A stretch of 44,641 nt of DNA from Chloroflexota bacterium (GTDB lineage Bacteria > Chloroflexota > Dehalococcoidia > UBA2247 > RBG-13-53-26). The notes beneath the pieces are model-generated. The model was given only the letters and a program-made list of their open reading frames with translations. It was not told the DNA's origin and did no database searches. Made by a program: the position numbers and the translations under genes. This document shows positions 1 through 44,641 of this stretch, in pieces. The stretch's first letter is position 1, and the number at the start of each line of letters is the position of its first letter. The stretch lies in assembly GCA_026389585.1 (NCBI GenBank), contig JAPLHP010000030.1:1-44641 (forward strand), in the 5' to 3' direction.

Positions 1-75
1 CCTTCCCCGGATCACCCTTGGAGGCATATGAGCTTGAGGTCTCTCAAACGCAAGGCTGCCTGGAACTATAGTTAG
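1..75 (+). pseudogene. 3' end of a probable IS transposase (partial, runs off the left edge)
   Basis: Frame 1 is open from the first base to a TAG at 73-75 and reads ...PSPDHPWRHMSL... The HPWR-type C-terminus is one I associate with some DDE/integrase-type transposases (IS21/IS481-like); this is recollection, not a search result. The repeated motif that follows at 89-136 fits the end of such an element. Only 24 codons are visible, so it may be the tail of an intact gene to the left or a fragment. Confidence 0.35.
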
Positions 76-85
76 CAGGAACCAA

Positions 86-140
86 TATGGGACATTTCTA
101 ATGAGTCAAGAAAGAGGTCATTTCTAAAGAGTCTTGACAG
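86..140. repeat. Tandem end repeats of an IS21/IS481-like element
   Basis: Two closely spaced direct copies of a 22-base unit are visible at 89-110 and 115-136. Both contain the core catttctaa-gagtc with one mismatch. Repeated gggacatttctaatgagt-like units just beyond a transposase stop codon are typical of the transposase-binding ends of IS21-type elements. The body of the element would lie left of the window. Confidence 0.4.
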
Positions 141-511
141 ACATACTCGTGGCTACATAATGCCGCCCACTCCGTTCCTGGATCGTGCCTGGCTGTCCCT
201 CAAATAGGGGGGAACTTCAGGCTAGTGCTTAGTTGCACGAATCAGCGTAACGACCGAGATTCTTCGCTGCGCTCAGAATGACACGGTCATGGGTGATCCT
301 TCTGCGGAAGGATGACACCCACTCTTGGTGATCATCCCGGCTCGCTCCTGAAGGAGAATAGTTTGTGAACTTCAAAGCTCCTCTTGAGATATGAATGTGA
401 GATCACACCAGTAGACTCTATCTTAGCTAGAAGGTAAAGCTGACGAATCCCGACAGGATATTCAGCAGCAACCTTTACAGGCCGCACAGCCACTGTAACA
501 AATCAAAAGAA
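141..511. other. Intergenic stretch with one dispersed-repeat copy
   Basis: No convincing gene is seen. The stretch holds one copy (222-284) of the repeat listed separately. The rest shows no terminator, RNA or coding signal that I can support, apart from the ribosome binding site of the next gene at its right end. Confidence 0.5.
222..284 (+). repeat. Dispersed 63-base repeat, copy A
   Basis: This segment matches 1526-1588 over its whole length with a handful of substitutions. Both carry the core gattcttcgctgcgctcag followed by aatgacac. The complement of the core gives the familiar spurious translation CHSERSEES found in intergenic repeats of many bacterial genomes. Copy A lacks the inverted right end that copy B has, so it is probably truncated. 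Confidence 0.7.
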
Positions 512-521
512 AGGAGACCAA

Positions 522-815
522 ATGCCACAGCAAACACTACTTCAAAAACTGGATGAGGCTCTGGCACGCGTTAGATTGCTTGAGAGAGAAAAGGATGAGG
601 CAATTACACGTGCTCGATCGCTGGAACATGATGCCAAGGAACTCAGAGGGTTAATAGCACTCGCAGAATCAAAGGCCGAGGAAATACTCAGGCCCGCATC
701 AGCCACTTCAGCCCCCGAAGATAGTAAATTCCCCACAACCGGTAAAGGGTTGCAGGAGCTGGTTGAAGAGGGAGCAATCAGGAATCAGGGTGACCTCAAA
801 CGACGTTACCCTTAA
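522..815 (+). CDS. Small coiled-coil protein, function unknown
   Basis: A 97-residue protein. The ATG is preceded by AAGGAG at 511-516 with 5 bases of spacing, which supports both the gene and the start. Residues 5-60 are charged and heptad-like (leucine, glutamate, lysine and arginine rich), consistent with a coiled coil. A short linker rich in Ala, Ser and Pro follows, then a basic C-terminus ending LKRRYP. No signal peptide or membrane segment is present. I do not recognise a family. A 7-bp hairpin (AGCATAG/CTATGCT) lies downstream at 898-916, but it has no T-run, so it is only a weak candidate for a transcript end. Confidence 0.6.
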   Translation: MPQQTLLQKLDEALARVRLLEREKDEAITRARSLEHDAKELRGLIALAESKAEEILRPASATSAPEDSKFPTTGKGLQELVEEGAIRNQGDLKRRYP

Positions 816-997
816 GGCTACCCTGCCTGCGTGAGTCCATGGTAGGCCAACGTATCAGTTTGTCAGTAATGAAACCGCTTCAAGGTGACGGCGGGGAAGC
901 ATAGGCCTTCTATGCTGTGGCATTTATGAAGTCTCTTACTAATGGGCAAGCAGGAACGGGGCTGAAACAGTAGGGGCACCAGAGAGACAGGCCTGCA

Positions 998-1507
998 CTA
1001 CAATTCCACAATGCGGACCTGGGCTTCACTTGACATAATATCGAGCAGGGCCACAGTCCCAGGCCCACAACGATAGTTGAGGAACGTGGGGCTGCCAGGG
1101 TTGACCATCAGAACCCGGTCATGTCGCTCTACGATGGTGCAATGATCATGACCGAATACTACAATGTCAGGGACATTGTAGTCACTTCCAACCCTAAGGG
1201 TCCCTGAACGCCATGACGCCACGGGGTATGGATAGGGCATTTCATGAATGAGCCATATTGTATGGTTCTCCAGCTTCAAGACGTGCTTCCACTTCACGCG
1301 CTCGTCTCTCAGCACTTCCCCGGAATCATCATCCCCTCTGGCAGCAAGCACCGGCGCAATAGCACTTAGTTCATCGAGAACCGAGGAGGTATAGATATCC
1401 CCAGCATGCAAGATAAGGTCAACCCCATCGAAGACGTGCTTTATACTGTGTGGCAGCTCCGACGCATCATCAGGGATATGTGTATCTGACAAGAGTCCAA
1501 TATGCAT
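998..1507 (-). CDS. YfcE/MJ0936-type metallophosphoesterase
   Basis: A 169-residue calcineurin-like phosphodiesterase of the compact YfcE/MJ0936 class, expected to be a cytosolic metal-dependent phosphodiesterase. Metal-binding blocks are visible in order: LLSDTHIPD at the N-terminus (D-x-H), HAGDIY near residue 35, RGDDD near 57 where the family usually has GN-x-D, FGHDHC (usually GHTH) near 120, and NPGSP near 137. The RGDDD variant replaces the usual Asn of the GN motif. The ATG has no clear Shine-Dalgarno sequence. A TATAGT hexamer at 1520-1525 (complement) could make a very short leader, and it sits at the edge of the repeat element 1526-1650. The physiological substrate cannot be told from sequence. 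Confidence 0.85.
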   Translation of the reverse strand: MHIGLLSDTHIPDDASELPHSIKHVFDGVDLILHAGDIYTSSVLDELSAIAPVLAARGDDDSGEVLRDERVKWKHVLKLENHTIWLIHEMPYPYPVASWRSGTLRVGSDYNVPDIVVFGHDHCTIVERHDRVLMVNPGSPTFLNYRCGPGTVALLDIMSSEAQVRIVEL

Positions 1508-1525
1508 TCAAATCACACAACTATA

Positions 1526-1650
1526 CTAGTGCCTGGTTGCACAAGTCAGCATAACAACCGAGATTCTTCGCTGCGCTCAGAATGACACAATGGGCAAGCG
1601 GGTCTCCTCCCACAAAGTAAATAACGCCTATTCCTGCAACTAAGCACCGG
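1526..1650. mobile_element. MITE-like element, copy B of the dispersed repeat
   Basis: The 63-base repeat (1526-1588) is followed by about 46 unique bases and an inverted end at 1635-1650 (tgcaactaagcaccgg). That end pairs with the left end 1526-1541 (ctagtgcctggttgca) at 12 of 16 positions. The resulting unit of about 125 bases with imperfect terminal inverted repeats fills the gap between the phosphoesterase start (1507) and the HAD gene stop (1664). It has no coding capacity. A frame of 87 codons crossing it on the minus strand is the usual CHSERSEES artefact. Confidence 0.5.
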
Positions 1651-1663
1651 AACAAGGGAATCA

Positions 1664-2338
1664 CTACCCTGAACGGATTCTCTGGCTAAACTCGGCCAGG
1701 TCATGGACGACAAAGTTTCCTTGTTCTTTACCCTGCCTGTCAAGATAGAAGGCGTGGATACCAAGTTGCCTTGGTACAACAAAATCGAAGGTGTAATGAT
1801 CCCCAACATGGGCCACTTGCTCAGGCTTCACAGCAAGCAGTTGGCATACCTTCAGGTAGACATCGGGGGTCTTCTTCACCTCACCGAAATCCGAGGCAGC
1901 GGAGAAGACACTCATAAAGTATGCCCTCACACCACAGGCCTCGAGTTCGATATCAGTAAACTCTCTCGAAGCATTTGAGGTCACAACAAGCTGATGCTCT
2001 TTGCCCAATAGCTCCAAGACTGCAGGTACCTCTGGAAAGGTCATTATCTCATGTTCGAGACTTTTCAATAGCCCATTCCAGTTCTCTCCCAGATCAAAGA
2101 ACCTGAACCAGTACTTGATGTCATACCACTCTCTTCTTCCTTCACCCAATTTGGCATATTCCTCAAACACACACTTCTTGGCCTGTTCCAGAGGTATTTT
2201 CTTTCTCAGGGAGTACAGTCCAGGGATACCTTCGCTCCAAACAAGCTCAGTAAACCTGCCTCCTGTAACGGTTCCGTTCATATCGAAAGAAACTACTTTC
2301 ACTGCAGGGACATCGTTCAACTTCAAATCACCTATCAT
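1664..2338 (-). CDS. HAD-superfamily hydrolase
   Basis: A 224-residue haloacid dehalogenase-like protein from the ATG at 2338. An in-frame TTG at 2374 would add 12 residues, and ribosome binding is weak for both. HAD blocks are visible: motif I VVSFDMNGTV near residues 16-25, motif II VVTSNAS, the motif III lysine in KKTPDVY, and motif IV HVGDHYTFD. Motif I has D-x-N in place of the usual D-x-D. The second Asp is the general acid in phosphatases, so plain phosphatase activity is uncertain; dehalogenase-type or other C-subclass chemistry is possible. It lies just behind the AOR gene on the same strand, suggesting co-transcription. Confidence 0.8.
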   Translation of the reverse strand: MIGDLKLNDVPAVKVVSFDMNGTVTGGRFTELVWSEGIPGLYSLRKKIPLEQAKKCVFEEYAKLGEGRREWYDIKYWFRFFDLGENWNGLLKSLEHEIMTFPEVPAVLELLGKEHQLVVTSNASREFTDIELEACGVRAYFMSVFSAASDFGEVKKTPDVYLKVCQLLAVKPEQVAHVGDHYTFDFVVPRQLGIHAFYLDRQGKEQGNFVVHDLAEFSQRIRSG

Positions 2339-2401
2339 GCAGACGCATGAATCTCTTCCAGACAAGTATACCAATCCATTTTGACCAGCCCTTCTGCCTC
2401 C

Positions 2402-4312
2402 TTAACCCTTTGCTATCAGGCCCTTGCCCTCCAGGTCATTGGCAACATCACCCAACCCCAGTTCCTCAAGTTTAGCCCTTGTCTGGAGCCCTGTCGCGAC
2501 GTCCCACTGCCTGAGCTGATAGTACTCGTCTTTCATCCTCTCAAACTCCGCCCTGTCAACTACCGCACCCTTCCGCGAGATCACCGCCCCTGCCTTTCCA
2601 GGTACTATGCACTCAGTGTTCGTCGAGTTCGCTTTTAAGGGCCTGATGTGCCAATCGTCGGGCAGTTTGTCATCTTCTCTGCCCCCACGCCCCTCTCTAA
2701 CCAGTATCGACCTCTGTAAATTGAAGACTCTCTCGCCGACACGGTAGAGTCCCTCTTCATCCACTTCATCACCGGTGACAGCCGAAAGGATCTGGCTTTC
2801 CAGCGTAGGATCGCCTACATGGTCACGGGAATGTTTGCTGTCCATGATAGGCCATACCCAGTCACAAAGGACAAGGCATTCCTTGGCATACTCCCGATCC
2901 TGGATCTTCCTGGCCGCCATGGCCTTCCCCTCCCACGTAGAGAAATCGGCGGCTATTTCACCTCCCCAGAATCTCTCAGCAATAGCACGCAGTACCCCGG
3001 TGGAGACATGAGCCTCCTTGACCTTGTTGACCCAGCTTACCCACTGGGCCAGAGGAAGACCAACGGCATGGAGTTGCTGTATGGGCTCCCTCGGCTCAGT
3101 GGCCCATAGCAGCGCTGTCGTAATATACAGTCTGGGATCGTATGGATCACTATGCCTGATCTGCGATTCCGCCCCGGTGCCTATGGAGCGGGCAGCTTTC
3201 GCCATGCCCTGAGCCAGGATATCTCCAAAGCCTTCCCGAAGCGATATCTTCCTGACGAGGGTCTCCATAAACTCCAGGCTGCCCAGGCTGGAGAGGGGTA
3301 TGCCGGTGTTCTCGTCGGTGAGTATGCCGGCTCTGTAACATCTGTTCAGCCAAGCCAGCATCATATCAATGGCCCATGTATCGATCCCATAGTCGTCACA
3401 GAGTCTATTGACGTAAAAGGGGACATCGTTCTGGCTGCCATAATATCTGTAGGCCCATGGCTGATAGAAAAGGGCTGACTGACACATGAACTTCCCCTTC
3501 TGCCCATTCTCAGCGCTGTGCACTACTCTGAGGCAGTTGCCCAGACAGCCATAGCAGGGGTCCTTCTTTGTTCCGGGCCCGGTTACCTGGAAATCCGTAC
3601 CCCATGCAGTGAAAACGCCTCTCTCCAATCCACGAAAGTATCTGGTCAGCTCTCCCAGTGTTTCCGGTTTGGCGATCTTCACCTGCCTCTTGTCACCTTC
3701 TACCACAATGGCCTTTAGCTTCTTTGAACCCATTACAGCTCCCAGTCCCCCGGAGCCGCTGGCATCATTATCAGCGAGCATACTGGCCATGGTAACCATG
3801 TTTTCACCAGCAGGGCCTATGGATACTACTCGCGCCGAGCTTCCCAATCTGGTTTTCAGGGTTTGCCTCGTCTCAATGGCCCCTTTTCCCCATACCGCAG
3901 AGGCATCGTTCAATTCAGCCATACCATCGTGAAGAAAAAGGTAAACCGGACTTTCCGACTTGCCCTGAACCACAATGGCATCGTAGCCAGCGAATTTTAG
4001 CTCGGCTCCCCACCGTCCCCCCAGGTTGCTGTAGCAGAACTGCTGAGGGGTGGGCACAGGTGATTTTCCACAGATGGTCCACCTCGATCCACCCAGTACC
4101 GGGATTCCCGCCAAGGGGCCATTGGCAAATATCAGCCTGTTTGCCGGATCAAAGGCATTAACCTCTGGCGGAACCTCATCCCAGTAGACCTTAGCAGCAA
4201 GGCCTCTTCCTCCAAGAAATCTGCCAGCGTAGTCCATCGTGGAGACCTCACTGGTATTCCCCGAGGACAAATCCACCTTCAGTATCTTTCCGGCATATCC
4301 GAATGCAGACAA
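2402..4312 (-). CDS. aor: Tungsten-containing aldehyde:ferredoxin oxidoreductase (AOR family)
   Basis: A 636-residue cytosolic AOR-family enzyme, expected to oxidise aldehydes to acids (or work in reverse) with a bis-tungstopterin and one [4Fe-4S] cluster, passing electrons to ferredoxin. The N-terminal YAGKILKVDL block, the pterin-binding stretch FCYSNLGGRWGAELKFAGYD near 92-111 and the second pterin block DDYGIDTW near 306-313 are typical. Cluster ligands are visible as C253-x2-C256-x3-C260 (DPCYGCLGNC), with C483 (VLCDW) as the probable fourth. Length is normal. The start is TTG, with no better ATG nearby. A perfect TATAAT lies at 4362-4367 (complement), about 50 bases upstream, without a clear -35. 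The true aldehyde substrate is not predictable. Confidence 0.93.
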   Translation of the reverse strand: MSAFGYAGKILKVDLSSGNTSEVSTMDYAGRFLGGRGLAAKVYWDEVPPEVNAFDPANRLIFANGPLAGIPVLGGSRWTICGKSPVPTPQQFCYSNLGGRWGAELKFAGYDAIVVQGKSESPVYLFLHDGMAELNDASAVWGKGAIETRQTLKTRLGSSARVVSIGPAGENMVTMASMLADNDASGSGGLGAVMGSKKLKAIVVEGDKRQVKIAKPETLGELTRYFRGLERGVFTAWGTDFQVTGPGTKKDPCYGCLGNCLRVVHSAENGQKGKFMCQSALFYQPWAYRYYGSQNDVPFYVNRLCDDYGIDTWAIDMMLAWLNRCYRAGILTDENTGIPLSSLGSLEFMETLVRKISLREGFGDILAQGMAKAARSIGTGAESQIRHSDPYDPRLYITTALLWATEPREPIQQLHAVGLPLAQWVSWVNKVKEAHVSTGVLRAIAERFWGGEIAADFSTWEGKAMAARKIQDREYAKECLVLCDWVWPIMDSKHSRDHVGDPTLESQILSAVTGDEVDEEGLYRVGERVFNLQRSILVREGRGGREDDKLPDDWHIRPLKANSTNTECIVPGKAGAVISRKGAVVDRAEFERMKDEYYQLRQWDVATGLQTRAKLEELGLGDVANDLEGKGLIAKG

Positions 4313-4479
4313 TTGCTACCCCGCCATTCAAAGATGTTCTGGCTTCCAGAGTACTGCTTAAATTATACACTTCCAGAGCACGCATCTCGTCCTGATCTGT
4401 AGATATAGATAAAGGTTGATAACAACAAAAGCGCCTTGCATCAGAGCCGCATGTTGCCTATCATTATTTAATAAGCCGC

Positions 4480-5229
4480 ATGACAACTTGCCCCCAGAAC
4501 TCGACTGACCCTCAGGATGGAGGGCCTACGAACGGTCACAGACTGAAGGTCGGGGATTCGCATATTTACTTCCGTAAGGCAGGCAGTGGCCCACCAGTGG
4601 TCCTATTACATGGCGGCTCCAGTGACTCAAGCGACTGGATAGAAACTATGGCTGCCCTTTCAATCACTCATACTTTATACGCTCCCGACCTTGCAGGGTA
4701 TGGTTCGAGCGATAGAAATGAGGATGGCTACCGTCTATCTGACTTCGTGGAATCCACTGTAGAGTTCCTTCGAACTCTGGGCGTAGATTCCGCCGTAATG
4801 GTAGGCCACTCCCTGGGCGGGAGGATAGGTCTGGAAATTGCTTTTCTTCACCCCCAGATGGTGAGCAGACTTGTGCTCATTGATACAGCAGGATTCAGCA
4901 AGCTGGGTCGATTGGGAAGCTTCCTGGGCAGTGCTTCTTGGAGTCTGCGCAGGTTAATGCGCCACCCACAACCATACCCCAGATTCATTAAGGAGAATGG
5001 GGCATATGCAGACTGGATGTGCCTGGATAAGCTGTCCGAGCTCAAAGTGCCAACCCTCATGGTATGGAGCCGTTATGATCCCTACTATCCCCTGGCTGGG
5101 GCCATCAAAGCCAAGCAGTTGATACCACAGGCACGATTGGAGGTCTTCCCTGGGTATGGCCATGCCCCTCACCGAAAGGAACGGGATTCCTTCAACAGGA
5201 TATTGCTGGCTTTCCTTGCTCAGAGTTAG
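4480..5229 (+). CDS. Alpha/beta-fold hydrolase
   Basis: A 249-residue alpha/beta hydrolase. The oxyanion block LLHGG is at 42-46, the nucleophile elbow GHSLGG at 109-114 (S111), the acid is D200 in SRYDPYY, and the base is H228 in GYGHAPH. The triad is therefore complete. The lid between strands 6 and 7 is short, unlike that of large lipases. No signal peptide is seen, so it is cytosolic. It diverges from the AOR gene across 167 bases. A TTGCAT/TATCAT pair (4436-4441 and 4459-4464, 17-base spacing) would start transcription about 9 bases before the ATG. Ester, lactone or C-C hydrolase activity cannot be separated by sequence alone. Confidence 0.88.
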   Translation: MTTCPQNSTDPQDGGPTNGHRLKVGDSHIYFRKAGSGPPVVLLHGGSSDSSDWIETMAALSITHTLYAPDLAGYGSSDRNEDGYRLSDFVESTVEFLRTLGVDSAVMVGHSLGGRIGLEIAFLHPQMVSRLVLIDTAGFSKLGRLGSFLGSASWSLRRLMRHPQPYPRFIKENGAYADWMCLDKLSELKVPTLMVWSRYDPYYPLAGAIKAKQLIPQARLEVFPGYGHAPHRKERDSFNRILLAFLAQS

Positions 5230-5352
5230 AGACAGCATCCTTGCTCATCTCCCGTACATTGATGTATCATTAGCAACAAGAAGCAAAAGAGATGCCTATT
5301 TTTCACTCTGGCCTGGCAGCAGTCTGGAGTTGGTAGATAAAAGGAGAGATGG

Positions 5353-6024
5353 ATGGAGCAAGTAGAGTTGCGGGCCACTGGCCGCAAACTTCTGGGCAAA
5401 AAGGTTAGATTTCTACGCCGCCAGGGTATAACCCCGGTGCACCTGTTTGGTCACGACACTGAGCCACTGGCTCTACAGTGCGACACAACACAGCTTGAGC
5501 ATGTATTGGCTCACTCTGGTAAGACAAGGCTCATTGGTCTCAAACTGGACAGAGCCAAGAAGTTGAGAAGCGTTGTTGTTCGCGAGGTCCAGAAGCATCC
5601 GCTGTCTGGTGAGATAATACACGTGGACTTCTACCAGGTCAGCATGACAGAGAAGATAAAGGTTGACGTTCCCATCACTCTGATTGGAGAGGCGCCAGCT
5701 TTGAGATTAAAGGGAACCATGCTGGTACGCGAACTGAGCAGACTTAATGTTGAATGCCTCCCTGACAGTATTCCGGCAAATGTCCAGGTAGACATAAGCT
5801 CTCTTGCAGAAGAAGACCAATCCATTCACGTGAAAGACATCTCGCTCGCTGAGGGTATTACCGTTCTAGACGACCCTGAGCACGTTATAGTGCGAGTTGC
5901 GCTGCTGGCCATCGAGAAGGTGGAAAAGGTGGAGAAGGTGGTAGAGGCAGAGGCAGTGACTGAGGGTGCTGCTGAAGCAGCCCCAACGCCTGTAGAGGAA
6001 GCCAAAGAGAAGAAAGAGAAGTAG
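5353..6024 (+). CDS. rplY: 50S ribosomal protein L25 (CTC/TL5 long form)
   Basis: A 223-residue L25 of the general stress protein CTC type, which binds 5S rRNA in the large ribosomal subunit. The N-terminal 5S-binding barrel (ELRATGRKLLGKKVRFLRRQG, then VREVQKHPLSGEIIHVDFYQV) fills residues 1-95. The second TL5 domain (VDVPITLIGEAPALR onward) covers about 96-185. A low-complexity acidic and lysine-rich tail with repeated EKVEKV ends the protein. The ATG at 5353 has AAGGAGAG at 5341-5348. A short hairpin followed by TTTT lies just past the stop. Confidence 0.95.
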   Translation: MEQVELRATGRKLLGKKVRFLRRQGITPVHLFGHDTEPLALQCDTTQLEHVLAHSGKTRLIGLKLDRAKKLRSVVVREVQKHPLSGEIIHVDFYQVSMTEKIKVDVPITLIGEAPALRLKGTMLVRELSRLNVECLPDSIPANVQVDISSLAEEDQSIHVKDISLAEGITVLDDPEHVIVRVALLAIEKVEKVEKVVEAEAVTEGAAEAAPTPVEEAKEKKEK

Positions 6025-6044
6025 AGAGGAACTCTCTGCATTTT
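6023..6044 (+). terminator. Possible terminator after rplY
   Basis: AGAGAG (6023-6028), loop GAA, CTCTCT (6032-6037), then GCATTTT. The stem is six pairs and the T-run is short, so this is a weak intrinsic terminator. Its position at the rplY stop and before the convergent tautomerase gene is what one expects. Confidence 0.35.
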
Positions 6045-6050
6045 CCAGAT

Positions 6051-6239
6051 CTACTTGGTATCAGAGGCAAGCACTCCGCCTATGGCCCAGTTTTCCTTGG
6101 CCACATCCTCAAAAATAACTATAGTAGCATCAGGTGTGGTGTGAGCCACACCTACTACAGCCTCGGTGATACGTTTGGCAAGCTCCGCCTTCTGAGCATG
6201 GGTTCTGCCTGGCCACATTTCTACTCTTATTATTGGCAT
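6051..6239 (-). CDS. 4-oxalocrotonate tautomerase-family protein
   Basis: A 62-residue protein of the 4-oxalocrotonate tautomerase class, which works as a small oligomeric cytosolic enzyme using the amino group of Pro-1 as base. Pro follows the initiator Met (MPIIRVEMWPGRT). The EKAELAKRITEAV-type helix is present (here QKAELAKRITEAV). An Arg near residue 12 and the closing block VIFEDVAKENWAIGG match the family. Length is standard. The ATG has GGAGGTG six bases upstream. It stands alone between convergent rplY and divergent rpsP, so no pathway is indicated. Confidence 0.9.
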   Translation of the reverse strand: MPIIRVEMWPGRTHAQKAELAKRITEAVVGVAHTTPDATIVIFEDVAKENWAIGGVLASDTK

Positions 6240-6405
6240 GATAACACCTCCGTATTCCTCAAGTTCACTTGACCCCGACTATCTAAATGGTATTTTATCA
6301 TAAGAGCTACTAACTCAGATGCTGTCTTGTGCTAGGACATAGTATCCATTCCAAAAGCCTGGTTGAACAGAAACTCTTTAGAATATTCCGCTGTACACAT
6401 CAATG

Positions 6406-6434
6406 TTGACAATTTGTGAATAACGCCTGATAAT
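6406..6434 (+). promoter_or_regulatory. Promoter of rpsP, implying a leaderless transcript
   Basis: TTGACA at 6406-6411, a 17-base spacer and GATAAT at 6429-6434 form a near-consensus sigma-70 promoter. Transcription would begin about 6440-6442, only two to four bases before the rpsP ATG at 6444, and no Shine-Dalgarno sequence precedes that ATG. Confidence 0.7.
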
Positions 6435-6443
6435 ACAAGCACT

Positions 6444-6731
6444 ATGGTAAGAATGAGACTTCAAAGAGTGGGAGCCAAGAACCAACCTAGTTATCGCGTG
6501 GTGGTAATAGATTCTCGATCACCTAGAGACGGTGCCTATTTAGAGAGACTCGGACACTATAATCCTCTGACCGATCCAGAGACGGTGGTTATCGACCAAG
6601 CAGGGGCACTCAAGTGGCTACAGCGTGGCGCCCAGCCGAGCGAGGCAGTGGCCAGATTGCTCTCAAAGCTGGGGGTCGTCAATAAGCCCCAGGCCGTTAA
6701 AGCCAGCCAAGCCAACCAAGGGGTAGCATGA
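6444..6731 (+). CDS. rpsP: 30S ribosomal protein S16
   Basis: A 95-residue S16 of the small ribosomal subunit. The N-terminus MVRMRLQRVGAKNQPSYRVV and the block DSRSPRDGAYLERLGHYNP are diagnostic. The start matches the usual S16 start, so the very short or absent leader seen from the promoter at 6406-6434 is unlikely to be a start-site error. The stop codon overlaps the ATG of the KH-domain gene (ATGA at 6728-6731), a standard rpsP-khpA pair with translational coupling. Confidence 0.97.
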   Translation: MVRMRLQRVGAKNQPSYRVVVIDSRSPRDGAYLERLGHYNPLTDPETVVIDQAGALKWLQRGAQPSEAVARLLSKLGVVNKPQAVKASQANQGVA

Positions 6732-6955
6732 AGGACCTGGTAGAATACATTGCCAAGTCTATAGTGACGCTGCCCGATGCTGTGGTCGTAAACGAAGAGA
6801 GCAGCGCTGGTAACGTCATCCTCAAGCTTCAGGTGGCCACAGAGGACAGAGGTAGGGTCATCGGGAAGCTGGGAAGGGTGGCCCAAGCAATGCGCACCTT
6901 ACTCAGGGTGGCGGCAGTACGGGAAGGGGTTCGAGTTCAACTCGAAATCCTCTAG
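6728..6955 (+). CDS. khpA: KH-domain RNA-binding protein (KhpA/YlqC family)
   Basis: A 75-residue single KH domain. The RNA-binding GxxG loop is visible in VIGKLGRVAQAMRTLL. The gene overlaps rpsP by four bases. KhpA-type proteins are small RNA-binding proteins encoded next to rpsP in many bacteria. The 3' end of the gene contains a perfect palindrome (TTCGAGTT-C-AACTCGAA, 6930-6946). The stop codon lies in one arm of a second inverted repeat (6951-6972) shared with the convergent atpC stop. Confidence 0.93.
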   Translation: MKDLVEYIAKSIVTLPDAVVVNEESSAGNVILKLQVATEDRGRVIGKLGRVAQAMRTLLRVAAVREGVRVQLEIL

Positions 6956-6972
6956 GTTTGAAAGCCCCTAGA
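6930..6972. terminator. Paired hairpins between convergent khpA and atpC
   Basis: TTCGAGTT/AACTCGAA (6930-6946) is followed by TCTAGG (6951-6956) and CCTAGA (6967-6972) with a 10-base loop. The two TAG stop codons of khpA and atpC fall in the two arms of the second repeat. No clear T-run follows on either strand. A bidirectional transcript end is plausible but unproven. Confidence 0.35.
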
Positions 6973-7393
6973 TAGACTTCCTTTCCTTCCTTCTTCTTCG
7001 CCCAGCAACTTTGAGACGAGCCAGAGATCTCCGCAGGGCAGCCTCTGCGTTCGCAAGATCTACTCCCTCTCCGGGGTGTTTGAGTTGCTCTTCAGCCCGT
7101 TGCTTGGCAGCCTCAGCACGAGCTGCATCAATATCATCAGCACGCTCAGCAGTATCAGCCAGAACTACCACTTTATTGTCCAGCACCTCAAGAAAGCCGC
7201 CGCTTACAACCATAAAGATCTCTTCACCAGATCGTCTAATGCAGAGTTCACCAGGCTCAAGCATGGTCATGAAAGCAGCATGATGAGGCAAGACAGCGAA
7301 CTGTCCCATCACCCCTGGAGCGATCACAGTATCCGCCTCGCCAGAGTACACCGGGCCCTCTGCAGTGACAATCTCTAATTTCAGTATGGCCAT
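6968..7393 (-). CDS. atpC: ATP synthase F1 subunit epsilon
   Basis: A 141-residue epsilon subunit of the F1 central stalk. The N-terminal beta-sandwich has typical blocks (EIVTAEGPVYSGEADTVIAPG, then GQFAVLPHHAAFMTML). The C-terminal helical hairpin (DDIDAARAEAAKQRAEEQL onward) is present, so the inhibitory C-terminal domain is retained. The ATG follows the atpD stop by two bases, indicating coupled translation. It is the last gene of the operon. Confidence 0.96.
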   Translation of the reverse strand: MAILKLEIVTAEGPVYSGEADTVIAPGVMGQFAVLPHHAAFMTMLEPGELCIRRSGEEIFMVVSGGFLEVLDNKVVVLADTAERADDIDAARAEAAKQRAEEQLKHPGEGVDLANAEAALRRSLARLKVAGRRRRKERKSI

Positions 7394-7395
7394 GA

Positions 7396-8802
<1,407 letters not shown>

Positions 8803-9654
8803 CTAGCCTATTGCCTCTACTCCACCAGTGATATCAAGAAGTTCCTTAGTGATCATCTCCTGGCGCGCCTTGTTGTACACCAAGGTCAAATCCTGGACAA
8901 GTTCGTTAGCGTTATCAGTGGCATTGCGCATGGCTACCATTCTCGCCGACTGCTCGCTGGCAATCGATTCCAGAATGGCGTGGTATACCTGCATCTCCAC
9001 AAACCGGGGGAGAAGTTCTGCCAGCACTGATTTTCTGCCGGGCTCATAGATATACTCTGCTTCACCGCCACGCTCTCTCTTGGCTGGTTCGACAGGAAGC
9101 AATTGCTGCAGCACTGGCCGCTGAGTCATGGTACTGACAAACCGGGTATAGGCCAGATAGACCACATCGGCAAATCGATTGCTATAGTCATCAATGACAA
9201 TGCGGGACATCGGCAGGGTATCAACAAGGGAAGGCCGATCTCCAATTCCGGTGAACTCGGCCCGAACCTCGCGACCGTAGCGCAGCATGTAGTCCCTGCC
9301 TTTGCGACCTACCGTGATCATCACAGAGGGAGAGACATGCTCCAATATGAAACTTGCTGTGCTTCGGTTCATATTGGCGTTCAGGCCTCCGCACAAACCA
9401 CGATCAGGCGTGATATGAATTATCTCGATCTTCTTCACTTCCCGTCGTTCCAGCAAGGGGTGAATCCTGCCTCCTTGCTGTGCAACCAGATCGGCCAAAA
9501 CTTGCTGAATTTTCTCAGCATAAGGCCTGCCGGCTAAATCGCGATCCTGAGCCTTCCGCATTTTGGACGTAGCCACCATTTCCATGGCTTTGGTAATCTT
9601 AGCTGTCGATTGAACGCTCCGAATACGCCGCCGAATCAAACGTATGTTAGCCAT
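8803..9654 (-). CDS. atpG: ATP synthase F1 subunit gamma
   Basis: A 283-residue gamma subunit, the rotating central shaft. The N-terminal helix begins IRRRIRSVQSTAKITKAMEMVA, matching the family. The Rossmann-like middle contains ITPDRGLCGGLNANMNR. The C-terminal helix ends ARQEMITKELLDITGGVEAI, with the usual R-x-x-x-I-T-x-E-L-x-[DE]-I motif. The gene is 15 bases upstream of atpD. Confidence 0.96.
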   Translation of the reverse strand: MANIRLIRRRIRSVQSTAKITKAMEMVATSKMRKAQDRDLAGRPYAEKIQQVLADLVAQQGGRIHPLLERREVKKIEIIHITPDRGLCGGLNANMNRSTASFILEHVSPSVMITVGRKGRDYMLRYGREVRAEFTGIGDRPSLVDTLPMSRIVIDDYSNRFADVVYLAYTRFVSTMTQRPVLQQLLPVEPAKRERGGEAEYIYEPGRKSVLAELLPRFVEMQVYHAILESIASEQSARMVAMRNATDNANELVQDLTLVYNKARQEMITKELLDITGGVEAIG

Positions 9655-9719
9655 TGTCTCTTATCTGCTCCAGTATTAATCCCTCTTCTCGGCACAGACC
9701 AGAAGTCTCGCCTCTTCTC

Positions 9720-11231
9720 CTAGCGTGCCCGACTTTGCTTGAACTCAACAAATGCCTTCTTCAATGCCTCTTCTGTTTCCGGCGTCAAGTCCTTGCTACT
9801 GGCAATGGATTTGCCTATCTCAGGATGGCTCGTTTCCATGAATTTCTGAAGATCATTTTCGAAAGCCGTTACATTGCCTATTGGCACATCATCTACATAA
9901 CCACTGGTAATAGCATAAAGCGTAATTATCTCTTTCTCCAAAGGCAAGGGGCTAAATTGGAGCTGCTTGAGAATCTGAGTGCTCCTCTGACCTCTGTCCA
10001 GTTGAGCCCTGGTTGCCTTATCCAGGTCAGCAGCTCCAAACTGGGCGAAGGCAGCCAGTTCGCGGTACTGCGCCAACTCCATCCTGAGTTTCCCAGCCAC
10101 CTTCTTCATGGCCTTCGTCTGTGCCGCCCCACCCACTCTTGACACTGACAAACCCACATTCAGGGCCGGGCGGATGCCCGCATTGAAAAGATCCGTCTCC
10201 AGATAGATCTGGCCATCAGTGATAGATATCACGTTCGTGGGGATATACCCTGAGAAGTCACCCAACTGCGTCTCGATAATAGGGAGAGCGGTAAGAGATC
10301 CGCCACCGTATTCTGGAGCAAGCTTGGCTGCTCTCTCCAGCAAACGGCTGTGAAGATAGAAAACATCACCTGGATAGGCTTCACGTCCCGGGGGACGGCG
10401 CAGCAGCAGGGAAATCTGACGGTAGGCCCAAGCATGCTTAGTCAAATCATCATAGATAACCAGGGCATCCTTCCCCTGCTCCATGAACTCTTCGCCTATG
10501 GCACAGGCAGCATAAGGACAAAGGTATTGCATGGAGGCAGGGTCAGAGGCACCGGCAGACACCACTATGGTATGTTCCATAGCACCATAGAATTCCAGAA
10601 TGGCTACCATCTGAGCCACCTTTGAGGTCTTCTGTCCAATTGCTGCATAAATGCAGATAAGGTTCCCGCCCTTCTGACTGACAATCGTGTCAAGGCAAAT
10701 TGCTGACTTGCCGGTAAAGCGGTCACCGATGACCAACTCACGCTGCCCACGTCCGATGGGTATCATGGCATCTATGGCCTTGATACCGGTGTGAACCGGG
10801 ACATTTACCGGCGCACGCCGGACAACGTTCGGTGCCACTCTCTCCAAGGGACGCACCTTGTCATACTTAACAGGGCCCTTACCATCAAGCGGTACTCCCA
10901 GAGGATCGATCACCCGACCAATGAGGCCTGCACCCACAGGCACTTCCAGGATTCTTCCCGTGCATCGAACCTCATCACCCTCTTTGATCGATAAGGGATC
11001 GCCAAGAATGACCGCTCCTACTGCGTCTTCCTCCAAGTTGAGGGCCAGCCCCATGATGCTATTGGGGAACTGCAGCAGTTCGTTAGCCTTGGCACCCGAC
11101 AGCCCGTGGATGCGGGCTAAACCATCAGCCACCTGCACCACAGTACCTACATCGACCATGCTTACTCTGGTGCCAAACTCTTCTATCTGCCGCTTGATGA
11201 CAGAGACTATATCTTCACCACGAGTGACCAT
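9720..11231 (-). CDS. atpA: ATP synthase F1 subunit alpha
   Basis: A 503-residue alpha subunit with the N-terminal crown, nucleotide-binding core and C-terminal helical bundle. The P-loop reads GDRFTGKSA where nearly all alpha subunits have GDRQTGKTA; the Lys that binds phosphate is kept, but the Gln and Thr are changed. The blocks [30 protein letters not shown] and the arginine-finger region [17 protein letters not shown] are normal. The start has GGAGGTGA seven bases upstream. A 95-base gap without a gene separates it from atpH. Confidence 0.97.
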
Positions 11232-11326
11232 ACTATCTCACCTCCAACACAACTCCTGTTGGCACAACCAAACAACCCCTTGCACCGGGAACCAGCGCCT
11301 CAAATACCAAACATCCTCCAGATGAA

Positions 11327-11854
11327 TCACGCCAAGCTTCTTCTCAATTCCTGAAGCCTGGTGCGGACACTTCCATCCAGCAACTTATCCCCCAACCTGA
11401 CCACCAAGCCCCCTATGATTTCAGGATCCACCTTCGCACCAAGCATTACTGTCTTGCCAGTGATCTCAGCCAAGCCCTTCCCAATGATCTCTTCTTCTTG
11501 GTCACCAATGGGGATAGCCGTAACCACTTCTGCCTCAACTACCCCCTTGTGAGCATATGACAAACGTCTGTACTCAGCCACAATGCCCTGGACTATGTGG
11601 AGGCGATTCCTGGCAACCAGGAGATACGCCAGATTCATTGCCGTAGGTGTAACACCCTTGAGAGCCTGCTGCAGTAGCTCTCTTTTTCTTTCTGAACTAA
11701 CCTTGGGATTCTCCAGAAAGGAGCCTATCTCCGGATCGTGCAAAACACTGGCTATACTCTCCAGGTCAGCCTGCCATCTGTCCAATTGATTGGTCTCTAA
11801 GGCAATTAGAAAAACTGCCTGCGCATGCCGTCTGCCTGAAATACCCTTAGCCAT
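11327..11854 (-). CDS. atpH: ATP synthase F1 subunit delta
   Basis: A 175-residue delta subunit linking F1 to the peripheral stalk. The N-terminal helical bundle (RRHAQAVFLIALETNQLDRWQ) and the closing block DPEIIGGLVVRLGDKLLDGSVRTRLQELRRSL are diagnostic. Length is normal. It follows atpF with a four-base gap. The Shine-Dalgarno sequence is weak, which suggests coupled translation from atpF. Confidence 0.95.
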   Translation of the reverse strand: MAKGISGRRHAQAVFLIALETNQLDRWQADLESIASVLHDPEIGSFLENPKVSSERKRELLQQALKGVTPTAMNLAYLLVARNRLHIVQGIVAEYRRLSYAHKGVVEAEVVTAIPIGDQEEEIIGKGLAEITGKTVMLGAKVDPEIIGGLVVRLGDKLLDGSVRTRLQELRRSLA

Positions 11855-11858
11855 TGTT

Positions 11859-12371
11859 CTAGTTCAATTCACTCTTCTTGGAAGCAAGTCCTTCTTTTAA
11901 AACCTTGTCAATTAGCTGCTGGTGCACTTTCTTGTCCAGGGACTGTTCAATTACCTTCTCTGCCGCCAGAACTGCCAGATCGGCAAACTCCCGACGCAGT
12001 TGATTGAAACTTTCTTCTCTCTCCATGGCAATCTCAGCCCTGGCTTTGGCAATGAGAGCCTCTGTTTCTTTCCTGGCCTCAGCCCTGGCCTCTTCCTTGA
12101 GCCTATCTGATGTCTGCGAAGCCTGAGCCATGATGGCCTGGCCCTCTTTGCGTCCAGCCTCAATCTGAGCTTTCACGGTCTCTTCAGCATGAGCCATCTC
12201 CTGTTTGATGCGCTCCGCCTGATCCAGACTCTCCTTTATCTTGCCTGCCCGCTGATCCAGCATCTTCGTGATAGGCTTATACAAGACCAGCGTCAGCAGC
12301 CCAAGCAAGAGAAAGAAGTTTATTATGAAAGCCAACAGACTTGGTAGATTTATTCCAAGGTCATTGAGCAT
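11859..12371 (-). CDS. atpF: ATP synthase Fo subunit b
   Basis: A 170-residue b subunit of the peripheral stalk. One N-terminal membrane helix spans about residues 10-31 (SLLAFIINFFLLLGLLTLVL), followed by KPITKMLDQRAGKI and a long charged coiled coil. The C-terminal block DLAVLAAEKVIEQSLDKKVHQQLIDK is typical. AGAGGAGC precedes the ATG. Only one b-type gene is present, so b is expected to be a homodimer. Confidence 0.95.
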   Translation of the reverse strand: MLNDLGINLPSLLAFIINFFLLLGLLTLVLYKPITKMLDQRAGKIKESLDQAERIKQEMAHAEETVKAQIEAGRKEGQAIMAQASQTSDRLKEEARAEARKETEALIAKARAEIAMEREESFNQLRREFADLAVLAAEKVIEQSLDKKVHQQLIDKVLKEGLASKKSELN

Positions 12372-12408
12372 TTTAGCTCCTCTTCATACAGATTGACCGG
12401 ACTACTGG

Positions 12409-12546
12409 CTACGGTGTAGCTACTAGTGGATGTGTCGTGCTTAGATACATAATCGTGATCGCCATCACCCCGACAAAGATCATCGCACTCAAGAATACTG
12501 CAAGTACGAAAACCAGTATCGGTACTGGCAGACTCTCATTTTCCAT
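12409..12546 (-). CDS. 45-residue single-span membrane protein between atpE and atpF
   Basis: A short gene of 45 codons that falls under common length cut-offs. It begins ATG at 12546, preceded by a very strong AGGAGG with eight bases of spacing, and ends at a TAG. The protein starts MENESLPVPI, has one strongly hydrophobic segment (about residues 8-35, rich in V, L, I, F, M and A) and ends with a short tail THPLVATP. It lies in the operon, in the same direction, 24 bases after atpE and 37 before atpF. I do not recognise a family. A small accessory Fo subunit or assembly factor is an inference from position, topology and ribosome binding site. Confidence 0.7.
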   Translation of the reverse strand: MENESLPVPILVFVLAVFLSAMIFVGVMAITIMYLSTTHPLVATP

Positions 12547-12570
12547 GTTTCATCCCTCCTGAAGTTACTC

Positions 12571-12816
12571 TTATGCTGTTGCTGTTTTGGAGACCATGGC
12601 AATAATGATCGACACGATCAGGGCATAGATACCGATAGCCTCTGTCAACGCCGCTACCAGGATCATGTTGGTCAAGATCGCGCCTCTGGCCTCTGGATTG
12701 CGTCCTAGCGCCGTCACGGTGGCATACCCTATCAGGCCCAATCCTAGTGCCGGACCTAAGAGGCCAATGCTACCTGTGATCGCTACGGCTAGATACTTGG
12801 CTACAACTGGGTCCAT
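12571..12816 (-). CDS. atpE: ATP synthase Fo subunit c (proton type)
   Basis: An 81-residue c subunit with two membrane helices joined by the polar loop RNPEA. The ion-binding carboxylate is the Glu in LTEAIGIYALIV of helix 2. Sodium-binding c subunits usually have Gln in helix 1 and Ser or Thr after the Glu. Here the equivalent places hold Leu and Ala, so proton coupling is predicted. The glycine-rich stretch GPALGLGLIG has one Gly replaced compared with the usual GxGxG pattern. AAGGAGGT lies six bases before the ATG. Confidence 0.96.
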   Translation of the reverse strand: MDPVVAKYLAVAITGSIGLLGPALGLGLIGYATVTALGRNPEARGAILTNMILVAALTEAIGIYALIVSIIIAMVSKTATA

Positions 12817-12844
12817 CTACTTACCTCCTTCTCTCTTAGTAAAA

Positions 12845-13999
12845 TTACCCATGCTCCTCACTCCCGTGGGAAACAGCTATGCTGGCAAATACCAGAGTCA
12901 GCCCTCCAAAGATAAGGGCCTGAATGAAGCCAATAAGAAGCTCCAGGCCGTAGAAGGGTATGGCCATTACCCAAGGGACGAGGAACGTAGCTGACAAGAC
13001 CAATATCTCCCCTGCCGTCATATTGCCAAAGAGACGGAAGGCGAAGCTGATCATCCGGGTCATATGGCTTATGGCCTCCAGGCCACCGATAACGGCATTG
13101 ATCACACCGGTGACACAGGCCATGATGGCATCAACAATCTTGCCCTTGAATAACAGCTTTATGCCCCGGACAAGCTCTCCCAGATTGACATACTCGGTGA
13201 TATAGTGACGGAATCCCCTGCCAGTCAATCCCCAGAACTCGATGAATAAGACCGCCATGACTGCCAGAGCCAGGGTCATGTTGATATCTGTGCTGGCAGA
13301 GCGGAACAATGGCGGCCGGCTCACAATCTCGGCCACAGGCTCATCAACTGAGATCGATTGACCTTCAGCAACAGCATACTCTACTTCACCAGTCTTAGGG
13401 GCCGTAACATCCTCAGTGGTGGATCCGGTGTTTACTTGAAATACCACGTCTCCTTCATTGACCTTGACCACCGTCTCCCCCTCAGCAGGCACTACAAGCC
13501 CTTCAACCGTCCCAGCTACCGGGGACACAACCTCTTTTGCCTCCTTGACAAAGATACCAGGCCCATAAAAGGGAAGAAGGGCAAGGTAGGCATTGAACAT
13601 CACAAAGATGAAGATAGTAGCAATCACAGGGAAGAACCGGCGACCGTTCTTGTGCCCGGCAACACTCTCTACGAAGTTCAAGAGCATTTCCAGGGCTGTT
13701 TCAAACAGACCCTGCAAACGGCGAGGGATGATCCTCATCTTGCGCGTAGCGGCAAACGAGAGAGCCACAACCACAATAATGGTGATCCAGGAGGCAAGTA
13801 GCGTATTGGAAATCGGCAGAGGGCCAGCTTGGAAGAGTACATCACCACGGAAGAACGAGTGAACTTCAAGTACCGGGACACTGAGAATTTGTGGCAGCAG
13901 CTTAATATTGAGGCCCCTGCCTATGGCACCGCCAGCTAAGCCAAATATGAAAAGGACTACAATTACAAGGCCGATGATAGAGCATCCACGCTTGGACAC
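12845..13999 (-). CDS. atpB: ATP synthase Fo subunit a with an inserted barrel-sandwich domain
   Basis: A 384-residue subunit a, far longer than the usual 220-280. The conserved C-terminal half is intact, with the essential Arg at R322 in FAFRLFGNMTAGEIL and the last helices GLELLIGFIQALIFGGLT. Between LLPFYGPGIF (about 142-150) and SADVN-like RSASTDINMTLAL (about 233-245) lies an insert of about 70 residues. It resembles two halves of a lipoyl/biotinyl-type barrel-sandwich fold: SPVAGTVEGLVV...VNEGDVVFQV and APKTGEVEYAVAEGQSISVD. No modifiable Lys is seen at the usual turn. By the known topology of subunit a this loop faces outside. The start is GTG, overlapping the atpI stop by one base. 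Confidence 0.93.
   Translation of the reverse strand: MSKRGCSIIGLVIVVLFIFGLAGGAIGRGLNIKLLPQILSVPVLEVHSFFRGDVLFQAGPLPISNTLLASWITIIVVVALSFAATRKMRIIPRRLQGLFETALEMLLNFVESVAGHKNGRRFFPVIATIFIFVMFNAYLALLPFYGPGIFVKEAKEVVSPVAGTVEGLVVPAEGETVVKVNEGDVVFQVNTGSTTEDVTAPKTGEVEYAVAEGQSISVDEPVAEIVSRPPLFRSASTDINMTLALAVMAVLFIEFWGLTGRGFRHYITEYVNLGELVRGIKLLFKGKIVDAIMACVTGVINAVIGGLEAISHMTRMISFAFRLFGNMTAGEILVLSATFLVPWVMAIPFYGLELLIGFIQALIFGGLTLVFASIAVSHGSEEHG
13319..13540 (-). other. Region of atpB encoding the extra barrel-sandwich-like domain
   Basis: Codons for about residues 154-227 of subunit a. The two repeated half-motifs (V-x-G-x-V near 161-165 and G-x-V-x-x-A-V-x-E-G near 204-213) each have the spacing of lipoyl, biotinyl or HlyD hairpins. 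Coding frame and base composition continue without a break, so this is not an assembly join. Confidence 0.65.
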
Positions 14000-14232
14000 T
14001 ACTGCTTGTCCTCCCGGCTCTTGTCTTCCTGCTCCTTAATTAGCGGCACTATCATTCTATAGGTTCCAAAGGCAGCCACCACCAACCCAAGAAAGAGTCC
14101 AACCAAAGTAAATATTATCGAATACCCAAACTTCCTGTCAAGCCAAAGCCCACCGAGGATCCCGCCGACAATCGATATACCGATATACCATCCAATACCG
14201 ATGAACTTAGCCGCAAGGCCCCAATTTTCCAT
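13999..14232 (-). CDS. atpI: AtpI/AtpZ-family ATP synthase accessory protein
   Basis: A 77-residue protein with two membrane helices (about residues 8-31 and 37-58), separated by GLWLDRKFGYSIIFTLVG and closed by a charged tail EDKSREDKQ. The G-x-x-L-D-x-x-x-G-x-x-x-x-x-T-x-x-G core matches the AtpZ/AtpI family, membrane proteins at the head of many atp operons that help c-ring assembly or ion supply. It is the first gene of the operon, and its stop overlaps the GTG start of atpB. AtpZ rather than classical AtpI is possible given the short length. Confidence 0.85.
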   Translation of the reverse strand: MENWGLAAKFIGIGWYIGISIVGGILGGLWLDRKFGYSIIFTLVGLFLGLVVAAFGTYRMIVPLIKEQEDKSREDKQ

Positions 14233-14275
14233 CTCGCCCGTGCCATGTCACAGATACTTATCATGGACGGTTTTA

Positions 14276-14305
14276 AGTATACTATGCAGCTTCGTTCTGA
14301 GTCAA
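14276..14305 (-). promoter_or_regulatory. Promoter of the ATP synthase operon
   Basis: Read on the minus strand: TTGACT (14300-14305), 18 bases, TATACT (14276-14281). Both hexamers match consensus at five of six positions. Transcription would begin near 14269, giving a leader of about 37 bases before atpI. It lies back to back with the lysS promoter. Confidence 0.65.
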
Positions 14306-14321
14306 AATCTGGGCACAACCT

Positions 14322-14351
14322 TTGCAGCATGCACAAGAGATACCTTATAAT
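14322..14351 (+). promoter_or_regulatory. Promoter of lysS
   Basis: TTGCAG (14322-14327), 18 bases, TATAAT (14346-14351). The perfect -10 is the main support; the -35 is weak. Transcription would begin near 14358, about 15 bases before the ATG at 14373. This argues against the upstream in-frame TTG at 14322, which lies on the -35 itself. Confidence 0.55.
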
Positions 14352-14372
14352 AGTCGCTATTCACTGAAGCCA

Positions 14373-15851
14373 ATGACCAAAAGACTAGAAAGCATAACCC
14401 AGCAGCGGCTCGATAAACTGCAACGGCTTCGCGAGCGGGGTATTAATCCCTACCCCAATCGTTATCACCGCACTCACACAGCTCAGCAAGCCAAAGGCCT
14501 GTGCGAACAAAACGCGCTGACCGCAGGATTAGCAGTAAGCCTGGCCGGCCGCATTGTAGCTCACCGCAATATGGGTAAGGCTACATTCATCGATCTGCAG
14601 GATGGCTCAGGCAAGATCCAAATCTACTTCGGTAGCAAGCAAATAGGCGAGGAAAGATATGGGCTAGTGCAGGAACTAGACCTTGGAGATATCATCGGCG
14701 TCAGTGGGGAACTATTCAAAACGCACAGGGGCGAAATCACTGTCAACGTATCCGATTTCACGATGCTCGCTAAGTCACTCCAACCTCTGCCGGAGAAATG
14801 GCACGGGCTGGTTGATGTCGAGAAGCGCTATCGCCAGCGTTACCTGGACCTCATTTCCAATCAACCTACGAAGGAGATTTTTCTGGTGCGCAGCCGCGTT
14901 ATTGCTGCCATCCGTCGCTTCCTTGACGACAGGGGCTTCATCGAAGTGGAGACCCCAGTGCTCCAACCCATAGCCGGGGGAGCCAGGGCACAACCATTCG
15001 TTACCCATCATCAAGCCCTGGATCAGGACTTTTACCTGCGCATTGCCACAGAACTCTACCTCAAAAGGCTCATCGTAGGTGGCTTCGACAAGGTCTACGA
15101 GATCGGCCGCATATTCCGAAATGAAGGCATCTCCACCAAGCATAATCCGGAGTTTACTACCCTGGAAAGTTACGAGGCCTACGCCGACTACCATGATGTG
15201 ATGGACATGCTCGAGAACATGGTCTCGCACATCGCCCAGGAAGTACTGGGGACCACCAGACTCACATTTGGGGAACACACACTCGACTTCACTCCTCCCT
15301 GGAAGCGCCAGACACTGCGTGATGCCGTTCTCCAAAGTTGCGGCATTGATCTTGATGAATGCCTCAAAGACGGCGGTCAAGATTTGCGCCGAGTCATGCA
15401 AGCAAAAGGCATAGAGCTTGATCAGACTATGAGCCCAGCCTATCTGGTAGACAAGCTGGTTTCCACCTTCGTGGAACCCACCCTTGTTCAGCCAACCTTC
15501 TTGATGGACTACCCGGTGGAAACCACCCCCTTGGCCAAGACCAAGGCCGACAACCCGAGAGTAGTAGAGCGGTTTGAGGCTTTTGCTGTCGGCATGGAAT
15601 TCGCCAATGCCTTCACTGAGCTCAATGATCCGATAGAGCAGGCTAATCGCTTTCTTGCTCAAGAAGCATGGCGAGATCATTTCGGAGATGAAGAGGCAGA
15701 ATGTTACCAGGAAGATTTCATCCTGGCCATGGAGCATGGCATGCCTCCTACGGGCGGCCTTGGGGTGGGTATTGATCGACTGGTAATGCTTCTTACCAAT
15801 CAGCAGTCGATCCGCGAAGTGATCCTCTTTCCTCAACTGAAGACCAAGTAG
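14373..15851 (+). CDS. lysS: Lysyl-tRNA synthetase, class II
   Basis: A 492-residue class II LysRS that charges tRNA-Lys. The N-terminal anticodon-binding OB domain contains INPYPNRYHRT and GRIVAHRNMGKATFIDLQDGSGKIQ. Motif 2 is FRNEGISTKHNPEFTTLE, and motif 3 is GLGVGIDRLVMLLTNQQSIR. I chose the ATG at 14373 (MTKRLESITQQRLDKL) because it matches the family N-terminus and because the frame's upstream TTG coincides with promoter bases. serS follows 21 bases later on the same strand, so the two are probably one transcript. Confidence 0.97.
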   Translation: MTKRLESITQQRLDKLQRLRERGINPYPNRYHRTHTAQQAKGLCEQNALTAGLAVSLAGRIVAHRNMGKATFIDLQDGSGKIQIYFGSKQIGEERYGLVQELDLGDIIGVSGELFKTHRGEITVNVSDFTMLAKSLQPLPEKWHGLVDVEKRYRQRYLDLISNQPTKEIFLVRSRVIAAIRRFLDDRGFIEVETPVLQPIAGGARAQPFVTHHQALDQDFYLRIATELYLKRLIVGGFDKVYEIGRIFRNEGISTKHNPEFTTLESYEAYADYHDVMDMLENMVSHIAQEVLGTTRLTFGEHTLDFTPPWKRQTLRDAVLQSCGIDLDECLKDGGQDLRRVMQAKGIELDQTMSPAYLVDKLVSTFVEPTLVQPTFLMDYPVETTPLAKTKADNPRVVERFEAFAVGMEFANAFTELNDPIEQANRFLAQEAWRDHFGDEEAECYQEDFILAMEHGMPPTGGLGVGIDRLVMLLTNQQSIREVILFPQLKTK

Positions 15852-15872
15852 TACAATGAGAGACCACAAGCA

Positions 15873-17162
15873 ATGTTGAGCATTCAGTTTATCAGACAGA
15901 ACCCAGAGGCAGTGAGAGCGGCCATGGAGAAGCGGCATGATAGTGCACCGCTGGATGAGATCCTGGCTCTCGATGAACAGCACCGCAAGCTGTTATTTGA
16001 GGTGGAATCGCTGCGGTCACAGCGCAAACAGGGGAGCAAGGAATATGGCAGGCTGAAGACAGGGACTGCTGATACAACAGAAGGCACAACGTCCGAAGGT
16101 GCGACCGGGGAACTGGCCAACATCCGCGAACAAATCAAGCTGGCAGAAGCCGAGGTCCAGCCCATCGAGGAAAGGCTACACGATCTCTTGCTCCGCGTGC
16201 CCAATATTCCCGATTCCAGCGTCCCCATCGGTAAGGATGCCTCTGACAACATAATAGTACGAAGCTGGGGCGAGCCCCGCCAGTTTGATTTTCCTCCACT
16301 GCCACACTGGGATCTAGGTGAAGCGCTGGACATCATTGACTTCCAGAGAGGAGTAAAGCTAAGTGGCACGCGGTTCTATGTACTCAAGGGCCCCGGAGCC
16401 CGTCTGCAGCGAGCGCTCATCAGCTTCATGCTGCACCTTCATATCAGTGAACATGGCTACACTGAGATCTATCCGCCGTACATGGTAAAACAGGAATGCA
16501 TGATAGGGTCATCCAATCTGCCCAAATTCGCTGACAACCTTTACCATGACGTTGAAGATGACTTCTGGTTCATCCCCACCGCAGAAGTACCTCTGACAAA
16601 CCTTCATCGTGACGAAGTCCTCGAGGCTGGCACTCTTCCCCTGTACTATGTAGCTTATTCTGCCTGCTTCCGCCGTGAGAAAATGGCCGCCGGCAAGGAT
16701 ACCCGCGGCATAAAACGGGGGCACCAGTTTGACAAGGTGGAACTCTACAAGTTCACCGACCCCGACCACTCCATGGATGAACTGGAGAAGATGGTCAAGA
16801 ATGTAGAGGAGGTCTGCCGCAGGCTAGACCTAACCTACCGCGTGGTACAGCTCTGCACCGGAGACCTTGGTTTTGCTTCCGCCAAGAGCTACGATATTGA
16901 GTTATGGGCCCCTGGCTGCCAGGAGTGGCTGGAGGTTAGCAGTTGCAGCAATTGCACCGATTTCCAGGCACGAAGGGCCAATATTCGCTACCGATCCGAG
17001 CCCGGAGCTAAACCTCAGTTTTTGCAGACCCTGAATGGCTCAGGCCTGGCCTTGCCACGGGTTCTCATCTCAGTGTTGGAGAGCTACCAACAATCTGACG
17101 GCAGCATACTGGTACCTGACGCACTGCTGCCGTACATGGACGGTCTTGAGGTCATCAAGTAG
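15873..17162 (+). CDS. serS: Seryl-tRNA synthetase
   Basis: A 429-residue SerRS. The N-terminal coiled-coil arm (residues about 30-110) contacts the long variable arm of tRNA-Ser. In its bend lies a low-complexity segment rich in Thr, Gly and Glu. Motif 2 is CFRREKMAAGKDTRGIKRGHQFDKVE, split here by a short stretch, and motif 3 is NGSGLALPRVLISVLESYQ, where Pro replaces a residue that is usually Gly. The last 79 bases are also read on the opposite strand as the 3' end of the flavoprotein gene. Confidence 0.97.
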   Translation: MLSIQFIRQNPEAVRAAMEKRHDSAPLDEILALDEQHRKLLFEVESLRSQRKQGSKEYGRLKTGTADTTEGTTSEGATGELANIREQIKLAEAEVQPIEERLHDLLLRVPNIPDSSVPIGKDASDNIIVRSWGEPRQFDFPPLPHWDLGEALDIIDFQRGVKLSGTRFYVLKGPGARLQRALISFMLHLHISEHGYTEIYPPYMVKQECMIGSSNLPKFADNLYHDVEDDFWFIPTAEVPLTNLHRDEVLEAGTLPLYYVAYSACFRREKMAAGKDTRGIKRGHQFDKVELYKFTDPDHSMDELEKMVKNVEEVCRRLDLTYRVVQLCTGDLGFASAKSYDIELWAPGCQEWLEVSSCSNCTDFQARRANIRYRSEPGAKPQFLQTLNGSGLALPRVLISVLESYQQSDGSILVPDALLPYMDGLEVIK

Positions 17163-17833
17163 GTAGAAGTAATCTCCCCGGCCTCCCTCCCCGCCTTGAG
17201 TATAAACGTCATCTCCACCATGCGCCTGGCCAAGGTATGGGCTGATTTCATGCCCACCTCATCCTTCAATACACCAAGTCTCTCCTGTGCATCAAATCTC
17301 CCCGTTCCACCGTCGCTCGATAAGCCAACAGCCCCAAACTGACAGGAGCCTTCGCCAGGGCTAACCACCACCATCCCCCACATGAGAAAAGGGGTGATCA
17401 CGCTAAGCAGGGTGGTTTCAGGACCAGCGTTTCTCATCCAAGCAACTGTCATAGCTCCACCCACCTTGCCTTTGAGCGCCCCACGGTAGTGTTTGCCCAG
17501 AACGAGTGCCCGGAATCTGTCCAGGAAGACAGCCATATATCCAGATAGTCGGCCAGCATAGGTCGGGGTTGCCAAGAGCAGTGCATCAGCCTTAATCATC
17601 CTGGGATATATCTCCAGCATGTCGTCCTGCAAAGCACAGAAACGGCCCTCTTCCTGCTTAGCAGTGCACCAGTTGCAGTGCCGGCAATCACTAATGTTTT
17701 TACCCGCCAAGCGGATCAATTCCGTGCTCACATTGCCCAAGCCTTCAGCCGTCTTCAGCGCCTCTCTAAGAAAGACCTCGGTATTACCCTCTTTAATGGG
17801 GCTACCACTTACGCCAAGAACGTTGATCTCCAT
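17084..17833 (-). CDS. Iron-sulfur flavoprotein (NADPH-dependent FMN reductase family)
   Basis: A 249-residue flavodoxin-fold protein. The FMN phosphate loop SGSPIKEGNTEVFL is at 10-23. A compact cysteine cluster C-x2-C-x2-C-x8-C (CRHCNWC and RFC) starts near residue 50, as in archaeal and clostridial iron-sulfur flavoproteins, which carry one [4Fe-4S] and FMN for low-potential electron transfer. ATPTYAGRLSG holds the isoalloxazine. GGAGG precedes the ATG. The last 25 or so residues come from DNA antisense to serS and look unstructured, so the original stop was probably lost. It may be transcribed separately from the glucan cluster, which ends 83 bases upstream. Confidence 0.88.
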   Translation of the reverse strand: MEINVLGVSGSPIKEGNTEVFLREALKTAEGLGNVSTELIRLAGKNISDCRHCNWCTAKQEEGRFCALQDDMLEIYPRMIKADALLLATPTYAGRLSGYMAVFLDRFRALVLGKHYRGALKGKVGGAMTVAWMRNAGPETTLLSVITPFLMWGMVVVSPGEGSCQFGAVGLSSDGGTGRFDAQERLGVLKDEVGMKSAHTLARRMVEMTFILKAGREAGEITSTYLMTSRPSMYGSSASGTSMLPSDCW

Positions 17834-17916
17834 TTATCCTCCCAGCCTATGGATGGTGGGTATCTTCACTCACCACATACACCTGGCTGTACTCCCGACG
17901 GTGGGTTTAGCTCTTC

Positions 17917-20070
17917 CTACCCTTGCACCCTTCCCTTGCGGCTTGCCTGTCTGGCAGCCGGACCCAAGAGCCGTTCACAGTACTCATTCATCATACGACG
18001 GGTACAGAAAGCAGGTGACACCGACCGGATAGCTTCCTTGACCATGCGGACCCACCCAACTGGCACACCTTTCCTGTCTCTTGTGTAAAACAGAGGGACT
18101 ATGTCCTTTTCCAGCAGGGAATAGATGGACTCAGCATCCATCGTATCCTCTTCTTCCGGGTTTTCTGGCTTAACAATCTGACCAATGGCCCAACCATTGG
18201 CACCATTGTAGCCCTCGTCCCACCAACCGTCGCGAACGCTCAGGTGCAGAACACCATTGAGACAGGCTTTCATACCACTGGTGCCACAAGCCTCATTCAG
18301 TCGCCGCGGTGTATTGAGCCAGACGTCTACACCTTGTGTTAGGTAATGGGCCATATGCATATCATAGTCCTCGACAAAGGCAATTCGGCCCATAAAATCC
18401 CGATCTGTGGCCGAAGAGAACACTCTCTGTACCAGATGTTTCGAGGGAGAATCAGCAGGATGGGACTTGCCGGCAAAGACTATCTGGACCGGCCGCAAAG
18501 CATTCCTCACGATCTGCTTCAATCGATCGACATCATGGAAGATCAGCGCTGGCCGCTTATATTCAGCAAATCGGCGCACAAACCCTATAGTCAATACATC
18601 CGGGTGAAGTAAGGCTCCTATAGCTACCAGATGTTGGGGTTCCACGTCACCTTTGGCCCAGGCTACCTGAGCTGATTCCAGTATGCCACCAATAAGCTTG
18701 CGTCTGAGGATACAACGCACTCTCCACAGCTCCTCATCAGGTATATCCTTAACACTCTCCCAGAGACTCACATCATCATGTCTCTCCATCCAATCCCCGG
18801 CAAGATACTCCTCGTAGAGGTCGCCTATCTCCCCAGCAATCCAGGTAGGCACATGTACACCGTTGGTAACATACTCAATAGGCACATGCTCCTCTTCAAC
18901 CTCTGGCCAGAGGCCATGCCACATCTTCCTTGCCACCCCAGAATGCAGTCGGCTCACGGCATTCCGATGATCAGCCGTTCTCATGGCAAGCACAGCCATA
19001 TTGTAGCCCTGATCATCCGTACCAAATTGTTGCCCCAACGCCAGGCACTCCTGTCGGCTGATCCCAAGGGATTCACAATATCTATCGAGATACTTCTCTA
19101 CAAGGTGTATGGAGAAAACATCCTGGCCTGCAGGTACAGGCGTATGAGTGGTAAAAACTGTCGTTGCGCGAACCCTCTGGACAGCATCAGCAAAAGACCT
19201 CCCTTTCTCAATCTCCTCCCTGATGCGCCCCAGCATCATAAAAGCTGTGTGTCCTTCATTGGCATGCCAGATAGCAGGCTTAATACCCAGCGCCCGCAGG
19301 ACATGCACCCCACCCATGCCAAGGACGATCTCTTGCTGCAAGCGTACTTCCTGATCAGCAACATAGAGTCGGGCCGATAGCCTCCGCTGGTGCGGCTCAT
19401 TGTCTTCCACATTAGTATCCAGAAGATATACATTCACCCGACCCACCCGAACCTGCCACACAGCGATTAGCAAAGACCCCGAACCCAGATCAACCCTCAC
19501 CAGCAATCTTTGCCCATCAGGACCAAGAACGGGACTCACCGGTGCTTCATCAAAATCCAACTGCTTGTAGATTTCCTCCTGCATGCCAGCAGCCGAGATA
19601 TGCTGATGAAAATACCCCTGAGGGTACATGAAGCCAATGCACACAAATGGCAGCCCTATGTCACTAGCCTCCTTGCACGTATCGCCAGCCAAGACCCCCA
19701 GTCCACCGGCATAGATAGGGAGGGAATTGTGAATGGCGAATTCCATCGAAAAGTAAGCCACGGGGCCACTTAGCAGATGTGGATAATGAGCACTGAACCA
19801 AGTATCCTGTATGGCCATCTCGGCGTCGAACTCAGCCATCACAGAATCATAAAGCTTGAGGAACTCGGGATCAGCAGCAACATGCAGTAACCTCTCTTGA
19901 CTGATGTCTCGAAGCTGCTTCACCGGGTTGTGCCCACTAACCCTCCACAGAACATAGTCCAGAGCCCGAAAAACGTCCCGCCCCCGATGGTGCCAGCTCC
20001 ACCACATATTATTGCCGAACTCTTCGAGTCTGCCTATACGTTCGGGGATCTTCCAGCGAAGGGTACTCAT
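17917..20070 (-). CDS. glgP: Alpha-glucan (glycogen/maltodextrin) phosphorylase
   Basis: A 717-residue GT35 phosphorylase of the shorter bacterial/archaeal type, which releases glucose-1-phosphate from alpha-1,4-glucans. It opens with the N-terminal domain (DUF3417-like) holding NNMWWSWHHRGRDVF. The pyridoxal phosphate lysine is K601 in EACGTSGMKACLNGV, followed by LSVRDGWWDEGY. Substrate blocks HANEGHTAFMMLGR and FTTHTPVPAGQDVF are present. It is the last gene of a three-gene cluster after the GT4 and GH57 genes and a 76-base gap, giving a degradation arm to the same glucan pool. Confidence 0.93.
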   Translation of the reverse strand: MSTLRWKIPERIGRLEEFGNNMWWSWHHRGRDVFRALDYVLWRVSGHNPVKQLRDISQERLLHVAADPEFLKLYDSVMAEFDAEMAIQDTWFSAHYPHLLSGPVAYFSMEFAIHNSLPIYAGGLGVLAGDTCKEASDIGLPFVCIGFMYPQGYFHQHISAAGMQEEIYKQLDFDEAPVSPVLGPDGQRLLVRVDLGSGSLLIAVWQVRVGRVNVYLLDTNVEDNEPHQRRLSARLYVADQEVRLQQEIVLGMGGVHVLRALGIKPAIWHANEGHTAFMMLGRIREEIEKGRSFADAVQRVRATTVFTTHTPVPAGQDVFSIHLVEKYLDRYCESLGISRQECLALGQQFGTDDQGYNMAVLAMRTADHRNAVSRLHSGVARKMWHGLWPEVEEEHVPIEYVTNGVHVPTWIAGEIGDLYEEYLAGDWMERHDDVSLWESVKDIPDEELWRVRCILRRKLIGGILESAQVAWAKGDVEPQHLVAIGALLHPDVLTIGFVRRFAEYKRPALIFHDVDRLKQIVRNALRPVQIVFAGKSHPADSPSKHLVQRVFSSATDRDFMGRIAFVEDYDMHMAHYLTQGVDVWLNTPRRLNEACGTSGMKACLNGVLHLSVRDGWWDEGYNGANGWAIGQIVKPENPEEEDTMDAESIYSLLEKDIVPLFYTRDRKGVPVGWVRMVKEAIRSVSPAFCTRRMMNEYCERLLGPAARQASRKGRVQG

Positions 20071-20146
20071 GTGTGGTTTCTGTCCTACCGTCTGACCAGC
20101 ACTACGGGTAGAAGTCTAGCTGGTGAATTCGCTTCATTCACTTACC

Positions 20147-21352
20147 CTACAGGTAGGCGTCCAGCGCCCGGATGAAGTTCTTGTATACCTGCTGTATCTC
20201 CCAGATGATGCCATAGGGTCCCAGCCGCCACCACTCCTTCGGTGTGAAGTAGGCCGATACCTCGGCCTCCGATCCGGAGCGGCCGAACCACTGGATGAGA
20301 TGCAGGTTGTCGGACTGAGCCAGCCAGAGGGCCAGATCGATTATCCTCTGGTTCTTGGTCAGCAGGGCCTTGCTGTACGCCTGCATCATCAACTGGAATA
20401 CCGCCTCCTGAGCCGAATTGCCCAGGAAGAATTCCATGCCTCCTTGCCCCGCCCAGGTGGAGGGGAAGGTTGACAAAGGCAGGTAGTGACTCTGTTCGCG
20501 GTACTGCGCTATCGCCTCGCTGGGTGTCAGCGTCATCATCTTCCGCTTCGCGAGCTCCCCGGGCAGACACCGCATGAAGTCAAATATGCCGGTATCCCGC
20601 GAATGATGTTCACCGAAGGTCTCGAAATCCCAGGCCAAGGTGACAAAATCACCCCACGCATCCCTCAGCCACTGAGCATACCTGTCAGCCATCAAAGGAT
20701 AACCCCACCACCCCTTATTGGAGAAGCGATAACCCACATCGTCACTCAGCTCATAGTGCCGCGGCAGCAGCATCAGACCCTTCCCTTTATGGTAAAGGTG
20801 AGTCGGCTCGCGCCACTCCATCACCCAGGGCCGTCCGTCAAGAAAGGCGCCGCTGAAGCCAACGCTATCCAGAGCATGATAGATAGTATCGGACATAAGC
20901 ATCTCCGTGGTGTCGGTCACCTCCGGCCTCTTGCCCATGACCTTCTCCAGGTGATCGCGGGACCAGGACATCCGCCTGGCAAAGGCAGGCACATCCAAGA
21001 GCGGCAGAAAGCTGTGGTAGGGCTCAACGTTCACCAGTTCCACGGCAGGCTGGGCTGCCAGCTCGCGGAAAAGCTGAAACAGCTTCCGATCCCAGGCCTC
21101 GGCCTGCCTGAGGAAGGAGACCGAGAACCCTATCGAGAACTTCATCCCCTGTCTGGCAAGTTCGAGGAACATCTCAGCAGCAGGATAGTAGCACCAGGTC
21201 GCTACCTTGTGGAGATACGCCTCATTCATTGCCTCATCGAAGAGACAATTCTCAATATCAGCAGGGGTGGCACCAGATGGAATAGGCTGTGCCGGAAGCT
21301 TCAGACGCCTGGGCTGGTGCACGACAGCATAGATCACCAGGTTTTCTGCCAT
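20147..21352 (-). CDS. Glycoside hydrolase family 57 (alpha-amylase/glucanotransferase type)
   Basis: A 401-residue GH57 enzyme acting on alpha-glucans. Family regions are seen in order: region 1 VVHQP at 10-14, EPYHSFLPLL at 110-119, the likely nucleophile E150 in VTDTTEMLMSD, and the likely acid D242 in AWDFETFGEHH. Length fits the compact amylase-like clade rather than branching enzymes of 500 or more residues. AGGAGATC lies directly before the ATG. It starts 15 bases after the GT4 gene, so the two are co-transcribed. Hydrolase and transferase activity cannot be separated by sequence. Confidence 0.92.
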   Translation of the reverse strand: MAENLVIYAVVHQPRRLKLPAQPIPSGATPADIENCLFDEAMNEAYLHKVATWCYYPAAEMFLELARQGMKFSIGFSVSFLRQAEAWDRKLFQLFRELAAQPAVELVNVEPYHSFLPLLDVPAFARRMSWSRDHLEKVMGKRPEVTDTTEMLMSDTIYHALDSVGFSGAFLDGRPWVMEWREPTHLYHKGKGLMLLPRHYELSDDVGYRFSNKGWWGYPLMADRYAQWLRDAWGDFVTLAWDFETFGEHHSRDTGIFDFMRCLPGELAKRKMMTLTPSEAIAQYREQSHYLPLSTFPSTWAGQGGMEFFLGNSAQEAVFQLMMQAYSKALLTKNQRIIDLALWLAQSDNLHLIQWFGRSGSEAEVSAYFTPKEWWRLGPYGIIWEIQQVYKNFIRALDAYL

Positions 21353-21367
21353 GATCTCCTTAGCCTC

Positions 21368-22744
21368 TCATACACCCTTCTTCAGCGTTGTTGGCAGCAA
21401 TTCAGGTGGCACCCTGAGTGGTATGGAGTCTGCCACACAGGGCGCAGGCTTCCCCTTGAGGGCACCCTGCATCCTGGCCTGGTTCACTAGCTTGCTGATC
21501 AGGTTCTGCACCGCTTCTTCCCACGTGAATTGCGTAGCAGTATGCCTCGCAGCACGCCGCATCCTCTCACCCTCCTCAGGGTATTCCTGGAGATACAGCA
21601 CATGGTTCACAATCTCCATTGAGTCCGCTGTCTCCAGCACAAAGGAGTTTACGAAGGGGATCGCGTAATCCTCTCCGGTAGACCCCGTAAAGACAATCCC
21701 ACCGGCGGCCATTGCCTCCAGCCCAACCAGGCCGAACGGCTCGCGCCCGCTGTTAGCCAGCACGCCATCAGCCGCACAGTAGAGCACCTGTAGGAAGTCT
21801 GAAGGCAACTGAAATCTGATGTCAATGATATCAGCGGGAGAGGCCTCCCGTAACGCAGCCATGTAAGCATCATAAGAACGCGTGCCTGTGGTCGTTTCTT
21901 TCCAAACAAGGCCCAGAGAACGAGCACTGTCAATTATCTCCTGACGGTGAGGCTCTATCCCACCTCTGGCCAGCAACGTAGTCTGGCAACCCCTCCCCTT
22001 CAGGCGGGCTGTCGCTTCCACAGCCTGGTGCCAGCGCTTATCCGGGTCCCAGCGGGCTACCTTGCACAGCAGGATCTCAGCACCAATTGCATTTCTAATC
22101 TGGTCGACCAGACCGGGCTCCACCTTATGAATTAAGCTCTTCGGTATGCCGTTTGGAATAACCAGCGGGTTCAAGCCCATACCCCACATGACGTGCTTCA
22201 TATACTTGCTTACCGTGGTGATAGTGGTAGTGAAGTTCAACCTGCCCCAGTTGATGCGATAGAAGGAGAAGGTATTGTTCGCATTCCAGAACATCACCAC
22301 TTTGTCCCGGAGGCTATCGTGATAGAGAACATCGCTGAGGCGGCACATCACCTCCGCAGTGTGCCACTCCTCCCCAAGGATAACAACCAGCCTACCCTCA
22401 GCCACTGCCGGCTTCACGATGCGGTCTTTGACAAACCAGGGGATGGATTCATTGAAATCATAAAGCTTCTCTTCCTCACCATCATAGACACCATTGGGGT
22501 GATGCTGGCTGATCCACTGGCCCCAGCGATGCAGGATCAGCTTATCATGGTATCTCGTCTCCTCTCCCGGGGCATACGGATCGCCGATAAAGAAGAGATG
22601 TGTGGTAAAACCCATCATCGCCAGTGTCGCCGACAGGTTATTCACTCGTACCCCGAGGCCGCCTGCTATAGAATATGCATCTGGCCCCTCAAATGAGAGG
22701 ATCACAAACTCTGTATTCTTGGGAGTGATATTTGTCCGCACCAT
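21368..22744 (-). CDS. Glycosyltransferase family 4/5-like (probable alpha-glucan synthase)
   Basis: A 458-residue GT-B glycosyltransferase. The N-terminal domain has the glycine-rich acceptor/donor loop IAGGLGVRVNNLSATLAMMG near 26-45, as in starch/glycogen synthases. The C-terminal nucleotide-sugar domain has the E-x7-E pair E335/E343 in GREPFGLVGLEAMAAGG. It heads the cluster with GH57 and phosphorylase genes, which supports a role in making a storage or short alpha-glucan, though the donor (ADP- or UDP-glucose) is unknown. An extended -10 (TGT-TACAAT, 22776-22784 complement) lies just upstream. Confidence 0.88.
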   Translation of the reverse strand: MVRTNITPKNTEFVILSFEGPDAYSIAGGLGVRVNNLSATLAMMGFTTHLFFIGDPYAPGEETRYHDKLILHRWGQWISQHHPNGVYDGEEEKLYDFNESIPWFVKDRIVKPAVAEGRLVVILGEEWHTAEVMCRLSDVLYHDSLRDKVVMFWNANNTFSFYRINWGRLNFTTTITTVSKYMKHVMWGMGLNPLVIPNGIPKSLIHKVEPGLVDQIRNAIGAEILLCKVARWDPDKRWHQAVEATARLKGRGCQTTLLARGGIEPHRQEIIDSARSLGLVWKETTTGTRSYDAYMAALREASPADIIDIRFQLPSDFLQVLYCAADGVLANSGREPFGLVGLEAMAAGGIVFTGSTGEDYAIPFVNSFVLETADSMEIVNHVLYLQEYPEEGERMRRAARHTATQFTWEEAVQNLISKLVNQARMQGALKGKPAPCVADSIPLRVPPELLPTTLKKGV

Positions 22745-22775
22745 GATAGAATCTTATACTCCAAAAACTTTATCT

Positions 22776-22784
22776 ATTGTAACA
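22776..22784 (-). promoter_or_regulatory. Possible extended -10 promoter of the glucan cluster
   Basis: On the minus strand the sequence reads TG-T-TACAAT, an extended -10 with five of six matches. No good -35 is seen at 16-18 bases. Transcription would start about 25 bases before the GT4 ATG. Confidence 0.35.
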
Positions 22785-22825
22785 CATTGGTTTCCCCCGA
22801 ACCATTCCTCATCCAAGAAGCGTCC

Positions 22826-22851
22826 GGATACCCGCTTCCGCGGGAATGTCA
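22826..22851. repeat. Common intergenic palindromic repeat (CCCGC-ttcc-GCGGG)
   Basis: The sequence ggatacccgcttccgcgggaatgtca has a perfect five-pair stem (22831-22835 with 22840-22844). It matches the widespread ATTCCCGCGGAAGCGGG-type intergenic repeat seen in many unrelated genomes. It is a single copy here. Confidence 0.5.
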
Positions 22852-22864
22852 GGGTAGGAGATGC

Positions 22865-23164
22865 ATGAGAAAAGGCTTGAGTGAACCCTGGCTCAGGAGA
22901 ATTTCTACTTCCCTGAGCTTGTTGGTCATATGGTCACAATACACGAAGTTTACCCTTCCGTGTAAGGGTGTGAAACTAACGGGGCAGATTAACGAGCGAG
23001 GGGTGCAAATGCTGGACTGGTTATTACCAAAAGATAGCGTTTGTCCTCCTGAAGATGATGATGACGATGCACTTCCCTTTGTGCCAAGGTGGTTGAACTT
23101 GGTGTTCAACTCAGGGGTTAAATTTGACGGTTTTGAATGGGCAGCCGTTAAACTTCAAAGCTAG
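22865..23164 (+). CDS. Hypothetical small protein with an acidic stretch
   Basis: A possible 99-residue protein beginning MRKGLSEPWL. The ATG at 22865 has AGGAG at 22856-22860. Residues 64-71 hold EDDDDDA, and the C-terminus is aromatic (PRWLNLVF, FDGFEWAAV). I recognise no family. It stands at the border between the glucan cluster and the accessory region and directly follows a dispersed repeat, so it may be a chance frame. A hairpin ttgccc-tat-gggcaa follows at 23201-23215. Confidence 0.3.
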   Translation: MRKGLSEPWLRRISTSLSLLVIWSQYTKFTLPCKGVKLTGQINERGVQMLDWLLPKDSVCPPEDDDDDALPFVPRWLNLVFNSGVKFDGFEWAAVKLQS

Positions 23165-23324
23165 TTGACCGGTACCATACCCGGGCAGTTCTGTAGGGTT
23201 TTGCCCTATGGGCAATCTCTCCAAGGCGCTCTGCTCAAGAGAAGCAAGCACCATTGCTTTAGCCCCTCATCCACCCTAACTTAGCACAACCATAAATCCT
23301 AACACCCAGTCTGTTGGACCCATG
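23165..23324. other. Intergenic stretch with a short hairpin
   Basis: The only structure seen is TTGCCC-TAT-GGGCAA at 23201-23215. It is not followed by a T-run on the plus strand. Nothing else is supported. Confidence 0.4.
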
Positions 23325-23681
23325 CTAAGTTTCAATTGAGGAAGAGGGAGGGACACTTCTAAGCCCACTATCTTGAGAGCCAGTGTTACTAGCACCGGCT
23401 CTCTTTCGTTTTGTGCCTATTCGCTTCTTGTAATGCCTCTTAATCCGAAGTGGTTCCGCTAAAGGCAACTGCCTTGCCGCAGTGCTACCATTTTCCACCA
23501 GCAATGCCATCCTGCGCAGCTTCTCAACTCGCAGTTGTTTTGCCAGATCCAAGGTAAGCGAATCGATTGCCATACGGACAATTTCGCTGCGAGATAACTT
23601 CAGGGTAGAGCTGAGGAAGTCCAGCTTCTCTTTTTGGGTGGGTACCATCTCCACTATGAAGGTATATTTATCTTTCGTCAC
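23325..23681 (-). CDS. Ribbon-helix-helix-like DNA-binding protein
   Basis: A 118-residue protein from a GTG start with AGGAG ten bases upstream. Residues 5-45 (KYTFIVEMVP, then a helix KEKLDFLSSTL, LSRSEIVRMAIDSL) follow the strand-helix-helix plan of ribbon-helix-helix (CopG-like) proteins, which bind DNA as dimers. The remainder is basic and low in structure, with KRHYKKRIGTKRKR near 84-97 and a Ser/Gly-rich tail. It could be an antitoxin or a small regulator at the left edge of the accessory region. No partner toxin is next to it on the same strand. Confidence 0.6.
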   Translation of the reverse strand: MTKDKYTFIVEMVPTQKEKLDFLSSTLKLSRSEIVRMAIDSLTLDLAKQLRVEKLRRMALLVENGSTAARQLPLAEPLRIKRHYKKRIGTKRKRAGASNTGSQDSGLRSVPPSSSIET

Positions 23682-23685
23682 TTAG

Positions 23686-24251
23686 CTTCAGCTCCTATAT
23701 GTCCCTCTATATCCGAAGGCACTATATTATTTCCACAAACCTCTGTCAAGGGGTTCAGGTTCACTTCCCTATGCGGGAGACGGTATCCCTCGACAGAGCA
23801 TCGTTTGTCCTGGAGCATTTGGTGAGGCCACAGTGCCACAGTGGAAGAACCCTACACAGTCTGAAGTTCTACAAGGTACCGCTAGTGACGAGGGAGCACT
23901 TCACCTGGACCAGTTTTCAGGGGGCAGGCCAGTATTCTTAGAGCAACCAGGATTTTTGAGAAGACGTCTGCTCTAGTCTATTGAGAATGGGCCAGTGAAT
24001 GCCATTGGGTTGGCTGACGTACATTGGTACTGTGGCTGGGAAGTGGTACCAGAGTCCCAGTTCGACCCCACGACAGTCAGACAAATCAAATCGAGAGGTG
24101 TTAGAGATACTGCCGTTCAGTCCATTGCCAAAGACGCGGTTACCATGCAATACTGAACCCAGTAATGCACCTGAAGTCAATCAACCTGCGAAACAGGACT
24201 GCATAACAAGGCGAAGAAGACGAGGCATTTGATTCCAGGTTAGCTGATCGA
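23686..24251 (+). other. Possible decayed coding segment before the PLD-ATPase gene
   Basis: No intact gene is found. One plus-strand frame is open from about 23686 to a TAG at 23974-23976 and continues in the same frame from 23977 to a TGA at 24154-24156. The second part reads like real protein (for example GLADVHWYCGWEVVPES and TTVRQIKSRGV). No plausible start with a ribosome binding site is seen. A pseudogene or chance frame are both possible, and I do not recognise the family. Confidence 0.25.
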
Positions 24252-26255
24252 GTGGTATCTGGACATACCGAAAAGCAGGGTGAAGTGACCGACTTCCATA
24301 AACGTGCTCAGCGTCCTAGCCCATGCCAGGGAGACCTTTTTGCTGGACTGTCTCCGATACAGACACGAGTCATTGCCAGAAGGACAGACTTCGATGGTCT
24401 TTTTGAAGGATTCAAACGGATGCGGGCCATCTCGTATGTTGTATCACCAGACTTGCTTCTAGAGTTGTTCGACAAGCGTGGTTATACAGAAGTTGAGGTT
24501 TTGGTGGGAGAGAACCTTTCTGAATCATATAGAAAGGATTTGGAACAGAAAAGTGTGGACGTGACAGAACGGCTTGCCGGGCTGATAGAACAGGGCGTCT
24601 TGCGAGTCTTTGTTCCCACTCGCACAATACATACGAAACTCTACATTCTTCAGAGGGACGACGTCACTAGGGTAATTCAAACGAGTGCCAATCTGACGGC
24701 GACGGCGCAAGAAGCCAAGAAGCAGATCAACTACGCGTGGTATCTGGACATTCCTGTAGGTCATCCTTTTCTGCAGCAATTGACGAGTGACTATGAAACT
24801 CATCTTCATGGATGCACCCTTTTCATGGAAGATTTGAGCAACCTTCTTAAGGAGTCCCGGGTGACAGATAGAAAAGGGCTGATTGAAGCTTGGCTCAAGG
24901 GCGCTGCTACCTCTGAAGACCAGAATATTGAGATGAGACGGCTCTTCCATGACCTCTCATTCAGTGTTGCCGAATCCTCCACTACCAAAGAGGAGCCAGT
25001 AACTGTACTGCAGCTGAAGGGTTCAGCACTGGACAGGAAGCGGTTTGAACGACAACTCGCACCGCTAAAACCCGTGTCCGCTGGTCAAAACCAGATACAG
25101 GTGAGCAATTCCGCTTTCATTCGCTACGTCTATGAGACGCATCACATCCCGTTGCTGATTCTCTCCCACGAGCGACGTGAGCTACTGTTGGGTCTTGACG
25201 TGCCAATGTCATCGCTTACCCAAGCACCTTCCGATACCACCTTAGTTAGCCAGTCCCTGGGACTGATGGAGGCCTATCTCCAAACCGTGGACTTCGGCGA
25301 ATCATCTGACCCACTGTCTGCAAAGAGGAGCATGTTTGAAGCCCTCCTATACGTGTTCTTCACTCCATTTGCACACGACTATATGAAATCCAGAAGGGCC
25401 AAGTTCGGCCCTGTCGACACCCGAGGTCCACGCTTCCTATATATCTATGGACCATCGCAGAATGGCAAATCTACCTTCCTGCGCTTTTCGCTTAAGCTAT
25501 TATCCGGAAAGTCTATCGAGCCTCTGTCGAGGCACGACTTCACGAAGACAAGGATTGCCAATGCCGCCCTAACAGGTTCTTCCTTCCCTCTGATCTTCGA
25601 TGATGTAGATTCGTCTGGCACTTCTGGAATTGAAGACGTGTTCAAATCCTATTGGGAACGCTGGTGGAACGATCAGTACGTGTGCCCTCAGATAGTGATC
25701 GCTTCCAATAATCCTAGGCTTAAGGAGTGGGCAAAATCTCGTGTGAAACGAATAGACTTTGATGTTCATTTTTCACCTACGGAGGGTGCCAAAGAGAAAT
25801 TGGCAAGACTGTTTTCGACAGACAACCCTGTATTCAGATGGTTTTCCTATTTGTATCTTCAACACCTCAGCGATCAGGAATTCGCAAGTGATGATGAACT
25901 TGGGTTGGCCAGAGCAGTGATGAAGGAGCTATATGAATACTCCAAACGCCCGCTCCCAGAGTTCTTCCCTGGTGAACCTGTCGAGAAGCTTTACGACCCA
26001 GGACGCAGGGATTGGCGTGACCTTCTCTACGGTCTGCACAAGGCGGCAGTCACTGAGCAAGGAAATCGAAAACTCGTGACATTTGACGACGATATGCAGC
26101 ACTGGGAAATCAATGACTATCAGTCATATCTTCCTCAGACCGTCAAATATCAGAGAAGAGGTGCCACGATTATCATAGAGAACCCCAGGGAGTTCGATAG
26201 GTGGCTGGGGCAACCTCAGGGCCTCTTGTCCCGCATATTCGGAAAAGGCTCATAA
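24252..26255 (+). CDS. PLD-family nuclease fused to an SF3/D5-like ATPase
   Basis: A 667-residue two-part protein. The N-terminal 200 residues resemble a phospholipase D-type nuclease with one HKD motif: H127-x-K129 (HTKLYIL) and TSANLT near 144-149. A middle part of about 150 residues is unassigned. The C-terminal ATPase has Walker A G400-PSQNGKST-408, Walker B PLIFDDVD at 446-453, a sensor-1 Asn in IVIASNNP at 481-488, and a basic finger SRVKRIDF near 496. This order fits the SF3 helicase/D5 type seen in phages and plasmids. The first codon is GTG; a second GTG at 24285 has a better upstream AGGG. A nucleic-acid-sensing or degrading defence role is inference from domains and neighbours. Confidence 0.8.
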   Translation: MVSGHTEKQGEVTDFHKRAQRPSPCQGDLFAGLSPIQTRVIARRTDFDGLFEGFKRMRAISYVVSPDLLLELFDKRGYTEVEVLVGENLSESYRKDLEQKSVDVTERLAGLIEQGVLRVFVPTRTIHTKLYILQRDDVTRVIQTSANLTATAQEAKKQINYAWYLDIPVGHPFLQQLTSDYETHLHGCTLFMEDLSNLLKESRVTDRKGLIEAWLKGAATSEDQNIEMRRLFHDLSFSVAESSTTKEEPVTVLQLKGSALDRKRFERQLAPLKPVSAGQNQIQVSNSAFIRYVYETHHIPLLILSHERRELLLGLDVPMSSLTQAPSDTTLVSQSLGLMEAYLQTVDFGESSDPLSAKRSMFEALLYVFFTPFAHDYMKSRRAKFGPVDTRGPRFLYIYGPSQNGKSTFLRFSLKLLSGKSIEPLSRHDFTKTRIANAALTGSSFPLIFDDVDSSGTSGIEDVFKSYWERWWNDQYVCPQIVIASNNPRLKEWAKSRVKRIDFDVHFSPTEGAKEKLARLFSTDNPVFRWFSYLYLQHLSDQEFASDDELGLARAVMKELYEYSKRPLPEFFPGEPVEKLYDPGRRDWRDLLYGLHKAAVTEQGNRKLVTFDDDMQHWEINDYQSYLPQTVKYQRRGATIIIENPREFDRWLGQPQGLLSRIFGKGS

Positions 26256-26503
26256 CCGAGTCCTTCTGGCACTGGGCAATTCTACATCTTTGTTAAGTTC
26301 CAGGGAGGAGTTGTCATTTTGGAGCAGTGGAATCGTTGCACTAATCGCTAAGATGTTAAACGAGGTAACAAAAGTCAGTCTTGTTAAGTCTTGTTTTCGC
26401 CTCAGGTAAGTCGGTTTTTCATCGCTGCAAACCGCGAGATTATGGCTGGAAAAGGCGGCTCCTACACAAAGGCAAGGGACAGCGCAGCGGAGAAATAGAG
26501 CTG

Positions 26504-27694
26504 TTAGCTACTTAGTTTTTGCATTACTAGTATTCTTTCGTACTTGGTCGTCCGCGTCTGCCGCCTTGAGCGCCGTATGTCGGGGATCTCATCAGTATAA
26601 ATGAGCTTCTGCACCAGACGCCCATCGCTGACCTCGTGAGCTAGTTCAGAAATGATCTGAGCCGTAGGTTTCTTCACACCGTTCCGCTCAACGTCACCAA
26701 GGACAAGCACACAGTAGGCCTCGTCTTTGAGAACTCTGTCCATTTGCCTCAAGCACTGCTTCATCTGTGTTATGTATACATGGTCGTTAGCTGTTAAAGA
26801 ACGATCCAATCCTTTCCAATCGGGAACGCCAAGAAACCACAGCCTGAGCCTATTATCTCTTGCATAGTCCAGGGCACCGAAATATGGTGGGCTTGAGATA
26901 ATAGCATCAATAGAATTTGAGGGTAGTGACAAATTCATCGTGTTCTCTTGTAATACCTGCCAAGTCGTTTGGTTTCTTGACTGCGTAAAGCCAGTTCGAC
27001 GATAGGCTCGTGTTACCTTGGCGATAAGTCTGGAGCGGAGGTCACGGTATGAGTACATCTCAGGGAACTCTTCAGGAGGGTACTTTTTTAGGCGCAGATA
27101 AGGAGTCAAGTGACTAGCAGGATAAGAAAGGAACCCTGGGCGCACGTGGTGTAATATACCCAAGAGGCAAGCCATAAGGAAGTAGTTCTGCCTTTCCTCA
27201 AGTACCTGGAAGGCAGTAACAATCTCCTTGAGTGTGTCAGGGTGGAAGAACTTACGAACCCAGTCGGGCACATTATCAACACTAGCAGTGTGAACACGGG
27301 ACTCGATTTCTCGTAGGGCTTCCTCTGCTTCGTGCAAAGCCTCTTGCTTACTGAACGGTGCAGATAGTTTTCCTCTCGTAATAACATAGGCATATGGGCT
27401 GAGGTCGTTGGCTACTGCAGGACGATCCATAATGACGCATTCCAGTGGCACCACTCCGGCACCGCAGAAAGGATCCAGAACAACATCACCTGATCGGGAA
27501 TACAGCTCAATAAGCACACGAACCATCCCTGACTTCAACTTCCCAACATAGGGGGCCAACTGATGCATTGAGCTTTCCCTGGCATTGAATGATCCAGACC
27601 AAAGTTGTGCATCTAGCTCAATGTGCTCTTCATGAAACAAGCGCGGTTGTTCAGCTTGCAGCGCTTCCACATTTATCTCCGTGGCTTTCTCCAT
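26504..27694 (-). CDS. DNA methyltransferase (N4-cytosine/N6-adenine) of a type II system
   Basis: A 396-residue amino-methyltransferase. The S-adenosylmethionine loop DPFCGAG is at 74-80, an acidic motif II lies in ANDLSPYAY, and the catalytic motif IV is SSPPYFG at 267-273. Motif I precedes motif IV, and the long segment between them (about 100-260) may hold target recognition. SSPPY suggests N4-cytosine or N6-adenine methylation. The first 22 bases overlap the end of the endonuclease gene, a close coupling usual in restriction-modification pairs. The target sequence cannot be predicted. Confidence 0.88.
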   Translation of the reverse strand: MEKATEINVEALQAEQPRLFHEEHIELDAQLWSGSFNARESSMHQLAPYVGKLKSGMVRVLIELYSRSGDVVLDPFCGAGVVPLECVIMDRPAVANDLSPYAYVITRGKLSAPFSKQEALHEAEEALREIESRVHTASVDNVPDWVRKFFHPDTLKEIVTAFQVLEERQNYFLMACLLGILHHVRPGFLSYPASHLTPYLRLKKYPPEEFPEMYSYRDLRSRLIAKVTRAYRRTGFTQSRNQTTWQVLQENTMNLSLPSNSIDAIISSPPYFGALDYARDNRLRLWFLGVPDWKGLDRSLTANDHVYITQMKQCLRQMDRVLKDEAYCVLVLGDVERNGVKKPTAQIISELAHEVSDGRLVQKLIYTDEIPDIRRSRRQTRTTKYERILVMQKLSS

Positions 27695-28533
27695 TCCACC
27701 ATCTTCCCCTTATGGTAGACCTTTGTTTCCCGTAAAATACGTCCTTTATCATCTTTGACAAGTGCAATATTTACCTGCCATATATGTTCATCAAAATCTC
27801 CTGGAGCCACACCGTATGCAGCTAAAATCTTGGCTGGTAACTGAGTATTGTTCAAGTCGTGAGACTTCGGTTCCGGATCATCTTCTGTCGGTATTGCCCT
27901 AGGCAACAGGAAGATGTCTGGCGCAACTCCAAGGACTGTGGTTGGTGGTTTGTTCTTGTATTTGGGGCACGGGCGAAGAGGTGTGTTGCACCTGGCATCT
28001 CTGAACACTACGACATCAACGTGCTTACCACGCTTTACCATTTCGTTCTCGACGCGATTAAAGATAATTGCGGCTGCCCCATGGGATGGCTGGTTGACAA
28101 TAGCCCCGTCCAAATGACACCAAAGAATGAATTCGTTTGCCCAAAGCGGTCTTTCCGATATGTTGATGCTGTTTCCTTCTCCACCCTTTACCTCCACAGC
28201 CACCATTTCTTTGGGCTGGGATGTCAGCATGACTTGAAAATCGAATCTCTGGGCTGCCCCTTGTAACTGATATTCAGCGATAAGGTTCATCTGCTTCATA
28301 GTTTCAAAAACGTTAGCTACCAAACCTTGTCTTTGAGTTAGTGATGAGGCGATATATGTCCCTCTTATACTCTCGATGGCAGACCTAAAAACCAGTTTGG
28401 AATGGTAGTCGGCTGGCTCCACACCGTGAGCGCTTAGAACGTCGGGGTGCTTGCTATCAAGGTTACGTAGCAGGTCGATTGCAGGATTTACTTGAGCTGT
28501 AGCACCAGGGTCATTCTGGCATGGTAGAAGCAT
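27673..28533 (-). CDS. Probable type II restriction endonuclease (PD-(D/E)xK)
   Basis: A 286-residue protein with a PD-(D/E)xK-like core: RFDF with D98, then E114-V-K116 in VAVEVKGGEG. Upstream helices (FETMKQMNLIAEYQL) precede the core strand, as in many type II enzymes. A Cys-bearing stretch ARCNTPLRPCPKYK lies later. It overlaps the methyltransferase gene by 22 bases and is transcribed first. No controller protein gene is seen, so control may rest on the promoter; an extended -10 (TGT-TAGAAT, about 28573-28581 complement) lies upstream. Assignment as endonuclease rests on the fold motif and the neighbour. Confidence 0.78.
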   Translation of the reverse strand: MLLPCQNDPGATAQVNPAIDLLRNLDSKHPDVLSAHGVEPADYHSKLVFRSAIESIRGTYIASSLTQRQGLVANVFETMKQMNLIAEYQLQGAAQRFDFQVMLTSQPKEMVAVEVKGGEGNSINISERPLWANEFILWCHLDGAIVNQPSHGAAAIIFNRVENEMVKRGKHVDVVVFRDARCNTPLRPCPKYKNKPPTTVLGVAPDIFLLPRAIPTEDDPEPKSHDLNNTQLPAKILAAYGVAPGDFDEHIWQVNIALVKDDKGRILRETKVYHKGKMVEWRKPRR

Positions 28534-28683
28534 ACCTAAACCTCACTCCAGTATTCTGGCAACTGGACATATTCTAACACAGCCACTCACCATATCCACA
28601 ATTACAGAGCTTGCGAGCACACTTACACACCCACCTGAGCTTCCTGGATGAATATGGTGGAGAGTTGGTTTGGCATACGCGTC

Positions 28684-28713
28684 TTGTAATAGGTTATCTG
28701 TGCTTCCTATAAT
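28684..28713 (+). promoter_or_regulatory. Promoter of the Swt1-like HEPN gene
   Basis: TTGTAA (28684-28689), 18 bases, TATAAT (28708-28713). The -10 is perfect. A start near 28720 gives a leader of about 28 bases carrying AAGGTG at 28736-28741 before the ATG at 28748. Confidence 0.6.
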
Positions 28714-28747
28714 AGGCTGACAATATCTATCGGGCAAGGTGATTAGT

Positions 28748-29674
28748 ATGGACATGGCACCAGACATGCATGCTGAAGACCTCATTTCTCAGGGGAATGG
28801 AATTCTTCGAGGACTTTCCCAAGAACTCGGCCAGCTTGAGACGCCAGCAGCTGTGGTTACCAGGGATATCCTTGCCGAGGGCGCGGGCGCACTGGCTGTT
28901 GACATTCTCGGGATGAAGAAGGCGAGAAGAGTTGGGAAGAAGGCGACGAGAGCATTTCTTGCAGGCAAAGTTAGCGAAAACCGGCGAACCATCATGACCA
29001 AGTATGAGGAGCTTTTTGCCGCATGGGAGAGCGATATCATTCGCTTTCTGTGCCAGGTTTCGACCTCTGCGCCGGGGGTGACTGCCCCAGGCAACAGTGA
29101 CAAGCTGGTCAAGCGAGTGAAGCGGTCTGACAGATACAAGAGGCTGGAGACCCGAGTTCAACACATCGTTATTGAGCTGAAGTCGACGAAGGCAGAGGGT
29201 CTTGTCTACAACTCGAATCTTCCTCAAGCCTCGCCGAAGTCAGTACGTACAGAGCCATCGCCAGATGCTGCGAAACTTCTGAAAGACCTTGAAGTGTCTC
29301 TAAGGAGATTCATTGAACGTGAGCTGAGCAAAGTGGGCAAGGATTGGTGGCAGCGCGTGCCTCTGGAGATCAGAAACAATGCCGAAAGAAGGAAGTTGCG
29401 CTCCGAGAGTATGTGGCCTTGGTATCCGCCGACATCCACAAATGTTGTTGACTACTTGGACTTCTCCGACTATCACCGCATCATTCTCGAAGAGGACAAC
29501 TGGCAGAAGGCTTTCGTCAAGTTCTTGAAGAAACGGAGCTTCATTGAAGTGCGTCTAGGCGAGTTAGACCCAATCCGAAATGATATCGCTCACTCACGCC
29601 CAGTCACGTCGTCCGCAGTGGCAAAGCTCAGGATGTTTTCCACAGAGCTTCTGGACTGCATGAAGTCAGCGTAG
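28748..29674 (+). CDS. Swt1-like HEPN-domain protein
   Basis: A 308-residue protein. The start ATG at 28748 is preferred over the GTG at 28739 because AAGGTG lies six bases upstream. The N-terminal half is helical and charged. The C-terminal part (about 175-308) ends with GELDPIRNDIAHSRPVT, where R277-x4-H282 matches the HEPN catalytic motif and the surrounding sequence resembles Swt1-type HEPN domains. Such domains often act as metal-independent RNases in abortive defence or toxin systems. KDWWQRVPLEIRNNAERR upstream also fits the Swt1 group. It is divergent from the restriction-modification pair. Confidence 0.72.
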   Translation: MDMAPDMHAEDLISQGNGILRGLSQELGQLETPAAVVTRDILAEGAGALAVDILGMKKARRVGKKATRAFLAGKVSENRRTIMTKYEELFAAWESDIIRFLCQVSTSAPGVTAPGNSDKLVKRVKRSDRYKRLETRVQHIVIELKSTKAEGLVYNSNLPQASPKSVRTEPSPDAAKLLKDLEVSLRRFIERELSKVGKDWWQRVPLEIRNNAERRKLRSESMWPWYPPTSTNVVDYLDFSDYHRIILEEDNWQKAFVKFLKKRSFIEVRLGELDPIRNDIAHSRPVTSSAVAKLRMFSTELLDCMKSA

Positions 29675-29808
29675 CAGCGTCGGGTGTTAGCCTCATCGCA
29701 CACAGTATCCCACATCGTGCTAAACAGACTCGGTTTTTGACACACCCTGAACATTCCGACGGATTGTGACTCACCATTCTGGACGATTATTCAACGGTTT
29801 GGAGGAGC

Positions 29809-29842
29809 TTTGGCGTTTGACCGTCAAACGTAATGCGCCAAA
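29809..29842. repeat. Nested inverted repeat
   Basis: An inner palindrome CGTTTGAC-C-GTCAAACG (29814-29830) sits inside an outer pair TTTGGCG (29809-29815) and CGCCAAA (29836-29842). All arms are perfect. It could be an operator or a DNA cruciform or hairpin; there is no T-run for a terminator. Confidence 0.5.
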
Positions 29843-30038
29843 ACGGGGATAGTAGAACCGAGCCGCACCAACCTTCCCTGAAGACCAGCGGCTCCAGAGA
29901 GACGTTGTTCTGGACTGCCAATTCCGTCGCTGTCGCCACAGGCCATGACCAGCTACAGCTTGTGACATGGCACAACCTCTAGAACAAGTCAGCCTTTTCA
30001 CAGTATACAGATGTTGTGTTGCCGCTTACATGTCGCCA

Positions 30039-30067
30039 TTGACCGGATTCGGTCGCAATAGTATACT
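30039..30067 (+). promoter_or_regulatory. Promoter of the toroid-like gene
   Basis: TTGACC (30039-30044), 17 bases, TATACT (30062-30067), five of six matches in each hexamer. A start near 30074 leaves a leader of about 50 bases with GGAGG at 30115-30119, six bases before the ATG at 30126. Confidence 0.65.
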
Positions 30068-30125
30068 ACGAACGTCGATTGGAAGACACTGCGAACGGCA
30101 AGACCCTTCGGACTGGAGGAATTAC

Positions 30126-31325
30126 ATGTACATCTTTGAGGAGATTCTGGACAGGCTTCTGGAAGATCAGGAATCCAACCGCAAAAGCGTATTCCATGGA
30201 CAATTTGCAAGGAACCGAGACAAGAGTACGAGAGCTGCAGTCCAAAAAGATGGAGAGCCTCTAAAAGAGAAACCCGAACTCTACATGACGTTTAATGCCG
30301 TCCAGACCCTGCAGTATCTCCGTTACTCCATCTCACAATCATCGTACAAAAGTGTTTTCAGGCCAGTTTTGGAGGAGCGAAAAGACAAGATGCGTCAGGC
30401 TGTGAATATCGCCGGAGACTTCGCAGAGCGATTGCTTCTTCAACACAGCGATAACCAATTCTTCATCACGATGCACGAGAAGATAGCTTTTGGCCCAATC
30501 GACGAATTCATTTCCTACAGACACACAGTAGGGGCAGCGATAATCCTTCGGCTACTGGAGCGAAGGTCTGACATTGAGAGCAAAATCCTAAGAAAACTCT
30601 TGACAAGTGATATACAGAATAGAGACGGTGGTTGGCCGATAGCAGACAAGAAGCACACAACTTCTGACATTCTTTGTTCAGCACACGCGGCATACCTCTT
30701 CCATTTGGCTTTGAAGTCTGGTGATTATGATGATCTCAGGGCGCAACTTGAGAATAGAATAAGCTCGACATTAGCTTTCTTGACACTCCAGGTAGAACAG
30801 AAGAGCGGTCTTTGGGTATACGAACACGAGTCTGGTGCTCTCCCATTCACAGCCCGAACATACCCCGAAGTATACAAGCTCCTAATTGACTGCAATTCCC
30901 CCCTGGTGCATCAGATTCCCAAAAGGCTGTTGGAGCACTGTCGTGCGAATGACAGGCCAGAATACACAATGGCGAATCGAAAGAAAACCGGTATCCGCAA
31001 CATGCAACAGTTTGAAGTCAGGATGGCATATGCGTTCAAGACAGCGTCCAGATCAATGCCCGACGAGTTTCTGGAAGCCTTTGCAGAAACTAGGTACAAT
31101 GCCTTGTCCAGGTACTCCAAGAGTGAATACTACGAGACTTACGATCTCTGCTGTCTACTGATGATGCTCATTGACAGTTTCAACCTGAGTCACAAGGAAC
31201 TAGTCAAAGACGGAGTCTTTGTATTTGAGCCAATCATTGAAGAGTTGCCATTTGTAGGGAAGCCTTACAGAGTCTCGAAGAAGATTTATGAACGTTTGAA
31301 AGAACGCAAATGGTTGTCCTTCTAG
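30126..31325 (+). CDS. Alpha/alpha-toroid-like protein (terpene-cyclase/prenyltransferase fold hints), unknown function
   Basis: A 399-residue, mostly helical cytosolic protein. The ATG at 30126 is chosen from GGAGG at 30115-30119 and the promoter at 30039-30067. Residues 164-170 read QNRDGGW, followed by PIADKKHTTSDILCSAHAAYL, which resembles the QW repeats of squalene-cyclase and prenyltransferase alpha/alpha toroids. Only one clear QW-type repeat is visible, and the catalytic DxDD motif of cyclases is not seen. The C-terminus is basic. It lies between a Swt1-like HEPN gene and further HEPN genes, so a defence role is possible but inferred only from location. Confidence 0.6.
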   Translation: MYIFEEILDRLLEDQESNRKSVFHGQFARNRDKSTRAAVQKDGEPLKEKPELYMTFNAVQTLQYLRYSISQSSYKSVFRPVLEERKDKMRQAVNIAGDFAERLLLQHSDNQFFITMHEKIAFGPIDEFISYRHTVGAAIILRLLERRSDIESKILRKLLTSDIQNRDGGWPIADKKHTTSDILCSAHAAYLFHLALKSGDYDDLRAQLENRISSTLAFLTLQVEQKSGLWVYEHESGALPFTARTYPEVYKLLIDCNSPLVHQIPKRLLEHCRANDRPEYTMANRKKTGIRNMQQFEVRMAYAFKTASRSMPDEFLEAFAETRYNALSRYSKSEYYETYDLCCLLMMLIDSFNLSHKELVKDGVFVFEPIIEELPFVGKPYRVSKKIYERLKERKWLSF

Positions 31326-31330
31326 AGATA

Positions 31331-31364
31331 TTGTCAGGTCAACCCCAGAGGCATTTCCTGACAA
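31331..31364. terminator. Inverted repeat between convergent genes
   Basis: TTGTCAGG (31331-31338) and CCTGACAA (31357-31364) form a perfect eight-pair stem with an 18-base loop between the toroid gene stop (31325) and the stop of the HsmA-like gene (31339). No T-run follows, so it is only a candidate bidirectional end. Confidence 0.3.
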
Positions 31365-31641
31365 AGAATGTGCTGAGCCAGCATCTCCAAATCAGCGCCG
31401 CATCGACGAGCATTGCCAGAAGCGCAGTGTATCCGATGACGCCATGAACCGTCAGAGGAGTCTTCCGAGCCCCCAATATCATCAGGATAGTCGAGGTTAT
31501 ATCAAGACAAACCCCACCGGTCAGGAAGAATAGAACCCGCTTCGATATCAACGACTTCCTTTGCTCAGTCACCACTGCGACTGAATAGAACAACAGCGCA
31601 AATGTGACGACAATAACAGCCTTGGTGAGGGTCGGGTTCAC
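31339..31641 (-). CDS. HsmA-family small membrane protein
   Basis: A 100-residue protein from a GTG start. Three hydrophobic segments are seen: about residues 8-24 (AVIVVTFALLFYSVAVV), 36-58 (VLFFLTGGVCLDITSTILMIL) and 66-88 (HGVIGYTALLAMLVDAALIW). The pattern of ALLFYSVAVVTEQR, CLDITSTILM and VHGVIGYTALLAML matches, from memory, the TIGR03987/HsmA family of unknown function. The ribosome binding site is weak. Convergent with the toroid-like gene. Confidence 0.6.
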   Translation of the reverse strand: MNPTLTKAVIVVTFALLFYSVAVVTEQRKSLISKRVLFFLTGGVCLDITSTILMILGARKTPLTVHGVIGYTALLAMLVDAALIWRCWLSTFFVRKCLWG

Positions 31642-31779
31642 GTCTGGTCTTTCTTTGGACTACTGCCAGTGGAGCAAATCGGTGATTGATGAAACAAGTG
31701 GGCGGCTGCGGCATGGCATGCTTGCTGAAGCGCAACTGGTTGCGCATTGGAAATCCGCAACCTTCCGGTCTTTGGTGCC

Positions 31780-31980
31780 TCACTCTTCATAAGATTGCAC
31801 TTCTCTGATTATCCAGTTTACCAGTTGGGGGATGCTTACACTATCAGGAGACTCGGGCGTCAGACGTTTGATCTGCGTCTCGTATGTCAATGCCTCCCAG
31901 TCTATGTTCAAATGTGTACAATCTGGACAAATGTTTACAAATCCCCATTTCATCGTCCTGGCAAACAGCAAAGTTCTCAT
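31780..31980 (-). CDS. Doubtful 66-residue hypothetical protein
   Basis: A short frame reading MRTLLFARTMKWGFVNICPDC, then an acidic, hydrophobically patterned tail ending LVNWIIREVQSYEE. A C-x2-C pair is present in ICPDC. The Shine-Dalgarno sequence is poor. I recognise no family. It could be real or a chance frame. Confidence 0.3.
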   Translation of the reverse strand: MRTLLFARTMKWGFVNICPDCTHLNIDWEALTYETQIKRLTPESPDSVSIPQLVNWIIREVQSYEE

Positions 31981-32246
31981 ATTTTACTCTCATATGTGAC
32001 AGGAGGCTTGTGGTAATTCCTATAGGTCAGGATTATCAATATTACTATCCGTACGCTGGATAGGCTATACCAGCCACACTATCAGGACAGTGAAAATACA
32101 AACGTAATGGAATCGATTCTTATTCATCGAGCTATCCGCCAGTCGAGACCGTCTAGATCCAGCTGGTGATTTCCGTTCTTGAGGTCCAGAAGACACTGCA
32201 TTACAATGAGGTGTGAGCATCATTTAAGAATTGGTCGAGATGTCTA

Positions 32247-32269
32247 ACCGCTGTTGTAGCGGTAAGGAG
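32247..32269 (+). promoter_or_regulatory. Hairpin adjoining a strong ribosome binding site
   Basis: ACCGCT (32247-32252), a five-base loop, AGCGGT (32258-32263), then AAGGAG at 32264-32269 and the ATG at 32276. The stem ends exactly where the Shine-Dalgarno sequence begins, so it could influence initiation. Its role is inference. Confidence 0.35.
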
Positions 32270-32275
32270 ATAAAG

Positions 32276-33097
32276 ATGCGAACAGAACATCTCAAACTAA
32301 GCAGGCAGGAAATCTTGAACGCCCACTCGGAGTGGTACTCTGGTCTTCAAGCGAATCTGAGACAACTCGAACGAAGGGTGTCTACAAAAATACAGTTGAT
32401 AAGAGAAAATCAAGAATATACCATGGACGACGATGAAAGTTTGGCGAATATGTTTTTCATGCACTTGGACGAATATGTTTCGAGAGCTAGGGAAGTGGGT
32501 CCTCTCGGAGTCGGTGGCACCGAACCGGATGTAAGTCTTCCTCCCATGCAAGATGCCCTGATAGACACCATACCTCGACTTTGGAACGACGCATCGATGG
32601 CATATATTCATGGCCATTTTAGGGGTTGTATCTTTCTGTCAGCGACCATGCTGGAGGGAGCATTAAGGCTTAAGATAAAGGACAAGCGGCTAGAAAGAGA
32701 GCTAAAGAAAAGGTTCGAGAAGCCTATGTTAGGCAATCTGATACGTTTCTTGAAGGATGACAACAGACGGCTTGTGACAAGTAAGGTGATAGAGTTATCT
32801 AATGTCGTAAATGATTTGAGAGTTCAGCATATCCACTTGTTAGTGGAAGAGGAACCGCAAGATTTACTTAGCATTTCCCCACGAGACGAGTTTGTTCCGT
32901 TAGCTGAGTTTAGAGGCAGTCCTCCAATTCGGATAAAAAGGGGATATATCAGTGGTGATGGAGTCGATCTTAAAAAAGGCACAGCAGGAATTCTGTACAA
33001 GTATAAGAAAGATGCCAAGGAGTCCATAGAAAAATCAAGAGAGATCCTCAGAAGCTTATATCCTCAAGACGATAGTTCTAAACGATTCTGCCCGTAA
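32276..33097 (+). CDS. HEPN-like protein, unassigned family
   Basis: A 273-residue protein. The ATG at 32276 has AAGGAG six bases upstream, and this is preferred to the frame's opening codon at 32231. Residues 1-70 are helical and charged. Residues 105-190 (AYIHGHFRGCIFLSATMLEGALRLKI, split by charged helices, to NDLRVQHIHLL) follow the two-helix pattern of HEPN/DUF4145-type proteins. R182-x4-H187 gives the R-x4-H motif. The tail is basic with KKGTAGILYKYKKD. It is the second of three HEPN-type genes within about 5 kb. RNase or adaptor function is inference. Confidence 0.6.
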   Translation: MRTEHLKLSRQEILNAHSEWYSGLQANLRQLERRVSTKIQLIRENQEYTMDDDESLANMFFMHLDEYVSRAREVGPLGVGGTEPDVSLPPMQDALIDTIPRLWNDASMAYIHGHFRGCIFLSATMLEGALRLKIKDKRLERELKKRFEKPMLGNLIRFLKDDNRRLVTSKVIELSNVVNDLRVQHIHLLVEEEPQDLLSISPRDEFVPLAEFRGSPPIRIKRGYISGDGVDLKKGTAGILYKYKKDAKESIEKSREILRSLYPQDDSSKRFCP

Positions 33098-33346
33098 GAT
33101 TTTTTGGCCCGCAGACGAAAAACGTGGCGAAAGGATACAATTCGTCACTTCGTGCAGTACAGGAACCTAACCGCAAGCCAGAATGTCGAACGACACTGCT
33201 GCCGGCGCGAAGACCGATCGAGCATAGTTAAGCAATGGACTTGTTCAGCCGCGCTTGATCCATCCATTCTAGCCACCAGACTACAGACCTCTCGAAACCC
33301 CGAGGTTTTTCTTGCTTCCGCTTATCTTGACCAGTTTTTAGTATTC

Positions 33347-33913
33347 CTATTCCACTTTTTGCCAATCACCAGTCGAGGTCTCAGATAGTTTAAACAATCG
33401 ACTAAGCAATTGTCCTGTCAGGTAAAAGGTGGTTTCAGCTTCCACCTTCGTTATTTGCTTAAGTTCGTCTTCTTGTGGGTGAGCGCCGTAATTTCCAAAA
33501 AAACGAATGCCATGAGCTAGGCTCGCAAAATCTGAAGAAATCACTTCTTGCTGAGCTAATTTGTCTATCTTGTCTCTAAGGCTGCCTTTCTTATCTGCTT
33601 CTTTAGACTCGACAGACTCGACTGCGATCTGTAGAGCGCGGCGACACAAAGTTACTACACCCTTATAGGCGTCGACTTGAGAACAGCGCTGGGCTTCATG
33701 ATAATCTTCTCTTGCCTCTCTGGGCACATTTGGTGGTAGTTGAATAGAATCAAATCCCGCTAATTCCAAAGCAATGAGGTTGTGACCCTCCATTTGTGCT
33801 CTATGAACTGCTCTGCAACTCTGACAAGTCAATTTTCCCTTAAAGCTACCGCCGTAGCCATACAGGTTAAGGTTGTTTTGCTGTCCGCATCTAATACAAT
33901 TGAAGGACGGCAT
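33347..33913 (-). CDS. DUF4145 (HEPN-type) protein with N-terminal zinc ribbon
   Basis: A 188-residue protein. A four-cysteine zinc ribbon opens it (C6-x2-C9 and C30-x2-C33). The block PREAREDYHEAQRCSQVDAY, followed by CRRALQIAVE and SLRDKIDKLAQQEVISSDFASLAHGIRFFGNYGAHP, is diagnostic of DUF4145. This family is common in restriction-modification and other defence loci. AAGGGAG precedes the ATG by five bases. It is transcribed against the previous HEPN gene. A broken-looking frame lies directly upstream on the same strand. Confidence 0.85.
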   Translation of the reverse strand: MPSFNCIRCGQQNNLNLYGYGGSFKGKLTCQSCRAVHRAQMEGHNLIALELAGFDSIQLPPNVPREAREDYHEAQRCSQVDAYKGVVTLCRRALQIAVESVESKEADKKGSLRDKIDKLAQQEVISSDFASLAHGIRFFGNYGAHPQEDELKQITKVEAETTFYLTGQLLSRLFKLSETSTGDWQKVE

Positions 33914-33922
33914 TTTTCTCCC

Positions 33923-34241
33923 TTACGAAATCCCCAGGAAACCCCTCGACCTCCGCTCTATCTTCGAGGGCTCTTGATGAAGATCGAGCATTAGCTTGTC
34001 CACCGCCTTGAGCAGGCAGTGATGGGCGTTGATAATATAAGCCCTCAGGTCCTGCTGGTCTAATAGGTTAAGATCAAGAGCTGACCTGACGCCTACGCTC
34101 ACAAAAGTTCCCCTTCTCAAGAACCACGAGGAACTCCCTGGTTGCTCCTAGTGTGGCTCTGACAATCCCTGGGCCCATCTTCCTCGTTGCCTCAAGCATG
34201 TCCGGCAGGGCTGTTGCTACATACACAATGTCAAATGTCAC
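33923..34241 (-). pseudogene. Possible frameshifted small gene upstream of the DUF4145 gene
   Basis: Two minus-strand frames join end to end. The first (34241-34074, 55 codons from a GTG) reads MTFDIVYVATALPDMLEATR and on to FLVVLEKG; the second (ending at 33923) reads DLRAYIINAHHCLLKAVDKLM. A single frameshift near 34080 would make one protein of about 100 residues that ends nine bases before the DUF4145 gene. Neither part has a clear ribosome binding site, and I recognise no family, so chance is possible. Confidence 0.25.
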
Positions 34242-34696
34242 TTCTAGCCATCACCATGCCTACCTTGGGCCAATGCCCCATGTACGATACCACCTCTTTA
34301 TCATTTTATCAAAAAAGATAAAGAGCAGTGCTGCAAAGGACATGTACTGAACGATCAGCCAGATTGTAGAAGACCAACTAGATAAATCCCTGTTGTAACC
34401 TATCAACTACAATCGAACAGTGCCAAGGCACACGTAAGATTGACAGGTTGCCGCCTATAAGGCTACGCTGTATTGGCCCTGACTGCCAATGCAGATGCTA
34501 GAGCCTTTATCTAGGAGGGTGGGTCACCACTCGGACAACGCGGATAAGTTAGGCACAAAACAACCGTTCGCTTGCGCCCAGCCCAGCTTTGGGCAAATAG
34601 TCGTGACCCAGGCTCCTAGGCCAAGATGTTAGCACTGCCCTTGCAAGAGTCGCGGCAGGTATAGCAAACGACTTCATAAAAAACAGGAGGTTGCCC
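34242..34696. other. Gap holding an AT-rich hairpin
   Basis: No gene is supported. CTCTTTATC (34294-34302) and GATAAAGAG (34317-34325) form a perfect nine-pair inverted repeat around a 14-base loop that includes AAAAAA. It may end transcription coming from either side. The right end holds the ribosome binding site AGGAGG (34685-34690) of the HerA-like gene. Confidence 0.4.
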
Positions 34697-36823
34697 ATGA
34701 CATCCAGTTTATCGGAAGTGGAATGTTTCAAGGAGACGCTGAAAAAGTACGGCCTAACCGATTCGGCTGATGTGCTCTTGAAGGCAATCAGAGCATCTTA
34801 CCTTAGCGCCGGACGTTTAGCCCCGGAAGTGGCATCACGGCAAATAGAGGTCCTCCAGCAGCTAGGGGTGGGCTGGCCGACTCTAAGTGAGCGCGGCAAG
34901 GTAATCGGACGAGAGCTTGTTGACATTGACCTTAAGGCTTCAGAGGAGGTCCTGAACGAAATTGTGTCGCGATATCCCCCAGCGATAGTGGGACTCTTCC
35001 TAAGAGCCGCATCCCAGGGTGCGGATGTCTATTCTTTGAGAGTGCCGGAAGACGCATACGACTTCGACGGCGTCACCTCCATTTCATCATCGACCGACTT
35101 GATTGGTCACCGGAGGATCCTTCCCCACATTACTCACTTGGGAAGCGATCTTGCACAGCAGCAGTTAGCCATCGAGTATAAAGACCGCGCATACAAAGGG
35201 GCAAAATGGGTGGCGGTGTTCATCTACCTGACCGCTGATGCAGCAGAAAAGCTCAGAGGGCTTGTCGGGGTCAATATGACTTTCCTAGATGAGGTGGAGG
35301 ACGCCATCCAGAATTTCAACCTACTGGGTCGATCTCCCGTACCCACCCTAGCAGAGTTCGAGAGGAACGGCGTGTCCAGGGAAATGCTGGAAGGTTCTGT
35401 CAAAGAGGCTATCAAAGAGGGGATCGTGACCAAGGTGGTAAACGACGGACCGGCATTCTTGGTGATTGACCGAGACCGGTACAAGGCCGTAGTGTTTCGG
35501 CCTCTTCTTGACCAAATTATAGAAATGCTGCTGCGACAGGGCTCCATTCCTGAGAAGAATCCCTGGCCCGTTGTGCCGAAGAAGCAGTTGAGCTCCGCCT
35601 CTCCCGATAGCAAAGGAGAGATAATTCTGGGGGTCACTGAGCGCGCAATGGAGCAGGGCCTATTGGGGTGGGTAGATAAGCGTCGAGTGCTGCTAAGTCT
35701 AAGCATCGGCCTAGACGAGGAAACTGGAGAGGAAAAATCTCAGACCATAAGCGTTTTTGGCGTTCAGGGCAGTGGTAAGAGCTATACCACTGGCGTCATT
35801 CTGGAGATGGGCGTCATGTCGATTCCGAACATTAACCAACTAACAGAGCCCCTTGCTGCTGTTGTATTCCACTACAGCAAGGATGAAGGTTACCCCCCAG
35901 AGTATCTGGGACTTCGGTCGCCTAACAGAATACAGAAGGATTTGCACTCACTCAAGGAGGCCATAGGTGCCATGCCCCAAGCAGTGGAGAAAGTCATCTG
36001 CTTGGTGCCAACTTCACGGTTAGAGGAGCGCCGCAGAGAACTCCCAGGTATAGATGTGCATCCGTTGTTATTCAATCCTAATGAGCTAAGCACCGATGAT
36101 TGGCAGCTTCTGATGGGTGTGCCTGGTAGTGACACCTTGTACATGGAGTACGTCAAGGCTATCCTGCAAGACTTGAAGCCCCCAATTGGTGTTGAGAGCA
36201 TTTGGGACACCGTTGAGCGGTCGGAAATGTCATCTGGCCAGAAGCGGCTGGTGGCCCTCCGCCTCGAGCTGGCCCAACGCTATCTCCATGAAGGGGTATC
36301 CTGGAACGACTACGCTCAGCCCGGCCTCCTAACCATACTAGACATCCGAGATAAGATGATCGATGAGCTTGCGGCGATGCGCCTTTGCCTAGTCTCCCTG
36401 CGCCGTTTTCAGAATCTTAGACTCCGGGGCCAAAGCATTCCGAAGCTTGTTGTATTAGATGAGGCACACAAATACCTTCACACCGACTTCGCGCAAGAGG
36501 TCGAAACCTTGGTACGAGAGATGCGCCATAAAGCAACCGCTCTAGTAATTGCCTCACAAGACCCGCTGTCGATACCTGACAAAGTTATCGGCCTGTCCTC
36601 TATCGTCATCTTGCATCGTATGACATCCCCGGACTGGCTCCGGCACATAAAGCGCGGATGCGCTGCCGTCGCCAACTTGAAGCCCTCGGACGTCAGCTCA
36701 CTTGGGAACGGAGAGGCTTACGTCTGGGCCAAGGAGGCCACGGATCGACGCTTTACAGAGGGGTGTGTGAAGACGCACATCCGCCCTCGGGTAACCCAAC
36801 ATGGGTTTCATTCAATACATTGA
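34697..36823 (+). CDS. HerA/FtsK-superfamily ATPase
   Basis: A 708-residue protein. The ATG at 34697 has AGGAGG six bases upstream and is chosen over the in-frame TTG at 34691. The N-terminal part (1-70) looks like a small helical or winged-helix region. The ATPase starts with Walker A GVQGSGKSYT near 355-364 and has Walker B KLVVLDEAHKYL near 583-594. The sensor-like strand ALVIASQDP follows, and near the C-terminus LGNGEAYVWAKEATDRRF resembles the closing hairpin of HerA proteins. HerA-type ATPases form hexameric DNA pumps and occur in defence systems with a nuclease partner; no NurA, SIR2 or DUF4297 gene is seen beside it. The next gene encodes a coiled-coil protein. Confidence 0.82.
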   Translation: MTSSLSEVECFKETLKKYGLTDSADVLLKAIRASYLSAGRLAPEVASRQIEVLQQLGVGWPTLSERGKVIGRELVDIDLKASEEVLNEIVSRYPPAIVGLFLRAASQGADVYSLRVPEDAYDFDGVTSISSSTDLIGHRRILPHITHLGSDLAQQQLAIEYKDRAYKGAKWVAVFIYLTADAAEKLRGLVGVNMTFLDEVEDAIQNFNLLGRSPVPTLAEFERNGVSREMLEGSVKEAIKEGIVTKVVNDGPAFLVIDRDRYKAVVFRPLLDQIIEMLLRQGSIPEKNPWPVVPKKQLSSASPDSKGEIILGVTERAMEQGLLGWVDKRRVLLSLSIGLDEETGEEKSQTISVFGVQGSGKSYTTGVILEMGVMSIPNINQLTEPLAAVVFHYSKDEGYPPEYLGLRSPNRIQKDLHSLKEAIGAMPQAVEKVICLVPTSRLEERRRELPGIDVHPLLFNPNELSTDDWQLLMGVPGSDTLYMEYVKAILQDLKPPIGVESIWDTVERSEMSSGQKRLVALRLELAQRYLHEGVSWNDYAQPGLLTILDIRDKMIDELAAMRLCLVSLRRFQNLRLRGQSIPKLVVLDEAHKYLHTDFAQEVETLVREMRHKATALVIASQDPLSIPDKVIGLSSIVILHRMTSPDWLRHIKRGCAAVANLKPSDVSSLGNGEAYVWAKEATDRRFTEGCVKTHIRPRVTQHGFHSIH

Positions 36824-36996
36824 GAGGGCACATGACGCCAATACTCGGCGACACCGAATACCCGTTAGGTCGCAACGGAATCCTTGACGCGCCGAATTAT
36901 AGGTCCGCGGCAGGCATGGCACAAGGCTCCGCCTTTTTGGATCACTACTGCACAATATAGCGGTTTGTTCAATTAGAACCACGAGAATACAAGAGG

Positions 36997-37025
36997 TTGA
37001 CCTTCTCACGCAGATGTACAATAAT
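36997..37025 (+). promoter_or_regulatory. Promoter of the coiled-coil gene, implying a leaderless transcript
   Basis: TTGACC (36997-37002), 17 bases, AATAAT (37020-37025), five of six matches in each hexamer. Transcription would begin at about 37031-37033, on the ATG itself at 37031. No Shine-Dalgarno sequence is present there. Confidence 0.55.
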
Positions 37026-37030
37026 CGGGC

Positions 37031-37903
37031 ATGGACCACTCCGCGCTAGACCAGCTGATAGACCTGCTCGAAAGCGAAGCCGAAGAGATCGAGCCGCTTC
37101 GCACCCGTTGGAAGCCGCTCTGGAACTCCATTCGCACAATAGGCGCCGCGTTTAGGGAAACGCGCTATCCTACGCGGGAAGAGAAAGATCAAGCTTGGCA
37201 TCGCTTTCAGAGCCTCGTTGAGCGGGTAAAGCAAGAGCAGAATTCGGAGAGAACGCAGCGCGAGAACCTGGAAAACACATCTGACCGCTGGAAGGACGAG
37301 ATCATGGTTCTCGCTTCCGAAGCGACACCACCAAGCAGCTTCGAGGAAAGTGTCTATGCCGTCACTTTTGGGATAGTTGAAACGGCCGTCAAAGGAGCGG
37401 TTAACGCGCTTCTCCCAGGACCAGAAATTGACGAAACCAAGGACATGTTATTGCACTGCTCTGGGAAGCTCCGAGAGGGTTGGAACCTTCTGTCAGAGCA
37501 TAAGGTTGAAATGCTTGGTCGGCACAAGAAGGAAGCATTTGATGCACTTAGCGACGCGCAAGCAAAGCTTGACGCGGCTTGGGAGAGATGGCGTGAAGCA
37601 AAAGGCAGAGCTTGGGAGGCATTTCGCGAACAAAAAAGGCAAGGGAGAGAAGCATTTGAAGATCGAGTGCGCGCCAATATTGAAAAACTTCAGGAGCGCC
37701 TTGACAAACTAAGTGGTGTCTTACACCACAAGGAATCTCATCTCGATGAGCTGCGCGACAAGCAAGCGTCTGCATGGAGTGACGATTTCAGGGATCGCGT
37801 TGGAGGTTGGATTGATGAAGAAGAGAGTGCCATTCAGGATATAGGAGCGAAGATTGACCAGATTGAGGAATGGCTAGAAGAAGAGCGCTCGAAGCTAAGG
37901 TAG
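37031..37903 (+). CDS. Coiled-coil protein, possible partner of the HerA-like ATPase
   Basis: A 290-residue protein with no recognised family. Residues 1-90 and 150-290 are strongly charged and helical, with long heptad-like runs (ERWREAKGRAWEAFREQKRQ, DKLSGVLHHKESHLDELRDK). Between them about 105-135 is hydrophobic (YAVTFGIVETAVKGAVNALL) and could be one membrane-associated helix. No nuclease motif is seen. It follows the HerA-like gene by 207 bases on the same strand but has its own promoter. Its position makes it a candidate partner, not more than that. Confidence 0.65.
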   Translation: MDHSALDQLIDLLESEAEEIEPLRTRWKPLWNSIRTIGAAFRETRYPTREEKDQAWHRFQSLVERVKQEQNSERTQRENLENTSDRWKDEIMVLASEATPPSSFEESVYAVTFGIVETAVKGAVNALLPGPEIDETKDMLLHCSGKLREGWNLLSEHKVEMLGRHKKEAFDALSDAQAKLDAAWERWREAKGRAWEAFREQKRQGREAFEDRVRANIEKLQERLDKLSGVLHHKESHLDELRDKQASAWSDDFRDRVGGWIDEEESAIQDIGAKIDQIEEWLEEERSKLR

Positions 37904-38214
37904 GAAAGAGCAAGGCGGATTGAGAGCACAATCGTCCATCCTGTTGCATCACACAGAAGCCTGTTCTGTTCAATTGGCAACTTGGGTCCAGAATGTTCAT
38001 GGCGTGTCCAAAGTCGGGCCCTCTTGGGGGCTTCTTTTTGCACATCCCACTGTATTTCCACAAGCCCTCGTAATATTCGAAGCTGAGGTTGCATTCCATT
38101 CGGTTGACTACCTCACTTCATTGGCCTAGAATCCTTCGCTGTTTTTTTCATGCTCCTGGTATAGTGCTACACGATTTGACAATGGCCCAACTCGATGTAG
38201 AATATTGGGCAATC
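37904..38214. other. Gap between the coiled-coil gene and the insertion sequence
   Basis: No gene is supported. A weak terminator-like GCCC-tcttgg-GGGC followed by TTCTTTTT lies at 38018-38039. I looked here for the missing remainder of the ISAzo13-type transposase and did not find it. Confidence 0.4.
38018..38039 (+). terminator. Weak intrinsic terminator candidate
   Basis: A four-pair GC stem GCCC/GGGC with a six-base loop followed by TTCTTTTT, about 115 bases after the coiled-coil gene stop. The T-run is good and the stem short. Confidence 0.35.
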
Positions 38215-40148
38215 TAGCCCATGTTTGACAAGAGGGGTTAAGGGTAGCTTCAAGAAAGGGGCTTTGGGGGCATGTCTGTCACTACAAAGGCCTTTTTGAC
38301 CTCTTGTTTGGTCTTATGGGAGAGAAAGGGAGGTTATCCCCATGGCCCCCAGCACTTCGCGGGCCCGGTGGCTACCGGAGGTCACTCCCCGCTTCACCTC
38401 TGACCCCACCCCCATCTCTACCACGCTTATGGTGCGCAAGGCTTCGAATGCCGCTTCTCCCGATAGCTTGCTGCCGTGAGCCTTCAGCTTCTTCTCCAGG
38501 GCACGTTTGAGGAGAAGGGCCAGCGCCGCGACGAATATGTGCCCCTGTACACGCGCAGCGGTGTGATGGTAGATCGGCCGCATCCGGATGACATCCTTCA
38601 GACTCCGAAAGGCCCTCTCCACCTCGCTGAGACTCTTGTAGGCTGCTACTGCCTCTACTGCCGTTATGCCCTTTTCCTCTGTTTGGATAAGATACTTCCC
38701 CTCATACGCCTTCTCCCGCTCCAGGTTCGCCTGCTCAAAGTAGTGGAATTCCCCTTCCTTCAGCTCCCATCCGTAGTAGCGATGACCGCGGTGCCTTAAG
38801 AGTATCCGGCTGGCTGCAGCTCCAATCTTCTCCGGCGACTTGATCTGTCCCTTGCTTACCCTCGCCCTCAGACCCTCAAGCTCTACTCGGGTCCTTTCCA
38901 TGGCCTTCTCCCGCATCGCCCTCTCATATGCCAGCCGCTCCTCCGACTCCACTACAAAGACACGTACGCCCCTCTCATCACCGGCCACCTCTTGTACCAG
39001 AGTCTTCCCTTCCCCGGGACACTCTTGCCATGACCCTGTCGCCTTCTGTATGAGCTCATAAATGCCCTCACGCCTCCTCCGCTTCAGTCCCACCAGATAG
39101 CCCTGCTGCCGATCCCGAAGCATGGTCAGATTGTCCGAGGTCACCATCCCCCGGTCCCCGACAAAGACCACGCGCTTGAGCCCAAAGCGCCTCTGTAGAT
39201 CATCTATGACGCCGGCTACTGTCTTGGAGTCGTTCAAGTTGCCGGGAAAGACATGATGGGCTATAGGCCACCCGTTTATCATGACCACACCCACCTCCAC
39301 CTGCCGGTTCTTGCCCCTACCATCGCGGCTATACCCATACCGCCCCAGTTCCTGTGGTCCCTCTCCTTCAAAATAGGTGGAGGTGAGATCATAGAATACC
39401 AGCTCCACCTCCAGGGCAAACAGGTCACGCAACCTGAAGAAAAGCTCCTGCTCTATCCGCTCCTTGTTCTCCACCAGTTCATTCAGCGTGCGGTACCAGC
39501 GCTGTAGCCAGCTCAGGTTCACCTGCACTCTATCGTGCTCTTCCCACGCCGGTAACCACCTTTGGCCATGCCGGTCACAGACATAGTCCGTTTCCAGCCA
39601 CGAGGCCAGGTGATGTTCACTCCCTGGAGAGCAAAGACGATTGGCTGCCAGTACGAAAGCCCTCTCTGCCAGGGAGTTGTCTCTTTCCCTCTGACCTCCG
39701 ATGCCGTCCAGGATACCCTCCAGCCCAAACTCTTGCCACAGGTGTCTCATGACCATGACAGGCCCATAGCAGGCCGACTGTGTGGGAATCACCTGGCTCG
39801 ACTTCACCCAGCTATCCGGGATGTCTCCCTTCTGAAGGAGACGCACCAGACTATCGAGATGGGCACAAAGCAGGTCCCTGCGGCCAAGGTTGACGACTAC
39901 CTTCTGCTTGTTGACGCCGTTCTCCCGGTACGACTCCACCAGGCGAAGGTATTCGTGCTTCTCGCCCTTCTTGCCACGGGCCTTAACGGATCTGAGAAAC
40001 ATGGCTGTCACTGCTGACTATAGCAGACCACAGCCAGCATGTCAAGCCAATGCTGTCACTACGCGTCAAAAACCGCCAGGCGTCAGATCCAACCCTCCCA
40101 AAGCTAAACCTCCCCCAATAACAATGTCAATTTGTCAAACATGGGCTA
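38215..40148 (-). mobile_element. IS1634-family insertion sequence, complete
   Basis: The ends are perfect 17-base terminal inverted repeats: TAGCCCATGTTTGACAA at 38215-38231 and its complement at 40132-40148. They enclose one intact transposase gene. The length is 1934 bases. No short target duplication is seen directly outside the ends; IS1634-family elements are known for long and variable duplications, so this is not decisive. The right end interrupts an ISAzo13-type transposase remnant. Confidence 0.88.
38314..40002 (-). CDS. IS1634-family DDE transposase
   Basis: A 562-residue transposase from the ATG at 40002 (MFLRSVKARGKKGEKHEYLRL in the frame, the family's usual opening); a GTG three codons earlier is less likely. 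The DDE core is visible with VELVFYDLTSTYFEGEG for the first Asp, VVFVGDRGMVTSDNL for the second, and the C-terminal block SEVERAFRSLKDVIRMRPIYH for the Glu region. The gene has no frameshift and is probably functional. Confidence 0.92.
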   Translation of the reverse strand: MFLRSVKARGKKGEKHEYLRLVESYRENGVNKQKVVVNLGRRDLLCAHLDSLVRLLQKGDIPDSWVKSSQVIPTQSACYGPVMVMRHLWQEFGLEGILDGIGGQRERDNSLAERAFVLAANRLCSPGSEHHLASWLETDYVCDRHGQRWLPAWEEHDRVQVNLSWLQRWYRTLNELVENKERIEQELFFRLRDLFALEVELVFYDLTSTYFEGEGPQELGRYGYSRDGRGKNRQVEVGVVMINGWPIAHHVFPGNLNDSKTVAGVIDDLQRRFGLKRVVFVGDRGMVTSDNLTMLRDRQQGYLVGLKRRRREGIYELIQKATGSWQECPGEGKTLVQEVAGDERGVRVFVVESEERLAYERAMREKAMERTRVELEGLRARVSKGQIKSPEKIGAAASRILLRHRGHRYYGWELKEGEFHYFEQANLEREKAYEGKYLIQTEEKGITAVEAVAAYKSLSEVERAFRSLKDVIRMRPIYHHTAARVQGHIFVAALALLLKRALEKKLKAHGSKLSGEAAFEALRTISVVEMGVGSEVKRGVTSGSHRAREVLGAMGITSLSLP

Positions 40149-40329
40149 AGGTGAGCTCCTCGCATCCTAACGAAATGGCGCGGCGCGAGACCCCTGTTTC
40201 ACGCGAGACGATGGAAATCCCACTATAACCAATAGCGGTGGCTTCCGCTGCAGCCACAATCCTCCGAAGACGCTCATCAAGAAAGCCTGCCAAGGATTCA
40301 AATCGTTGTTTGATCAAATGCGTATCCAT
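40135..40329 (-). pseudogene. N-terminal remnant of an ISAzo13-family transposase, cut by the IS1634 element
   Basis: A 64-codon frame from the ATG at 40329. It reads FLDERLRRIVAAAEATAIGYSG and then ISIVSRETGVSRRAI, the helix-turn-helix start of ISAzo13-type transposases. Homology stops at CEEL, right where the IS1634 terminal repeat begins (40148), and the last codons LAHV come from that repeat. The remainder of the gene was not found on the other side of the IS1634 element, so a deletion accompanied or preceded insertion. Confidence 0.75.
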
Positions 40330-40335
40330 GTCCTA

Positions 40336-40364
40336 AATATAGCATAGAATACTATAACTTGCAA
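40336..40364 (-). promoter_or_regulatory. Promoter of the ISAzo13-type remnant
   Basis: On the minus strand: TTGCAA (40359-40364), 17 bases, TATATT (40336-40341). AGGA lies directly before the ATG at 40329. The nearby TGTCACTAAATAA may be part of that element's left end. Confidence 0.45.
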
Positions 40365-40384
40365 TGGTTATTTAGTGACAGTCC

Positions 40385-41452
40385 CTAAGCAAAGCACCGC
40401 CAGTAGCTCCTAAGGTTCTCTTTGACTTCCTTTATGACCGTTTTTGTTTCTTTAAGTTTGTAGTCAGTCTTGAGAGAGAACAAGAAAGGTTCCGTAAACT
40501 CGAGGTCGAGTTTGGCCAGCCCTGAGACCAAGGAAAGCCACCCGTAAGGCAGGACTGTTTGGTTGTATCCGCTTCCAAGGAGATCGACTGCCTTTCCATC
40601 ACATACTCTTTCGGCGACTTCTCTCACTTTTCTGCCGATCATTTCGAAGCCCTTGAGAGTAAGCCCCAAGTCAGTCAGCTCATCGGCGAAGTGGGGGTCA
40701 GAGCCCCCGTTTCTGATGATTATCTGGGGGGCAAATTCCTCTGCCAGAGGAGTGAATATTTCATCCAATACGCATTCGTAGGCATCATCGGAGGCTCCTG
40801 GAGGTAGAGGCACATTTACAGTGAAACCCTTGCCTTCTCCCTCCCCGATTTCATGGGCAAAGCCGGTTCCTGGATAAAGGGTTCGGGGGTCCTGGTGAAT
40901 ATCGATGAACAACACCATCGGATCTTGGTAGAAAATCTGGCAGGTTCCGTCTCCAGCGTGAGCATCGGTGTCAAGAATCAGAATCCTCTCCAGACCGTGG
41001 TTCTCAATTAGATTCTTAACGCATACAGCCACATCGTTGTAGATGCAAAACCCTGCCCCGTAGTTACTTTTGGCGTGGTGTAGGCCGCCGCCAACGCCAA
41101 CGGCATTGGTGAAACTGCCCTTCCAAACGAGTTCTGTTGCTGTTAGAGAGGCTCCGACGATTAACCTGGCAGCTTTCTCCATTTCTGGCTGGAGGGGAGT
41201 GTCCGGGCTGAGAAACCTGTAGCTGGGTAACCAAATCCCCTTGGAGTCACCTTGCAGGAAGTCGATGTAGTTTCTATCGTGAACAAGGAGTAATTCTTTG
41301 TCTGTTGCATACCTCGGCTCGACAACTTCAAAGTTGTTGACCTTCTCCGTCAGCAAGTTCATGAAGTTGGCATACCTATCACTCCTGAAAGGGTGCCCAG
41401 GGCCGAAATCATAACCTTTTATCTGCTCACTATATGCTATAGCTAGCGTCAT
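40385..41452 (-). CDS. Histone deacetylase/AcuC-family deacetylase
   Basis: A 355-residue member of the HDAC/AcuC/acetylpolyamine amidohydrolase superfamily, zinc-dependent amidohydrolases in the cytosol. The catalytic His pair is H125-H126 in GVGGGLHHAKSN, followed by GAGFCIYNDVAV. Zinc ligands are D163 and H165 in LDTDAHAGDGT (the usual second His is Ala here) and D252 in NGGSDPHFAD. The closing LLGSGYN is present near 294. The substrate may be acetyl-CoA synthetase lysine, polyamine or another acetyl amide. It lies 66 bases downstream of the DnaJ-like gene, same strand, with GGAG close to the ATG. Confidence 0.88.
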   Translation of the reverse strand: MTLAIAYSEQIKGYDFGPGHPFRSDRYANFMNLLTEKVNNFEVVEPRYATDKELLLVHDRNYIDFLQGDSKGIWLPSYRFLSPDTPLQPEMEKAARLIVGASLTATELVWKGSFTNAVGVGGGLHHAKSNYGAGFCIYNDVAVCVKNLIENHGLERILILDTDAHAGDGTCQIFYQDPMVLFIDIHQDPRTLYPGTGFAHEIGEGEGKGFTVNVPLPPGASDDAYECVLDEIFTPLAEEFAPQIIIRNGGSDPHFADELTDLGLTLKGFEMIGRKVREVAERVCDGKAVDLLGSGYNQTVLPYGWLSLVSGLAKLDLEFTEPFLFSLKTDYKLKETKTVIKEVKENLRSYWRCFA

Positions 41453-41518
41453 CTGGCTCCATAATCACCGATAACAGATGGCGTACTGGTTACTTGCTTG
41501 TGCCAGGGGCTCTGCCAT

Positions 41519-42187
41519 CTATTTGATTTTGACCCGAATCAAGATGTCTCCAGGGTGGTTGTCTGTTATGTTGCATGCATTGCTCATTTTCAGGACACTG
41601 CCTGTTTTCACCCCAGGGGGGATTCCTACCTCCATTCTCTTGCCTTTCCGGGTCAACAGCTTCCTTACTCCCTGGGCAGCTTCATCGGCAGAGATTGCCA
41701 ATTCATAGCGAATATCTTGCCTCCGTGTTCTTTTGGTATGATCGGTGGTCTCGTCTGCATTAGTCCTGCCCCGTGGCCAAGTCTCAAACCTGATGCCGCC
41801 ACTTGGCCCGCCATAGGTTCTGAAGGAGAATGAGCCTCCTTTACCTTTAAGGATGTCACCGAATATTTCGTCAAGGAACTCGTGGCCCAGACCGGCTCCG
41901 TTGAATTCCCGCATCAAATCTTCAAAGGTAGTTCTGGTAGCAGTGCTGCCGAAGATATCACCAACATTGCCGGTTATTCCAAATTGATTGTACTGTCTCC
42001 TTTTCTCTTTATCCCCCAGGACTCCATAGGCCTCGTTTATTTCCTTGAACTTCTCATTGGCCCATTTCTCGTTTCCAAGATTGCGATCTGGATGGTATTT
42101 CATGGCCAGGTTTCTATAAGCTTTCTTCATATCCTGGTCGCTGGCATCCCCAGGAACACCTAGAATCTGATAGTAGTCCTTAACCAT
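41519..42187 (-). CDS. DnaJ/CbpA-like co-chaperone, shortened
   Basis: A 222-residue J-domain protein. The J-domain fills residues 1-70, with the HPD motif at 32-34 in YHPDRN. A glycine/phenylalanine-rich linker follows ([19 protein letters not shown]). There is no zinc-finger domain, and only one C-terminal beta-domain ([17 protein letters not shown] to [11 protein letters not shown]) is seen where full CbpA/DnaJ have two. It should stimulate a DnaK ATPase. No dnaK or grpE is nearby. No Shine-Dalgarno sequence precedes the ATG. Confidence 0.87.
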
Positions 42188-42554
42188 TATTGTATTGAAG
42201 ATTGGTTCTGTGTTATTTTGCCCAGTCAGGGTTATGAGCGATTCGAACGCAGGTCAGTGATTCAAACGCTCGATCATAGAGTATAGCACACCGTAATAAG
42301 CTTTCTTGTATACAATTTGTCATTTGATATTAAGCTGGTAGAGAGAGCATGCAGATTGCCATATTAGTGATTTATGCCTGGTTGATGATTGAGGATGAAT
42401 CTTGATGAAAAGTTCAGGGCCCGAGTTGATTTCTCATCAACCTGGGCCCATTTGAACATGAACAGGGCTATCAGGATTGGCCAGACTTACACCTATACTA
42501 CAAACATGCTGCCACTGGCGTAGTATTCTCGGTGCAGAAATCCTCTTGTTCTCT
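42188..42554. other. Gap with the terminator of the acyl-CoA cluster
   Basis: No gene is supported in this 367-base gap apart from the terminator listed separately at 42407-42456. Presumed promoter bases for the DnaJ-like gene lie at its left end but I could not define them. Confidence 0.4.
42407..42456 (-). terminator. Strong hairpin terminator of the MaoC/thiolase cluster
   Basis: GGGCCC (42417-42422) pairs with GGGCCC (42444-42449), and inside them GTTGAT pairs with ATCAAC (42425-42430 and 42436-42441). Outer bases TTCA/TGAA extend the stem. On the minus strand it is followed by CTTTTC. Position, about 100 bases after the maoC-like stop, fits the end of that transcript. Confidence 0.6.
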
Positions 42555-42965
42555 CTAGCCGAGGTTCATCACGCGGCCACTGGCTGCGGCCACTACTTCT
42601 TTATGTTGATTGGTGAACGTGGACTTCATGGAAAAGAGCAGCATTTTCCTCTTGTCGTTCGACTTGTCCTCGACGCCGGTGAACTCATTCACAATGGTGA
42701 TGGTGTCGCCCGCTTTTATCGGCTTGAGGAACTCCCACTCCCCCCCGGCATCAACGATGCCGGGGTACGGAAACGGAGGCATCTGCGCGCCCTCTCCCAT
42801 TAGCATTGCGGCAGCCAACATTCCTGGCGGCAGGCGACCGTGCCACTTTGGATCAGGGTCACCAATGGCTTCACAGTACCGCTTGATCATCGTCTTGTCG
42901 ATCTCGAAAACGGTGGGCTTACCCTTGTTTCCGACAAACTTCTTCATTTCATCCATGTTCAACAT
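42555..42965 (-). CDS. MaoC/FAS1-like hot-dog dehydratase
   Basis: A 136-residue single hot-dog domain protein of the MaoC N-terminal (FAS1-like dehydratase) type. Typical blocks are FVGNKGKPTVFEIDKTMI, KRYCEAIGDPDPKW and GGEWEFLKPIKAGDTITI. Such proteins hydrate enoyl-CoA or serve as subunits of a two-part dehydratase. AAAGGAGAA lies seven bases before the ATG. It follows the thiolase-like gene by 62 bases on the same strand. A second MaoC-type partner may lie outside the window. Confidence 0.85.
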   Translation of the reverse strand: MLNMDEMKKFVGNKGKPTVFEIDKTMIKRYCEAIGDPDPKWHGRLPPGMLAAAMLMGEGAQMPPFPYPGIVDAGGEWEFLKPIKAGDTITIVNEFTGVEDKSNDKRKMLLFSMKSTFTNQHKEVVAAASGRVMNLG

Positions 42966-43027
42966 ATCCCGTTCTCCTTTCGTGGACTTCTGCGATAGAG
43001 ACAGCCCAGATGATTATTCTATAACTG

Positions 43028-44278
43028 CTACCATGCCTTGCTCAGGATGCAGGCAGCATTGTTGCCGGCGTAGCCGTATGTCTGAGCAAGACCGTTGACC
43101 AACTTGGTCTTCTTTACCTGGCCGGCGCCCGCTTCGCCGCGCATCTGGCGGACGAGTTGGCAGACCTGGGAAAGGCCCTGGGCTACCACGGCCTCGCCCT
43201 GGGCGGCCACGCCGCCACCGGAACAGACCGGGAGTTCGCCCGTGATCGGGTGTACCTTACCGGACATGAGCATCTTGTCGGCTTCGCCGGCTTTGAGACC
43301 GAGGATGCACTCCAGATAGACCAGGTAGTGCCATGACGAGTTGTCCGGGAGCTCGATGATGTCGATGTCCCCAGGCTGGAAACCTGAATTCTTGTAGAGA
43401 ACCTTTATAGCATTGCGGGACTCGGACAGGTCGGGCACGCCCGGTCGCGGGTAGGAAGAGCAGAAGGTCAGCCGTATGGTCGGGTCGCCGAAGGTCGGGG
43501 TGCCGACCGTGATGGCTTTGACCAGAAGCGGCTTCTTGGTGTACTTCTTGGCTTTGTCCAAAGTGGTGACGATAACGGCGCCTGCACCGTCGGAAGTGGC
43601 ACAGATTTCGAAGAGGCGGAGTGGCTCGGCCACGTACTTGGAGGCCTTGATCTCGTCCATGGTGAAGACCTTCTGGTAGCGGGCATACGGGTTGTTCACA
43701 GAGCCCTGGGATGTGAGGTGCTTGGCATAGGCCAGCGTTTCGTCGGTGGTGCCGACGTCGTGCATACGGCGCTTGAGTTCCATGGCCCAGTAGGCCGGGT
43801 TAGTCTCGCCGGTCATGCAGAAACGGACGTAGTCGGTATCATTGAAGCCACCCTTGTCAAATTTGGTGGGAGCAGCCTCGCGGAGCTGGGGCCGGAAGAA
43901 CCCGCCAGCGGACTTGTCGGCGGCGATGGCGATGGCAGTATCAGCGTATCCAGAGGCGACCGCCAGTACCGCTTCACGCAGGATAGCCTGTCCGGAGGCG
44001 CAGGCATTAACGCAGTTGACCATTGGGATGCCGGTCTCGCCCATCATGCGGGCGATGGAGGTGCCCATGAGCAGGGAGGGTACGCCACCGCGATCAGCGA
44101 TCCACATGTAAGCGCCGAAGGCCGCGCTCTCGATTTCGCGCCAAGTCATATTGGCGTCCTTCAGGGCCGCGCCGATGGTCTCCACTCCCATTTCCTGCAT
44201 AGATTTCTCGGGGAACTGTCCCCATGGATGCTGGCCGATGCCCACGATTGCAACTTCACGCATTGGTTTCATCGTCAT
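43028..44278 (-). CDS. Thiolase-fold protein (acetyl-CoA acetyltransferase/lipid-transfer type)
   Basis: A 416-residue thiolase-superfamily protein of the SCP-x/lipid-transfer class. The nucleophile Cys is C93 in CVNACASGQAIL. The block normally reading GHP with the catalytic His is GGGVAAQGEAV here, and the C-terminal CxG motif is not seen, so Claisen chemistry may be altered or need the partner protein. It lies next to a DUF35 protein, a pairing often needed for activity of such thiolases in sterol and fatty-acid-like catabolism. AGGAG lies just before the ATG at 44278. Third codon positions are clearly richer in G and C than in the accessory region. Confidence 0.88.
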   Translation of the reverse strand: MTMKPMREVAIVGIGQHPWGQFPEKSMQEMGVETIGAALKDANMTWREIESAAFGAYMWIADRGGVPSLLMGTSIARMMGETGIPMVNCVNACASGQAILREAVLAVASGYADTAIAIAADKSAGGFFRPQLREAAPTKFDKGGFNDTDYVRFCMTGETNPAYWAMELKRRMHDVGTTDETLAYAKHLTSQGSVNNPYARYQKVFTMDEIKASKYVAEPLRLFEICATSDGAGAVIVTTLDKAKKYTKKPLLVKAITVGTPTFGDPTIRLTFCSSYPRPGVPDLSESRNAIKVLYKNSGFQPGDIDIIELPDNSSWHYLVYLECILGLKAGEADKMLMSGKVHPITGELPVCSGGGVAAQGEAVVAQGLSQVCQLVRQMRGEAGAGQVKKTKLVNGLAQTYGYAGNNAACILSKAW

Positions 44279-44284
44279 AATCTC

Positions 44285-44641
44285 CTATTTCCCCACCGGC
44301 TTCCACATCCAGGTGATGTACTCGTTCTCGGCATCCTCGTAGAGCTTGCCGATCGTCATCTCCACCGTCTGCCCGATCTTGAGGCCTTCGATGGTAGTGG
44401 TCATGCCCAGTACGCGCATGCCCTCTGGGACGTCAACCATGGCCACGCCGTAGGGCTTGAACGGGTCCATCTTGAAGGGCTGGGCCGGCTGTGCCGTGTG
44501 AATAGTATAGGTGTACATTGTGCCTTTGTTGCTCAGAGGCACGACCTCCATGTTGGCCTTGTCCTTGGCGCAGTCAGGATTTCCGCAGAATGGGACTGTC
44601 GGGAAGAAGTACGCACCGCACTTCTTGCACTTGCTCGCCAG
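44285..44641 (-). CDS. DUF35 OB-fold/zinc-ribbon protein (partial, 5' end beyond window)
   Basis: The gene runs off the right edge; 118 codons plus the stop are visible. The visible part opens with a zinc ribbon (CKKC, then CGNPDC), followed by the OB-fold domain: VVPLSNKGTMYTYTIH, PYGVAMVDVPEGMRVLGM and LKIGQTVEMTIGKLYEDAE. This is the DUF35 arrangement, which binds acyl-CoA and partners with thiolase-like enzymes. It is seven bases upstream of the thiolase gene, in the same transcript. An internal Met at 44551 is not the true start, because the zinc ribbon is in frame upstream of it. Confidence 0.88.
   Translation of the reverse strand: MASKCKKCGAYFFPTVPFCGNPDCAKDKANMEVVPLSNKGTMYTYTIHTAQPAQPFKMDPFKPYGVAMVDVPEGMRVLGMTTTIEGLKIGQTVEMTIGKLYEDAENEYITWMWKPVGK

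Follow-up and report, generated by a model that had tools for sequence, protein, structure and literature searches.

A predicted barrel-sandwich domain in the outward loop of F-type ATP synthase subunit a from one Dehalococcoidia family

The atp operon and its subunit a gene

On the minus strand of the window (the whole 44,641-nucleotide stretch of Chloroflexota DNA analysed here) lies an F1Fo cluster of normal make-up, comprising an AtpI-like gene, atpB, atpE, atpF, atpH, atpA and atpG. The features drawn on below are:

13999..14232, minus strand: AtpI-like gene (PF09527), overlapping the start of atpB
12845..13999, minus strand: atpB, F-type ATP synthase subunit a; 384 aa, GTG start; PF00119
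13295..13567, minus strand: expanded H3–H4 loop of subunit a, residues 145–235 (91 aa); limits taken from alignment, the family insert profile matching these exact bases at 114.4 bits
13319..13543, minus strand: predicted barrel-sandwich (biotinyl/lipoyl-like) domain lacking a carrier lysine, strands within residues 153–227; supported by model confidence, PF00364 and PDB matches
13034..13036, minus strand: codon of the essential arginine R322 of atpB, in the motif RLFGNMTAGE
12571..12816, minus strand: atpE, subunit c (PF00137)
11859..12371, minus strand: atpF, subunit b (PF00430)
11327..11854, minus strand: atpH, subunit delta (PF00213)

The product of atpB is a true and intact F-type subunit a. 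It scores 121.4 bits against PF00119 (cut-off 33.9), is encoded within an atp operon alongside the genes for subunits c and b, and is the sole PF00119 match in a search of the assembly, which returned no second atpB. The essential arginine lies within SFAFRLFGNMTAGE and is invariant in a class alignment of 84 sequences, with the RLFGN motif present in the window protein; the view taken in the preliminary description, that R322 and the rest of Fo are intact, is thus upheld, with the genes for subunits c, b and delta following on from atpB. The same description gave the length correctly as 384 residues but overstated the excess: in place of ‘about 100 more than usual’, comparison with short-loop families of the same clade (loops of 15–40 aa) puts the figure nearer to 50–75 aa.

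A Gly-Cys pair at residue 6 (window 13982–13984) precedes an extra N-terminal hydrophobic helix of the protein; it is kept in 9/9 members of the window's family and found in 22 of the 82 class members examined. Elsewhere in the window, open reading frames read by eye between about 24250 and 40011 include a HerA-like ATPase (34691–36823), a DNA-methyltransferase-like gene (26504–27694) and a transposase-like gene (38314–40011), and this region is possibly a mobile or defence island.

Fold and position of the insert

In subunit a, the H3–H4 loop is exposed on the outer side of the membrane, and the mouth of the outer half-channel is near the end of H3. The additional residues of the window protein lie in this loop; an insert had been proposed at residues 154–227 (13540–13319) in an outward-facing loop, and we see that this range maps exactly, with the H3–H4 position borne out by an alignment of relatives. 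In an AlphaFold2 model of the full subunit, calculated with 44 homologues (mean pLDDT 81, pTM 0.67), residues 153–227 form seven strands with a pLDDT of 89–96 per ten-residue block—the highest confidence found anywhere in the model—such that the predicted structure lends no support to disorder of the insert and agrees with the barrel-sandwich fold originally put forward. When the insert is predicted in isolation the strands are unchanged but confidence falls (mean pLDDT 76.5).

Profile and structural searches converge on the same fold. The Pfam Biotin_lipoyl family (PF00364) matches residues of about 151–230, scoring 24.7 bits on the full window protein, above the 22.1 cut-off; the insert searched by itself gives E 2.8e-7, and some other family members score below the cut-off. 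Foldseek, run with the insert against the PDB, returned mostly biotin carrier domains as its top matches (best E 3.1e-5); in a second structural aligner the insert superposed on 5gua with Z 11.4, rmsd 1.4 over 70 residues, and the full subunit a model with Z 11.8, rmsd 1.3 over 69 residues, both values exceeding the Z of 7–8 given as usual for models that lack a clear match. The biotin carboxyl carrier domains as a group (5gua, 1bdo and the transcarboxylase 1.3S subunit, 1dcz) share the fold of the insert at Z 11.4–11.8 and rmsd 1.3–1.4 over about 70 residues, 1dcz also being matched at the profile level (E 1e-6). A chance motif is ruled out by shuffling: a profile built without the window sequence awards the window insert 95.6 bits, as compared to 10.8 for the best of 1000 shuffles and 6.6 for the best loop from another family. 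Likewise, an artefact produced by a frameshift or chimeric contig is ruled out by nine independent genomes, each with the domain in an uninterrupted reading frame. Taking the model and searches together, we regard it as almost certain that the outward H3–H4 loop of the window subunit a contains a barrel-sandwich fold, in both identity and placement.

Amongst the eleven copies of the domain found in the family, the two half-motif glycines, G163 (GTV) and G204 (GEV), are invariant, as anticipated from the half-motifs noted earlier near positions 163 and 204; T164, P201 and G213 are nearly so. Hydrophobic residues occupy some 15 columns in every copy, and the remaining columns vary and are rich in Asp/Glu. 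The copies vary freely outside of the core and turns, with no conserved surface patch evident, and the kept feature of the insert is the fold itself (its hydrophobic core and turn glycines) and not any particular surface.

As the nearest solved relatives by both profile and fold are biotin carrier domains, and the PF00364 score exceeds its cut-off, a functional biotin or lipoate carrier linked to the ATP synthase has to be considered. The exposed hairpin, however, has no modifiable lysine: the window reads 191-TGST-194 and columns 192–194 are free of lysine in all 11 copies, extending to the whole family the absence already remarked upon for the window, with non-lysine residues standing opposite the biotin-carrying AMKM motif of transcarboxylase 1.3S in the aligned copies. 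Furthermore, the H3–H4 loop lies outside the membrane, distant from the cytoplasmic ligases, which counts against such a carrier. Biotin carboxyl carrier domains sit within a carboxylase; the insert instead belongs to a membrane-embedded motor subunit and is placed outside the cell membrane, its gene being atpB and not one for a carboxylase, a decarboxylase or a 2-oxoacid dehydrogenase. At the level of sequence the missing lysine rules out a cofactor carrier, a highly improbable reading overall: fold and profile score are those of a biotinyl/lipoyl domain, yet the residue that defines a swinging-arm carrier is absent. The insert may nonetheless descend from such a domain.

For the membrane part of the window protein, the best structural match is subunit a of Chloroflexus aurantiacus (PDB 9itj series; Z 17.4 over 232 residues, 33% identity). 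This protein has a loop of its own at the same place, also longer than the 15–40 aa of short-loop families, the sequence of which is without the barrel-sandwich motif; the listed chains have coordinates for only 222–266 of its 312 residues.

Distribution, origin and selection

We extracted the stretch linking H3 to H4 from 100 relatives. In each of the nine atpB-bearing members of the window's family, which span six genera, this loop is 82–164 aa long; two other families of the same order with an F-type atpB have loops of 16 and 19 aa, and loops in related short-loop families run to 15–40 aa. In two further families of the order atpB was not found. Three sampled genomes from two sister families in the order (G011, G013 and G014), two of which are at least 90% complete, show no F-type subunit a.

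Searched against 393 genomes of the class, the family insert profile gave eleven matches in nine atpB genes, at 88–116 bits, the next best match scoring 38.8 bits; those of the weaker matches (≤38.8 bits) compared by coordinates fall outside atpB. The presence of the domain in a clade of relatives is borne out, with 9/9 family members that have atpB carrying it, each in a separate genome. At these thresholds no atpB beyond the family was found to contain the insert in the 393 class genomes, a search that a barrel-sandwich of unlike sequence could escape. Across 400 genomes of the phylum, with no other family member amongst the matches, the window atpB alone stands out. When 84 class members were scanned with Pfam, 6 had Biotin_lipoyl, and no further domain was frequent among the H3–H4 loops. 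In the literature and structures searched, with many subscription papers falling outside that search, we found no report of an ATP synthase subunit a with a barrel-sandwich domain.

Two family members (L084 and L086) have a 164-aa loop containing a tandem pair of barrel-sandwich copies, scoring 88–91 and 111–112 bits, with only about 42% identity between the copies inside one protein. In one other Dehalococcoidia genus (L065, L066, L067 and L069) the loop at the same place in atpB reaches 239–250 aa and is unrelated, strongly acidic and contains two cysteines; no Pfam family matched the loop of L065. The long loops of many families in the class have a ‘TIG...LALL.PG’ pattern in common.

In a tree of the subunit core calculated without the insert (built by a fast method, with SH-aLRT values as the sole support measure and no inferred root), the family occupies one side of one branch (100), inside a clade of 35 rows (98) in which all other members have loops of 15–40 aa. 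Because the family forms one clade inside a larger short-loop clade, one independent gain from a short loop, in the ancestor of this single Dehalococcoidia family, is the most likely history on the sequences sampled. No donor of the domain was found, the window's own genome having no second match to the insert profile, and at 20–30% identity the sequences do not resolve ancestry among biotinyl-like domains. Across the same tree, which covers the atpB of 83 class members, loop length separates short-loop from long-loop groups with only four changes.

Other family members are 67–78% identical to the window protein across the core and 29–52% across the inner part of the insert, which has diverged 2–3 times faster. 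For the two closest pairs, the insert has dN/dS values of 0.115 and 0.142 (both with insert dS >1, near saturation) and the core 0.034 and 0.069; on these ratios the insert is under purifying selection, and is constrained less than the core. This bears upon the possibility that the domain is a near-neutral decoration, with an outward loop that tolerates insertions and a domain kept only since misfolding would harm the motor. Its rapid divergence and changes in length are in keeping with that idea, as is the fact that the same loop is long, with unrelated sequence and up to 250 aa, in many other families of the class; against it, the fold is intact across the six genera, the insert is under purifying selection, and in two species the domain has been duplicated and not lost. 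On balance we think near-neutrality unlikely.

A putative cap at the proton inlet

Our preferred reading, to which we would give a probability of roughly 0.4, is that the insert acts as a static, acidic, outward cap or vestibule beside the proton inlet, shielding of the inlet, partner binding and anchoring having been the roles raised in the preliminary description. The domain starts directly after the invariant proline P143 at the end of H3, a position that would place it near the mouth of the outer proton half-channel. There, such a cap may limit access to the inlet, its acidic character may hold the local charge negative, and it may brace or stiffen the stator. In Pseudomonas, a water chain connects the periplasm with the end of this helix, at the counterpart of E. 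coli aD119 (PMC12796488); by reading of the motif, the corresponding residue of the window protein would fall just ahead of the start of the insert.

Precedent for an effect on proton entry comes from Acinetobacter baumannii, in which a likewise lineage-specific, periplasmic-side insertion in subunit a alters the proton entrance (PMC8849298), albeit a small N-terminal one that shifts a mini-helix and is not a folded domain of the H3–H4 loop. Also consistent with a cap are the universal presence of the insert in the family's nine atpB genes, under purifying selection and with core and turn glycines kept, and the variable acidic surface that all nine have in common (net loop charge of −5 to −27). 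Saying this, charge is weak evidence, since acidic surfaces are common and the long loops of other families are acidic too; the faster divergence of the insert would also fit a weak function; and a cap cannot be generally needed, because many lineages function with short loops.

A domain that folds on its own outside the membrane might alternatively serve to dock or anchor, binding an envelope component (a wall polymer, the S-layer, a respiratory complex or another copy of subunit a within the complex) and thereby holding the ATP synthase in place. The barrel-sandwich domains of the membrane-fusion proteins HlyD and MacA are, like the insert, without a cofactor lysine. They also share its fold and its location outside the membrane (5c22 and 3fpp, Z 9.5–10.0), a match that favours anchoring, as does the weak similarity of the insert to envelope barrel-sandwich and M23 models. 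In contrast to these proteins, the insert does not belong to any efflux or secretion protein, and it lacks the HlyD/AcrA-type coiled-coil hairpin between its half-motifs, the predicted structure having no helix at residues 153–227. Contacts between two copies of subunit a are conceivable given that the Chloroflexus structures have two such chains per entry (36 in 18 entries; chains T and Z). The lack of a conserved surface patch amongst the 11 copies argues weakly against a conserved partner interface, however, and neither the window nor a related locus (L102) has an additional gene beside atpB, whilst loop length and copy number vary between species. Anchoring is thus possible, but in our judgement rather unlikely.

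More broadly, the H3–H4 loop of subunit a could be a domain-insertion port of Fo that Dehalococcoidia lineages have filled with different folded modules, the barrel-sandwich (single or tandem) acting at the outer proton entrance and setting proton uptake from outside; we hold this broader proposal to be doubtful.

ATP synthase is close to universal, and few of its parts are as conserved as subunit a; to our knowledge, the outer face of Fo carries little in the motors that have been studied well. A folded domain next to the inlet, which selection retains and some species have duplicated, would amount to a natural experiment on how inlet access affects the motor, and annotation of subunit a by its core profile alone misses such lineage-specific variants of Fo.
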